A stretch of DNA of 51,300 nucleotides, from contig VHCJ01000021.1 in NCBI GenBank assembly GCA_016871755.1, positions 1 through 51,300 of the forward strand, read 5' to 3'. This stretch comes from Verrucomicrobiota bacterium (GTDB lineage: Bacteria; Verrucomicrobiota; Verrucomicrobiia; Opitutales; Opitutaceae). Under the pieces are notes generated by a model, which ran no database searches, had not been told where the DNA came from, and worked only from the letters and a program-made list of their open reading frames with translations. Numbering within the stretch: the first letter of the stretch is position 1; the number at the start of each line of letters is the position of its first letter. Positions 1 to 51,300 of the stretch are shown here, piece by piece. Position numbers and translations under genes: made by a program.

Positions 1-108
1 TCCGCGCCAAAATCTCCCCTCTGAACGACCGTTCGCTTCACCGCCGCTCCCCTCTGGAACAATCTTCGTGCCTCAGCCCAACTGCGGAACTCGGGCTAGT
101 TCAGGACA

Positions 109-136
109 TTGACACTGTTCCCGTGCACACTATTTT
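109..136 (+). promoter_or_regulatory. Promoter of the first toxin-antitoxin pair
   Basis: A consensus -35 box TTGACA (109-114) is followed after 16 bases by a -10-like TATTTT (131-136). The expected transcription start, 6-7 bases later, falls next to the ATG at 144, so the mRNA would be leaderless or nearly so. The hexamer CGTGCA occurs on both sides of the -10 box (122-127 and 137-142) and could be half-sites for autoregulation by the antitoxin. Inferred from sequence only. Confidence 0.5.
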
Positions 137-143
137 CGTGCAA

Positions 144-362
144 ATGAAAAACATCACGTTAAGCGCCGATGCTGCCTTGATTGAGCGGGCGCGGGAGCTG
201 GCCCGATCGCGACGCTCAACGCTCAATCAACTCTTCCGCGATTGGCTCCGCTCGCTGACCGAGGAGCACGACCGCCAGCAGCGATTGGCGGAATTGGAGG
301 AGCGCCTGAGCTACGCGCGCGCCGGCGGTAGATTTACGCGGGAGCAGATGAATGAGCGCTGA
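144..362 (+). CDS. Ribbon-helix-helix antitoxin-like protein
   Basis: A 72-residue protein with a short N-terminal beta strand (MKNITLSADAALIERAREL) followed by helices, the pattern of a MetJ/Arc ribbon-helix-helix DNA-binding fold. The C-terminal half is charged and probably wraps the toxin. The ATG at 144 was chosen because the strand begins there and the -10 box ends 8 bases upstream; a GTG at 123 would add seven residues lying inside the promoter. The stop codon lies 11 bases inside the PIN-domain gene, so the two are translationally coupled. Expected role: neutralise the toxin and repress the operon. The family assignment is by pattern, not alignment. Confidence 0.8.
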   Translation: MKNITLSADAALIERARELARSRRSTLNQLFRDWLRSLTEEHDRQQRLAELEERLSYARAGGRFTREQMNER

Positions 363-765
363 ACGGGCGTTTCTCGACACCAACATCGTGGTGTACGCGT
401 TCGACGAAACCGCGCCGGAGAAGCGCCGGCGCGCGCAGCAGTTGCTTCGCGGGTCCACCTGGTGCTGCAGCTGGCAGGTGATTCAGGAATTCTCTCATGT
501 CGCACGGCATCGTTTCGCAACGCCGCTCTCCCCGGTCGACCTGGGCGATTACGTCGACCTGGTCCTCTGGCCTCGGTGTCGCGTGCTTCCGTCGCCCAAC
601 CTGCTGCGGACCGCGCTCACCCTCCATGAAGCGACTCAGTGCTCCTTCTACGATAGCCTCATCGTGTGCGGCGCCATCGCGAGTGGGGCCAAGCTTCTTT
701 ACACGGAAGACCTCCAGCACGATCGCGTGATCGAGGGAGTGCGGATCGTGAATCCATTCCGGTAA
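352..765 (+). CDS. PIN-domain ribonuclease toxin (VapC-like)
   Basis: A 137-residue PIN-domain protein. The acidic metal-binding residues are visible: Asp in FLDTNIVVYAFD (residues 7-18), Glu in VIQEFSHV (about 46), Asp in SFYDSLIV (about 99) and the C-terminal acidic cluster YTEDLQHD (about 116-123). PIN toxins cleave RNA with Mg2+ or Mn2+. The gene overlaps the antitoxin by 11 bases, the usual order of antitoxin then toxin. Length is normal for VapC and nothing looks truncated. The RNA target cannot be predicted. Confidence 0.88.
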   Translation: MSAERAFLDTNIVVYAFDETAPEKRRRAQQLLRGSTWCCSWQVIQEFSHVARHRFATPLSPVDLGDYVDLVLWPRCRVLPSPNLLRTALTLHEATQCSFYDSLIVCGAIASGAKLLYTEDLQHDRVIEGVRIVNPFR

Positions 766-771
766 GCAAAA

Positions 772-790
772 CGACCTTTCCGCAAGGTCG
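772..790 (+). terminator. Hairpin after the PIN-domain gene
   Basis: A 7-bp stem CGACCTT / AAGGTCG with a five-base loop lies 7 bases after the toxin stop codon. There is no T-run, so intrinsic termination is uncertain. Confidence 0.35.
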
Positions 791-913
791 CGGGTCGAGG
801 TCCGCGTGGTCGCAGCGGTGAACCGCTTCGCGATGGGGGCCGAATTCATCCCGGTCCCGGATCCGACGCGGAAACGGATTGGCCGGGGCGGCGGGGTCTG
901 CGAGGATGCCCGC

Positions 914-2098
914 GTGCCCTCGCCGAATCTCCTGTGGATCGTCACCACCCAATGGCGCGCCCAGTCGCTCGGGCAGGCGGGGGATGTCGATGCGCGCACG
1001 CCGCACCTCGACCAACTCGCCCGCGAGGGGTTGCGCTACACGGAGGCGGTGACGCCGCATCCGTTCGGCCCGTTCGCGCGCGCGGCGCTGCTCACCGGAG
1101 TGCCTTCGCCCGCCAACGGCGTGCAGCGCTACCACGACCCGCTGCCGCCCCACGCGCGCACCATCGCGCATGACCTGAACGCGCGCGGCTACCGCACCGC
1201 CTACTTCGGCAAGTGGCACCTCGCGCCACGCGACCCGCACGCCGCGCTGGTCGGGCCGGATCACGCGCGCACGATTGTGCCGGCGGACGCCCGCGGCGGC
1301 TTCAGCTTCTGGGAGGGCTTCGAAGGCGGCTTCCTCCTCAACGATCCCTGGCTGCACGGGACCCGCCTGCCGGAGCCCACGGTGTTCCCGGGCTACCAGA
1401 GCGATGTCGTCACGGCGCGCGCAGCCAGCTGGCTCCGCTCCAGCGACGCCGCCGCGCCTTGGTTCGCCGTCGTGAGCCTCGAGCCGCCCCATCCTCCCTA
1501 TCACGCCCCGGCCGCCGGGATCCCGGCGCGCGATCCGCAGTCCCTGCACCTCCGACCCAATGTCCCCCGCGGCGGGGCGGTCGAGGAACGCGCCCGCCAT
1601 GAACTCGCGGGCTACCACGCGCACCTGGAGGCAACCGACCGTGCGATCGGGCGCTTCGTCGCCTGCCTGCCCCGCGACACGATCGTCGCGTTCACCTCGG
1701 TGCACGGCGACCTGCACGGCGCGCATGGACACTTCCGCAAGGGATGGCCCTACGAGGAGAGCATCCGCGTGCCGCTGCTTGTCCGCGGCGCGCCGGGCAC
1801 GGCTCCCGGAGGCACATCCGGCGAACCCGTTTCACTGATCGACCTTCCCGCCATGACCCTCGCCTGGGCGGAGGGTCGGCCGTGGCGCTGCGTGCGCGAA
1901 GCGGCGGCGATTTCAATGCCGTCGGTCGTGGAACTCCCGCTGCAGTGCGACCGCACTTGGCGCGGCTGGCGCAGCCCTGCGCGCAAGGTCATTCACGGCC
2001 CGGACGGGCGCGTGTGGCTCGACTTCGATCTCACGCAGGATCCCGACGAAACCCGCAACCGGGCCGTCCGCAGGGGGCGGACCGATTACAGCTCGTAG
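914..2098 (+). CDS. Sulfatase-fold protein with a degenerate active site
   Basis: A 394-residue protein of the sulfatase / alkaline phosphatase superfamily. Recognisable landmarks are the N-terminal strand NLLWIVTTQWR (5-15), RTPHLDQLAREG, the helix RAALLTG after the nucleophile position, GYRTAYFGKWHL, and the late motif FTSVHGDLHGAHG followed by KGWPYEESIRVPLLVRG. Three key positions are changed. The Asp of the usual TDQ metal site is Thr (TTQ, 11-13); the CxPSR formylglycine motif reads GPFAR (52-56), so the nucleophile Cys/Ser is Gly; and SDHG reads SVHG (about 258). Sulfatase catalysis therefore seems unlikely. No signal peptide is visible. The GTG at 914 was chosen for its GAGG at 902-905 and because the fold starts at once; an upstream GTG at 806 is possible. 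The 3' end overlaps the convergent PFK gene by 13 bases. Confidence 0.8.
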   Translation: MPSPNLLWIVTTQWRAQSLGQAGDVDARTPHLDQLAREGLRYTEAVTPHPFGPFARAALLTGVPSPANGVQRYHDPLPPHARTIAHDLNARGYRTAYFGKWHLAPRDPHAALVGPDHARTIVPADARGGFSFWEGFEGGFLLNDPWLHGTRLPEPTVFPGYQSDVVTARAASWLRSSDAAAPWFAVVSLEPPHPPYHAPAAGIPARDPQSLHLRPNVPRGGAVEERARHELAGYHAHLEATDRAIGRFVACLPRDTIVAFTSVHGDLHGAHGHFRKGWPYEESIRVPLLVRGAPGTAPGGTSGEPVSLIDLPAMTLAWAEGRPWRCVREAAAISMPSVVELPLQCDRTWRGWRSPARKVIHGPDGRVWLDFDLTQDPDETRNRAVRRGRTDYSS

Positions 2099-3345
2099 GC
2101 CGGGAGGATCTTCTCGACCCGGCGCTTCTCGAGATGCGCGAAGGCCGGCAGACCGTTCTCGTACGGCACCGCCACCTCGCCCTGGATCAGCGGCTGGGCG
2201 TAGCGGACGAACTGGAAGTTCATCGAGACGCCATCCTCATTGATCCACTCGCGCGGAAGCTTCTTCACGCCGTTGGAAATGTCGCCGAGCGGGGCCAGGC
2301 CCGTCTCGACCGTGTAGTGATCACCATCACCGCGGATCAGCGTGACCATCTTGTCGGTCTCGCCCGCGACCGCGGCCTGCACGGCGCGCTGGCCGGCGAG
2401 GAACGCCTCGTCATTGTCCGTCTTCGAGGCGAGATGAGCGGCGGCGCGCTGGGCGTTCCCGAGCTTGACCGTGCGGGCCTTGATGCCGGGGAGATTCTCC
2501 TCGACGAGGGCCTGCAGGTATTCGGCGGCGCCACCGAGCTGCGCGTGTCCGAAGGCGTCGGTCTTGTCCGCTGCGGCGACGTAGTTGCCGTCGGCGTCAA
2601 CCAGCCCCTCGCCCACAACGATGAGGCAGTACTTCTCACGCTTCAGGACGCGCTTCACGTCCTCGACGAACTTCTCCGGGGAAAACGCAACCTCCGGCAG
2701 GAGGATCAGGTGGGGAGGATCGTGCGGGTGGTCGCGGCGCTTGGCGAGCGCGGCACCGGCCGCGATCCAGCCGGCGTTGCGGCCCATCACCTCGACGATC
2801 TGAACGAGATCATGCTGGCCCATCGCCGCGTTGTCGCAGGCGATTTCGCGCACGGTCGTGGAGATGTACTTGATGACCGAGCCATAGCCCGGGCAGTGGT
2901 CGGTGACGACGAGATCGTTGTCGATCGTCTTCGGGACGCCGATCACGCGGAGCGCGTAGCCCTGCTCCTGCGCCAGCTTCGAGATCTTGTCCGCGGTGTC
3001 CTGCGAATCGTTGCCGCCGGCGTAGAAGAAATAGCGGATGTTGTGCGCCTTGAACACCTCGAGGATGCGCTCGAAATCCTGCTGCTTCTTCAGCTTGTAG
3101 CGCACCGTGCCCAGCGCCGCACCCGGCGTCGTGCGCAGGCCGCGGATCGCCTGCTGCGACTCAGCCGCGAGGTCGATCAGGTCCTCCTGCAGGATGCCCA
3201 GCACGCCATTCAGCGTCCCGTAGACTTCCTCGACGCACTCATGGTTGAGGGCTTCCGAGACGACGCCCGCGATGCTGGCGTTGATGACGGCAGTCGGGCC
3301 GCCGGACTGGCCAACCAGGACATTTCCTACGAGTTCTTCAGCCAT
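2086..3345 (-). CDS. pfp: Pyrophosphate-dependent 6-phosphofructokinase
   Basis: A 419-residue cytoplasmic enzyme phosphorylating fructose 6-phosphate in glycolysis, probably reversibly with PPi as donor. Motifs: GQSGGPTAVINAS (12-24), GGNDSQDT (110-117), PKTIDND (138-144) with the catalytic Asp, and MGRNAGW (187-193) binding the sugar phosphate. An Asp at the second acidic position of GGNDS and a Lys in PKTIDND are typical of PPi-using enzymes; ATP enzymes have GGDGS and GTIDND. The ATG at 3345 gives MAEELVGNV; a TTG at 3378 would add 11 residues. It lies 96 bases downstream of purB on the same strand. Confidence 0.93.
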   Translation of the reverse strand: MAEELVGNVLVGQSGGPTAVINASIAGVVSEALNHECVEEVYGTLNGVLGILQEDLIDLAAESQQAIRGLRTTPGAALGTVRYKLKKQQDFERILEVFKAHNIRYFFYAGGNDSQDTADKISKLAQEQGYALRVIGVPKTIDNDLVVTDHCPGYGSVIKYISTTVREIACDNAAMGQHDLVQIVEVMGRNAGWIAAGAALAKRRDHPHDPPHLILLPEVAFSPEKFVEDVKRVLKREKYCLIVVGEGLVDADGNYVAAADKTDAFGHAQLGGAAEYLQALVEENLPGIKARTVKLGNAQRAAAHLASKTDNDEAFLAGQRAVQAAVAGETDKMVTLIRGDGDHYTVETGLAPLGDISNGVKKLPREWINEDGVSMNFQFVRYAQPLIQGEVAVPYENGLPAFAHLEKRRVEKILPAYEL

Positions 3346-3441
3346 GGGAGTGTGGTTTTTGAAAAGGGGTGGAAACAACGCGAGGGACGAGCAAAACGCC
3401 GGGGTCCCCGGGGTGGCAAACCCAAATTTCCCGGATTGGCA

Positions 3442-4908
3442 TCAGAGCAGAGGTGCCGGCTCGTAAGCGGCCGCCTCCGGGAAGCGCCGCGCCAGGCCCC
3501 GGACACGGCGGGCGAAGGCATCGACCTGCTGCGGCGCCGCGCCGACGAACCGCTCGGATTCGGCCAGGAGGCGTTCCAGCCGGGGCAGGTCCAAGCCGAC
3601 GCGGGCGTCCCCGGCCAGCCGCTCCAGCAACCCGGCCCCGCGCCCGCCATCCCGCAGGTCGCGCGCCGTGGCCAACGCGTGCTCCTTAATCGCCTGATGC
3701 GCCGTTTCGCGGCCCGCCCCGGCCTTCACCGCCTCCATCAGGATCGTCGTCGTCGACAGGAAGGGGAGCTGGCGTGCGTTCTCCGCGGCAATCGCCGCCG
3801 GGAAGACTTCCAACTGCCGCAGCACGGTCAGAAGGGTCTCCAGCAAGCCATCCAACGCGAAGCAGGCATCCGGCAGCACCACGCGCCGCACCACCGAACA
3901 CGAGACGTCGCCCTCGTTCCACTGATGACCCGCCAGCGACCCCGCCATGGTCACGTGGCCCGCGAGCAGCGTCGAAAAGCCGCAAATCCGCTCACAGTTG
4001 CGGGCGTTCATCTTGTGCGGCATCGCCGAAGATCCGACCTGCCCCTTCTGGAAGCCTTCCGTGAGCAGGCCCTGCCCCGCCATCAGCCGGAGGGTCGTGG
4101 CAAAGCTCGCCCCAGCCGCGCCGATCTGGTGGAACGCCGTCACGACGTCGAAGTCGAGGCTTCGGGGATACACCTGGCCCACCGCATCCAGCGCCTGGCG
4201 GAAGCCGAGGTGGTCGAGGATGCTCCGCTCCAGTCGACGCACCTTTGCCGCGCTCCCGCCGAACAGCGTAAGTTGGTCAAGCTGCGTGCCGACCGCTCCC
4301 TTGAGTCCGCGGGCCGGGTACCGCGCCACCAATTCGTCCAGCCGGACGAAGGCCTGCAGCAATTCCTCCCCCGCCATCGCGAAGCGCTTGCCGAGGGTCG
4401 TCGGCTGCGCGGGCACATTGTGGGTGCGCCCGGTCAGCAGCAGCGTGCGGAACTCCTTCGCCCGTCCGGCCAGCGCGAGGAGAGCGGACGCCGTCTTGAC
4501 GCGGAAGTGCACCAGGGAGCGCGCGAGTTGCAGTTGCTCGACGTTCTCCGTCAGGTCGCGGCTCGTCAGGCCGAGGTGGATCGACTCGTGCCCGGCCAGC
4601 GCATTGAACTCCTCAATCCGCGCCTTCACGTCGTGCAACGAGGCCCGCTCCCGCGCATCGATCGAGGCCAGGTCCACGCGGTCGCGCACCCGCTCGTAAT
4701 CCGCAATCGTCCGCTCCGGGATCGCCAGCCCAAGCGCGCGCTGCGCCTTCATGACTGCGATCCAGATGTCCCGCTCGACCCGCACGCGCCCGGCCGGGGA
4801 CCAGATCGCCCGCAGCGCCGCGGAGGCATAACGCTCCGCGAGCACGTTCGGGATCACCGTGGACTCCGCCGCAGCGGAGGGGGAGGAGGAAGGACTGGAC
4901 TTCGCCAT
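3442..4908 (-). CDS. purB: Adenylosuccinate lyase
   Basis: A 488-residue member of the fumarase/aspartase superfamily. It splits adenylosuccinate to AMP and fumarate, and SAICAR to AICAR, in purine synthesis. The superfamily signature GSSAMPHKMN lies at 292-301 with its mobile catalytic Ser. The second catalytic region TGRTHNVPAQ (159-168) carries the catalytic His, and HLGLTSRDLTEN (111-122) is the N-terminal conserved block. The first 20 residues are a Ser/Ala-rich tail not typical of the family. Start ATG 4908 is preceded by a weak GAGGG. A clear housekeeping gene upstream of the PFK gene. Confidence 0.95.
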   Translation of the reverse strand: MAKSSPSSSPSAAAESTVIPNVLAERYASAALRAIWSPAGRVRVERDIWIAVMKAQRALGLAIPERTIADYERVRDRVDLASIDARERASLHDVKARIEEFNALAGHESIHLGLTSRDLTENVEQLQLARSLVHFRVKTASALLALAGRAKEFRTLLLTGRTHNVPAQPTTLGKRFAMAGEELLQAFVRLDELVARYPARGLKGAVGTQLDQLTLFGGSAAKVRRLERSILDHLGFRQALDAVGQVYPRSLDFDVVTAFHQIGAAGASFATTLRLMAGQGLLTEGFQKGQVGSSAMPHKMNARNCERICGFSTLLAGHVTMAGSLAGHQWNEGDVSCSVVRRVVLPDACFALDGLLETLLTVLRQLEVFPAAIAAENARQLPFLSTTTILMEAVKAGAGRETAHQAIKEHALATARDLRDGGRGAGLLERLAGDARVGLDLPRLERLLAESERFVGAAPQQVDAFARRVRGLARRFPEAAAYEPAPLL

Positions 4909-5155
4909 CGGCCCTCAGCCTCGCAGCGCCGCCCCCTGCTTAGCAAGCCGGGGCATACCCGAAGCAAAGGCTCCGGCCGATTCCGCCCCCGCCGCACCGG
5001 CGTACCGCCGCACCCGCGCACCGGCCCGGAACGCCGCTTGCTAACGCAACGCGAACGCAACAGGTTTCCGTGCCCGTGTGCTCTCGCGCCTCGTCGCCCC
5101 GCGCCCGCGCGGCGACCCGGCCGATTCACCGTCCTCTCCGCCCGCCCTCCTTCCC

Positions 5156-7912
5156 ATGCGCCCCGATCCCAGCCCGCCGCCGTTGCACGACTGGCGCACC
5201 ACGGACAGCGATGAGATCGCGCGTCGGCGCCAGCGCGCCCGCGATGAGAAGCCGCAGATCGAGAATCGCACCCCCGAGCACCCGGTCTTCAGCAACTTCC
5301 GCGTTCTCTCCCCCAGCGGCTCCTCCTACGACGTCGAACTGCGCGACGTCGCCGAGCGCCGGTTCGCCTGCACCTGCGTCGACTTCCGCACCAGCGGGCT
5401 GGGCACGTGCAAGCACATCGAGGCGACCCTGCTCCACCTCGAAGCCGCGAATCCCGCCGCCTTCGCCGCCGCCCAGGCCGGCGCCGCCCGATCGGAACGC
5501 GCCGAGATCGTGCCCGACAGCGACGGCCAGACCCTGCGTGTAGAGTCAGGCCTCGACCGCCTCCCCGCGCGACTCCGCGCCGCCTTCGACGCCGGGGGCC
5601 GCCTGCGCGACGCGGCCTCCGCGCCGCGCGTCGTCGCCGACCTCGCCCAGCATCCGCTGGCCGGCGTGCGCCTCAGTCAGGAGGTCGCCCCGTGGCTGGA
5701 CCGCCGGCGCCGCGCCGCGGAGCGCCAGCGTCTCCGTCGCGACTACGAGCAGAAGGTCCAAGCCGGCCTCCATCCGCTCAGCGAAACCACCGTCCCGCTG
5801 TTTCCCTACCAGCGCGAGGGCATGCTGCACCTCGCCTTCACCGAGAGAGCCCTGCTCGCCGACGAGATGGGGCTCGGCAAGACGATCCAAGCCATCGCCG
5901 CCTCCGCACTCCTGCACCGCCTCGGCCAGGCGCGACGCGTGCTCGTCATCACCCCGGCTTCGCTCAAGGCCGAGTGGCAGGAGCAGATCCAGCGCTTCAC
6001 CCCGCTGCCCTGCCAGGCCGTGAACGGCAGCCGTGTCCAGCGTCTCGCCGCCTACGACCGTGCGCCGTTCTTCAGCCTCATCACTTACGAGCAGGCCCGC
6101 AGCGACCTCGCGGAGTTGAACGCGCGGCTCCGGCCCGACATCGTCATCCTCGACGAAGCCCAGCGCATCAAGACGTGGCGCTCGGCCACCGCGCAGGCGA
6201 TCAAGCGCCTGCGGAGCCGCTGCGCCTTCGTCCTCACCGGCACCCCGCTCGAAAACCGACTCGACGAACTCTACTCGATCGTCGAGTTCCTCGATCCCTC
6301 CCTCCTCGGCTCACTCTTCCGTTTCAACCGGGAGTACTACCGCTTCGACGAACGCGGACGACCCGTCGCCTACCAGAACCTCGACCGGCTGCGCGAGACG
6401 CTCCGACCCGTGCTGCTGCGCCGGCGCAAGGCCGACGTCGAAAACGAGCTGCCCAGCCGGCACGACCGCCAGCGCATGGTGCCGCTCTCGGAGTCGCAAC
6501 GCCGCCACTACAGCCACCACGAACGCGAGGCCGCCTCCCTGCTCGCCGTTTCCCAGCGCCGCGCCCTGCTCCCGCGCGAACAGGAACGCCTGATGCGCGA
6601 GCTGGCGATGATGCGCATGGCGTGCGACGCGTCGTTCCTGCTCACGGGCGACGATGCGGACCGCACCGACTGCCCGAAGCTGGGAGAACTCGACGCGGTG
6701 CTGGCGTCCGCGCTCGCCGAGGACGGCGTCAAGGTGGTCGTCTTCTCGGAGTGGCTGCGGATGCTGGAGCTCGTCCGGGAATTGCTCGAGCGGCGGCGGA
6801 TCGGTTTCGCGCTCCACACCGGCGCGCTGCGCCCGGGAGCGCGCCGCGCCGAACTCCTGCGCTTCCGCGACGATCCGGCCTGCCGGGTGCTGGTGTCCTC
6901 GGAGAGCGGCGGCGTCGGACTCAATCTTCAGATGGCCAGCGTGGTGATCAACTGCGACCTGCCGTGGAGCCCTGCCCGCTACGAGCAGCGGGTCGCCCGG
7001 GTCTGGCGCAAGCACCAGCACCGTCCGGTGACCGTGGTGAATCTGATCGCCGAGAACACCCTCGAGCACCGGATGCTCGGGACCATGGCGGTGAAGCAGG
7101 GACTGGCCGACGGGGTGCTCGACGGCCGCGGCGACCTGGAGCGGATCCCCCTGCGGAGCGGCGGAGCCGCGCTGCTCGAACGCGTGCGCGCCGTGCTCGG
7201 CGCCGGCCCCGATCCCACCCGGTCCGCCGCCGCGGGCACCGCCGACCCCGCCGCCACCTTCGTCGCCCGCGCCCGCCAGGTGCGCGACGTTGAACTCGTG
7301 ACCTGCGAGGAGCGCCAGGCACCGTCCGGTCCGCCGACGCTGTGGGTGGTCGTCGCGGATCAGGCCCCGCGGGCCCGGGAGGCGCTGGAGCGGTTGCGCG
7401 ACGGAGGGTCCGACGCCGCCGAACGCAGCTTCCGGCTCGAGGTGATCGATCATGCCGCCGCCGAGCTGCTCGCCCGCCTGGAGGAGCAGGGACTCGTGCA
7501 GCGCACCGCCCGCGTCAGCCGGACCCTGTTTCCCATCGCCGGCGAAGCCCGCCGCCTGTCGGCCGCGGCGCAGTCACGGCTCACGACGCACCTTGAGGTC
7601 GCCGGACGGCAGCTGCGGCTCGCGCGGTTGCTGGCCTCCGACGCGGGCGACTTCCCCGCCGAGGCCGCCACCGCGCTGCGCACCGCCCTCGCGGCGCTGA
7701 GCGCGGCCCTTGCGGTCGAGGCGAGCCTGCCCGAACCGATCGAGGGCGAGGGCCCGGTGCCCGCCCGGCTCGCCGCAACCTGGGGCGCGGCGCGCCCTGC
7801 GGTCGAGGAATTCCTCCGCAACCCGGTCCGGCCGACCGCCGACGCCCTCGAGGCCGCCGACGGCGTGCGCGCCCGGCTCGGCCGGCGTAATGGGTCCACG
7901 GATACACCCTGA
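5156..7912 (+). CDS. SWIM zinc-finger SNF2-family helicase
   Basis: A 918-residue protein. An N-terminal SWIM zinc finger (about 70-92, CxC...CxH in FACTCVDF...GTCKHIEATL) precedes a Snf2/Rad54-type motor: Walker A region DEMGLGKT (about 235-242), DEAQ box in VILDEAQRIK (about 330), motif III LTGTPLENRLDELYS, and a C-terminal helicase lobe with SESGGVGLNLQ and the arginine-finger region ARYEQRVARVWRKHQ. About 240 more residues follow without a recognised domain. It is expected to translocate on double-stranded DNA using ATP; a role in chromosome maintenance is inference. Start: the ATG at 5156 follows a C-rich tract; an in-frame GTG at 5078 would add 26 Pro/Arg-rich residues. Divergent from purB, convergent with the TonB-like gene. 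Confidence 0.9.
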   Translation: MRPDPSPPPLHDWRTTDSDEIARRRQRARDEKPQIENRTPEHPVFSNFRVLSPSGSSYDVELRDVAERRFACTCVDFRTSGLGTCKHIEATLLHLEAANPAAFAAAQAGAARSERAEIVPDSDGQTLRVESGLDRLPARLRAAFDAGGRLRDAASAPRVVADLAQHPLAGVRLSQEVAPWLDRRRRAAERQRLRRDYEQKVQAGLHPLSETTVPLFPYQREGMLHLAFTERALLADEMGLGKTIQAIAASALLHRLGQARRVLVITPASLKAEWQEQIQRFTPLPCQAVNGSRVQRLAAYDRAPFFSLITYEQARSDLAELNARLRPDIVILDEAQRIKTWRSATAQAIKRLRSRCAFVLTGTPLENRLDELYSIVEFLDPSLLGSLFRFNREYYRFDERGRPVAYQNLDRLRETLRPVLLRRRKADVENELPSRHDRQRMVPLSESQRRHYSHHEREAASLLAVSQRRALLPREQERLMRELAMMRMACDASFLLTGDDADRTDCPKLGELDAVLASALAEDGVKVVVFSEWLRMLELVRELLERRRIGFALHTGALRPGARRAELLRFRDDPACRVLVSSESGGVGLNLQMASVVINCDLPWSPARYEQRVARVWRKHQHRPVTVVNLIAENTLEHRMLGTMAVKQGLADGVLDGRGDLERIPLRSGGAALLERVRAVLGAGPDPTRSAAAGTADPAATFVARARQVRDVELVTCEERQAPSGPPTLWVVVADQAPRAREALERLRDGGSDAAERSFRLEVIDHAAAELLARLEEQGLVQRTARVSRTLFPIAGEARRLSAAAQSRLTTHLEVAGRQLRLARLLASDAGDFPAEAATALRTALAALSAALAVEASLPEPIEGEGPVPARLAATWGAARPAVEEFLRNPVRPTADALEAADGVRARLGRRNGSTDTP

Positions 7913-7914
7913 AA

Positions 7915-7939
7915 CCGGCCCGCTGCGGCGGCGGGCCGG
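7915..7939. terminator. Bidirectional hairpin between convergent genes
   Basis: A 9-bp G+C stem CCGGCCCGC / GCGGGCCGG with a seven-base loop sits between the SNF2 helicase stop and the TonB-like stop. It can fold in RNA from both strands. No T-run follows. Confidence 0.55.
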
Positions 7940-7953
7940 AGGGCCCGCCCGAG

Positions 7954-8772
7954 TCAGTCGTTCTCCAGCACGCGGAAGATCAGGGGCACCCGCATGCGGG
8001 TGTTCACCTTCCTGCCCGCCTTCATGCCCGGCCGGAACTGCCAGCGCGACACGCCGGCGATCGACGCCGCCTCGAAACCGGGGTACGTCGCGCTCACCAC
8101 CTGCACCTCGGTGACCTCGCCCTTCGCGGTGACAACGAACTCCGCCTCGATGCGCGCCGTGTCCACATCCTTGCGCAGCGCCACAGGGAAGATCGGGGGC
8201 GGCTGGAAGATTGCCTCCGGGATGCGGTCGAGCTGGGCGAGGCTGAAGACTTCCTTGAGCCCCTGCCCGGTGCCGCTGCCGCCGCGCCGGATCGAGGTTG
8301 GGATCGAGACGACCCGCGCCGCGCTGAGATCGGTCTTCGGCTGCAGGCTGCTGAAGTCCATGGCCTGCACGAAGGCGGTGCTCACGTCCACCGTCATGGG
8401 CACATCGGCCAGCGTGGGCACGTAGCCCGCATCGGCGGGGGCGGCCTCGGCCGGCTCGCCGGCGTCCGCCGGCTCCGGTTCCTCGATCTTCGAGACGTCC
8501 GCCACCAGCGAAAGTTCGATCAGCGGCTGGTCGGGCGGCGCCGCAACGGACGGCGGGGCCTTGCGGTTGAAGCCGAGGAGCACGAGCGCATGCAGACTGC
8601 CGGCAAGGCCGATCGCGAGGAGCAGCCGACCGGTGCGCCGACCGCCGGGAATCACGTAACGCCAGGCATGAGGATGGGCTGCGGCGCTGGCAACCGGGAG
8701 CGGGACACGGATCCGTGCGGGGGCATCTTCCTCATAATCCGACCACAGGTCGGCATGTTCGAAGACATTCAT
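7954..8772 (-). CDS. TonB-family energy-transducing protein
   Basis: A 272-residue inner-membrane protein. A cytoplasmic N-terminus of about 48 residues precedes one membrane segment (about 49-68, RLLLAIGLAGSLHALVLLGF). A periplasmic linker rich in Pro/Glu/Ala follows, then a C-terminal TonB domain (about 190-272) with IEAEFVVTAKGEVTEVQVV and WQFRPGMKAGRKVNTRMRVP. TonB proteins couple the proton gradient to outer-membrane receptors. The long cytoplasmic tail is unusual, since classical TonB starts almost directly with the membrane helix. No exbB, exbD or receptor gene is nearby, so its partner system is unknown. The ATG at 8772 follows a C-rich tract; the reading frame continues upstream to 9093 without support. 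Confidence 0.82.
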   Translation of the reverse strand: MNVFEHADLWSDYEEDAPARIRVPLPVASAAAHPHAWRYVIPGGRRTGRLLLAIGLAGSLHALVLLGFNRKAPPSVAAPPDQPLIELSLVADVSKIEEPEPADAGEPAEAAPADAGYVPTLADVPMTVDVSTAFVQAMDFSSLQPKTDLSAARVVSIPTSIRRGGSGTGQGLKEVFSLAQLDRIPEAIFQPPPIFPVALRKDVDTARIEAEFVVTAKGEVTEVQVVSATYPGFEAASIAGVSRWQFRPGMKAGRKVNTRMRVPLIFRVLEND

Positions 8773-8954
8773 GGGGGGTGGGGGTTCGCCCACCAGCCTA
8801 GCCGTCCCCTCGCGCCCGCGCTTGGCGCAGGTTGCCGAGGGCTGCGCATTCCTTGGCCGGAACCCGTTCGGCAAGGCGCCGAACACCCCACCCTGCGCCG
8901 CCCACCAAGCCCTCACGACCGGGCTGCGGCGGGCGCTCTCCCGCCGCCCCGCCC

Positions 8955-9929
8955 TCAAAACACCCGATCCGTCATCGGCTCGCCGCGCTGGAAGGCCTCG
9001 AGGTTCGCGAGGAAGTGGCGCACGATCGCCTCGTCCTGATCGAGGCGCCCTCCCGCGATGTGCGGGGTGATGTGGCAGCGCGGCGCAGTCCACAGGGGGT
9101 GACTCGGCGGCAGGGGCTCCGGGTCCATCACGTCGAGGTAGGCACCGCCCAGTCGACCCGACTGCAGCGCCTCGAGCAGCGCCGTCTGGTCCACCGTCGT
9201 GCCACGGCCGACGTTGTAGAACTTTGCCCCGGGCCTGAAGGCGGCGAGGCGCCGGGCGTTCACGTAATTGATCGTCGAGGCGTTCTCCGGGAGCACGTTG
9301 ACGACGTGGTCCGCCTCCGGCAGGACCGCCGTCAGCTGCTCCTCCGGAAGGATGGTGACGCCGCGTTCGCTGCGGGTCTGGCGCCGGACGGCGTAGATCC
9401 TCACGCCGAAGGGAGCGAGGAGGTCCGCCAGACGGCGGCCGATCGCTCCGAAGCCGAGCAGCAGCACGGTCTGTCCCGTCAGCAGCGCCGAGGCGTAGCG
9501 CCGTTCCGTGTAATGCCAGGAGTGATCGGTGAGTTGATCGACGTGCGAGGTCAGGAGCTGGCGGTTGAGCGCCAGCATCATCGCCAGCGCATGCTGCGCG
9601 CAGGGATCCGCGAAGACGCTTGAGAGGTTCGAGAACGCCGCCCCCCGGGCCCGGAACGCATCCATGAACTCCGGGGTGTCATACCGGGTGTAGCCCGCGC
9701 TCGTCACTTCCACCCAGCGCAGGCCGGCGTGCGCAAGGCAGTCCTTCACGTCGGGCTGGCCGAACGCGATGTCCGCGGAGAAAAGGGCCTCGTCGCGCTG
9801 CCCCGGGATCAGCACCGAGGTCGTCGCCGTCGGCGCCACCACCAGTCGGTGGTCGCGCAGGCCTTCTTGCAGGAGCCGGGTGGCCGGCGGCGTAAACACG
9901 CCGTTGGTCCAGATCGTCAGGGGCTTCAT
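8955..9929 (-). CDS. D-isomer-specific 2-hydroxyacid dehydrogenase
   Basis: A 324-residue NAD(P)-dependent dehydrogenase. The Rossmann motif GFGAIGR lies at about 153-159. Active-site residues are Arg in NVGRGTTVD, Glu in DVMDPEPLP and His in ITPHIAGG, the usual Arg-Glu-His set. It reduces a 2-keto acid to the D-hydroxy acid or the reverse; the substrate cannot be read from sequence. The ATG at 9929 (MKPLTIWTNGVF) starts just before the first strand. It lies 37 bases after apt on the same strand. Confidence 0.9.
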   Translation of the reverse strand: MKPLTIWTNGVFTPPATRLLQEGLRDHRLVVAPTATTSVLIPGQRDEALFSADIAFGQPDVKDCLAHAGLRWVEVTSAGYTRYDTPEFMDAFRARGAAFSNLSSVFADPCAQHALAMMLALNRQLLTSHVDQLTDHSWHYTERRYASALLTGQTVLLLGFGAIGRRLADLLAPFGVRIYAVRRQTRSERGVTILPEEQLTAVLPEADHVVNVLPENASTINYVNARRLAAFRPGAKFYNVGRGTTVDQTALLEALQSGRLGGAYLDVMDPEPLPPSHPLWTAPRCHITPHIAGGRLDQDEAIVRHFLANLEAFQRGEPMTDRVF

Positions 9930-9966
9930 GGGAAAATCCGTGCGGCCCGCGGCGGCGCGGGGAGGT

Positions 9967-10518
9967 TCAGTCGTTCTCGCCAAAGGCACAGAGCGTGTGC
10001 ACGCGGATCCCCGCTTCCGCGAGCCGCCGCGAGCCGCCGAGTTCCGGGAGGTCGATCACCGCCGACACGCCCACCACTTCGCCGCGCAGGGCCCGGAAGA
10101 GTTGCGCCGCCGCGAGGCAGGTGCCGCCGGTGGCAATCAGGTCATCGACGATCAGGATGCGGTCGCCCGGGCGGCAGGCATCCGCGTGCACCTCGATCGT
10201 GGCGCTGCCATACTCCAAGCTGTATTCGGCCGAGACCGTCCGGAACGGAAGCTTGCCTTTCTTGCGCACGAGCACGAAGGGCTTGTGCAGCTGGTACGCG
10301 AGGGCACCGCCAATGATGAACCCTCGCGCATCGATCGCCGCGATCACGTCGACCCGCTGCTGCGTGCAGTCCAGCGAGAACGCCTCCACCATCACGCGAA
10401 AGGCCTCCGGGTCATGGAACAGGGTCGTGATGTCCCGGAAGTTCACCCCGGGAAGCGGCCAGTCGCGCACCGTGCGGATGCGCGGCTTGAGGTAGGCATC
10501 AAGGTCGGGGTGGTGCAT
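9967..10518 (-). CDS. apt: Adenine phosphoribosyltransferase
   Basis: A 183-residue purine-salvage enzyme that makes AMP from adenine and PRPP. The PRPP-binding loop ILIVDDLIATGGT is at about 128-140; FRDITTLFHDPEAF and ARGFIIGGALA are family blocks. Length matches bacterial Apt. The start ATG 10518 lies within the last 20 bases of the upstream same-strand glycosidase-like gene, so the two are probably co-transcribed although their functions look unrelated. Confidence 0.94.
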   Translation of the reverse strand: MHHPDLDAYLKPRIRTVRDWPLPGVNFRDITTLFHDPEAFRVMVEAFSLDCTQQRVDVIAAIDARGFIIGGALAYQLHKPFVLVRKKGKLPFRTVSAEYSLEYGSATIEVHADACRPGDRILIVDDLIATGGTCLAAAQLFRALRGEVVGVSAVIDLPELGGSRRLAEAGIRVHTLCAFGEND

Positions 10519-11734
10519 CGGCGGGGGGTGATGACGCGGGGGCGGCCGCAGCGGCGCAAGCCCGGAGTGCGGGCGCCGCCGGGGAACGGCGCCAGCCGGG
10601 CGCCCGGTGATTGACCCACGCCAGCGCCTCCGCATGCACCGCGAGTTCCTCGCCGCGGCCGTCCACGAGGCTGGGATCCGTCCAGGGCGCCGGGCTCGCC
10701 AGTTCGGTCGCCCGCGGCCAGGTCCAGCCCACCACGGCGGGCTCCTGCGCCAGCCGGCGCAACTCGCCGCGGCCGCGGGCGAGCATCCGCTCGACGCGCG
10801 TGAGTTCCTCGCCTTCCGTCGGCAGCGCCGCCAGCCGCGGGTCGGTCCACGCAAAGTCTTCCACCCACACCGGACCCGGACCGGCGGGCGCCAGTCCCGG
10901 GGTCCAGCGCAGGTTCAGCAGGTCCACCGCGCCCGCCGCCAGGTCCGGCCACCAGGGCGGCGTCGCCGCCCGGCCAGGCGAGGGACCGAGGCAGAGGTGC
11001 CGCGGCGCGGACTCCCGCAGGGCCGCCCCCACCCCCGCAAGGTACCGGCGCGCCCATTGCTCCGTCCACAAGCGGTGATCCGCCCGGTAGCCCAACGTGG
11101 CCACTCCGTGCTCCTCAGTCGTCCAGGTCCGGAGCAACTCCTTGTTCGTCAGCGGCACCTGCCACGCCTCCGCCACGCGGTCGAGCCGGCCTTCGTGCAA
11201 GGCGAGCACGAATTCCCACGCCGCGTGGTACGCGGCAAACCGGGGTTCGAGGCTGAGGCAGAGCTGCAGCAGGGTCGGGCGCCCCACCGGCTCCTCCCAC
11301 GCCCAATCCAGTCCGTCATCCGGTCGCCAGCCGAGAAGCGAGGGGTCATCGGTAAGGGGTCCACACAGGGCCGCAGCCCGCTCCCTCACACGCGTCGACC
11401 AGTCGGGGTCGAAGACATCGGGCAGCCGCGCTCCGCCCAGCCGGACCCACGGCACGCCGTCGCTCAGCCCAGCCGTCGGAAGCCACACCATCCCGTCGCC
11501 GCCCCCCGTCCCAGGCCGCCCAGTCGACACCGCCGCAAATCCCCACGCCCGCAACAGCGTAGTCCGGGGTCGGCTCGCCGCCCCCACCGCCAGCGCCGCC
11601 AGCCAGACGGCCCGGCCCGACGGGTCCACCAGCCACCAGCGTCCGTCCTCCGCCTGCCCGACGCGGAAGAAGCCCTCCGTCCCGCGCAGGGTCGACACGG
11701 GCCGCGAATCCCCAATCGCGCCGTGGTCAGCCAT
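10499..11734 (-). CDS. Agarase-like glycoside hydrolase-fold protein
   Basis: A 411-residue protein with no signal peptide or membrane segment. The N-terminal block GFFRVGQAEDGRWWLVDPSG (21-40) resembles the start of beta-agarase-like (clan GH-A) proteins, where the enzyme places its substrate domain after a similar Trp-Trp-Leu-Val-Asp-Pro motif. LLGWRPDDGLDW (about 133-144) aligns with the usual GYFxDNE region but lacks the Asn-Glu, so activity is doubtful. The last 30 residues are Ala/Pro-rich and overlap apt by 20 bases. Family placement is from remembered motifs and moderate at best. Confidence 0.5.
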   Translation of the reverse strand: MADHGAIGDSRPVSTLRGTEGFFRVGQAEDGRWWLVDPSGRAVWLAALAVGAASRPRTTLLRAWGFAAVSTGRPGTGGGDGMVWLPTAGLSDGVPWVRLGGARLPDVFDPDWSTRVRERAAALCGPLTDDPSLLGWRPDDGLDWAWEEPVGRPTLLQLCLSLEPRFAAYHAAWEFVLALHEGRLDRVAEAWQVPLTNKELLRTWTTEEHGVATLGYRADHRLWTEQWARRYLAGVGAALRESAPRHLCLGPSPGRAATPPWWPDLAAGAVDLLNLRWTPGLAPAGPGPVWVEDFAWTDPRLAALPTEGEELTRVERMLARGRGELRRLAQEPAVVGWTWPRATELASPAPWTDPSLVDGRGEELAVHAEALAWVNHRAPGWRRSPAAPALRACAAAAAPASSPPADAPPRP

Positions 11735-11809
11735 GGGCGGCGGGAGTGAGCGGGAAGCATGCGGTCAGGGTCATCAGGAAGAATCTGCTGCGGAGTGCTC
11801 GGCGCACCG

Positions 11810-12505
11810 TCAGGCGGCGCCAGGGGCTGGGACGGAGGGAGCGGAAGCCGGCGGCGGCGCGACCGGGCCAGGTGGGAGGGGTGGGCCGAGGTTGGCGCGA
11901 TCGGGCCGGGCCAGCGCGAAGCGCTCGCGCGTGCGGGTGTAGCTCTCTCCTCCCATCCGGCCGATCGCATCCTGCCGCGCCGGGTCGATCGCCCCGTCCG
12001 CCCCGAGGATGTCGTCGCGCACGTGGGCACAGAGGATGCGGCCGAACACGACGTTCGCCGCAAAGGGCCCCTCGCCCACCGGCACGATCTGCAGGCACGT
12101 GCACTCGAACGCCACGCCGGACTCCGCGACGCGGGGCGGCTTCACGCGCTGGCTCGGCGCCGCCGCCACGCCGAACGCCTCAAATTCACTCTCCCCGTAC
12201 GGCAGGAGCGCCGCCGTCGCATTCATCTGCTCCGCCTGCGCGAACGAGGGCAGGCTGACCACGAACTCCCCGTTCGCCTCGATGTTGCGCAGCGTGTCCT
12301 TCTTGCGTCCGTCCCGCGTGTTGGCGGGGATGAAGAGGAGCGTGGGCGGGTTGCAGGTGACCCCTTGGAAGAAGGAAAAGGGCGCCAGGTTCGCGCGCCC
12401 GTCCGGCGAGAGCGTTGACACCCAGGCGATCGGACGGGGCACGATCGCCGACACCATCCACTGATACGCCTGCCGGGGCTCCATCGCGGCGAAATCCAGG
12501 AACAT
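11810..12505 (-). CDS. Flavin reductase-like domain protein
   Basis: A 231-residue cytoplasmic protein with the FMN-binding split-barrel (flavin reductase-like) fold. Family blocks: VPRPIAWVSTLSPDGRANLA (22-41), APFSFFQGVTCNPPTLLF (41-58) and RKKDTLRNIEANGEFVV. Related proteins bind FMN and reduce flavins or act as flavin-dependent oxidoreductases. The C-terminal 30 residues are Pro/Ala-rich and probably disordered. Start ATG 12505 gives MFLDFAAMEPRQAYQW, the usual family N-terminus; an ATG 21 bases later is less likely. Confidence 0.85.
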   Translation of the reverse strand: MFLDFAAMEPRQAYQWMVSAIVPRPIAWVSTLSPDGRANLAPFSFFQGVTCNPPTLLFIPANTRDGRKKDTLRNIEANGEFVVSLPSFAQAEQMNATAALLPYGESEFEAFGVAAAPSQRVKPPRVAESGVAFECTCLQIVPVGEGPFAANVVFGRILCAHVRDDILGADGAIDPARQDAIGRMGGESYTRTRERFALARPDRANLGPPLPPGPVAPPPASAPSVPAPGAA

Positions 12506-12624
12506 GATGCGCCAGCAGAACGCAAACCCGGGCCCGGGGAAAGGCTGAACACCGCGCCGCCGGTCCGTTTTGCCTTTGCCAGTGCCGCCGCAACCTGCGA
12601 CACCTTCCTCACGCGCCCGCCCCC

Positions 12625-12843
12625 ATGAACGTCAAGGCCCTCCTTCGCACGGCTGTCTTCCTGCTGATCCTCTTCGTGGTGATCTACGTCGGCACCGAGA
12701 ACACCCACTCAATCGATTTCCGCTTCCCGCTCCTGCTCAAGAAGCCCGTGCACGCTTCCGCCGCCTGGATCTACTTCGCCGTCTTCGCCGTCGGCGTCTT
12801 CGGCGGCACGATGCTGCACAGCGGCGGGTCCGGAAAGAAGTAA
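12625..12843 (+). CDS. LapA-domain (DUF1049) small membrane protein
   Basis: A 72-residue inner-membrane protein with two membrane segments, about 8-26 (LRTAVFLLILFVVIYVGTE) and 46-64 (AWIYFAVFAVGVFGGTMLH), separated by a short polar loop containing ENTHSIDFRFPL. This layout and the ENxxxVxFxFxL-like loop fit the LapA/DUF1049 family, some members of which help lipopolysaccharide assembly. The usual coiled-coil tail is nearly absent. No lipopolysaccharide genes are nearby. Confidence 0.75.
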   Translation: MNVKALLRTAVFLLILFVVIYVGTENTHSIDFRFPLLLKKPVHASAAWIYFAVFAVGVFGGTMLHSGGSGKK

Positions 12844-13110
12844 GGGCACCTCGCGGCGGCGCAGCGCTGCACGTCGCGGCCGCGCGCGACACTGCACACC
12901 ACCGGGCAGCGCCGTGCCGCGCACCAGACCGTGCCGGGCACCGCACCGTGTCTTGCCGTGCCGGGCCCCACGGGGCCGCCCCATCGCGCAGCCCCGCGGC
13001 GGGTCACGCCGATTGCCGCAGCGGACGGGGGAGGCGGCCGGTTTCGTTGCAATTGCGCGGTTGTCTTTGTCGGCCCGGGGTGGCTAGATCGACTCACCCC
13101 CCGTCCCGTC
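12844..13110. other. Intergenic region with imperfect CCGTGCCG repeats
   Basis: This 267-base gap holds imperfect direct copies of a CCGTGCCG(G)GC-type motif between about 12905 and 12967, then a less GC-rich stretch with TTGCAATTG (about 13046-13054) and a weak -35/-10 pair, TTGTCT and TAGATC, just before the DUF1800 gene. No ORF here is convincing. Confidence 0.3.
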
Positions 13111-16100
13111 ATGCGTCGTCCGCGACCCCGTCTTTTTCCGCGCTGCGTCACGATCCTGGCGCTCGCTGCGCTCCTCGCGCTCCTCGCCTGGCCGCACGGC
13201 GGCTCCGCCGCCGAGTACCCGGATCGTCTCGTGAATCTCTCCTCGCGCGCCCGCGTGGGCACGGGAGACAACGCTCTCATCGCCGGCTTCGTCGTCGGCG
13301 AGGGCACGGAAAAGCGCGTCCTGGTCCGCGCCGCCGGACCCGCCCTCACGCCGTTCGGGCTCACGGGCACGCTCGCCAATCCGCGGCTGGAACTCTTCAA
13401 CAGTCAGGGCATCAAGATCGCGGAGAACGACGACTGGGGCGTCGCCTCCGGCAACACCGCCGCCACCGCCGCGGATTTCCGCGCCGCCGGCGCGTTCGCC
13501 TTCGCCTCCGCCTCCAGCACCGACTCCGCCCTCGTCGCCACGCTGCCCCCCGGCAGCTACACCGCCAGGGTCTCCGGTGAGGGAAGCGCCACCGGCCTCG
13601 CCCTCGTCGAGGTCTACGATCTGTCGGGCGCCGCCCCGCTCCTCAATCTCTCCACGCGGGCCCAGGTCCAGACGGGCTCGCAGATCGTGATCTCCGGCCT
13701 CGTCGTCGCCCCCGGCACCGCCTCGCGCAAGGTGCTCGTCCGCGCCGCCGGCCCCGCCCTCGCAGCGTTCGGCGTGCCGGGAACCCTCGCGGATCCGGTC
13801 GTCACCGTGCTCAACGACAAGGGCGCGACGCTCGCGACCAACGACAACTGGAGCGACGGCGGGCGCGGCACGGTGGTTGCGGAAGCCGCCATCCGCGCCG
13901 GGGCGTTCGCCTTCACCAGCGCGACCAGCCGCGACGCCGGGATGCTCATCGACCTCGCCCCGGGCAGCTACACGATCCAGGTCAGCGGCGCAAACGGCAC
14001 CAGCGGCGTCGCCCTCATCGAGGCCTACGACCTCACGCCCGGCTCCCTGCCCGTCGTCACCGTCGCCGCGTCCCGCCCCGAGACCAGCTCCTCCGGCGGC
14101 GATCCGGGCGTGTTCACCGTCACCCGCGAGGGGCCACTCACCCAGCCGCTCTCCGTCTCGTACACGCTCACCGGCACCGCCAAGGGCGGCGTCGACTTCG
14201 TCGCCGTGCCCGGCACCGTGACCATCCCGGCCGGGGCGTCGAGCGCGACAATCGAGATCCAGCCGTACGGGAACGTGCAGGCCTTCTTCGCCTCCAAGTC
14301 CGTCTTCCTCACCCTCAACTCCACCCTCGGCTACGGGGTCGGGCGCACCGCCACCGCCGCCGTCGACATCGCCTTCAACCCGGGCACCCTGTACGTCTCC
14401 AATCTGCGGGTTCCCGCAGACGCGGCCTCCTCCGCCGCCTACGGCACGGCCACGCTGCAGCTGAGCTCCGACGAGCGTTTCGCGCTCGTCAATGTGTCGT
14501 TCTCCAGCCTCAGCGCCCCCCAAACCCTCGCCTACCTCCGCCTCGGAAAGCCGGGCGAGAGCGGCGCCGCCTACCTTTTCCAGATCCCGAACGGACAGGC
14601 CTCCGGTCTGCAATGGGACATCCGCGCCACCGGCAGCCTGCAGGCCACCGACGTGGTCGCAGCCATCCGCGAGGGCCGCGTCTTCGTCAGCATCGAGTCC
14701 GCCGCCTTTCCCAACGGCGAACTGCAGGGCTCCCTGATCCGCAGCAGCGGGTCGATGTCCTTCACCGCGCCGCTCCCGCCGCCCGCCTACGCTATCGGCA
14801 CGCCCAGCCCGACCGAGGCGGCCCGTTTCCTGATGCAGTCGACGTTCGGGCCGACCGAGGCCGAGATTTCCTCCGTCACCACCCGCGGCTACGACGGGTG
14901 GATCACCGACCAGCTGGGCAAGCCGGCCTCCCTGCACCGGCCGACCGTCATGGCGGACTTCGCCGCCTTCAACCGCGGCGGACAGAACGCGACCAACGGC
15001 GTGAACGAGCGCCCGGGCCAGGCCCACCGCCTCAACGTGTGGTGGTACAACGCCGTCTACTCCCCCGACCAACTCCGGCAGCGCGTCGCCTTCGCCCTCT
15101 CCCAGATCCTCGTCATCTCCGATCAGAACGGCACGGTGAACGCGTGGCAGGAGGGCGCCGCGAACTACTACGATCTGCTCGTCAACGGCGCGTTCGGCAA
15201 CTACCGGCAACTCCTCGAGGATGTCAGCCGCAACCCGATGATGGGAATCTACCTGTCCCACCTGCGGAACAACAAGGCGACCGGCTCGGCGCTGCCCGAC
15301 GAGAACTACGCGCGTGAGGTGATGCAGCTGTTCTCGATCGGGCTGAATGAGCTGAACCCCGACGGCACGCTCCGCCTCGACGCCCAGGGCCTCCCGATCC
15401 CGACGTACAACCAGACGACGATCTCCGAGATGGCGAAGGTCTTCACCGGCTGGGGCTACGCCCAGAGCTACGCCACCGCCCCCCGCTTCACCAACGGCGC
15501 CAGCCGCCGGCCCAACGGCACGTACCCGGACTACCTGGAGCCGATGCGGCTGTTCGCCGACAATCACGACAACGGCGCGAAGACGATCGTCGGCGGCCGG
15601 GTGCTGCCGGCGAACCAAGGCGGCATGAAGGACCTCGCTGACACCCTCGACGCGCTGGTGAATCACCCGAACACGGGTCCGTTCATCAGCCGCCAACTCA
15701 TCCAGCGGCTCGTGACCAGCAATCCCAGCCCGGGCTACGTGTACCGCGTGGCCCAGGTCTTCGCCAACAACGGCGCCGGCACGCGCGGCGACCTCGCCGC
15801 CGTCGTCCGCGCCATCCTGCTCGACTACGAGGCGCGCAGCCCGGTCGCCGCCGACTCCCTCAGCTACGGCAAGATGCGCGAGCCGCTGCTGCGCACCACC
15901 GCGTTGTTCCGGAACTTCTCCGCCACGTCCAACACCCGGCGGATGCCGATCACCAACTCCAACGCCCAACTCGCGCAGATGGCCCTGAGCGCACCGACGG
16001 TCTTCAACTTCTTCGAGCCAGGCTACGTGCAGCCCGGCGCCCTCGCCGCGGCCGGCCTCCACGCCCCGGAATTCCAGATCTTCACCGACACCACCGCCAT

Positions 16101-16389
16101 CACCGTCCCGAACTACCTCTACGGTTACCTGTACGCCACCAAGCCGACCAACGTCGACAGCGATGCCGTCTACCTCGACGTCACCGGCTACACCGCGCTG
16201 GCCGCGAAGCCCGCCGACCTCGTCGACAAGCTCGGGCTGCTCCTCGCCGGTGGCGGACTCAGCCCGTCCTCGCGCACCCGCATCGTGTCCACCCTCACCG
16301 CCATGCCGAGCACGACGACCGACGTCGAACAGGTGCGCAGCGCGGCCTACCTCGTGCTCGTCAGTCCCGAGGGAGCCACGCAGCAATAA
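13111..16389 (+). CDS. Large exported DUF1800 protein with beta-rich N-terminus
   Basis: A 1092-residue exported protein. Order of parts: signal peptide (1-33); two copies of a beta-rich module of about 130 residues (40-170 and 177-308), each with NLSxRA, KxVLVRAAGPAL, NDxW, LPPGSYT-like and ALxExYDL; a Calx-beta-like domain (315-421, VFTVTREG and GGVDFVAVPGTVTIPAG); a CHRD-like domain (427-545, ending FPNGELQGSL); and DUF1800 (565-1092, ARFLMQSTFGPTEAE and YAREVMQLFSIGLNELNPDG). DUF1800 function is unknown, but it is commonly paired with DUF1501, as here 69 bases downstream. The ATG at 13111 starts the signal peptide; the frame stays open upstream to 12931 without support. Confidence 0.88.
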   Translation: MRRPRPRLFPRCVTILALAALLALLAWPHGGSAAEYPDRLVNLSSRARVGTGDNALIAGFVVGEGTEKRVLVRAAGPALTPFGLTGTLANPRLELFNSQGIKIAENDDWGVASGNTAATAADFRAAGAFAFASASSTDSALVATLPPGSYTARVSGEGSATGLALVEVYDLSGAAPLLNLSTRAQVQTGSQIVISGLVVAPGTASRKVLVRAAGPALAAFGVPGTLADPVVTVLNDKGATLATNDNWSDGGRGTVVAEAAIRAGAFAFTSATSRDAGMLIDLAPGSYTIQVSGANGTSGVALIEAYDLTPGSLPVVTVAASRPETSSSGGDPGVFTVTREGPLTQPLSVSYTLTGTAKGGVDFVAVPGTVTIPAGASSATIEIQPYGNVQAFFASKSVFLTLNSTLGYGVGRTATAAVDIAFNPGTLYVSNLRVPADAASSAAYGTATLQLSSDERFALVNVSFSSLSAPQTLAYLRLGKPGESGAAYLFQIPNGQASGLQWDIRATGSLQATDVVAAIREGRVFVSIESAAFPNGELQGSLIRSSGSMSFTAPLPPPAYAIGTPSPTEAARFLMQSTFGPTEAEISSVTTRGYDGWITDQLGKPASLHRPTVMADFAAFNRGGQNATNGVNERPGQAHRLNVWWYNAVYSPDQLRQRVAFALSQILVISDQNGTVNAWQEGAANYYDLLVNGAFGNYRQLLEDVSRNPMMGIYLSHLRNNKATGSALPDENYAREVMQLFSIGLNELNPDGTLRLDAQGLPIPTYNQTTISEMAKVFTGWGYAQSYATAPRFTNGASRRPNGTYPDYLEPMRLFADNHDNGAKTIVGGRVLPANQGGMKDLADTLDALVNHPNTGPFISRQLIQRLVTSNPSPGYVYRVAQVFANNGAGTRGDLAAVVRAILLDYEARSPVAADSLSYGKMREPLLRTTALFRNFSATSNTRRMPITNSNAQLAQMALSAPTVFNFFEPGYVQPGALAAAGLHAPEFQIFTDTTAITVPNYLYGYLYATKPTNVDSDAVYLDVTGYTALAAKPADLVDKLGLLLAGGGLSPSSRTRIVSTLTAMPSTTTDVEQVRSAAYLVLVSPEGATQQ

Positions 16390-16457
16390 GCCGCCGCCCA
16401 ACCGCCGCCAGCCGCCCTCGCCGCGATCGACCCCCGACCGCCAACCGCTCCCGGACC

Positions 16458-17918
16458 ATGCCGCCCCTCAACCCCGCGCTGCTTCCCGATCTCTCCCGCC
16501 GTCGTTTCCTCGGCTCCTGCTGCTCCGCGGTCGGCGCCACCGGGATGCTCTCCGCCCTCGCCCAGCTCCGCGTCCTCGGCGCCCTCGCCCAACCCGGCAA
16601 CGGTCCTCGCACCGCCCGCGCCGAGGGCGACTACAAGGCCTTGGTCTGCCTGTTCCTCGCCGGCGGCAACGACGCCAACAACGTCATCATCCCCGCCGAC
16701 CCCGCCGGCTACGCGGCCTACGCCACCGCGCGCACCGCCCTCGCCCTGCCCGCCAACACCGCGCTGCCTCTCGTCACGCCCACCCCCGACGGACGCGCCT
16801 GGGCTCTCCACCCGTCCATGAACGGGGTCCACCAGCTCTTCGGCTCCGGCAAGGCCGCCCTCCTCGCCAACGTCGGGACCTTGCTCTACCCCACCACCAA
16901 GGCGCAGTACGCCGCCCGGACCGTGCCGCTGCCGCCGCAGCTGTTCTCGCACAATGACCAGCAGGTCGAATGGCAGAGCAGCCTCGCCGACCGCGCCTTC
17001 CAGACCGGCTGGGGCGGCCGCCTTGCCGACCTGATGAACGCGTTCAACACGAACGCGTCGATCTCGATGTCGATCAGCCTCAACGGCCGGAATTCGTTCC
17101 AGGTCGGCCGCAACGTCAGTCAGTACTCCGTCGCCACCACCGGCGCGATCGGACTCACCGGAGCCGCCTCCCCCACCGGCACCTCCGTCGCCAGCGTCCG
17201 CACCAAGGCAGTCAACGATCTCCTCACTTCACCGCAGGGCAATCTCTTCGAAACCGCCTTCGGCGGCATGACGACCAGCGCCATCGCCGACAGCGCCCTG
17301 CTGTCCACCATCCTCAGCACCGGCACCACCGGCGCGAACTCGGCGTTTCCCAACACGTACGGCGCGTTCTCCACCAGCAATCTCGCGCAACAGCTGCGCA
17401 CCATCGCCCGGCTCATCTCCGCCCGCAACACGCTCGGGCTCAAGCGGCAGATCTTCTTCGCCCGCATCGGCGGCTGGGACTTGCACGACAATCAGGTCGA
17501 CAACGCCAACCCGGCGATCGGCGCCCACGCCAATCTGCTCGCCGACGTCTCCAATTCCCTGAAGGCGTTCTACGATGCGACCGTCGAGCTCGGCGTCGCC
17601 GATCAGGTGACCACGTTCACCGCGTCCGACTTCGGCCGCACCTACAACACCAACGGCGATGGCTCCGACCATGGCTGGGGCAGCCACCACCTCATCGTCG
17701 GCGGCGCCGTCAAGGGCGGCCAAATCTACGGGCGCATGCCCGATCTCACGCTCCGCGGCTCCCAGGACACCGGCACCCGCGGTCAGTGGATCCCCACGAC
17801 CAGCGTGGATGAATACAGCGCCACCTTGGCCACGTGGTTCGGCGTCAGCCCCACGGATCTTTCCATCGTCCTCCCCAACCTCGGTCGCTTCGCCCGGCAG
17901 AACGTCGCGTTCCTGTAA
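16458..17918 (+). CDS. DUF1501 protein with Tat-type signal
   Basis: A 486-residue protein with a twin-arginine signal (SRRRFLGSCCSAVG, 14-27). The family blocks LVCLFLAGGNDANNVIIP (about 63-80), GGWDLHDNQ and TASDFGRTYNTNGDGSDHGW place it in DUF1501, which shares the alkaline phosphatase / sulfatase fold. Probably folded in the cytoplasm and exported. It pairs with the upstream DUF1800 protein. Substrate and activity are unknown. Its stop codon is one base before the start of the glucanotransferase reading frame. Confidence 0.88.
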   Translation: MPPLNPALLPDLSRRRFLGSCCSAVGATGMLSALAQLRVLGALAQPGNGPRTARAEGDYKALVCLFLAGGNDANNVIIPADPAGYAAYATARTALALPANTALPLVTPTPDGRAWALHPSMNGVHQLFGSGKAALLANVGTLLYPTTKAQYAARTVPLPPQLFSHNDQQVEWQSSLADRAFQTGWGGRLADLMNAFNTNASISMSISLNGRNSFQVGRNVSQYSVATTGAIGLTGAASPTGTSVASVRTKAVNDLLTSPQGNLFETAFGGMTTSAIADSALLSTILSTGTTGANSAFPNTYGAFSTSNLAQQLRTIARLISARNTLGLKRQIFFARIGGWDLHDNQVDNANPAIGAHANLLADVSNSLKAFYDATVELGVADQVTTFTASDFGRTYNTNGDGSDHGWGSHHLIVGGAVKGGQIYGRMPDLTLRGSQDTGTRGQWIPTTSVDEYSATLATWFGVSPTDLSIVLPNLGRFARQNVAFL

Positions 17919-17919
17919 G

Positions 17920-19287
17920 GTGCCGCGGGCGGCCCGTCCGTCCGCAACCGCCCTTCCGTATCGGGAAACCGAATACGGCCGGCTCTACCAGCGGTTCTGG
18001 CTGCTGCTCGCGCGCGCCCACACGCGCTTCGTCTCCCGCGGGGCCGACGCCCCGTGGGGTGGGACGGCCGCCGTCGAGGCCTTCGCCGCCCGGCACGCCG
18101 GCTGGCTCGATTCGTACGCCGCCTTCATGGCGCTGAAGGACCACTTCGGCGGCCACCCGTGGGCGCGCTGGCCCGCCCAGTGGCGCGACTGGCGCCCGGG
18201 GATCGAGGCGCAGCTGCCGCCCACCGCCGCCGCCGAGGCCGCGCGCCAGCGGTTCTACCAGTTCCTGTTCTTCCGCCAGTGGGAGGCGCTCCGCGCCCAC
18301 GCGACGCGACGCGGCGTGCGACTCGTCGGCGATGTGCCGATCTTCGTCGCCCTCGACAGCGCCGACACGTGGCGCTGGCGCGAGGTGTTCCGCCTCGACT
18401 CCGCCGGCCGCACCACCGCCGTCGCCGGGGTGCCGCCCGACTACTTCTCCGACCGCGGCCAGCTCTGGGGCAACGCGCTCTACGACTGGGAGGCCCTCGA
18501 GCGCACCGGCTACGCATGGTGGATCGAGCGCCTGCGGATGGCCTTCTCGCTCTGCGACCTGATCCGCATCGACCATTTCCGCGGCTTCGATTCCTACTGG
18601 GAAATCCCCGCCGGCAGCCCGGACGCGCGCCGCGGGACCTGGCGCTCCGGCCCGGGTCTGCGCTTCTTCGAGGCGATCGCCCGCGCCCTGCCCGAGGCGC
18701 GGCTCATCGCCGAGGACCTCGGCTACATCACCGCCGGCGTCGCCCAGCTGCGCCGCGACGCCCGCTTGCCCGGGATGAAGATCCTGCAGTTCGGGTACGG
18801 GCACGACGACAACAACGTCAACCTGCCGCACTTCTTCCCGCCCGACAGCGTCGTCTACACCGGGACGCACGACAACGACACCACGCGTGGCTGGCTCGCC
18901 GGGCTGCCGCCCGAGGAATTCGCGCCGGTCGCCGAGTACTTCGGCCTCGAGACCCCCGACAGCGCGTGGCCCATCATCCGCGCCGCCTTCGCCTCGGTCT
19001 CCCGCCTCGCCGTCATCCCGATGCAGGACCTGCTCGACCTGCCGTCGTCCGCCCGGCTCAACCGCCCCGGCACCACCGAGGGCAACTGGCGCTGGCGTTT
19101 CACGATCGAGGATCTGGCGAAGCTCCGCGCGCAGCGGCTCGCCACGCTGCGCCACTGGCAGACGCTGTTCGACCGCACCGGCGATCCGCGGCAACGCGAC
19201 TTCAGCGCGCCGCCCGCCCACCCGCCCGCCGCCCACGCCTCGCCGGTGCGCCCGCTGCAGTCCGCCCCTGCCGCCTCCGCCGTCTAG
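17920..19287 (+). CDS. malQ: 4-alpha-glucanotransferase (GH77), N-terminally truncated
   Basis: A 455-residue GH77 reading frame. Conserved: DYFSxxGQLWGNALYDW, the nucleophile Asp in LIRIDHFRGF, acid/base Glu in LIAEDLGYIT, and the third Asp in YTGTHDNDTT; PMQDLLDL and NRPGTTEGNWRWR follow. The first homologous segment (ETEYGRLYQRF, about residue 16) matches roughly residue 93 of a typical 500-residue MalQ. The N-terminal block HPTSLPGPYG through SPYQxxSAFAGNP is missing and its place is occupied by the DUF1501 gene. The only close start is GTG 17920. Catalytic residues remain but part of the barrel and acceptor site is gone, so activity is doubtful; it may be a decaying fragment. The last 30 residues are Pro/Ala-rich. 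Confidence 0.82.
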   Translation: MPRAARPSATALPYRETEYGRLYQRFWLLLARAHTRFVSRGADAPWGGTAAVEAFAARHAGWLDSYAAFMALKDHFGGHPWARWPAQWRDWRPGIEAQLPPTAAAEAARQRFYQFLFFRQWEALRAHATRRGVRLVGDVPIFVALDSADTWRWREVFRLDSAGRTTAVAGVPPDYFSDRGQLWGNALYDWEALERTGYAWWIERLRMAFSLCDLIRIDHFRGFDSYWEIPAGSPDARRGTWRSGPGLRFFEAIARALPEARLIAEDLGYITAGVAQLRRDARLPGMKILQFGYGHDDNNVNLPHFFPPDSVVYTGTHDNDTTRGWLAGLPPEEFAPVAEYFGLETPDSAWPIIRAAFASVSRLAVIPMQDLLDLPSSARLNRPGTTEGNWRWRFTIEDLAKLRAQRLATLRHWQTLFDRTGDPRQRDFSAPPAHPPAAHASPVRPLQSAPAASAV

Positions 19288-19320
19288 GCGGCAGCGTCGA
19301 ACGCCCGGGCGCCAGTACGT

Positions 19321-19695
19321 TCAGGCCACCCGGAGCCCGCGGGCCGCGAACGTCGCGAAGTCCTTCGTGTTCGCCGTAGCCAGCGCGGCGTCATGGGAAA
19401 GCGCGCAGGCCGCGATCAGGCAATCGTACCGCATCGGGCGCCGCCGACCCAGCTCGTTGAACAACTGGGCCGCCAGCTCCGCCTCGACCTGTCCCACCGC
19501 CTCGATCCGGCCTTCGATCACGCCGTTCATCGCCACCACCACGTCCGGTGACACCGGGCCGGTCACAAATTCCATCCACGCAATCGCGCTGGTCGCGAGT
19601 GGTTCGCCGGAAGACAGCCAGGAGCGAACGCGTTGCGCCTGGAGCGAACCCGCCACCGTCGCGAGCATGAGGTAGTTCGCGTCGAGGTGGATCAC
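19321..19695 (-). CDS. PIN-domain toxin of a Phd/PIN module
   Basis: A 124-residue PIN-domain protein, a likely Mg2+-dependent ribonuclease. Acidic positions: Asp in MIHLDANYL (5), Glu in AWMEFVTGP (about 42), Asp in RYDCLIAACAL (about 91) and Asp in ANTKDFATF. It begins with GTG, and GTGA overlaps the antitoxin stop (19692-19695), giving tight coupling. Length is normal. Confidence 0.88.
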   Translation of the reverse strand: MIHLDANYLMLATVAGSLQAQRVRSWLSSGEPLATSAIAWMEFVTGPVSPDVVVAMNGVIEGRIEAVGQVEAELAAQLFNELGRRRPMRYDCLIAACALSHDAALATANTKDFATFAARGLRVA

Positions 19696-19958
19696 TTGCG
19701 CGTACTCCAGTCCGCTCGATCCTTCGCGAGTTTCTTCAGATAGGCCGCCACGGCCCTCGGGTGATCGGACCGCACGGCGGCGGACTTCTGCGCCGACGCG
19801 AGCGCATCCAAGGGCGAAGCGATCTCCCGGTTCGCCACCGGCACAAGCTCCGCCAGCGGCTTCCCCCGGTAGCTCAGCGCGAGCCGGACGCCGCGCTCCA
19901 AGTCGCGCACCACCCTCGTGGAGTGAGTGCGGAGTTCAACCATGGTGATCGTCTTCAC
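19692..19958 (-). CDS. Phd/YefM-family antitoxin
   Basis: An 88-residue protein with the Phd/YefM start pattern: TITMVELRTHSTRVVRDLER (3-22), a beta-hairpin ALSYRGKPLAELVPV, and a C-terminal helix that should bind the toxin. The GTG start at 19958 keeps the family N-terminus; an ATG five codons later is possible. A perfect inverted repeat sits 7 bases upstream of the start (19965-19991), fitting autorepression. Confidence 0.85.
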   Translation of the reverse strand: MKTITMVELRTHSTRVVRDLERGVRLALSYRGKPLAELVPVANREIASPLDALASAQKSAAVRSDHPRAVAAYLKKLAKDRADWSTRK

Positions 19959-19964
19959 CCAGCA

Positions 19965-19991
19965 ACATGAACATCAAGATAATGTTCATGT
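19965..19991 (-). promoter_or_regulatory. Perfect inverted-repeat operator of the Phd/PIN module
   Basis: ACATGAACAT (19965-19974) and ATGTTCATGT (19982-19991) are exact reverse complements with a 7-base spacer. On the minus strand a TTGACA -35 sequence (19990-19995) overlaps the outer arm. This is the expected place for the antitoxin or the toxin-antitoxin complex to bind. The local AT content is far above the surroundings. Confidence 0.65.
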
Positions 19992-20032
19992 CAAATGGAG
20001 CCCAGCGTCCCCCGCCAGCGCGTCGCGCCCAT

Positions 20033-20899
20033 TCAGCGCCGGGGCGGTCCGCCGCGGCCGTCCGACTCGATCCGGCGCTGCAGGGCGGCGATGCCTTCAC
20101 CCAGCGCCTTCACCTGCCGCCGGAGGTCCGCGAGGTCGTCCGCCACCGCCGGACGGCCGCCGCGCGCCGCGCGCGCCGCATCCTCGGTATCCTCCCGCGC
20201 TTCACTCATGCCGTTCACGATCACGCCGATCAGCAGGTTCAGCATGATCATCGTGCCGAGCAGGATGAAGCTCACGAAGTATGCCACCGGGATCCACGCC
20301 GATCCCAAGCCCTTGATCTGCGCATCCATCACGTCCACCCAACCCTCCAGCGTCACCACTTCAAACAGCGTGAGGACGGCACGCCCGAGACCGCCGAACT
20401 TCTCCGGGTCCGCCGCGCTGAAGAAGGTCACGCCAATCACCGCATAGACGTAGAAGTGCAGGCCCAGCAGCATGACGACGTACCCCATCGAGGGCACGCT
20501 CTTGAGCAGGGCACCGACGAGGATCTGGAGCCGGGGCAGGGCCGTCACGAGTCGCAGGACGCGCAGCACCCGGGCCAGCCGGAGCACCGCCGCAAACCCC
20601 GTCGGGAAGGGGAGTAGGCAGACCGCCACGACCATGAAATCGAAGACGTTCCATGGGTCCCGAAAATAGGTCCACGGGCGCCGGCCGCAGGCCGCGATCC
20701 GCAACGCCAGCTCGATCACGAAGAAGCCGAGGACCACGCGGTCCAGGAGGTGCAGCACGCCGCCAATCCGCGCCACCAGGCCGGCGTGGGTCTCCAAGCC
20801 CACGAGCAGGCCAGCGAAAAGAATCACGCTGACAACCAGACGATGAAAGAAGGAAGACTCGGTGATCCGCGCCGCCGCGACTGGAAGTGAGAAGGCCAT
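20033..20899 (-). CDS. Single-domain voltage-gated cation channel, filter TLEGWVD
   Basis: A 288-residue inner-membrane protein with the bacterial NaV/CaV layout: S1 about 17-37, S2 52-70, S3 82-98, S4 102-120 with Arg at 107, 110, 113 and 116 spaced by three, S5 137-160, pore helix 172-184, selectivity filter TLEGWVD (183-189), S6 203-229 (TMIMLNLLIGVIVNGM) and a C-terminal coiled coil (about 254-281). Four copies should form a channel opened by depolarisation. Known sodium channels such as NaChBac have TLESW; Gly at the fourth position with Asp at the seventh matches the filter I recall for the Meiothermus calcium channel CavMr, suggesting Ca2+ selectivity (inference). The ATG at 20899 starts just before S1; the frame is open further upstream to 21205. 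No obvious partner gene. Confidence 0.92.
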   Translation of the reverse strand: MAFSLPVAAARITESSFFHRLVVSVILFAGLLVGLETHAGLVARIGGVLHLLDRVVLGFFVIELALRIAACGRRPWTYFRDPWNVFDFMVVAVCLLPFPTGFAAVLRLARVLRVLRLVTALPRLQILVGALLKSVPSMGYVVMLLGLHFYVYAVIGVTFFSAADPEKFGGLGRAVLTLFEVVTLEGWVDVMDAQIKGLGSAWIPVAYFVSFILLGTMIMLNLLIGVIVNGMSEAREDTEDAARAARGGRPAVADDLADLRRQVKALGEGIAALQRRIESDGRGGPPRR

Positions 20900-21240
20900 G
20901 GAGCCCGAAGCAATCGGACCATCGCCGCCGGTCAAGCGCGCCCGCTCTCCTTTAGCGGTCACAATCGCGCCGGGAGGCCGCCCCGGCACAACGCAGTCGG
21001 ATCGTTCCGGACCCGGACCTTCACCTGCTTCACGCCGTGCGCCGCGGGCGCGGCGGGGCCATCTCCCCAACCCTCCGACCGACTCACGTCGGCGTCCGCC
21101 AGGACATCCACGTTCCCGGGCACCCGTCTCCTTCCCCGCGTTCGTCACGCCCCCGGGAACCCGTCCGCCTGCGCACGGTCTGTGACTCCGCGCTTTCCAA
21201 GCCATTCCTTCCGTGCATAGTGATTGCTTCGCCGCGACTC
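20900..21240. other. Divergent intergenic region, channel / SYLF genes
   Basis: 341 bases separating the channel gene (minus) from the SYLF gene (plus). It must carry both promoters, but I find no clear -35/-10 pair; CATAGTG about 23 bases before the SYLF ATG is the best -10-like sequence. GC-rich with several short CG dyads. No supported ORF. Confidence 0.3.
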
Positions 21241-21936
21241 ATGAAAACTTCGTTCCTTCTCGCCGCCCTGATCGGACTCGCCTCCCTCGCCGCGCCCTCC
21301 GTAGGCCTCGCCCAGCGGCCGCTTGAGCGCAAGGACTGCATCATTCGTATCGAGACCTGCGAGGCGATCCTCCGCGAATTCCAAGCCGACCCGTCGACCG
21401 CAATCCCCGCCGATGTCCTGAAGGGCGCCCGCGCCCTCGTCATCACCAACCAGTTCAAGGGTGGTTTGATCCTCGGCATCAAGGATGGCTACGGTGTGCT
21501 TCTCGCCAAGAAGGCGGATGGCCAGTGGGGGCTCCCCATCTTGATCCGCGCCGGCGAGACCAGCCTCGGCCTCCAGGTCGGCGGCCACGCCCTCGAGACC
21601 ATCTACGTGTTCAACGACGCCCAGACACCCCGCCGGATGTTCTCCCAACGCCTGAACATCGGCGCCGACGCCGCCGCCGTCGCCGGTCCCCGCGCGGCGG
21701 AGTCCGGCCGCTCCAATGAGGACATCCTCCAAGCCGCCGTCCTCGTCTACTCCAAGGCCCGCGGCCTACTCGCCGGAGCCACCGTCAAGACCGGCTTCCT
21801 CGCCGCCGACAACGACGCCAACCGGCTGCTCTACAGCACGACCTTCACCATGCCGGAGATCCTCGACAGCGATTGGATCAATCCGCCCGAGGAAGTGCAG
21901 CCGCTGCTGTCCTACATCCGGTCAATCGCGCCCTAG
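21241..21936 (+). CDS. Exported SYLF (Ysc84) domain lipid-binding protein
   Basis: A 231-residue protein with a signal peptide (MKTSFLLAALIGLASLAAPS, cut near residue 24) and a SYLF domain: IPADVLKGARALVITNQFKGG (about 60-80), GYGVLLAKKADGQWGLPILIRAGETSLGLQVGG (a conserved Gly-rich core at about 87-119), and the late ARGLLAGATVKTG and NRLLYST. SYLF proteins bind phosphoinositides in eukaryotes; in bacteria the role is unknown and probably periplasmic or envelope. The stop TAG lies within CTAG shared with the convergent gene. Confidence 0.87.
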   Translation: MKTSFLLAALIGLASLAAPSVGLAQRPLERKDCIIRIETCEAILREFQADPSTAIPADVLKGARALVITNQFKGGLILGIKDGYGVLLAKKADGQWGLPILIRAGETSLGLQVGGHALETIYVFNDAQTPRRMFSQRLNIGADAAAVAGPRAAESGRSNEDILQAAVLVYSKARGLLAGATVKTGFLAADNDANRLLYSTTFTMPEILDSDWINPPEEVQPLLSYIRSIAP

Positions 21937-22448
21937 GCGCGCCGGACTTCGCGCAGATAGGCTTCCAACTCGGCCCACACCGCGTCCGTGACGGCCTGCT
22001 GCACGGCGTGACGACCCTGTCCGGGGAAAACCACCTTCCCCGACCAGGTCCGCTGCGCCCGCGCTTCCGCCCGATCCCAGCGCGCCATCGCCCACCACGC
22101 GAAGGGCTCCGCCACTCCGGCCTCGGCCGAGGGCTCGGCCCACCCGGTCGTCGCCACGCCCAGGTCCGAGCCAAACAGCCGACACACGCCCTGCGCCATC
22201 TGCTCCGCCACGCGCGCCGAGACGCAGCCACACGCCTCCGCCTCCGCACGATCCACCGCCAGCAAGCGCACCTTTGACTCGATCGTATAGGCCGTCACGC
22301 CTCCCAGAAAATAAGCCGACGACCCCGACTCCGCCGTCACCCGCGCCTGCACCCGCCCCCCCGTCAGGCTCTCCGCCACCGCCAGGGTCAGCACCGGTGG
22401 TCCAAGAAGCAGGGACCGCAGGGACGAGGGCGATACACCGGACAACAT
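21933..22448 (-). CDS. CinA C-terminal-type amidohydrolase (PncC-like)
   Basis: A 171-residue single-domain protein matching the CinA C-terminal domain, which deamidates nicotinamide mononucleotide in pyridine nucleotide recycling. Blocks: LAVAESLTGG (22-31; usually ESCTGG, so Cys is Leu), GSSAYFLGGVTAYTIESKVRLL, GCVSARVAEQMAQGV, and ATTGWAEPSAEAGVAEPFAWWA where most members have TGIAGP. The Trp-Ala-Glu-Pro form suggests a divergent subgroup and activity should not be assumed. It stands alone without the CinA N-terminal domain. Its stop shares CTAG (21933-21936) with the SYLF stop. Confidence 0.82.
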   Translation of the reverse strand: MLSGVSPSSLRSLLLGPPVLTLAVAESLTGGRVQARVTAESGSSAYFLGGVTAYTIESKVRLLAVDRAEAEACGCVSARVAEQMAQGVCRLFGSDLGVATTGWAEPSAEAGVAEPFAWWAMARWDRAEARAQRTWSGKVVFPGQGRHAVQQAVTDAVWAELEAYLREVRRA

Positions 22449-22804
22449 GGCGGGACGCTATCACGGCGCGCGCGATCGTTGCACCACCAAAGCGTCCTCC
22501 ACCCGCTCCAGCCATTCAGGGGTGATCGGCTCGGGGGAAGACATGATGCAAGGGAAACGTGGCGCTCCACACTGCAATGAGGCGCACCAGCCCCCCGCAC
22601 GGTTACAGGAAATCTGAACGCACCGGCCGGCCGCGCGCCCGATCCGGCGGCACGGGCACGCCCGCTCGCGCCACTCCAGGTCTGGGGACAGGTCACCGCT
22701 CCGGCACGTCGTCCCGCGCCCGCCGGACGCCCGCGCGCCTCCGGTGTTGAGGAGCAGGGCGCCCGCTTTTCCTCTCGCTCGAGCGGGTTCGCCGCGGATG
22801 TGGC
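22449..22804. other. Intergenic region upstream of the VapBC module
   Basis: It holds the first copy of a 54-bp repeat (22615-22668) and a hairpin-capable CCCGCT...AGCGGG (about 22760-22786). A 27-codon minus-strand frame (22461-22544, MSSPEPITPEWLERVEDALV...) ends 12 bases before the CinA-like start. It could be a small upstream peptide, but nothing proves it is translated. Confidence 0.35.
22615..22668. repeat. 54-bp direct repeat, copy A
   Basis: Matches copy B at 23557-23610 in 52 of 54 positions. It includes the dyad CGGGC-AC-GCCCG and a near-palindrome around GATC. It lies on the promoter side of the VapBC module. Confidence 0.85.
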
Positions 22805-22832
22805 TTGAAACACTCTGCTGCATACGTATGCT
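22805..22832 (+). promoter_or_regulatory. VapBC promoter with palindromic operator
   Basis: TTGAAA (22805-22810), a 16-base spacer and TATGCT (22827-22832) form a good promoter. The perfect 12-bp palindrome GCATACGTATGC (22820-22831) covers the -10 box and is a natural repressor site. The expected start of transcription is at or next to the ATG at 22841, so the mRNA would be leaderless. Confidence 0.6.
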
Positions 22833-22840
22833 GCACGACC

Positions 22841-23095
22841 ATGCGAACCACCCTCATCCTCAACGACGAACTGCTCGACGAGGCGCGGCGCCAGGCCGCC
22901 GAGGGCCGCGTGAGCCTCAGCGCCGTGATCAACGAGGCGTTGCGGAGGGGCTTGCGCTCGGTCCCCGCGGAGCCCGGGGCACTCGCATTCAGCATGCCCA
23001 CATTCCGGCCGGCCTCCGGGCCGCGGCGAGATACCTCCCCCGGGGCCCTGCACGACTTGTTGGCGGCGGAGGACTCGGGGCCCTACGCGCCATGA
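22841..23095 (+). CDS. Ribbon-helix-helix antitoxin (VapB-like)
   Basis: An 84-residue protein. MRTTLILNDELLDEARRQA (1-19) forms the DNA-contacting strand and first helix, and SLSAVINEALRRGLR (about 27-41) the second helix of a ribbon-helix-helix fold. The C-terminal half (FSMPTFRPASGPR...) is the flexible toxin-binding part typical of this VapB type. Its TGA overlaps the toxin ATG (ATGA, 23092-23095). The upstream ATG at 22805 lies inside the promoter and is not used here. Confidence 0.86.
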   Translation: MRTTLILNDELLDEARRQAAEGRVSLSAVINEALRRGLRSVPAEPGALAFSMPTFRPASGPRRDTSPGALHDLLAAEDSGPYAP

Positions 23096-23559
23096 CACTC
23101 CCCGATGTCTGCATCCTGATCTACGCGCACCGCGAGGATCAGGAGCACCACCGCTACTTCCGGAAACGTTTGGAAACGCTCGCGCGATCCGGCGAGCCGT
23201 TCGGCCTGACGCCTCTGGTCGCCGGCGCCTTCGTCCGCATCGTCACCGCCCCTCGCTTCCCGGGCGGTCCCACCCCGCTGCCACAGGCCCTCGCGGTCAT
23301 CGAAGCCCTCGCCTCCCACCCAAACGCGCATTGGGTCAATCCGGGCCGACGACACTGGGAGTTGGTGACGCAGCTGTGCCGGGGCACGAAAGCCGTCGGG
23401 AAGCTTGTCGCCGACGCGCAGCACGCCGCACTCGCGATCGAGCATGCGGCGACGTGGATCTCGCGGGACGCAGACTTCGCCCGCTTCGTCGACCACGGGT
23501 TGAGGTGGGAGCCTTGGGTCCCGCAAACGGGGACGGGCGGCGCGGGGTCCGCCCGTTGA
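23092..23559 (+). CDS. PIN-domain toxin (VapC-like)
   Basis: A 155-residue PIN protein: Asp in TLPDVCILIYAHRED (about 5), FVRIVTAPRFPGG in the variable region, Asp in LVADAQHAALAIEH (about 107) and the final Asp pair in WISRDADFARF (about 125-127). This resembles the VapC branch whose members carry an (F/L)xRxxTxPR motif. The TGA stop is the first triplet of repeat copy B, so the repeat defines the gene end. Forms a standard operon with the upstream antitoxin. Confidence 0.86.
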   Translation: MTLPDVCILIYAHREDQEHHRYFRKRLETLARSGEPFGLTPLVAGAFVRIVTAPRFPGGPTPLPQALAVIEALASHPNAHWVNPGRRHWELVTQLCRGTKAVGKLVADAQHAALAIEHAATWISRDADFARFVDHGLRWEPWVPQTGTGGAGSAR

Positions 23560-23610
23560 ACGCACCGGCTGGCCGCGCGCCGGATCCGGCGGCACGGGCA
23601 CGCCCGCTCG
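23557..23610. repeat. 54-bp direct repeat, copy B
   Basis: Second copy of the repeat at 22615-22668 (two mismatches). It begins with the toxin stop codon and contains the perfect palindrome GCCGGATCCGGC and the dyad CGGGC-AC-GCCCG. Together the copies bracket the whole VapBC module and may act as a terminator on this side. Confidence 0.85.
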
Positions 23611-23635
23611 TGATCTCCCGTCGTTGGGCTCCTGC

Positions 23636-24397
23636 CTAGACCGCGAGCTCCAATCCCACCGGGCAGTGGTCGCTGCCCATGACCTCGGGGCTGATCCAGG
23701 CCCGCTTCAGCGCCGGACGGAGTTTCTCCGAGGCGACGAAATAGTCGACGCGCCACCCAATGTTCCGCGCCCGGCAGTCGAGGCGCTGGCTCCACCAGCT
23801 GTAATGTCCGCCTTCCGGAGTGAACGCCCGAAAGGTATCCACGAAACCACGGTCCAGCAACGCCCGGAAATTGGTGCGCTCCTCGTCCGTGAAGCCCGCG
23901 TTGCGGCGGTTGCTCGCCGGATTCGCGAGGTCGATCTCTTCGTGCGCCACGTTCAGGTCACCGCAGAACACCACCGGCTTGCGCCGCTCCAGCTTCACCA
24001 AATGCGTCAGGAACGCCGGATCCCAGCCCTGCGTGCGGTACTCCAGGCGGGTCAGGCCGCGCTGCGAATTCGGCTGGTAGACCGTCATGAGCTGGAAGTC
24101 GTCGAACTCCACCGTGATCACCCGCCCCTCGGCATCATGCTCCGGCACGCCGATGCCAAGCGTCACCCGGCGGGGCTTGATCCGCGAGAAGATCGCCGTC
24201 CCGCTGTAGCCTTTCTTCACCGCGCTGTTCCACACCGGCTCGTACCCGGCGGGCCACTCGACGTGCTGGACGTCGCCGGGATGCAACTTGGTCTCCTGGA
24301 AGCAGATGACGTCCGCCCCGCTGCCCGCCATGTACTCCAGCAGCCCCTTGCGGAGCCCGGCCCGCAGGCCATTCACGTTCCAAGAGATGAGTTTCAT
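23636..24397 (-). CDS. xth: Exodeoxyribonuclease III
   Basis: A 253-residue DNA-repair enzyme of the exonuclease-endonuclease-phosphatase family, with AP endonuclease and 3'-5' exonuclease activity on double-stranded DNA. Motifs: MKLISWNVNGLRAGLRKG (1-18), metal-binding Glu in DVICFQETKL (about 35), GDLNVAHEEIDL (about 146-157) and the C-terminal GSDHCPVGLEL with catalytic Asp-His. Length is normal. The ATG at 24397 opens the first strand; the frame stays open upstream without support. Confidence 0.94.
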   Translation of the reverse strand: MKLISWNVNGLRAGLRKGLLEYMAGSGADVICFQETKLHPGDVQHVEWPAGYEPVWNSAVKKGYSGTAIFSRIKPRRVTLGIGVPEHDAEGRVITVEFDDFQLMTVYQPNSQRGLTRLEYRTQGWDPAFLTHLVKLERRKPVVFCGDLNVAHEEIDLANPASNRRNAGFTDEERTNFRALLDRGFVDTFRAFTPEGGHYSWWSQRLDCRARNIGWRVDYFVASEKLRPALKRAWISPEVMGSDHCPVGLELAV

Positions 24398-24703
24398 CGG
24401 CCGCCACCTTCGCCCGGCCCGCCACGCCCGGCAAGCCCGGGCACCGGCATCGCGCCCTCCGCGCCCGGGCTCGCTCCCGGATGCCGCTCGTCTCCCGTGT
24501 CGTACCGACCTGCCACCCGGCGCAACCGCGTCGCACGTGATCAATGGATCCCTTGAATCCTGCACCCAGCCTCGGTCAGTGGGAGCGGGGGCCGCGCGCG
24601 GCCGCCCGCCGACGCGAGGGGCCAGGGTCCCCGGGGCCCTTCTTTTTGGGGATTTACGGCCCGGCCGGGGTTCGTTTCACTCTCCTTTCCCCGAGCACCG
24701 GAC
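24398..24703. other. Divergent intergenic region, xth / PAS phosphatase
   Basis: 306 bases separating exonuclease III (minus) from the four-PAS phosphatase (plus). GC-rich, with CCCGGGC-type dyads around 24430-24480 and a G-rich run near 24600-24650. I see no clear promoter and no supported ORF, although both genes need one here. Confidence 0.3.
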
Positions 24704-27073
24704 ATGACCGCCCCCGCGTCGACGCTTCCCGCCGGACTCCTCGCCACGTGGCTCCCCCGCGCCGTCGATGCCCACGCCATCGTCGCCGTCACCGACGCCC
24801 GCGGCGTCATCCTCTACGCGAACGACGCCTTCACCCAGTTGTCCGGCTACGGACGCGACGAGCTGATCGGGAAGACGCACGCCATCCTGAAGTCGGGCGA
24901 GCATCCCCCGGAATTCTACGCCCAGCTGTGGCAGACGATCCGCCGGGGCGAGGTCTGGCACGGGACGTTCTGCAATCGCGCCAAGCAGGGTCACCTCTAC
25001 TGGGTCGACAGCACGCTCCTGCCGGTGCCCGGCGACGACGGCGCGCCCGCCTACTACATCGCCCTCCGCACCGACGTCACCGCCACCAAGCGCAGCGAGG
25101 CCGCGTTCCAGGCTCTCTCGCGGCGACTCGCCGCCCAGGCCGACGAACTCCGCCGCTCCCAGGAACAGCTCGCCGTCTTCTTCAACCACGCCCCCATCGG
25201 CATCAGTTGGCGCGAGGTCGACCCCGAGGGCCGCCCCGGCGCCAACCACGTCAACCGCCGCTTCTGCGAGATCATCGGGCTCACGGAGGCCGAGGCCCTC
25301 GACTTCGACAACATCCGGCGGGCGACCCATCCCGAGGACTGGGCGCGACAGGAGGAACTCACGCGCCAGCTCTACGCGGGCGACCTCGACCGCTTCAGCA
25401 TGGAGAAGCGCTACCTGCACCGCGACGGGCGCGCGGTCTGGGGCAGCCTCACCGTCGTCGTCCTGCGCAGCCCCGCGGGGCACATCACGCATCACTTCGC
25501 GATGCTCGAGGACATCACCGCGCGCCACGCCGCCGAGGATGATCTCAAGCGCAGCGAGTCCCGCTGGCGCACCTACCTCACGCACGCGTCGGAAATCCTC
25601 TACGCCCTCACTCCGGAGCTGCGCTACAAGTTCGTGTCCCCCGCGTGGACCGCCAAGCTGGGCCATCCGACCGAGGCCGTCCTCGGGCGCTCGGTCCTCG
25701 ACTTCGTCCACCCCGACGACGCCCCCACCTGCCGCACCTTCATCGAGGGCATCCTCGCCGGCCAGCCCAACCCCGGGATGGTCGAGTACCGGATGCACCA
25801 CCAGGACGGTCGCTGGCTGTGGCACGCCACCACCGGCTCCGCCTACACCGACCGCGACCGCCGCCGCGCCTTCTTTGGCGTGGGCCGCGACATCAGCCTC
25901 CGCCGCTCCGCCCAGGACGATCTCCGCGCCGCCCTCGCCCGTCGCGAGGAGATGGAGCGCATCGTCGACCGTTCCCCATCCGTCGTCATCCTCTGGCGCG
26001 CCGAGAGCGGCAACTGGCCCGTCGAATTCGTCTCCCAGGGCATCCGCCAGTTCGGCTACCGGCCCGAGGACCTCCTCTCGCAACGTCTTCGGTTCATCGA
26101 CATCACCCACCCGGATGACCGCGAGCGGGTCACCGCCGAGGTCGCGGCCCACGCCAGCGCCCAGCACCGGGAGTACAACCAGGAATACCGCATCCTCTGC
26201 GCCGATGGCTCCGTGCGCTGGGTCGATGACCACACCGTGGTGCGCTTCGACGCCGAGGGCCGGATGACGCATCACGAGGGTCTCATCACCGACATCACCA
26301 GCCGCAAGCTGGCGGAGGACGATGCCCGCGCCGCCCGCGAGCGCGACCTGCGCGTCGCCCAGGAGGTCCAGCGCCACCTGCTGCCGCAGGAGTTCCCGTC
26401 CATCACCGAACTCGACATCGCCGCCCACTACGAGACGCCGCTGTCACTCGGCGGCGACTACTACGACGTCATCCCCGTCGGGCCGCGGCAGTGGGGCTTC
26501 GCCATCGCCGACGTTTCCGGCAAGGGCGCCGCCGCCGCCTTGATGATGGCGTCCTGCCGCGCCACGCTCCGGCTGCTCGCCCCGGGCGAATCCGATCCGT
26601 CGACCGTCCTCCGCCGGCTGAACACCGCCCTCCAGCCCGACATGCCCGAGGGCATGTACATTTCGCTGTTCTACGCGGTCCTCGACCTCGACCACCGCCG
26701 GCTCCGCTACAGCCGCGCCGGGCACGAGCCGCCGCTCGTCATCCGCCGCGGCGGCGACCGCACCGAACTGCTCGAGGCCGGCGGCTTCGCCCTCGGGCTG
26801 TGCCCCGACAGCATCTTCGACGACGCCCTCGACGGGGGCGAGACCACCCTCGAGGCCGGCGACTTGGTCGCCCTCTACACCGACGGCATCAACGAGGCCT
26901 GCAACGCGAACGGGATCGAGTTCGGGCGCGACCGGCTCGCCGCCACCCTCTCGCGCGACGTGCGCCGCCCGCTCCCCGAGATCGTCGCCATGCTCGCCCG
27001 CTACCTGCGGCAGTTCAGCACGCTGTCCACCCGCAGCGACGACCGCACGCTGCTGCTCCTCCGGATGCGCTGA
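24704..27073 (+). CDS. Four-PAS-domain PP2C/SpoIIE-type serine phosphatase
   Basis: A 789-residue cytoplasmic signalling protein without membrane segments. PAS 1 (about 20-130, DARGVILYANDAFTQLSGYG), PAS 2 (155-285), PAS 3 (290-410, YKFVSPAWTAKLGHP) and PAS 4 (425-545, VEFVSQGIRQFGYRPEDL) each end with a PAC-like segment such as MTHHEGLITDITSRKLAED. A coiled coil (RERDLRVAQEVQRHLLPQE) leads to a SpoIIE/PP2C phosphatase (about 570-789). Metal-binding Asp lie in LGGDYYDV and IADVSGKG, with LVALYTDGINEA later. Such proteins usually dephosphorylate an anti-sigma-factor antagonist; none is encoded nearby, so the target is elsewhere. The PAS ligands are unknown. Confidence 0.92.
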   Translation: MTAPASTLPAGLLATWLPRAVDAHAIVAVTDARGVILYANDAFTQLSGYGRDELIGKTHAILKSGEHPPEFYAQLWQTIRRGEVWHGTFCNRAKQGHLYWVDSTLLPVPGDDGAPAYYIALRTDVTATKRSEAAFQALSRRLAAQADELRRSQEQLAVFFNHAPIGISWREVDPEGRPGANHVNRRFCEIIGLTEAEALDFDNIRRATHPEDWARQEELTRQLYAGDLDRFSMEKRYLHRDGRAVWGSLTVVVLRSPAGHITHHFAMLEDITARHAAEDDLKRSESRWRTYLTHASEILYALTPELRYKFVSPAWTAKLGHPTEAVLGRSVLDFVHPDDAPTCRTFIEGILAGQPNPGMVEYRMHHQDGRWLWHATTGSAYTDRDRRRAFFGVGRDISLRRSAQDDLRAALARREEMERIVDRSPSVVILWRAESGNWPVEFVSQGIRQFGYRPEDLLSQRLRFIDITHPDDRERVTAEVAAHASAQHREYNQEYRILCADGSVRWVDDHTVVRFDAEGRMTHHEGLITDITSRKLAEDDARAARERDLRVAQEVQRHLLPQEFPSITELDIAAHYETPLSLGGDYYDVIPVGPRQWGFAIADVSGKGAAAALMMASCRATLRLLAPGESDPSTVLRRLNTALQPDMPEGMYISLFYAVLDLDHRRLRYSRAGHEPPLVIRRGGDRTELLEAGGFALGLCPDSIFDDALDGGETTLEAGDLVALYTDGINEACNANGIEFGRDRLAATLSRDVRRPLPEIVAMLARYLRQFSTLSTRSDDRTLLLLRMR

Positions 27074-27167
27074 GGCCCGGCGCGGCCACCCTCAGTCTCG
27101 CCGCCGCGGACCGCTCCAAGCATGCGGCCGCCGCTCGTCCCGCGCCACGCACCGGCGCCGCCGGCGC

Positions 27168-27737
27168 TCAGCGCACCCGCGCGTACACCACGCAGTCCCG
27201 CGGTTCGTCACCGAGCTCCGGGCAGACGTGCCAGCGCCGGAGCCGGCCTTCGAACTCCATTCCCGCCTTCTCCATCACCCGCGCCGAACCCGGGTTGTCC
27301 GCGTCGCAAAACGCCCACGCGCGGTACACCCCGGGCTGCGCCAGCGCCCAGTCCACGAGATGCACCAGGGCCTCCGGCATGTATCCGTTTCCCCAATACG
27401 AGCGGCCGAGGACGTAGCCGAACATCACCGCTGGTCCCTTGATCTCGAGGCCGATCGAGCCAACCAGCTCACCGGTCGCGCGGAGCCGGAGCGCGTAGCC
27501 GCGGTGGCCGGCACCGGTCGCCCACGCCCACTCCCCGTGCGCGAGGAACTCCGCGACCGTCGCCGGGGACGCATGGTGCCGCCAGCTGAGGTAGCGGGTG
27601 ACGAGCGGGTCCGCCGCATACGCCGCGAAGATCTCCGGCGCATCGGCGACCCGCGTCGGGCGGGCGACGAGGCGGGGCGTCGTGAATTCCAGCGGCAGGG
27701 CCGGGGCAGCGGCGGGGGCGGGGGCGGGAGAGCTCAT
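27168..27737 (-). CDS. GNAT-family N-acetyltransferase (RimJ/RimL-like)
   Basis: A 189-residue acetyltransferase. LEFTTPRLVARPTRVADAPEIFAAY (16-40) is the usual RimJ/RimL-type start. ELVGSIGLE, then VLGRSYWGNGYMPEALVHLVDWAL (about 109-132) carries the acetyl-CoA-binding loop, and NPGSARVMEKAGMEFEGRLRR is the C-terminal block. It transfers acetyl from acetyl-CoA to an amine, often a protein N-terminus; the substrate is unknown. The first 15 residues are Ala/Pro-rich. Convergent with the PAS phosphatase gene. Confidence 0.9.
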   Translation of the reverse strand: MSSPAPAPAAAPALPLEFTTPRLVARPTRVADAPEIFAAYAADPLVTRYLSWRHHASPATVAEFLAHGEWAWATGAGHRGYALRLRATGELVGSIGLEIKGPAVMFGYVLGRSYWGNGYMPEALVHLVDWALAQPGVYRAWAFCDADNPGSARVMEKAGMEFEGRLRRWHVCPELGDEPRDCVVYARVR

Positions 27738-27788
27738 GGCGGAACCTCGAGCCTGCAGCCGCACTCCATCCGGGCAAGCGATCCCGCA

Positions 27789-27838
27789 CCCGACCGGGTC
27801 TGGCGATTCCCGGCCCGACCGGGTCCGGCGGTTCCGCC
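27789..27838. repeat. Two tandem 25-bp repeats
   Basis: Units 27789-27813 and 27814-27838 both start CCCGACCGGGTC and agree in about 20 of 25 positions. Each contains the dyad CCCG-AC-CGGG. They lie between the divergent GNAT and DUF2721 genes and could be hairpins or binding sites in that control region. Confidence 0.6.
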
Positions 27839-27873
27839 TCGGAAAGCGGGGAAAACCCTCCAGACTCCTCCCC

Positions 27874-28332
27874 GTGCATCCAACCTCCCTGCCCACGCTG
27901 ATCCCGATCCTCCAACTCGCCGTCGGCCCCGTGATCCTCGTCTCCGGCATTGGGCTGCTGCTGGTGATGTTGACGAATCGCTTTGGGCGCATCGTCGACC
28001 GCGCCCGCCTGCTCACCCGGGAACTGATCGGCCAGCCCGGGCATCCGCTCGCCGCCGAGATCGCCGCCCAGGTCGCCGTCCTCGACCGGCGCTGCGGAAT
28101 CCTCCGCTTCGCCATCCTCAGCGCCTCCCTCGCCGCCCTGCTCGTCGCCGTCCTCATCCTGCTTCTCTTCGTTGCCACGCTGCTCGGCTGGGAGTCCGGC
28201 CTCGCCGCCATCTCGCTCTTCTCCGCCAGCCTGCTCCTGCTCATCAGCTCCCTCGTCGCGTTCATCCGCGACATGAACCTCGCCCTCGTCGCGATCCGCA
28301 CCGAGATCCGCCGGGCCCTGCCGGACCGCTAG
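27874..28332 (+). CDS. DUF2721 membrane protein
   Basis: A 152-residue inner-membrane protein. Segments: about 10-33 (LQLAVGPVILVSGIGLLLVML), then the conserved TNRFGRIVDRARLL (34-47), and two segments at about 79-101 and 104-126. NRxGRIxDRxR is the hallmark of DUF2721, whose function is unknown. The likely start is GTG 27874, after a C-rich tract; the frame is open upstream but that stretch is intergenic repeat. Confidence 0.82.
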   Translation: MHPTSLPTLIPILQLAVGPVILVSGIGLLLVMLTNRFGRIVDRARLLTRELIGQPGHPLAAEIAAQVAVLDRRCGILRFAILSASLAALLVAVLILLLFVATLLGWESGLAAISLFSASLLLLISSLVAFIRDMNLALVAIRTEIRRALPDR

Positions 28333-28414
28333 GCGCTCCCTCCGCGCCGCCCACCCGAGGCTTGCTTCGGGACCGCGAGGGTGTCGGGCTGGATTCACCC
28401 CACCCGCTCCCCGC

Positions 28415-29962
28415 ATGTCTCACGTCGATCCGGCCGGCGGCACGCCTCCCCCGCGCGAGTCCCGCACCGGGCTCCCCGCTTGGAACCAGGGCGAGCTCCC
28501 CGCTCCCCACCGCCGCACGTGGCGCGATCTCCTCGGCCCCGGCATCGTCATGGCCGGCGCCTCCCTCGGCGCGGGCGAATGGCTCCTCGGCCCCGCCGTC
28601 ACCGTCCGCTACGGCGGCGCCCTGCTCTGGATCACCCTCCTCACGCTCGTCGCCCAGTACATCTACAACGTCGAGGCCAGCCGGTACACCCTCGCCACCG
28701 GCGAGGGCATCATGACCGGCAAGCTGCGGCTCAAGCCGGGGTCGCGTTTCTGGACCGTCCTCTACGCCGTGATCGATTTCTGGACGATGCTGCCCTACCA
28801 GCTCGCCGGCGTCGCCGTCACGCTCGCCGCCCTGTTTCTCGACCGCATTCCCAACCCGAGCACCGAGACCGACCTGATGCGGACGCTCACGTACGTGGTG
28901 CTGATCCTGTTCCCGATCCCGCTCATCTTCGGCGGCACGATCTACCGCATGATCAAGACGCTGGTGATGGCGAAGGTCTTCTACGTGCTCGGCTTCACGC
29001 TCCTCGTCGCCTGCTTCCTCGCGTCGTGGTCCGACGTGCGCGAGGTCCTGCTCGGGTTCGTCTCGTTCGGTTCCGTGCCGGCCGCCGATGGAACCGTCGT
29101 CAATGTGTTCTCCCAGCTGGCGAAGGGCCAGGCGCTGCCCGAGCTCGATACCACCTCGCTCCAGCTCTTCACCGCCCTCGCCGCCATCGCCGGGGTCGGG
29201 GGGCTGACCCAGACCACGATCTGCGCCTACATCCGCGAGCAGGGCTGGGGCATGGGCGGCAAGGTCGGCGCCATCCCGAGCGCCGTGCGCGGGCTCGACC
29301 TGGAACTCGCCCACACGGGCACCGTGTTCACCCCCACGCCCACCGCCCTCGAACGCTGGCGGGGCTGGCTGCGCATGGTCCGCCTCGACCAATGGCTGGT
29401 CTGGATCCCCGCGTCGCTCATCGGCCTCGCCCTGCCCGCGCTCATCTCCCTCGCCGTCGTCCCCCGCGGCACCGTCGCCGACCGCTGGGTCCTCGCCGGA
29501 ATGATGGCCGAGGGCGCCAGCACCCGCGTCGGCGGAATGCTCGGCCACCTGCTCTGGCACGGGATGCTGCTCTGCGGCTTCCTCATCTTCTTCCCCGTCG
29601 TCATCACCACCGTCGACGGATTCCTCCGCCGCTGGGTCGACATCACGTGGACGTCCTTCGGCCGCTTCCGGAAGCTCGATCCGCAGCGGGTGAAGTGGAT
29701 CTACTACGGATTCCTGATCGCCTACTTGGTCATGGCGGGTGCCTTTCTCAGCTTCGCCAGCCCGCTCTGGCTCGTCATCGTCTCCGCCAACGTCATGAAC
29801 TTCGCGCTCGGTCTCAGCTGCCTGCACACGCTCGCCGTCAACGTGCGGCTGCTGCCCCCACCCTTGCGCCCGAGCTGGCCTTCGCGCATCGCCCTCGGCC
29901 TCTCCGGCCTCTACTTCCTCAGCCTGGCCGGACTCACGCTCTCCATCGCCATCCTGGGCTGA
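28415..29962 (+). CDS. Divergent Nramp-like membrane transporter
   Basis: A 515-residue carrier with about 11-12 membrane segments. LLGPGIVMAGASLGAGEWLLGP (about 39-60) resembles the first helix of Nramp (LeuT-fold) carriers, but the metal-binding DPGN is replaced by GAGEW. Later GVGGLTQTTICAYIREQGWGMGG (about 263-285) covers the region where Nramp proteins have MPH in helix 6, also absent. Transport of Mn2+/Fe2+ is therefore not supported; related carriers are common in Planctomycetes and Verrucomicrobiota, substrate unknown. It lies 50 bases before nagA on the same strand, which hints at, but does not prove, a sugar- or amine-related substrate. Confidence 0.8.
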   Translation: MSHVDPAGGTPPPRESRTGLPAWNQGELPAPHRRTWRDLLGPGIVMAGASLGAGEWLLGPAVTVRYGGALLWITLLTLVAQYIYNVEASRYTLATGEGIMTGKLRLKPGSRFWTVLYAVIDFWTMLPYQLAGVAVTLAALFLDRIPNPSTETDLMRTLTYVVLILFPIPLIFGGTIYRMIKTLVMAKVFYVLGFTLLVACFLASWSDVREVLLGFVSFGSVPAADGTVVNVFSQLAKGQALPELDTTSLQLFTALAAIAGVGGLTQTTICAYIREQGWGMGGKVGAIPSAVRGLDLELAHTGTVFTPTPTALERWRGWLRMVRLDQWLVWIPASLIGLALPALISLAVVPRGTVADRWVLAGMMAEGASTRVGGMLGHLLWHGMLLCGFLIFFPVVITTVDGFLRRWVDITWTSFGRFRKLDPQRVKWIYYGFLIAYLVMAGAFLSFASPLWLVIVSANVMNFALGLSCLHTLAVNVRLLPPPLRPSWPSRIALGLSGLYFLSLAGLTLSIAILG

Positions 29963-30012
29963 TCCCCGCCGCCCCGCACCGACCGCGGGGCCGCCATCTC
30001 CGTCCGCCAGCC

Positions 30013-31200
30013 ATGACCACCACCCTGCTGTCCAACGCGACCTTCGTGTTCCCGGGCGAGCGCACCGCCCCGGGCCGCCTGCTGCTTTCCGGGGGCATCA
30101 TCGCCGCCGTCAACCCGCCCGACGCCGCCGTGCCGGCGGATGCGCTCCGGGTCGATGCCGGCGGGCGGCGGGTCACGCCCGGTCTCATCGATCTCCACAC
30201 CCACGGGGTGGGTTCGTGGCTCTACGAGAGCTCCCCCGAGAGTCTCCTCGCCGGCCTCGCCTTCCTCGGACGCTTCGGCACGACCTCCGTCCTGCCGACG
30301 CTGTACCGGGTGATGACGCGGCCGTCGCTGCCGCACCTCGAGGCGCTGTCCCGCGCCCTCGGCTCCGCCCGCGGGGTCTCCGTTCCGGGCTGGCATCTCG
30401 AGGGTCCGTTCCTCCGCCTGCCCGGCGCCGGCGCCGACACCATCCCCGGCGATCTCGGGCTGCTCGACGAAATCCTCGCCGCCACCCACGGACGCACGCG
30501 GGCGATGTCCATCAGCCCCGACACGCCGCACATCCTTCCGGTCATCGAGCGCCTCGTCGAGCGGGGGATCACGCCGTTCATCACCCACACCCACGCGTCC
30601 GTCGAGGAGACGGAGCGCGCGATCGAAGCCGGCGCGCGCCACGCCACCCACTTCTACGACGTCTTCCCGGTCCCCGAGGTCCGCGAGCCCGGCGTCCGCC
30701 CGTGCGGCGCCGTCGAGGCCATCCTCGCCGACCCGCGCTGCCGCGTGGACTTCATCTGCGACGGGGTCCATGTCGAACCCGTCGCCGTCCGCGCCGCCCT
30801 CGCCGCCAAGGGACCGGGGGGCGTCGTGCTGATCACCGACTCCAACATCGGCGCAGGGCTGCCCGACGGCATCTACCCGACGACGTTCGGCTTCCCGGTC
30901 AAGGTCTCCGCCGGCAACGCCGCCCGCGTCCACGCGCCGGAGCGCCCGAACCACGGCGGCCTCGCCGGGAGCGCGCTGACGATGAACGTTGGCATCGCCA
31001 ATCTCCACCGCTGGCTGCGTCTGCCGCCCGAACAGATCTGGGCCCTCGGCACGTCCAGTCCCGCCGCCGTGGTGGGCCTCTCCAGCAAGGGATCGCTCCG
31101 CCCCGGCGCCGATGCCGACGTCGTCCTGTGGAACGATGACTTCACCGCCCACACCACGTGGGTCGGCGGCGAGGTGGTGTGGTCCGCCGACGCTGCCTGA
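30013..31200 (+). CDS. nagA: N-acetylglucosamine-6-phosphate deacetylase
   Basis: A 395-residue amidohydrolase that removes acetate from N-acetylglucosamine 6-phosphate. All landmarks are present: VTPGLIDLHTHGVGS with HxH (about 56-70), WHLEGPFLR with metal-binding Glu (about 136), FITHTHASVEE and ARHATHFYD with metal His (about 198 and 219), DGVHVEP, and the catalytic Asp in VLITDSNIGAG (about 279). The ATG at 30013 gives MTTTLLSNATFVFPGE, a normal N-terminus. Probably co-transcribed with the upstream carrier. Confidence 0.87.
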   Translation: MTTTLLSNATFVFPGERTAPGRLLLSGGIIAAVNPPDAAVPADALRVDAGGRRVTPGLIDLHTHGVGSWLYESSPESLLAGLAFLGRFGTTSVLPTLYRVMTRPSLPHLEALSRALGSARGVSVPGWHLEGPFLRLPGAGADTIPGDLGLLDEILAATHGRTRAMSISPDTPHILPVIERLVERGITPFITHTHASVEETERAIEAGARHATHFYDVFPVPEVREPGVRPCGAVEAILADPRCRVDFICDGVHVEPVAVRAALAAKGPGGVVLITDSNIGAGLPDGIYPTTFGFPVKVSAGNAARVHAPERPNHGGLAGSALTMNVGIANLHRWLRLPPEQIWALGTSSPAAVVGLSSKGSLRPGADADVVLWNDDFTAHTTWVGGEVVWSADAA

Positions 31201-31384
31201 GCGGACGCCCTTCGACGCTATCCGGCCCCTGAAATTTCAGGCGGTCCGCGCTGGAAAACTTCGGTCAACTTCCTGCAGCGCACACTTGCGGGAAGCTCCG
31301 CCGCGAGGCTACGCTATGCGCGTGTTTTCGCCCGTCATAGTCACCCCGTCCGGAGCCGCGCCCGCGGTCCGGAAACACTCCCCC

Positions 31385-34300
31385 ATGCGCCGTCTCGCTT
31401 TCTCGCTCGCGGCCTTCCCCTCGCTCGCGGCCCGGCTGCTCGCCTGCGCGTGGGTCTTCGCTCCCGCCGCCGCCTTCGCCGCGGCGCCGGCGGCGAAGCT
31501 GGAGTTCAACCGCGACGTCCGTCCGATCCTGTCGGAGAACTGCTTCCACTGCCACGGGCAGGACGCGAACCACCGCGAGGGGCGGCTGCGGCTCGACGAC
31601 GCCGCGAACGCCACGCTGGATCGCGGCGGCTACGCCGTCATCGTCCCGGGTCAGCCGGATGACAGCGAGCTCATCGCCCGGCTGATCTCCACCGACGAGG
31701 AGGACCGCATGCCTCCGGCGAAGTCGAACAAGCACCTCACCGCCGAGCAGATCGAGACCCTCCGGCGCTGGATCGCCGAGGGTGCGGAGTACCAAAGCCA
31801 CTGGGCCTTCTCCCCGCCGCAGCGCGCCCCGCTCCCGGAGGTCCGCACCGCGTCGTGGCCCCGCGCACCCATCGACCGCTTCGTCCTCGCCCGGCTGGAG
31901 CGCGAGGGCCTCTCGCCGCGCCCCGAGGCCGCGCCCGCGGCCTGGCTGCGCCGCGTCAGCTTCGACCTCGTCGGCCTTCCTCCCAGCCCCGCCGACCGCG
32001 CCGCCTTCCTCGCCGATGTCGACCGCCGCGGCGAGGCCGCCTACGGCGCGGCCGTCGACCGGTTGCTCGCCTCGCCGCACTTCGGCGAAAGCCTCGCCCT
32101 CGACTGGCTCGACGCCGCCCGCTACGCCGACTCCCACGGTTTCAACAATGACTCGACGCGCACGATGTGGCGCTGGCGCGACTGGGTGATCGAGGCCTTC
32201 AACCGCAACCTGCCGTACAACACGTTCGTCACCGAACAGCTCGCCGGCGATCTCCTGCCCTCGCCCACCCTCGAGCAACGCATCGCCACCGGCTTCGGCC
32301 GCAACCACGTGATCAATTCCGAGGGCGGCATCATCGACGAGGAATACCGCGTCGAATACGTCGCCGACCGGGTCCGCACGCTCAGCACCGCCTGGCTGGG
32401 TCTGACCTTCGAGTGCGCCCGCTGCCACGATCACAAGTTCGACCCGATCTCGCAGCGCGACTACTTCAGCCTCTTCGCCTTCCTCAACAATGTGCCCGAG
32501 TTCGGCGAGGATGGCCGCGTCGCCAACGCCGTGCCAATGATCCCGGCACCGACCACCGCCCAGCAGATCGCCTTCGCCGACCAGGAGCGCCGCCTCGCCG
32601 AGCTCGAGGCCGCCGTCGGCCGCGCCCGCGCCTCGCTCCCGCCCCGCTCCGCCGCAACCGATCGCACCCTGCGCTCCCTGCTCGCCCAAGCCGGAGCCAC
32701 CGTCGGCCACCTCGGCCCCGACCTGCTCCCCGCCCGCACTGCGTCCAGCCCGCCAGGCATCACCGGACCCGCCTGGCGCACCGCGCCGGACGTCCCGCTC
32801 GACGCCGTTCCCTCCGTGCCGCCCGAGGCCCTCAACTTCGCCGGCAAACAGGGCTTGAGCGTGTCGTTCTGGATCCGCCCCGACACCGACAACCCCCGCG
32901 ACGTACCATTGCTGTCGGCGATGGACTACAGCGGCTCCAAGGACGACACGACCTTCGGCCGCGGCAGCGAGGTCCGCCTGATCGATGGCGAGATCGAGCT
33001 TCGGCTCAGCGAACGCTACCCGACCTACGCCTTGATCGCGCGCACGAAGGAGGCCCGCCTGCACGCGGGTGACTGGCGGCATGTCACCGTCACCTACGCC
33101 GGCGGACGCCGCGCCGCCGGGGTGCGCATCTTCGTCGACGGCCATGAGCGCGCCACCGAGGTCTTCCATGACGGCCTTCCTGCCGAGCATGGACGCAAAC
33201 CCTACCGTCTCGGCGCCGACAATGCTCCCGGTGGAGCCCGCTGGCGCGGCTCCCTCGACTCCCTCCGCAGCGTGCCGCGGGCGCTGGACGCCGCCGAGGT
33301 GCGCCAGCGTTTCCTCGCCGAGGCGCTTCCGCTCGCCCTTGCCTCGGCAGCCGGTGGCGCCCCCGAGGGCGCGCCGGTCGAGGCGTGGCGATCGGAGGGC
33401 CTGCTGCTGGCGCGCGCCGACTCCCGCGCCGCCGTCGAGGCCCATGACCAAGTCTGGGGCGAGCACCTCGCGCTTCACCGCGCCGTGCCCACCACGATGG
33501 TGATGGTCGAACTGCCCCAGCCGCGCCAAGCCTACGTGCTCACCCGCGGCGCCTACGACGCGCGCGCCGAGCCGGTCGGGCCGGGCGTCCCGGAGGCCCT
33601 GCTCGCCCCATGGCCGGCCGGCGCCCCGCGTAACCGCCTTGGCCTCGCGCAGTGGCTCACCCAGCCGAACCACCCGCTCACCTCCCGCGTGGTCGTGAAC
33701 CGCTTCTGGACCCAGCTCTTCGGCACCGGCATCGTTAAGACCCTCGAGGACTTCGGTTACCAGAGCGAGTGGCCGAGCCACCCGGAACTCCTCGACTGGC
33801 TGGCCCGCAACTTCGTCGACGGCGGCTGGGATGTGAAGGCCCTCTTCCGCGGCATCGTGCTGTCCGCCACCTACCGGCAGTCCAGTTCCGCCTCGCCCGA
33901 GGCCTTCGCCCGCGATCCCGAGAACCGCCTGCTGGCCCGCGGCCCGCGGCTCCGTCTCCCCGCCGAACTGCTCCGCGACCAGGCCCTCGCGGTCTCCGGC
34001 CTCCTGACGCCCGCCATCGGCGGACCCAGCGTGTTTCCCTACCAGCCCGAGAAGCTCTACGCCGGTCTCGTGGTGGGCGCGGACTATCCCGGCACCAAGT
34101 GGGAGCAGAGCCAGGGGCCCGACCTGCACCGTCGCAGTCTCTACACATTTTGGAAGCGCACCGTGCCGCACCCGGCCATGCTCACGTTCGACGCCCCCGA
34201 CCGGGAGTTCTGCACCGTGCGGCGCTCGCGGACGAACACGCCGCTGCAGGCGCTGACCCTCTGGAACGAGACCGGCTACGTCGAGGCCGCCCGGCAGCTC

Positions 34301-34585
34301 GGCGCCCGCCTCCTCCGCGAGGCCGGACCCAGCGACGAGGCACGCGTCGCCTACGGGTTCGTGCTCGCCACCGGACGCGAACCCGACGCCACCGAGCGCG
34401 GCGTGCTCGCCCGCGCCTTCGCCCGCTTCCGCGCCGAGTTCGCCGCCCAGCCCGGCGAGGCCCGCGCCCTCCTCGCCGTGGGCGACACCCCTGCGGACCC
34501 CTCCCTCGACCCCGCCGAGTTCGCCGCCGCCGCCACCGTGGCCGGCATGATCCTCAACCTCGACGAGACCCTGACCAAGAACTGA
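31385..34585 (+). CDS. PSCyt1-DUF1549-LamG-DUF1553 exported protein, copy 1
   Basis: A 1066-residue exported protein. Signal peptide 1-33; cytochrome-like PSCyt1 domain with a haem motif CFHCH (53-57) in RPILSENCFHCHGQD; DUF1549 (about 155-360, APIDRFVLARLEREGLSP and YADSHGFNNDSTRTMWRWRD) containing a second CxxCH (CARCHDHKFDP, about 342); a LamG-like domain (about 485-640, GLSVSFWIRPDTDNP); and DUF1553 (about 745-1020, NRLGLAQWLTQPNHPLTSRV, RRSRTNTPLQALTLWN). This architecture is typical of Planctomycetes and Verrucomicrobiota; it suggests a periplasmic redox or polymer-linked role, not proven. Start ATG 31385 opens the signal peptide; an ATG at 31316 would place 23 residues before it. Confidence 0.9.
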   Translation: MRRLAFSLAAFPSLAARLLACAWVFAPAAAFAAAPAAKLEFNRDVRPILSENCFHCHGQDANHREGRLRLDDAANATLDRGGYAVIVPGQPDDSELIARLISTDEEDRMPPAKSNKHLTAEQIETLRRWIAEGAEYQSHWAFSPPQRAPLPEVRTASWPRAPIDRFVLARLEREGLSPRPEAAPAAWLRRVSFDLVGLPPSPADRAAFLADVDRRGEAAYGAAVDRLLASPHFGESLALDWLDAARYADSHGFNNDSTRTMWRWRDWVIEAFNRNLPYNTFVTEQLAGDLLPSPTLEQRIATGFGRNHVINSEGGIIDEEYRVEYVADRVRTLSTAWLGLTFECARCHDHKFDPISQRDYFSLFAFLNNVPEFGEDGRVANAVPMIPAPTTAQQIAFADQERRLAELEAAVGRARASLPPRSAATDRTLRSLLAQAGATVGHLGPDLLPARTASSPPGITGPAWRTAPDVPLDAVPSVPPEALNFAGKQGLSVSFWIRPDTDNPRDVPLLSAMDYSGSKDDTTFGRGSEVRLIDGEIELRLSERYPTYALIARTKEARLHAGDWRHVTVTYAGGRRAAGVRIFVDGHERATEVFHDGLPAEHGRKPYRLGADNAPGGARWRGSLDSLRSVPRALDAAEVRQRFLAEALPLALASAAGGAPEGAPVEAWRSEGLLLARADSRAAVEAHDQVWGEHLALHRAVPTTMVMVELPQPRQAYVLTRGAYDARAEPVGPGVPEALLAPWPAGAPRNRLGLAQWLTQPNHPLTSRVVVNRFWTQLFGTGIVKTLEDFGYQSEWPSHPELLDWLARNFVDGGWDVKALFRGIVLSATYRQSSSASPEAFARDPENRLLARGPRLRLPAELLRDQALAVSGLLTPAIGGPSVFPYQPEKLYAGLVVGADYPGTKWEQSQGPDLHRRSLYTFWKRTVPHPAMLTFDAPDREFCTVRRSRTNTPLQALTLWNETGYVEAARQLGARLLREAGPSDEARVAYGFVLATGREPDATERGVLARAFARFRAEFAAQPGEARALLAVGDTPADPSLDPAEFAAAATVAGMILNLDETLTKN

Positions 34586-34614
34586 GCGTCCACGCCCTTT
34601 CGCGCACCCGCCCC

Positions 34615-36075
34615 ATGTCCTGCCATCGCTACGAATCCCTGCACACCCGGCGCGACTTCCTCGCCAAGACCGGTCTCGGTCTCGGCACCGCCGCCCTCGC
34701 CCAGCTGCTCGGTCGCGACGCCTTCGCCGCCCTCCCCACCGCACCGTCCCCGCTCACCGGAGGACTCCCGGGGCTGCCCCATTTCGCGCCCACCGCCAAG
34801 CGCGTGATCTGCCTGTTCCAGTCCGGCGGCCCTTCCCACCTCGACCTCTTCGACGACAAGCCGGTGCTCCGCCAGCGGTTCAACGAGGATCTCCCCGACT
34901 CCGTGCGCCGCGGCCAGCGCATCACCGGCATGGTCGCGTCGCAGTCCCGCCTCGCCGTCCAGCCCAGCCGCTTCGCCTTCCAGCCCGGCGGACGCAGCGG
35001 GACGATGATCAGCGACCTGCTCCCGTACACGCGCGGGATCGTCGACGACATCTGCCTCGTACGCTCGATGCACACCGAGGCGATCAACCACGATCCCGCG
35101 ATCACGTTCTTCCAGAGCGGCAGCCAGCAGCCGGGCCGGCCGAGCATGGGCGCGTGGATCGACTACGGTCTTGGACGCCTCAGCGACAACCTGCCGTCGT
35201 TCGTCGTCTTCGTCTCCGTCAACAAGAAGGCCGCCGGCCAGGGCCTCCTTTCCCGCCTGTGGGGCAGCGGCTTCCTGCCGAGCCGGCACCAAGGCGTGCA
35301 ATTCCGCGGCGCCGGCGAACCGGTGCTCTACCTCGGTGACGCGCCCGGAATTTCCCGCGAGCGCCGCCGTCTCTTCCTCGACGGGGTCGCCGAACTCAAC
35401 CGCCACCACCTCGAGGCCAGCGGCGATCCCGAGATCGAGACCCGCATCGCCCAGTACGAGATGGCCTACCGCATGCAGCGCAGCGTGCCGGACTTGATGG
35501 ACCTCTCCGGCGAATCCGCCGCCACGCTCGGCAGCTACGGACCCGACGTGAACGAGCCGGGCTCCTTCGCCCGGAACTGCCTCCTCGCCCGCCGCCTCGC
35601 CGAACGCGGCGTCCGCTTCGTCCAGCTCTACCATCGCGACTGGGATCACCACGGCTCGCTGAACGACCGGCTCCCCGACCTCGCCCGCGATGTCGACCAA
35701 GCCAGCGCCGCCCTCGTGAAGGACCTCAAGCAGCGCGGCATGCTCGACGAAACCCTCGTGATCTGGGGCGGTGAATTCGGCCGCACGCCCTACGCCCAGG
35801 GCGAGGCCAGCCTCGAGAAGTACGGCCGCGACCACCACGGGCGCGCCTTCTCCCTCTGGATGGCCGGCGGCGGCATCAAGTCCGGCATCACCCACGGGTC
35901 CACCGACGACTTCGGCTTCAACGTCGCCGAAAAGCCCGTCCACATCCACGATCTCCAGGCGACGATCCTTCACTGCCTCGGCATCGATCACACCCGCCTG
36001 ACCTTCCGTTTCCAAGGCCGCCAGTACCGCCTCACCGACGTCCACGGCGAGGTCGTCCAGCCTTTGCTGGTGTGA
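34615..36075 (+). CDS. DUF1501 Tat-exported protein, partner of copy 1
   Basis: A 486-residue DUF1501 protein with a twin-arginine signal (HTRRDFLAKTGLGLG, 10-24). Family blocks: RVICLFQSGGPSHLDLFDDKP (63-83), IVDDICLVRSMHTEAINHDPA, GMLDETLVIWGGEFGRTPYAQ, YGRDHHGRAFSLWMAGGGIKSG and the HDLQATILHCLGIDH C-terminus. The fold belongs to the alkaline phosphatase / sulfatase superfamily. It begins 29 bases after the DUF1553 gene and is surely co-transcribed. Unlike the DUF1501 at 16458 it has the GGEFGRTPYAQ form usual with DUF1549/1553 partners. Confidence 0.92.
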   Translation: MSCHRYESLHTRRDFLAKTGLGLGTAALAQLLGRDAFAALPTAPSPLTGGLPGLPHFAPTAKRVICLFQSGGPSHLDLFDDKPVLRQRFNEDLPDSVRRGQRITGMVASQSRLAVQPSRFAFQPGGRSGTMISDLLPYTRGIVDDICLVRSMHTEAINHDPAITFFQSGSQQPGRPSMGAWIDYGLGRLSDNLPSFVVFVSVNKKAAGQGLLSRLWGSGFLPSRHQGVQFRGAGEPVLYLGDAPGISRERRRLFLDGVAELNRHHLEASGDPEIETRIAQYEMAYRMQRSVPDLMDLSGESAATLGSYGPDVNEPGSFARNCLLARRLAERGVRFVQLYHRDWDHHGSLNDRLPDLARDVDQASAALVKDLKQRGMLDETLVIWGGEFGRTPYAQGEASLEKYGRDHHGRAFSLWMAGGGIKSGITHGSTDDFGFNVAEKPVHIHDLQATILHCLGIDHTRLTFRFQGRQYRLTDVHGEVVQPLLV

Positions 36076-36079
36076 CCAC

Positions 36080-36099
36080 CCGGCGACGACCGTCGCCGG
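36080..36099 (+). terminator. Hairpin between the two DUF1549/1501 pairs
   Basis: CCGGCGAC / GTCGCCGG, an 8-bp perfect stem with a four-base loop, lies 4 bases after the DUF1501 stop. No T-run follows. It may separate the two pairs into two transcription units, leaving 183 bases before the next start. Confidence 0.5.
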
Positions 36100-36282
36100 A
36101 GCGGAACGCCGCCTGACGCCGCTGGGTGCAGCCCGGCGCGGTGCCTCGACGCAATCTGGGAAGGCGAAGCCGCGTGGAACCATCCAAGCGCCCTTGCCTC
36201 CTCAAGCCTTCGGGGCGACCCTCGACGGCTGCCCGGCCGCGTTGATCCGCCCCTCCCCGTCCGCCCGTCCTTTTTCTCCGCC

Positions 36283-39200
36283 GTGTCGTCCCTCCTCCGC
36301 TTGCTCCGCCCCCTCGCGCGCCCCCCGCTCGCCCTGCTCGGCCTCGCTGCCCTCGGATGGGTCACCGCGCCGGCTGCCGCCCCCACGCCCACCGCCGGTC
36401 CCGCGCCCGAGACGGCCGGGTCGGCCGCGGCCGCCCTGCCCACGGCCCCGCTGTCGTTCAACGATCACGTCCAGCCCATCCTCTCCGAAAACTGCTACCA
36501 CTGCCACGGCCCGGATTCGAGCACGCGCGAGGCCCGGCTGCGGCTCGACCGCCGCGACGATGCGATCACGGCCCGTGGCGACTACGACCCCGCCATCATC
36601 CCGGGCAATCCCGCCGCCAGCCCCCTCATCGAGCGGATTCTCAGCACCGACCCGGAGGAGCAGATGCCCCCGCCGGAGACGCACAAGACGCTCAAGCCGC
36701 ACGAGGTCGAAATCCTCCGGCGCTGGATCGCGGAGGGCGCCGCCTACCAGCCACACTGGTCGCTCATCGCCCCCACCCGCCCCGCCGTTCCCGCCGCCGG
36801 CCGGGGCTGGGCCCGGTCATCGATCGATGCCTTCATCGCCGCGCGTCTCGAGCGGGAAGGTCTGCAGCCAAGCGCCCCGGAATCCCCCGCCCGCCTCCTC
36901 CGCCGCGTCACGCTCGACCTCACCGGCCTGCCGCCGACCCCGGACGAGCTCGCCGCCTTCCTCGCGGATCCATCCGAGTCCGCCTACACCCGCGCGGTCG
37001 ACCGCCTCCTCGCCAGCGATGCCCACGCCGAGCACATGGCCCGGCAGTGGCTCGACGCCGCCCGCTACGCCGACACGCACGGCATCCACATCGACAACTA
37101 CCGCTCGATCTGGCCGTACCGCGACTGGGTGATCAGCGCCTACAAACAGAACCTCCCGTTCGACCAATTCTCCATCGAGCAGCTCGCCGGCGACCTGCTC
37201 CCGGAGCCCACCCTCGAGCAACGCGTCGCCACCGGTTTCAACCGCTGCCTGCCGACCACGAGCGAGGGCGGCGCGATCGAGGCGGAGTACGAGGCCATCT
37301 ACGCCAAGGACCGCGTGGAGACGCTCTCCACCGTCTGGCTCGGGCTGACCACAAGCTGCGCCGCCTGCCACGATCACAAGTTCGATCCGATCAGCATGCG
37401 CGACTTCTACTCCCTCGCGGCATTCTTCCGGAACAACACCATGCCGGTGATGGACGGGAACGTCGCGGAGACCCATCCCAACGTCTTCGTCCCCGTCCCC
37501 GAGGATCGCGCCGCGTGGGCCCAGCTGGCCCGCGAAATCGACGGCCTCGAACGCGCCCTCGCCGAACGCCGCACCGCCGGCGAGACCGACTTCGCCCGCT
37601 GGGTCGCCGGGGCCACCGTCACCGCTCTCCGCCCCGCCCCGCTCGACCACCGCACCGCAATTCATCTTCCGCTCGACGGCTCCGACGGTCCCAACCCGCT
37701 CGCCCGCTTCGCCGGCCGGCCGGAAAACGGCGGCGCCACCGCCCCGGCCGCATTGACTCCCGCCGCCACCCCCGCAGCCGGGCCGTTTGGCCCGGCCACC
37801 CGCATCGACGGCCGGAGCCTCCCGCTCGGCCGCGAACTGCCGATGCTCCAGTCCTCCCAGTTCTCCGTGCGCTTCCTCATCCGCGTCGACGGCGCGCCCT
37901 CCGGGACCCTCCTCTCCGCGCGCACCGAGGACGACGCCGCGCCCGGCTGGGAGATCTTCCTCGAGGACGGCAAGCCCGCCCTTTTCATTTCCGAGGGTAA
38001 CGGCGAGCCCGCGATCCGGACCGTCAACGCGAACCCCCTCAAGCCGGGCGAGTGGCACGAGATGCTCTTCGTCTTCGACGGCACCGGGAGTCACTTCCGC
38101 CTCGGTCACCTGCACGTCAGCGGCTACAAACTGATCGATACGGGGGTCCTGCGCATGTTCCGCAGCGACATCCGGCCCGCCGCCGGCCTGCGGCTTGGCG
38201 GACGGCAGGTCCGCGCCGGCACCGACGAGAACCTCCTCAAGAGCGGGGCCGTCTGGCTGCAGGACTTCCGCCAGCTCGATCGCGTCTTCTCCCACGAGGA
38301 CGCCATGCTGGAGTCGCGCGGCATCGTCTCCGCCCTCACCAGCCTCCAGAAGCCCGCCGACCAGCGGCAGAAGGATGACCTGAAGCCGCTGCGCGAGCAC
38401 TTCTTCTCCGCCATCGACCCGGTCTCCCGCGGGTTGATCACGGCGACGGAGCAACTCCGCGCGCAAGGGCGCCCGATGCGCGACCGCGGGGCCGTCAGTC
38501 TGGTGATGGTCGAAAAGTCCGACTCCACGCCCCACGCCCACCTCCTCAAGCGCGGCGAATACAGCCAGCCCGGTGAACGGGTCGAGGCCAACACGCCCGA
38601 GGCCCTGCCACCGCTTCCCACCGGCACCGCGGCCAACCGCCTCGCCCTCGCCCGCTGGCTCTTCCAACCCGACCACCCGCTCACCGCCCGCGTCACCGTC
38701 AACCGCACGTGGCAGCAGCTCTTCGGCACCGGGCTCGTCGAGTCCGCCGGCGACTTCGGCATCACCGGCGCGCGTCCCTCCCACCCGGATCTGCTCGACT
38801 GGCTCGCCGTCGACTTCCGCGAGAGCGGCTGGGACCACCGCCGGCTGCTCCGCCAGTTGGTCACGACGGCCACCTACCGGCAATCCGCCGCGGTCTCCCC
38901 GGCCCTGCTCGAACGCGATCCCGCCAACCGACTCCTCGCCCGCGGGCCGCGCCACCGCCTCGATGCCGAGGTGCTCCGCGATCAGGCGCTCGCGGCCTCC
39001 CACTTGCTCTCCCGGCGGATCGGCGGCCGCCCGGTCAAGCCGTACCAGCCCGACTCGATCTGGGAGGAGGTCGCGATGAAGGAATCGACCACGCGCTTCT
39101 ACCAGCGCCACCAGGGCGAGGCGCTGTATCGGCGCTCCCTCTACACGTTCTGGAAACGCACCGCCCCGCACCCGTCCATGGAAATCCTCAACGCCCCGAG

Positions 39201-39579
39201 CCGCAGACGACGGTGCGTGCGGCGCGACCGCACCAACACGCCGCTGCAGGCGTTGGTCGTGCAGAACGACCCGATCTTCGTCGAGTCGTCGCGCCAGCTC
39301 GCCGCCGCCGCGCTCCGTGCGGCCGAGACGTTCGACGGCCGGCTCGACTTCATCACGCTGCGCCTGCTCGGCCGCCCGCTCGCCACGGAAGAGCGCGGGG
39401 TCGTGCAGGGATTCGTCACCTCCGCCCGCGAAACCTACCGCGCCAAGCCCGCGCTGGCCGCCGACCTGCTCCGCGTCGGCGACTCCCCCGCCGATCCGTC
39501 CCTGCCCCCGGTCGAACTTGCCGCCTGGGTCCTCGCCGCCAGCCAGATCATGAATCTCGACGAGTCGCTCACCAAGTAG
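36283..39579 (+). CDS. PSCyt1-DUF1549-LamG-like-DUF1553 exported protein, copy 2
   Basis: A 1098-residue paralogue of the protein at 31385. Signal or anchor segment about 14-33; PSCyt1 with CYHCH (71-75); DUF1549 (about 180-385, YADTHGIHIDNYRSIWPYRD) with the second haem-type motif CAACHDHKFDP (about 366); a LamG-like insert (about 515-665, QFSVRFLIRVDGAP) that has diverged far more than the flanking domains; DUF1553 (about 780-1060). It starts with GTG at 36283 after a C-rich tract. The tandem arrangement with copy 1 suggests duplication followed by specialisation, probably towards different ligands. Confidence 0.9.
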   Translation: MSSLLRLLRPLARPPLALLGLAALGWVTAPAAAPTPTAGPAPETAGSAAAALPTAPLSFNDHVQPILSENCYHCHGPDSSTREARLRLDRRDDAITARGDYDPAIIPGNPAASPLIERILSTDPEEQMPPPETHKTLKPHEVEILRRWIAEGAAYQPHWSLIAPTRPAVPAAGRGWARSSIDAFIAARLEREGLQPSAPESPARLLRRVTLDLTGLPPTPDELAAFLADPSESAYTRAVDRLLASDAHAEHMARQWLDAARYADTHGIHIDNYRSIWPYRDWVISAYKQNLPFDQFSIEQLAGDLLPEPTLEQRVATGFNRCLPTTSEGGAIEAEYEAIYAKDRVETLSTVWLGLTTSCAACHDHKFDPISMRDFYSLAAFFRNNTMPVMDGNVAETHPNVFVPVPEDRAAWAQLAREIDGLERALAERRTAGETDFARWVAGATVTALRPAPLDHRTAIHLPLDGSDGPNPLARFAGRPENGGATAPAALTPAATPAAGPFGPATRIDGRSLPLGRELPMLQSSQFSVRFLIRVDGAPSGTLLSARTEDDAAPGWEIFLEDGKPALFISEGNGEPAIRTVNANPLKPGEWHEMLFVFDGTGSHFRLGHLHVSGYKLIDTGVLRMFRSDIRPAAGLRLGGRQVRAGTDENLLKSGAVWLQDFRQLDRVFSHEDAMLESRGIVSALTSLQKPADQRQKDDLKPLREHFFSAIDPVSRGLITATEQLRAQGRPMRDRGAVSLVMVEKSDSTPHAHLLKRGEYSQPGERVEANTPEALPPLPTGTAANRLALARWLFQPDHPLTARVTVNRTWQQLFGTGLVESAGDFGITGARPSHPDLLDWLAVDFRESGWDHRRLLRQLVTTATYRQSAAVSPALLERDPANRLLARGPRHRLDAEVLRDQALAASHLLSRRIGGRPVKPYQPDSIWEEVAMKESTTRFYQRHQGEALYRRSLYTFWKRTAPHPSMEILNAPSRRRRCVRRDRTNTPLQALVVQNDPIFVESSRQLAAAALRAAETFDGRLDFITLRLLGRPLATEERGVVQGFVTSARETYRAKPALAADLLRVGDSPADPSLPPVELAAWVLAASQIMNLDESLTK

Positions 39580-39644
39580 GCTCCACCGCCCTTCGTCCCG
39601 CCCCCGTTCGCACTCGCCCTCCCTCCTCCGATCCCCGCCCCGCC

Positions 39645-41129
39645 ATGAGTTCCATCCATCCCGAGTGGCGTTCCGCCGTCGACACCTACAACAACGCCCT
39701 CACGCGCCGACAGTTCTTCCGGCGCAGCGGTACCGGCCTCGGCGTCGCCGCCCTCGGCGCCCTCCTCGGCGAACGGCTCGCGGGCGCCGCCGCCCCGGAC
39801 GGCAAGGCGGACCCGCTCTGGCGCATCGCCCCGCGCGCCAAGCGCGCCATCTACATCTCGCTCATCGGCGCACCGTCGCAGCTCGATCTCTTCGACTACA
39901 AGCCGGCGCTCCGCCCGCGGTTCAAGGAAGACCTCAAGGGCTGGCTCTCCGCCCAGGGCGAGCGGCTCACCGGCATGACCTCCGGACAGGCGCAGTTCCC
40001 CCTCGCCCCGAGCATCTACAAGTTCAGCCAGCACGGTCGCGGCGGCGCCTGGATCAGCGAACTGCTGCCGTGGCACGGCAAGATGGCCGACGATCTCTGC
40101 ATCATCCGGTCGATGCAGACCGACGCGATCAATCACGAGCCCGCCAACCAACTCATCTACACGGGATCGATGCAGAACGGGAAGGCATCCATGGGATCAT
40201 GGCTGTCCTACGGGCTCGGTTCGCTGAATCAGGATCTGCCTTCGTTCGTCGTCCTCCACGCCCGGCATTCCAGCCCGACGGCCAACGTGCAGGCCATTTC
40301 CGCCCGGCTCTGGGGCGCGGGCTTCCTGCCGGGCCAGCACGCCGGCGTCGCCTTCCGCAACGGCGCCGATCCGGTGCTCTACCTCAGCGACGCCCCGGGC
40401 ATCCCGCGCGAACTGCGTCGCAGCATGCTCGATGGGCTCGAGCAGCTCAATCGCCGGAGCTACGAGCAACTGGGCGATCCCGACATCCAGACGCGCACCC
40501 AGCAGTACGAAATGGCCTTCCGCATGCAGGCCAGCGTGCCCGATCTGGCCAACCTGTCCGGCGAATCCGCCGCGACGTTCGATCTGTACGGCCCCGACTC
40601 CCGCACCCCCGGCACCTTCGCCAGTTCCGCGCTCATGGCCCGCCGTCTCGCCGAGCGGGGCGTGCGCTTCGTCCAGATCTTCCACCGCGGCTGGGACCAG
40701 CACGGCTCCCTGCCCCGCGATCTCTCCTCCCAGTGCCGCGATGTCGACCAGGCGTGCTACGGGTTGATCCAAGACTTGAAGCAACGCGGCATGCTCGACG
40801 ACACCCTGGTGATCTGGGGCGGGGAATTCGGCCGCACCGTCTACTGCCAGGGCACGCTCACCGAAACCAACTACGGGCGCGACCACCACCCGCGCTGCTT
40901 CACGATCTGGATGGCCGGCGGCGGCATCCGTCCGGGCATGGTTCACGGCGAGACCGACGAAATGTCCTACAACGTGGTCCGCGATCCGGTCCACGTCCGC
41001 GATCTCCACGCCACGATCCTCCACCAGATGGGCCTCCACCCGGAACGGCTGTCGTTCAAATTCCAGGGCCTCGACCAGCGTCTCACCGGTGTGGTCCCCG
41101 CCAAGGTCGTCGAGCCGATCCTCGCGTAG
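39645..41129 (+). CDS. DUF1501 Tat-exported protein, partner of copy 2
   Basis: A 494-residue DUF1501 protein. Twin-arginine signal LTRRQFFRRSGTGLG (about 20-34); AIYISLIGAPSQLDLFDYKP (68-87) replaces the usual SGGPSHLDLFDxKP, so Gly-Gly-Pro-Ser-His has become Gly-Ala-Pro-Ser-Gln. LVIWGGEFGRTVYCQG and YGRDHHPRCFTIWMAGGGI are kept. The lost His may affect metal binding if that site works as in alkaline phosphatase relatives (inference). It lies 65 bases after copy 2. Confidence 0.92.
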   Translation: MSSIHPEWRSAVDTYNNALTRRQFFRRSGTGLGVAALGALLGERLAGAAAPDGKADPLWRIAPRAKRAIYISLIGAPSQLDLFDYKPALRPRFKEDLKGWLSAQGERLTGMTSGQAQFPLAPSIYKFSQHGRGGAWISELLPWHGKMADDLCIIRSMQTDAINHEPANQLIYTGSMQNGKASMGSWLSYGLGSLNQDLPSFVVLHARHSSPTANVQAISARLWGAGFLPGQHAGVAFRNGADPVLYLSDAPGIPRELRRSMLDGLEQLNRRSYEQLGDPDIQTRTQQYEMAFRMQASVPDLANLSGESAATFDLYGPDSRTPGTFASSALMARRLAERGVRFVQIFHRGWDQHGSLPRDLSSQCRDVDQACYGLIQDLKQRGMLDDTLVIWGGEFGRTVYCQGTLTETNYGRDHHPRCFTIWMAGGGIRPGMVHGETDEMSYNVVRDPVHVRDLHATILHQMGLHPERLSFKFQGLDQRLTGVVPAKVVEPILA

Positions 41130-41132
41130 GCC

Positions 41133-41154
41133 CGATTCCCGCCGTCGGGAATCG
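41133..41154. terminator. Bidirectional hairpin, DUF1501 / NagA-like
   Basis: A perfect 9-bp stem CGATTCCCG / CGGGAATCG with loop CCGT lies between convergent genes, 3 bases after the DUF1501 stop. No T-run. Confidence 0.6.
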
Positions 41155-41198
41155 CCCCGCTCGCCTCAAGCCTCGCGGCCGCGATCCGCGCCGGTGCC

Positions 41199-42155
41199 TC
41201 AGGCCGGGAAGCCAAGGAAGCGCGCCACCCGCGACCCGCACGCTGCCTCGGCCGCCGCACGGGTCCAGCCGAGGTGCGTCTCCAAGTTCGTCACCGCCTC
41301 ATCGAGCGTGAGCGCGGATCCGGCGAAGGAACGCGTCTCTCCAGGCTGCCGGACGACACGGTCCTCACCGACGTCCAGCTCCATCCCGGCAAGGCGGTAA
41401 CGCCCGGGCCGCGCCCCGGCCGCCGACATGCAGTCGGTCGTAAAGAGGACCTTCGCCCGGGGTTTCGCCCGCACGAAGTTCCGCAGCACGTTCCACGGGA
41501 GATGGATCCCGTCCGGGATGAAGGTGGCGTACAGCGCGTCGCGCGCGAGCAGGCGCTGGATCACGTTGTCGTGGCGGTGCAGGATCTGCGGCACGCCGTT
41601 GCCGAGGTGCGTGCAGAGCGAGAGGCCGGCCGCGATCGCTTCATCCAGCGCCGCATCCCCGACGTTCGAGTGCCCCACCGCCACGCGCACGCCGCGGCGC
41701 ACGAGTTCACCGATGAATTCCGGCGCACCACGCAACTCCGGCGCCAGCGTGACGAGGCGTACGTTCCCCCCCGAGGCCGCCCAGAGGCGCTCCCACTCAG
41801 CCCGCTGCGGGGGACGCATCCACCGCGGGTCATGCGCCCCGGCGAACCCGGGCTCCGCGAGGAGGTACGGTCCTTCCAAGTGGTAACCGACGATCGTGCG
41901 CGCGATCTCCGGGTCCTTCCGGCGGTGCGCCTCGATGACCTCCAGCTTCCGGCACATCCGGTCCACGTCGTCCGTGATCAGCGTGAGAAGGATGCGGTCC
42001 ATCCCATGCCGCCGCAACGCCCGCACCGCCGCCCGAATCTCCGGCCGCGTCAGCGCCTCGGCTTGAAAATCCACCCCCGCGAATCCGTTGACCTGCAGGT
42101 CGAAGAGTCCGCCGGGCGGCGGACGCGGGGAGCGGGGTCGCGCAGCGCGGGTCAT
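41199..42155 (-). CDS. NagA-like amidohydrolase lacking the N-terminal domain
   Basis: A 318-residue amidohydrolase related to N-acetylglucosamine-6-phosphate deacetylase. Blocks: GLFDLQVNGFAGVDF (16-30; the HxH of the canonical enzyme is absent, as in many NagA proteins with DLQxNG), GYHLEGPYLLAEPG with metal Glu (about 94), RVAVGHSNVGDAALDEAI, CTHLGNGVPQ, PDGIHLPW and the catalytic Asp in LFTTDCMSAAG (about 243). The small beta-sandwich normally formed by N- and C-terminal segments is missing at the N-terminus, so the enzyme is 60-70 residues short. Specificity may differ from the full-length nagA at 30013. Confidence 0.82.
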   Translation of the reverse strand: MTRAARPRSPRPPPGGLFDLQVNGFAGVDFQAEALTRPEIRAAVRALRRHGMDRILLTLITDDVDRMCRKLEVIEAHRRKDPEIARTIVGYHLEGPYLLAEPGFAGAHDPRWMRPPQRAEWERLWAASGGNVRLVTLAPELRGAPEFIGELVRRGVRVAVGHSNVGDAALDEAIAAGLSLCTHLGNGVPQILHRHDNVIQRLLARDALYATFIPDGIHLPWNVLRNFVRAKPRAKVLFTTDCMSAAGARPGRYRLAGMELDVGEDRVVRQPGETRSFAGSALTLDEAVTNLETHLGWTRAAAEAACGSRVARFLGFPA

Positions 42156-42494
42156 GGTCCAAGGCTAAGCGGCCCGCCCAACCGGCGTCCACCCCGGAGC
42201 GAGGCGCAGCCCCCAAGCTCACGCTCCCACCGACGCCAGCGACAGCGACGGTGAAGCGACGAGCACCCGATCACCCGAGGCCCCCAAGGTCGCGCCCCCA
42301 CCGACGTCGGCTACCGCGACGGCCCGCGCGCGGAGCGAAGGCGATCCGGGAGACGGCACCCCGGCTCATCCCACCACTGACGTCCGGGCGGCGATCGGTT
42401 CCTCCGCGAAGGAATCCCGCGCGGCGCGGATCGCGACGGCACCGCAGCACGTACCCGGTGCGTTCCGCTGGCCCGCGCGGCGCGGATCAGGCCC
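42156..42494. repeat. Intergenic region with degenerate direct repeats
   Basis: 339 bases without a supported gene. A 43-bp unit at 42209-42251 recurs at 42280-42322 (36 of 43 identical, period 71), and the 17-mer CCCGCGCGGCGCGGATC occurs at 42416-42432 and 42472-42488. GCGACGG recurs within and next to these units. It looks like a decaying dispersed-repeat cluster downstream of the propeller gene and upstream of the NagA-like gene. Confidence 0.55.
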
Positions 42495-44495
42495 TCAACG
42501 CACCTCGTACACCTCGACGAGCGCCACGCCGGTGGTCGCACCCACGCCGCTGACCTGCGCGGTGTAGGCACCGGGCGGGAGGGTCACCACCAGCGCGGGG
42601 TCCCGGCCGCCGGCCTGCAGCGCGAACGCGCCCACCTGGGCGGCGACGGTCGCGAGTTGCGCCGCGTTGCTCGCCTTCGACCAGTCGTCGTTCTCCGCCA
42701 GCAAGGTCGATCCCCGGAAGATCCGCAGCTGCGGGTCAGCGAGCACCCCCGGCAGGTTGAACGCCGCCCCGAGCGTGGGACCGGGGCCGCGGATGAGCAG
42801 GGTCTGCCGACCCTCCACGACCACGAAGCCGGCGATGAGGATGTCGCCGCCGGTCCCGACACGCGATCGCGCGGAGACGTTGCGCAGCCGCACTGCACCC
42901 GTGCCGCCGGCATCATAGGCCTCCACCAACGCCACCCCGACGCCCCCGGCGTTGCCGGTCACGTGCGCCGTGTACGCCTTCGGGTCCAGATCCGCCACGA
43001 GCGCGGCGTCCTTCGACGGGTTCGGCAGGGGGAAGGCCCCGACCTGCGCCGCCGTGGTGCCGATCAGGGTCGCCCCCGCGCCCGTGCTCCAATCGTCGTC
43101 CTCGGCCCGCAGGACGCCGTCATCAAAGAGCCGCAGCACCGGGTCCGCGAGCACCCCGGCAACGTTGAACGGGGCCTGTCCAAGGGTCGGACCGACGCCG
43201 CGCACCAGCACGCGCTTGGACCCGGTCCCGCCCGCCACGAACCCGACGATCAGGGTCTCGGCCGCCTGCCCCGCCAGCGAACGCACCGAGAGATTCGAGA
43301 GGCGTCCGGTCCCGCCCGCCGCCACGCCCAGCGGCTGCCGCGAGGTCCGCGCCGGATCCCGCTGGAACTGCGGCCAATCCGTCGCCGCCAGCCCGCTCGT
43401 GCTCGTCAGGGCATACAGTTTCCGGTCGTAGGAGCCGACGTAGATCGCGCCGTCGCCCGCCACCAGCGGCGCCGCGTCCACCCAGTCGCCCACCACCGTC
43501 CGCCACGCCTGCGTGCCGTTCGGACGGACGGCGTAGATCGCGTTGTTGCTCGAGCCAAAGATGATCATTCCGTCCGCCCGCACCGCCGGCGGCGACTGCA
43601 GGGGCAGCAGCGCCGCCTGCCCGGCCGCCGGGAAACGCCACCGCTCGGTGCCGTCCGGCGCGATCGCATAGAGCCGCCCATCCAGCGAACCGACGTAAAT
43701 CGTCCCGTCCGCCCCCAGCACTGGCGACGACTCAATCGCATCCGCAGTCTGGAAGTCCCAGCGCACCGTCCCGTCCGGATTCACCGCGTAGAGCTGCCCG
43801 TCCCGGGAGCCGATGTAGACCGTGCCGTCCGCCGCCAGCGCCGGCGATCCCAGGATACCTCCACCGGTCACGACCCGCCAGACCAGCGTGCCCTCGGCGC
43901 TCAGCGCCGTCAGCGATCCGTCCCAGGAGCCGAAGTAGATGCGCTCGTCCGGACCCACCGCCGGCGAGGAATCGATGTAGTCGCTCACCGGATACGTCCA
44001 CTTCAGGGTGCCGTCGGGATTCACCGCGTAAAGGTTGGAGTCGCCGGAGCCGACGTACACGGTGCCGGAGGCCCCGACCGCCGGGGACGAGAATGCGTAG
44101 GCGCCAAGGGCGTACTCCCAGAGCTTGGTCACACGGTTCTGGTCGTCGCGCAGGGCGTACAGCTTGCCGTCCCACGACGCCGCGTAGATCGTGCCGTCCG
44201 GACCCACCGCCGGCGCCGCATCGACCCAGTCGCCGGTGAGGAAGCTCCACTTGAGGCTGGTGGTCGCCGAGGTCGCCCCCGGCCGGATCGCGTACAGGCG
44301 GCGGTCCTGCGACCCGAAGTAGAGCGTGCCGTCGGCGCCCGCCGCCGCCGAGGAAAGCACGAGGCCGCCGGTCGTGAACGACCAGCGAATCGCGCCATCC
44401 GTCTGGGCGCGGCCGGGCAGGGCGAGGGCCAGCGCGGCCGCCATCCACGCCAAGGCACAGCAAGAGCTCAAGCGAGGGGTCATGAAGAGCACCAT
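42495..44495 (-). CDS. Exported PQQ-like eight-bladed beta-propeller protein
   Basis: A 666-residue exported protein. Signal peptide about 1-30 (LAWMAAALALALPGRAQT). Eight blades of about 40 residues follow, each with a DGTIYVGSxDGxLYAVNPDG-type motif, then two copies of the module also found twice in the DUF1800 protein (from about 415 and about 545: RLSNLSVRSLAG..., RLRNVSARSRVGTGGDILI). The PQQ-like repeats need not bind PQQ; catalytic residues of quinoprotein dehydrogenases are not apparent. Probable role: surface or periplasmic binding. The ATG at 44495 is chosen because GGAGG lies 9 bases upstream, one of the few strong Shine-Dalgarno sites here; ATG 44483 is the alternative. Confidence 0.85.
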   Translation of the reverse strand: MVLFMTPRLSSCCALAWMAAALALALPGRAQTDGAIRWSFTTGGLVLSSAAAGADGTLYFGSQDRRLYAIRPGATSATTSLKWSFLTGDWVDAAPAVGPDGTIYAASWDGKLYALRDDQNRVTKLWEYALGAYAFSSPAVGASGTVYVGSGDSNLYAVNPDGTLKWTYPVSDYIDSSPAVGPDERIYFGSWDGSLTALSAEGTLVWRVVTGGGILGSPALAADGTVYIGSRDGQLYAVNPDGTVRWDFQTADAIESSPVLGADGTIYVGSLDGRLYAIAPDGTERWRFPAAGQAALLPLQSPPAVRADGMIIFGSSNNAIYAVRPNGTQAWRTVVGDWVDAAPLVAGDGAIYVGSYDRKLYALTSTSGLAATDWPQFQRDPARTSRQPLGVAAGGTGRLSNLSVRSLAGQAAETLIVGFVAGGTGSKRVLVRGVGPTLGQAPFNVAGVLADPVLRLFDDGVLRAEDDDWSTGAGATLIGTTAAQVGAFPLPNPSKDAALVADLDPKAYTAHVTGNAGGVGVALVEAYDAGGTGAVRLRNVSARSRVGTGGDILIAGFVVVEGRQTLLIRGPGPTLGAAFNLPGVLADPQLRIFRGSTLLAENDDWSKASNAAQLATVAAQVGAFALQAGGRDPALVVTLPPGAYTAQVSGVGATTGVALVEVYEVR

Positions 44496-44593
44496 TGAGA
44501 CCTTCCTCCGACACGCTGTCACGGCCGAAGGCCCATCCGCCGGGCGGGCCGCCCGCAGGCCACCCGGCCCGCGGCGGGAGGGGGCGCGGCGCT

Positions 44594-44651
44594 TCTTTCC
44601 TTGTCCACAGGGAAAGGATGTGCCATTCCTTTCCCCGTGGACAAGGAAAGA
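44594..44651. repeat. 25-bp inverted repeat over the ATPase start
   Basis: Arms 44594-44618 and 44627-44651 are reverse complements except at one position, with an 8-base loop. The right arm contains the probable GTG start (44637) of the AAA/DUF4143 ATPase. In DNA it could be a cruciform or operator between the divergent propeller and ATPase genes; in mRNA it would be a stable hairpin hiding the start codon. It also contains TTGTCCACAGGG / CCCGTGGACAA. Confidence 0.9.
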
Positions 44652-45905
44652 TTGAAGTACGTTCTCCGCGAGGCGGAGCTCCTCGCGCTGCCTCCGATCC
44701 GCCCGCGCGCCCTGCGGCTGCCCCTCGCCAGCGGGAAGGTCATCGTCCTGGTTGGCATCCGGCGCAGCGGCAAGACGTTCCTGCTCTTCGATGTCCTCCG
44801 CCGGCTTCTCGCCGACGGTGTCGATCGCCGGCAGGTCATCATGCTCAGCTTCGAGGACGATCGGCTCCATCCGTTGCGGGCGACCGACTACGGTCTCATC
44901 CTTGAGGCGCATGCCGAGCTTCATCCCGACCTCGTCGGCCAGCCGCGTTACTTTCTCTTCGATGAAGTGCAGGCGGCGCCGGGTTGGGAACGGTTCGTCC
45001 GCCGCCTGCACGACACGCGGGCCGGGGCACTGTTCCTCACTGGCTCCTCCTCCCAGCTCCTCACCCGGGAGGTCGCGACCGGACTCCGGGGGCGGTGCCT
45101 GTCTTACGAGGTCTTTCCGCTCTCGTTTCCGGAGTACCTCGTCTTCCGCGATCTCGCTCCGGAGCGCTATTCCCCGGCAGCCGACGCGATCCTCGCCCGC
45201 GCACTCGACGACTATCTTGAAACGGGGGGGCTGCCTGAGGTGGTGCTGGCCGACCCGGCCCTGCGTCCCCTTGTCCTGAAGGAGTACACCGACCTCGTCT
45301 TCTATCGTGACTTGGTGGAGCGCCACGGTCTGGCCAACCCGGAGGCGATGCGGGAATTGCTGCGCCACTGCCTTGCCTCGCCCGCGAGTCTGCTCAACCC
45401 GCACCAGATCTACCTCGATTTCCGCTCGCGCGGCCTGTCCCTCGGCAAGGACACGGTCTACCGTTACCTGCGGTTCCTCGACGAGGGCTTCATCGTTTTC
45501 CCCGTGCCGGTCGCTGAGCGCTCCCTCCGCAAGCGCGCCATGCAGCCAAAGAAGCTGCACGTCGTGGACTGGGCCCTCGGCTATCCGTACCGCCCCAGAG
45601 CAATGATCGACCGGGGCCGCAAGCTCGAGAACGCGGTCTTCCTCCACCACCGACGTCGCCGCGACGACCTCGGGTACATCGGCGGCCAGGGCGAGGTCGA
45701 TCTCGTCGTTGGAAGTTCCGTTCCCGAGGAATGGGTCAACACCGCTTGGTCCTTGGCCGACGACGAAACGTGGCAACGCGAGACCGCCGCCCTCCAAGCC
45801 CCCGGGGCACCCCCGCTCCGCTCCCTGGTCGTGCGGGAGGCCGCCGGGCGAAAGGCTCCGGCCGGCATCCAGATCATCGAGGCGTGGCGCTATCTCCTCG
45901 GCTGA
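44637..45905 (+). CDS. AAA_14 / DUF4143 ATPase
   Basis: A 422-residue ATPase from GTG 44637 (MDKERLKYVLREAELL). Walker A VGIRRSGKT (about 40-48), Walker B YFLFDEVQ (about 105-112), sensor LTGSSSQLL (about 132-140), then a C-terminal DUF4143 region with LDDYLETGGLPEVVL (about 198) and DLVFYRDLVERHG. Such proteins are frequent in mobile or fast-changing gene sets and have no settled function. The frame is open upstream to TTG 44601 through the inverted repeat, so the start is uncertain. The 3' end overlaps the convergent histidine kinase gene by 32 bases. Confidence 0.85.
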   Translation: MDKERLKYVLREAELLALPPIRPRALRLPLASGKVIVLVGIRRSGKTFLLFDVLRRLLADGVDRRQVIMLSFEDDRLHPLRATDYGLILEAHAELHPDLVGQPRYFLFDEVQAAPGWERFVRRLHDTRAGALFLTGSSSQLLTREVATGLRGRCLSYEVFPLSFPEYLVFRDLAPERYSPAADAILARALDDYLETGGLPEVVLADPALRPLVLKEYTDLVFYRDLVERHGLANPEAMRELLRHCLASPASLLNPHQIYLDFRSRGLSLGKDTVYRYLRFLDEGFIVFPVPVAERSLRKRAMQPKKLHVVDWALGYPYRPRAMIDRGRKLENAVFLHHRRRRDDLGYIGGQGEVDLVVGSSVPEEWVNTAWSLADDETWQRETAALQAPGAPPLRSLVVREAAGRKAPAGIQIIEAWRYLLG

Positions 45906-47577
45906 ACCCGCCGGCCCGCGGCAGGGTCAGGCGGAAGGTGGTGCCGGTGGGCGAGGTGCTCACGAGTTCCAGGGAGCCGCCGGCGAGGCGGGCGAGTTCA
46001 TGACTCAGCGCCAGGCCGATCCCGCCGCCGCCGGGCTTCGTGCTCGCGACCGGGCGGAACAGATGCTCCCGCACCGCCCGCGCGAGGCCGGCACCGTGGT
46101 CCGTCACGTCGAACGCCACCATGCCCGGCGTCGCCGCCGCGGTGATTCGCACCGCGGCACCGTTCGGCGAGGCCTGCACCGCGTTCTCAAGGAGGTTCAC
46201 GAGGACCAATCCGCCGAGGCTGGCGACGCGGCCGTCCAGGTCCGCGGCGTCGACCGGTCCGGCCTGCACCGTCACCGCGGCCTGCCGCGCCGACTCGGTC
46301 GTGCGCGCCACGGCGCCCTGCACCACGTCGTCGGCGGAGAGATCCGGTGCCCCCGCCGTGCGCTCCGCCGCGATCAGCGCCGTGGCTTCGTTCACCATCG
46401 TCCGGAGGCGACGGGTCGTTTCCGCGGCCTCCCGCCACGCGTCGCCATCCGCCGCTTCCGGCCCTTCCCCACTCGCCCCCGCCCGCACAAATCCATCGAT
46501 GCCCGCAAGGGGGTTGCGCAGGCCATGCAGGAGATGCGCACTGATCGCCCCAATCGCCGACACCTTGGCGGAAAGGAGGAGTTCGTCATTCGCACGCTGC
46601 AAGTCCTCCGCCTGCCGTCGCAGCTGGCCCTGCGCCGCGGCAAGGCGCGCAAAGGCCCACGAGAGAAGGCCGCCAAGCAGCAGTCCGCCGCCCACCAGCG
46701 CCAGCAGCGCCTGCTGCAGCACCCCACGGTCAATCGCCGCGAACTGCGCCCGCACGCCCGACGGATCGATCAGGAACTGCGCCGCACCCGCCAGCCCCAC
46801 CAGCACCGGATCTTCAAGGGGAACAATCACCTCCAGCACCGGCACGCCTTCGCCAGCGGCTTCGTTCGTTGCCGCCAAGGGTCGGTCTTTCGGCTCCGCC
46901 GCGCCCGCCCGCACGGGCACGTCTTCGGTACCCGACGCGACCGTTTCCGCGGGCGACCGACTCCTTCGTTCCTCACCCTCCAACGGCGACGGCACACCCT
47001 GCCGACCCGCTTCGGTCCGTCGCTCCGCCCACCGTTCCGGTGCCGCAGTGCCGCGGGGTGCGACGGTGCCGTCCCGTGTTGCAGTCGCATCCGGGGTCGC
47101 AGTGGCATCCGGGGTCGCAGGCGCCCCCGGCGGCGCCACCTCCTCCCACTCCGCCAAGAGGGATGCATGGGTCGTCAGCCGCGCCACGGGCCGGCCTTCC
47201 TCGAGCTCCAACCAGTCGGACCCCGCGAGGGCCTCGTCCGCCACCGCCGGCAGCGCGGCGTGCAGGAGTCCCGTCGGTTCATAGATGCGCACCGCCACCA
47301 CGCCGCGCAGCTTGGTCGTCTGCAGCACGACCGCGAGGCGGTCGTCCGCCGGCATCGCCGCTCCCAGCTGCGCCCATTCGTCCTCCGCGAGGCGCTGCTG
47401 CAGCGACACCAGCGCGTGCATCGACTCGGCTTCACGGAGCAGGACCTGCTCGCGGAGCGAGAGCCGCAGGCGCGCCGAGACCACGGCCACGAGGGCCGCG
47501 AGGACGAGGATCGCCGCCGCGATGATCCATGGGCCGAGGGTCCGCGGGGCCGGAACGGGGGAGGGTCCTGGTTTCAT
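45874..47577 (-). CDS. Membrane histidine kinase of the sigma54 two-component locus
   Basis: A 567-residue sensor kinase. Membrane segments about 13-35 (PWIIAAAILVLAALVAVVSARL) and about 298-318 flank a large extracytoplasmic region. That region carries a low-complexity stretch (about 150-230, with TPDATATPDATAT) encoded by an 18-bp tandem repeat (47087-47122). Cytoplasmic part: coiled coil, HisKA with phospho-acceptor His in HLLHGLRNPLAGI (about 355), N-box LLENAVQASPNG, G1 DHGAGL and G2 GGGGIGLALSHEL. ATGA at 47574-47577 couples it to the barrel-protein gene. The likely partner is the NtrC-type regulator at 49906. The signal sensed is unknown. Confidence 0.88.
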   Translation of the reverse strand: MKPGPSPVPAPRTLGPWIIAAAILVLAALVAVVSARLRLSLREQVLLREAESMHALVSLQQRLAEDEWAQLGAAMPADDRLAVVLQTTKLRGVVAVRIYEPTGLLHAALPAVADEALAGSDWLELEEGRPVARLTTHASLLAEWEEVAPPGAPATPDATATPDATATRDGTVAPRGTAAPERWAERRTEAGRQGVPSPLEGEERRSRSPAETVASGTEDVPVRAGAAEPKDRPLAATNEAAGEGVPVLEVIVPLEDPVLVGLAGAAQFLIDPSGVRAQFAAIDRGVLQQALLALVGGGLLLGGLLSWAFARLAAAQGQLRRQAEDLQRANDELLLSAKVSAIGAISAHLLHGLRNPLAGIDGFVRAGASGEGPEAADGDAWREAAETTRRLRTMVNEATALIAAERTAGAPDLSADDVVQGAVARTTESARQAAVTVQAGPVDAADLDGRVASLGGLVLVNLLENAVQASPNGAAVRITAAATPGMVAFDVTDHGAGLARAVREHLFRPVASTKPGGGGIGLALSHELARLAGGSLELVSTSPTGTTFRLTLPRAGGFSRGDSATPR

Positions 47578-48932
47578 GGGCTCGAAGGTTCCCAGACGCG
47601 CGCAACTCCGAGCGCCAGCATCCGCGCGCGGTACGTGCCGCCCGCCTCATTCTCGCGGCTCCGCTCCTCGCCCGCATCGGCAAACAGGGTCCAGCGGGGA
47701 TTCAGCACGCGTTCGACGCGCAGGCACAGCTCGCGGTAATCGCGCCGCCGCAACGGGGGGTCAAAACCGATTCCCACCGTCTGCACGTCGTAGCGGCTCT
47801 GCGTACCTCCCGCCTCAGCCGTCACCCGCCACCGCGGCGTCGCCCGCTCCAGCGTCAGCCGCACGCCGCGCTCCGCATAGTCGAAATACCCCGACGCGAG
47901 GTCCCGGTTCAACAGCGTCGTCAGCACCACGCCGCCGCTCCACGCGCCGCGCACCACCTTGGTCTCCAGCCGCGCCTCCTCGATCCGGAACCGAAGGCGG
48001 GTGCCCGGCAGGGGCCGGCCGCCCGCCGTGTACTGATTGCGGTCCGGGTGGGTGCGACGGCGCTCCGTCCAGCCAAGGGTCGTTTCCAGCGAGCGTTCCT
48101 CCCCGCGCTGCACCCGCCACCGCAGGGCGGCCGATCCTTCACCTTCCGTAAAATCCTCCGCGAACTCGACGTAGTCACTGCGGTGCGCCCGGCCTCCCGC
48201 CACCCACGCCCACGCCCCGCGCAGCGGCACCGTCAGGTCCGCCCCCGCCCGGCCTCCCTTCACCCGCATCCGCGCCACGAAGCGCTCCGTCTCCGTCGCC
48301 GAGAGATCCAAAACCTGATCCTGAAAATAGGCCTGCGCCGTCACCACCGCCTTCCACCCGGGCCGCGGGGTCCACCGGCCCTCCAGGTGTCCAAACCACT
48401 CCTGCTCCCCCGCCAGCTCCGGCAGGCGCTCCACCAGCCGCGCCACGTCCCCATTCAGGAATCCCAGCCATTCCCACGCCCCCGCCGGGCGACGCCAAAG
48501 GTAGGACTCCAACTGCGCGCGGCCAAGGGCGCGCGCCGTGGAGCTGACCGGGCTGAGCAGGACGTTGTCGCGCCACTCCGCCGACAGCCGGACCGTCGCC
48601 CCCCACACCCACGCCGGTCCCAGAATCGCCTGCAGTTCCTCGCGCAACTCCGGCGGCAGCGCCGCCCACTGCTCCGGTGTCAGGCTCGCCAGCGTCGCCG
48701 CCAGCCCCGCGAGATCCAACGGCGGCACCGTCTCTCCAGCAGGCACCGTCGCCACCGTCGCCACCGTCGCCGCCGCAGTCGCCGCCGTAGCCGCAGCCGC
48801 AGTCGCGGTCGCCGCCGCAGTCGCCGCCGCGGTCGCGGTCGCGGTCGCCGCCACCGACGCGGCAATCCCGGACGCCGGGATCCCGAGCGCCGCCAGCACC
48901 GCCACCGCCATGAGCCGAATTCGTCGAAGCAT
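47574..48932 (-). CDS. Putative outer-membrane beta-barrel protein
   Basis: A 452-residue exported protein. Signal peptide 1-24 (LMAVAVLAALGIPASGIAA), an Ala/Thr/Val low-complexity tract (about 25-62), and a short helix with LTPEQWAALPPELREELQAI (about 80-100). Then come about 340 residues of alternating amphipathic strands typical of an outer-membrane barrel (for example VWGATVRLSAEWRDNVLLSP and GTRLRFRIEEARLETKVVRG), ending in a strand. ATG 48932 is chosen for the signal peptide; ATG 48959 is possible. It overlaps the kinase gene by four bases. By position it could detect or admit the signal read by the kinase. Not assigned to a known family. Confidence 0.68.
   Translation of the reverse strand: MLRRIRLMAVAVLAALGIPASGIAASVAATATATAAATAAATATAAAATAATAAATVATVATVPAGETVPPLDLAGLAATLASLTPEQWAALPPELREELQAILGPAWVWGATVRLSAEWRDNVLLSPVSSTARALGRAQLESYLWRRPAGAWEWLGFLNGDVARLVERLPELAGEQEWFGHLEGRWTPRPGWKAVVTAQAYFQDQVLDLSATETERFVARMRVKGGRAGADLTVPLRGAWAWVAGGRAHRSDYVEFAEDFTEGEGSAALRWRVQRGEERSLETTLGWTERRRTHPDRNQYTAGGRPLPGTRLRFRIEEARLETKVVRGAWSGGVVLTTLLNRDLASGYFDYAERGVRLTLERATPRWRVTAEAGGTQSRYDVQTVGIGFDPPLRRRDYRELCLRVERVLNPRWTLFADAGEERSRENEAGGTYRARMLALGVARVWEPSSP
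48745..48852 (-). repeat. In-frame GCCGCx / GTCGCx microsatellite-like tract
   Basis: Short units such as ACCGTCGCC, GCAGTCGCC and GCGGTC are repeated in tandem and always in multiples of three. They encode the Ala/Thr/Val tract near the N-terminus of the putative barrel protein. Such tracts change length by slippage without breaking the frame. Confidence 0.75.
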
Positions 48933-48980
48933 CAGAAAGTCGCGACGCCGCTCCGCCATGCGCCAAGCGCAGACGCAGAC

Positions 48981-49008
48981 AGGGCGGAGGTCAAGAGACC
49001 CCCGCCCT
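48981..49008 (-). terminator. Hairpin inside the sensor operon
   Basis: AGGGCGGAGGTC / GACCCCCGCCCT pair at 11 of 12 positions around a four-base loop, between the exported coiled-coil gene and the barrel gene. No T-run follows, so it is more likely a partial terminator or an mRNA-end hairpin, giving more of the first protein than of the later ones. Confidence 0.45.
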
Positions 49009-49071
49009 GCGGGCAAGCCACTGGCGACCCCTCGCCGTGACCAAAGTGTTTGTCCAACCGGGGGCTACGGC

Positions 49072-49437
49072 TCAGCCGCCACCCGTCTTGCGGGCCGCGC
49101 GGAGCTTCTTCAGCTCTTCGCGGATGCTCTTCGCGAGCTCACGCTGCTCCTGGCTCGTCGCCAAGCCCTTGGCCTTCATGTCGGCCAGCAGCTTGGCGCG
49201 CTCCGCTTCCGTCGCGCTCTTCAGCTTCTCGAGGTCCGCACGACGCTGCGCGAGGATCGAGTCACGCTGCGCATCAAATTGACGAATCAGGGCCTGCAGA
49301 TCCGCCGGGAGCGTGATCTTGGGGAGCGTCGGCATCGCCGGGCGGGTCGCCGGCGCCGGAGCGGTCGTAGTGGACTGAGCGAGCAAAGCCCCATTCAGGG
49401 CGAGGAGGGAGAGGACGAAGCCAAGGATCTTTTTCAT
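49072..49437 (-). CDS. Small exported coiled-coil protein
   Basis: A 121-residue protein. Signal peptide MKKILGFVLSLLALNGALLA (1-20, cut after AQ), a Thr/Pro/Ala-rich linker (22-38), PKITLPADLQALIRQFDAQRD (39-59), then a charged coiled coil to the end (LAQRRADLEKLKSATEAERAKLLADMKAKG...ELAKSIREELKKLRAARK). No family recognised. It is the first gene after a strong sigma54 promoter and precedes the barrel protein and kinase, so it is probably an abundant periplasmic component of that system. Confidence 0.8.
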   Translation of the reverse strand: MKKILGFVLSLLALNGALLAQSTTTAPAPATRPAMPTLPKITLPADLQALIRQFDAQRDSILAQRRADLEKLKSATEAERAKLLADMKAKGLATSQEQRELAKSIREELKKLRAARKTGGG

Positions 49438-49480
49438 GGGATTGGAGGAGCGTTAGACGGACGAGTTGTGCCCACTCCCT

Positions 49481-49496
49481 TGCAGGCACCGTGCCA
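49481..49496 (-). promoter_or_regulatory. Sigma54 (-24/-12) promoter
   Basis: On the minus strand the 16-mer TGGCACGGTGCCTGCA matches the sigma54 consensus TGGCACG-N4-TTGCW except for one T. The GG and GC pairs have the required spacing. Transcription would start near 49470, about 33 bases before the ATG at 49437. The neighbouring NtrC-type gene and the upstream dyads support a real sigma54 promoter. Confidence 0.8.
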
Positions 49497-49840
49497 GACG
49501 TTAATTATCACCTAACTATCTTTTCAATAACGATTAACCGTAAATCCACGGCGTGAATCCACGTTAGGATTGGGGAAAATTCCCCGAAAGCGCCCCGATC
49601 CGTTGGGCGAGATTCCCCAGCGTGGGGTTGCGTCCGCCACGCTCCGCCCAGGGGTATTCGTGGCGATGGGGTTCGGGGAGACGACGGGGATTCTTTAGAC
49701 GGGGTGGAGGATAAGGGGTCCAGCGCTCCGAGCTGCACGCAGCTTCGGTCCAGCGCGACCAACAGCTGGGATGCGGTCAAAGGGAACGGGCAAAACCCAG
49801 GTTTGCCAACCCGCCGGCACGGCGATCCGTCGATCGATAG
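49497..49840. promoter_or_regulatory. AT-rich control region with dyad activator sites
   Basis: 49501-49560 is strikingly AT-rich for this genome (runs of TTAATTAT and TTTTCAATAA). Upstream of it, GGGGAA-AA-TTCCCC (49572-49585) is a dyad with perfect 6-bp arms, centred about 108 bases before the predicted start, where sigma54 activators normally bind. CCCC-N5-GGGG (49615-49627) and further GGGG half-sites follow to about 49720. GGCAAA / TTTGCC (49789-49807) forms a small hairpin. No supported ORF. Confidence 0.55.
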
Positions 49841-49848
49841 GATGGAGT

Positions 49849-49878
49849 CAAGGGGAAGGGGCTAACCCCTTCCCCTTG
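49849..49878 (-). terminator. Perfect 13-bp hairpin after the response regulator
   Basis: CAAGGGGAAGGGG / CCCCTTCCCCTTG with loop CTAA, a perfect 13-bp stem, lies 28 bases after the regulator stop on the minus strand. It should separate regulator transcription from the sigma54-driven operon. No T-run. Confidence 0.65.
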
Positions 49879-49905
49879 CCGCCGCGCGCGGAACGTCGCG
49901 GGGCT

Positions 49906-51300
49906 TCAACGGGAGCCGGGCTTCAGGCGGTAGCGAACCACGTCGCGCGAGACGCCGAGGCGGCGGGCCGCTTCCGACACATTGCCGCCGCTCTGCTCCA
50001 ACGCCGTCTGCACGAGGCGGTCAATGGCCTGCTCCAGCGAGAACCCTTCCGTCGGAAAGCGATAACCGGGGTTGAACCACTCGGGCTGCCCTCCCGGCGT
50101 TCCTCCCAGGGTCCCCGCCGGCGTGGTCCGGGCGAGGCCGGAAAAGGTGAGGCGGTCGTCATCGAAGACCAGCGAGCGCTCCAGTTCGTGCGCGAGTTCC
50201 CGCACGTTGCCGGGCCAGCGGTGCGTCACCAGCCGCGCCACGCCTTCCGGGGGAATCTCCCGGCGCTCCAACCCATACCGGCGGCACAGGCGGTCCACCA
50301 ACACCTGCGCCAGCGCCGCCAGTTCCTCCCCGCGCTCACGCAGGGGCGGGATGCGGACGCGGAAGAGGTCGAGGCGCTGGAGCAGATCTTCCCGGAAACG
50401 CCCCGCCGCCACCGCCTCCCGGAGGTCGACGTTGGTCGCCGCGAGGAGCCGGACGTCGATCGGCACCGCCCGGTTGCCGCCGACGCGGCGGATGACGCGG
50501 TCCTCAATCGCCTTGAGGAGCTTCGCCTGCACCGCCGGGGAGAGGCTGGGAATTTCGTCGAGGAAGAGGCTCCCGCCTTCCGCCGCTTCAAACAGGCCGA
50601 TCCGCGCTTCCTTCGCGTCCGTGAACGCTCCGCGTTCGTGCCCGAAGAGTTCCGACTCGGCCAGGGTGTCGGGCAGGGCTGAGCAATTCACCTCGATCCA
50701 CGGACCGTCCGCCCGCGGGCCACGGCGGTGCAGCCAGCGCGCCAGGGTGGTCTTGCCGGTGCCGGTCTCACCTTCGATCAGCACCGGCGAGAGCGGCGAT
50801 CCCGCCGTTGCGAGGCGCTGGTCCGCCGCGAGGATCTTGTCGAGCTGGCTGCGCACGCCGGCCAGCGCCGTGCCAAAGAAGAACTGCTCCTCCTCCTCCA
50901 CTTCCGTCGCCCGCCGGAACTCATCGCCACGCCGGGTCTGCCGCGCCCGCCGCGCCCGCGCGAAGCGCGGCGCGAGTTCTTCGAGGTCGAAGGGCTTGAC
51001 GAGATAATCCGCCGCACCGAGGCGCATCGCCTCCACCGCGCCGCTGATGCCGCCTTCTGCCGTCATGACGATCGGGACGGTGTGCTGCGGGAGGGCCTTG
51101 TCGGCGAGGAGGCTGAGGCTGCGGCCGTCAGGCAGGTTCACGTCGAGCAGCGCGAAGTCGAAACTGAGGTCCTGCAGCGCACGGCGAGCCTCGGCAAGCG
51201 AGGCGACCGCCGTGACTTCCAGTCCGAGTTTTTCCAAGTGCCGGACAAACGTCTTGCGCAGCAGCGGCTCGTCCTCGAGCAACAGCAGGCCGGATCCAGC
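49906..51300 (-). CDS. NtrC-class sigma54-dependent response regulator (partial)
   Basis: The 5' end runs off the window; the frame is open to the edge and the usual start lies further right. A receiver domain has LLLLEDEPLL, phospho-acceptor Asp in FALLDVNLPDG and Lys in DYLVKPFDLEE. Then comes a sigma54-activating AAA+ domain: Walker A GETGTGKTTLARW, ESELFGHERGAFTDA (the sigma54-contact loop is GAFTDA, not GAFTGA), Walker B GSLFLDEI, and RWPGNVRELAHELER. A Fis-type helix-turn-helix follows (GNVSEAARRLGVSRDVVRYRL). It probably binds the dyad sites at 49572-49627 and drives the operon ending in the kinase gene. GAFTDA is an uncommon variant but the position is adjacent to the essential Thr, so function is plausible. 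Confidence 0.94.
   Translation of the reverse strand, partial: AGSGLLLLEDEPLLRKTFVRHLEKLGLEVTAVASLAEARRALQDLSFDFALLDVNLPDGRSLSLLADKALPQHTVPIVMTAEGGISGAVEAMRLGAADYLVKPFDLEELAPRFARARRARQTRRGDEFRRATEVEEEEQFFFGTALAGVRSQLDKILAADQRLATAGSPLSPVLIEGETGTGKTTLARWLHRRGPRADGPWIEVNCSALPDTLAESELFGHERGAFTDAKEARIGLFEAAEGGSLFLDEIPSLSPAVQAKLLKAIEDRVIRRVGGNRAVPIDVRLLAATNVDLREAVAAGRFREDLLQRLDLFRVRIPPLRERGEELAALAQVLVDRLCRRYGLERREIPPEGVARLVTHRWPGNVRELAHELERSLVFDDDRLTFSGLARTTPAGTLGGTPGGQPEWFNPGYRFPTEGFSLEQAIDRLVQTALEQSGGNVSEAARRLGVSRDVVRYRLKPGSR

Follow-up and report, generated by a model that had tools for sequence, protein, structure and literature searches.

CavMr of Meiothermus ruber is a native prokaryotic Ca2+ channel whose filter is printed as '183-TLEGWVD-189' (PMC7041947), and a 2026 paper from the same group (PMC12919392) still describes it as the only identified prokaryotic Cav. 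A PCa/PNa of 218 is given for CavMr, in a table that lists the channel as G240A, and filter mutants have values of 7.73 (G4D), 11.9 (G4S), 40.1 (V6T) and 144 (D7M) (PMC7041947). The drop in selectivity with G4S and G4D indicates that the glycine at filter position 4 matters. NavPp, with a PCa/PNa of 0.308, reached 215 when the CavMr filter was grafted into it and 41.4 with D4G alone, and only two of the four AnclNavs expressed by the CavMr authors gave detectable currents (PMC7041947). From the 215 of the graft and the 218 of CavMr it follows that TLEGWVD works in both AnclNav scaffolds giving currents. The letters of the filter alone are insufficient, because NavAb S178G (TLEGW) stays at a PCa/PNa of <0.01 with no Ca2+ selectivity gained (PMC12919392); swaps of the filter between NavAb and CavMr gave no detectable current (PMC7041947). 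The S178G mutant and the silent swaps indicate that the scaffold matters, and the position of a channel in the tree is therefore key evidence. One review (PMC10120453) likewise counts a single-domain channel as calcium selective when position 4 of its filter is glycine. An eLife comment on CavMr (PMC7041941) holds no further data on calcium selectivity due to Gly4. AnclNavs occur in several phyla and in archaea (PMC7041947). In the open literature on CavMr, AnclNav, BacNav and TLEGW channels, surveyed mostly by listing, we recognised no report of a verrucomicrobial Cav; a verrucomicrobial sequence may be among the AnclNavs in the source tables of PMC7041947.

The stretch of DNA analysed here, referred to as the window, comprises 51,300 nucleotides of a Verrucomicrobiota bacterium of the family Opitutaceae (contig VHCJ01000021.1). 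Our results suggest that one gene in it encodes a Ca2+-selective homotetrameric voltage-gated channel of the AnclNav type, as found around CavMr and NavPp. We consider this reading likely, and the protein would then probably be the second natural bacterial calcium channel after CavMr. The gene (20033..20899, minus strand) runs from an ATG at 20899 to a stop at 20033 and specifies a protein of 288 aa, at the coordinates given in the first-pass annotation. Pfam Ion_trans (PF00520) covers residues 16-238 of the 288 (E 5.9e-49), with S1-S6 in one subunit, as in a single-domain voltage-gated cation channel. No other Ion_trans match occurs in the 3.67-Mb draft genome, which is 97% complete. The frame is open upstream as far as 21205; orthologs with 89-90% identity begin at the same Met as the ATG at 20899.

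The selectivity filter occupies residues 183-189 (20333..20353, minus strand) and reads TLEGWVD in the translation. The first-pass annotation had described it as identical to the filter of CavMr and different from the TLESW of sodium channels; the letters and the residue numbers both match those published for CavMr (PMC7041947), and the TLESW of canonical BacNavs is absent. In the mechanism that we envisage, depolarisation would shift a four-arginine S4 and S6 would open, Ca2+ would enter via a ring of four Glu185 residues, Gly186 (position 4) would widen the outer entrance of the filter, and Val188 and Asp189 would complete a filter of the CavMr type. The PCa/PNa of such a channel would be well above 1, probably in the hundreds; by analogy with the published mutants, strong Ca2+ selectivity is predicted for the window protein and moderate selectivity for relatives with TMEGWTD filters. 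An S6 glycine, G225 (20225..20227, minus strand), is taken from alignment and motif spacing as the position of NaChBac G229 and CavMr G240, a placement that we assume on the basis of the NaChBac S6 motif. The pair T216/G225 fits the 9-residue T220-to-G229 spacing named for NaChBac (PMC7041947).

The voltage sensor and the tail have the features of the BacNav superfamily of single-domain channels. The S4 segment (residues 107-116; 20552..20581, minus strand) carries R107, R110, R113 and R116 by translation and alignment, the four regularly spaced arginines that had been noticed at first pass, and these columns are Arg in 69, 69, 69 and 66 of the 69 rows of the clade described below. The acidic counter-charges of the sensor, in S1-S3, are E36, D53, E63 and D87, where NavAb has E, N, E and D. 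The coiled-coil tail that was also part of the initial description is borne out: with the best of seven heptad registers, large hydrophobic residues occupy seven of eight a/d positions over residues 253-282, and a weak AF2 model has a helix at residues 252-281 (20057..20146, minus strand). This model, built from 6 sequences, has a pLDDT of 66.9 and a pTM of 0.41, and its geometry carries no conclusion; a Foldseek search with it ranked NavAb 5vb2 first (E 5.8e-12), but at a TM of 0.40 and an rmsd of 15.4. In a PDB sequence search, the best-scoring bacterial chain was 4bgn (174 bits), which we take to be NavCt, a canonical sodium channel; by sequence score, no closer bacterial structure is present among the best 60 of 154 matches. 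We infer a tetramer with voltage gating and a role in depolarisation-triggered entry of Ca2+.

At E <=0.001, 53 of 387 genomes in the window's phylum had a match, as did 28 of 149 in a Planctomycetota sample, 103 of 249 in a sample of the phylum holding a betaproteobacterial match and 37 of 148 in a Bacteroidota sample. Many of these phylum-scale matches are weak and possibly represent other channels, and the genome samples overlap. At 1e-20, 41 of 252 genomes in the window's family and 55 of 273 in the order sample had a match. A query of IMG/VR viral contigs with the single protein returned no relative. The best place at each of 166 loci yielded 134 different proteins of at least 80 bits, and 133 filters could be read: TLEDWTD in 64, TLESWS-type in 23, TLEGWVD in 5 and every other filter in at most 6, with glycine at position 4 in 25. 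Four loci of the window's family (L132, L133, L134 and L135) have filters of the TMEGWTD/TMEGWND/TMEGWTE/TMEGWNE type. A betaproteobacterial relative (L021, 2974-3477) has an in-frame stop after 168 residues, before the filter, which is thus unreadable, and its homology to the query continues past this stop to about residue 275 of the query. A Streptomyces sp. NBC_01001 plasmid carries a relative (L058, 1462-2400) with the filter TLEGLGD, in which the usual Trp5 is Leu; this gene has a YbaK/EbsC gene on one side and an aquaporin gene on the other, with a thiazolylpeptide-type bacteriocin gene nearby.

Within the genus, an ortholog is present in four of nine other genomes, and TLEGWVD is found in all five proteins (the window's and four orthologs). 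No match at E 0.001 was detected in the other five genomes, two of which are <90% complete. The first-pass annotation had called the filter rare and had expected it to extend to Verrucomicrobiota. In our sample it is indeed rare (5 of 133 filters read, all from the window's genus), and the extension stands, as three orthologs with 90, 89 and 71% identity come from records of Opitutaceae, a family of Verrucomicrobiota. Its scope is narrower for the exact letters, which are confined to the window's genus, than for glycine at position 4, which spans a 16-row clade of Opitutaceae.

The neighbourhood of the gene is not uniform among these relatives. A Ysc84-domain gene (to 21936) lies divergent from the channel gene and is followed by cinA; the window shares this grouping of three genes with L018 and L019. 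Upstream of the 71% ortholog (L023) there is LytB instead, a break in the arrangement that led us to drop the idea of a conserved operon partner. Downstream of the channel gene come a Phd-like antitoxin and a PIN toxin, followed by malQ and a DUF1501 gene. This PIN and Phd/YefM-like pair (19321-19958, minus strand) is one of two small toxin-antitoxin-like pairs near the channel gene, the other being a VapB-like and PIN pair at 22805-23559 (plus strand); both antitoxin matches are below the Pfam cut-off. The malQ gene (4-alpha-glucanotransferase; 17659-19287, plus strand) is missing the first ~78 profile positions, and the beginning of its frame lies within the 3' end of the DUF1501 gene. In L019 the malQ ortholog is complete (3937-5625); in L018 the DUF1501 gene adjoins the channel gene with no malQ between. 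The state of malQ may reflect a rearrangement, a deletion or an assembly fault. Elsewhere in the draft genome, whose 97% completeness means that absences are not final, there was no match to the calcium pump domain Cation_ATPase_C (10 of 14 controls positive) or to FliG_C (4 of 14 controls positive), and a flagellar role is unsupported because of the latter. The CaCA match in this genome is only a fragment that is cut off where its locus ends. The draft thus shows little machinery for Ca2+ export, a point against the Ca2+ channel reading.

The position of the protein was examined in a tree of 100 aligned rows, consisting of the 134 proteins minus 28 redundant TLEDWTD rows (from two groups) and minus 8 rows that were partial, distant or odd (L012, L021, L045, L046, L058, L070, L125 and L126, among which L058 with TLEGLGD and L126 with TLEGWIE have Gly4 filters), plus NavAb and NavMs from the PDB as the reference channels; CavMr, NavPp and NaChBac are absent from this tree. 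To keep the trait itself from influencing the topology, we cut out the filter columns together with most of the loop behind them. The window protein is nested in a 3-row set (100/99), the 5-row genus set (99/95), a 16-row set (99/99) and a 69-row clade (100/100). Every one of the 16 rows belongs to the window's family and has Gly4; their filters are TLEGWVD (5), TLEGWAD (6) and one each of TMEGWTD, TMEGWTE, TMEGWND, TMEGWNE and TLDGWAD. TLDNW-type rows with L120 and L026 are placed next to the 16-row clade with weak support (54/15). We name the 69-row clade AnclNav-type because its most frequent filter, TLEDWTD, is the published filter of NavPp (PMC7041947). The depth of the 16 rows within the larger clade is not fixed, as placing them as a first branch beside the other 53 rows, which agrees with the 69-row clade itself, was not rejected (p 0.395).

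These results bear on several other explanations of the gene. Were it part of a canonical lineage of TLESW sodium channels in which Ser had changed to Gly in isolation, it should lie among TLESW channels, a position that the first-pass annotation had named as counting against a calcium channel; the 69-row clade instead excludes NavAb, NavMs and 23 other TLESWS rows. A constraint uniting the 16 rows with a TLESW clade of 13 rows was 113 log units worse (p 0.0004), a test in which the 13 rows were picked after the tree was seen, with 11 being verrucomicrobial and two (L069 and L124) from outside Verrucomicrobiota. Direct descent from a TLESW channel was rejected on this comparison. Joining the 16 rows with all 25 TLESW rows as one clade was 161 log units worse (p 6e-90), a figure that overstates the case since the TLESW rows themselves form no single clade in the free tree, and the 13-row test is the fairer one. 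Isolated Gly4 does arise elsewhere, in L041 (TMEGWQD), L068 (TVEGWPD) and L113 (TLDGWSE), which are nested among mostly TLESW rows outside the 69-row clade; for the window protein, with its own place in a well-supported Gly4 clade, we regard such an origin as extremely improbable. It is also very unlikely that the gene is decayed or not expressed. By eye, no clear ribosome-binding site precedes the ATG, and the five genomes of the genus without a match indicate that the channel is probably dispensable. However, the frame is full length, the sensor residues and, in four orthologs, the filter are kept, and dN/dS against these orthologs, by a Nei-Gojobori type calculation with our own script, is 0.094, 0.103, 0.186 and 0.213. 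The gene reads as one under purifying selection, yet missing from some relatives.

A more serious competitor, though still an unlikely one, is an AnclNav-type channel that is Na+-permeable or poorly selective, resembling NavPp and perhaps showing Ca2+ block, because its short loop or its pore helices differ from those of CavMr. The low Ca2+ selectivity of NavAb with TLEGW and the silent NavAb/CavMr swaps are compatible with such a channel, as is the prevalence in the clade of the NavPp filter, TLEDWTD, in 35 of 69 rows. So is the loop between filter and S6 glycine, of 35 residues between D189 and G225 in the window protein as against 50 between D189 and G240 in CavMr by the published numbers (PMC7041947). 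This comparison of loop length is our own and not a published defining feature, and by it the window protein departs from CavMr. The 35-residue loop is common to all 16 rows of the Opitutaceae Gly4 clade, and long loops (42-58) are found in 32 of the 69 rows, among them the other four Gly4 rows (42-50). Against a Na+-permeable channel, TLEGWVD carried high Ca2+ selectivity into NavPp, and Gly4 is kept in 16 of 16 rows of the clade. We favor the Ca2+-selective AnclNav-type channel. The initial proposal of a candidate prokaryotic voltage-gated calcium channel is supported, as a candidate, by the CavMr-identical filter and the tree, with its selectivity read across from the published grafts and mutants.

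It is less clear whether this filter and that of CavMr share an origin. The difference in loop length, 35 in all 16 rows versus 50, suggests a place for CavMr among the long-loop channels and separate origins for the two TLEGWVD filters. Within the 69-row clade, the shortest count on the tree requires at least three changes between Gly and non-Gly, and a repeated origin of Gly4 inside this clade is suggested by this count. However, monophyly of all 20 Gly4 rows, a group named after the tree was seen, was not rejected (p 0.289), and CavMr is absent from the tree. We put forward only tentatively, as somewhat doubtful, the idea that native Ca2+ channels evolved in Opitutaceae as a whole clade of their own, independently of CavMr, and that the eukaryotic-type Gly4 calcium filter arises repeatedly in bacteria. 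If this were true, one family would hold a natural series of filters (TLEGWVD, TLEGWAD, TMEGWTD and TMEGWNE) on one scaffold. More generally, a second Cav lineage would reveal whether the Gly4 mechanism holds more widely, would supply such a series of natural filters, and would bear on whether eukaryotic-type calcium filters are old or easily re-evolved. The channels L041, L068 and L113 are natural counterparts of NavAb S178G and would be useful for separating the effects of scaffold and filter.

In comparison with known systems, the window protein shares with CavMr the filter TLEGWVD at residues 183-189 and the single-domain voltage-gated architecture, in a different phylum; this likeness is drawn from the published filter and numbering (PMC7041947). 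With NavPp of Plesiocystis pacifica and the other AnclNavs it has in common the filter frame T-L-E-x-W-x-D. It differs from the TLEDWTD of NavPp by Asp to Gly at position 4 and Thr to Val at position 6, the same two changes that made NavPp a Ca2+ channel (PMC7041947). The canonical BacNavs NavAb, NavMs and NaChBac resemble it in their single-domain subunit, S4 arginines and C-terminal coiled coil; their filters, unlike that of the window protein, are TLESW, and the 69-row clade includes neither NavAb nor NavMs. TLEGWVD is also the filter of domain I of eukaryotic (including human) Cav3.1 and Cav3.2, according to alignments from the PDB search and PMC7041947, and the TMEGWTD of L132 is the domain I filter of Cav2.2 in an alignment from the same search. 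The eukaryotic Cav3 and Cav2.2 proteins are four-domain channels, whereas the channel in the window is a single-domain subunit.
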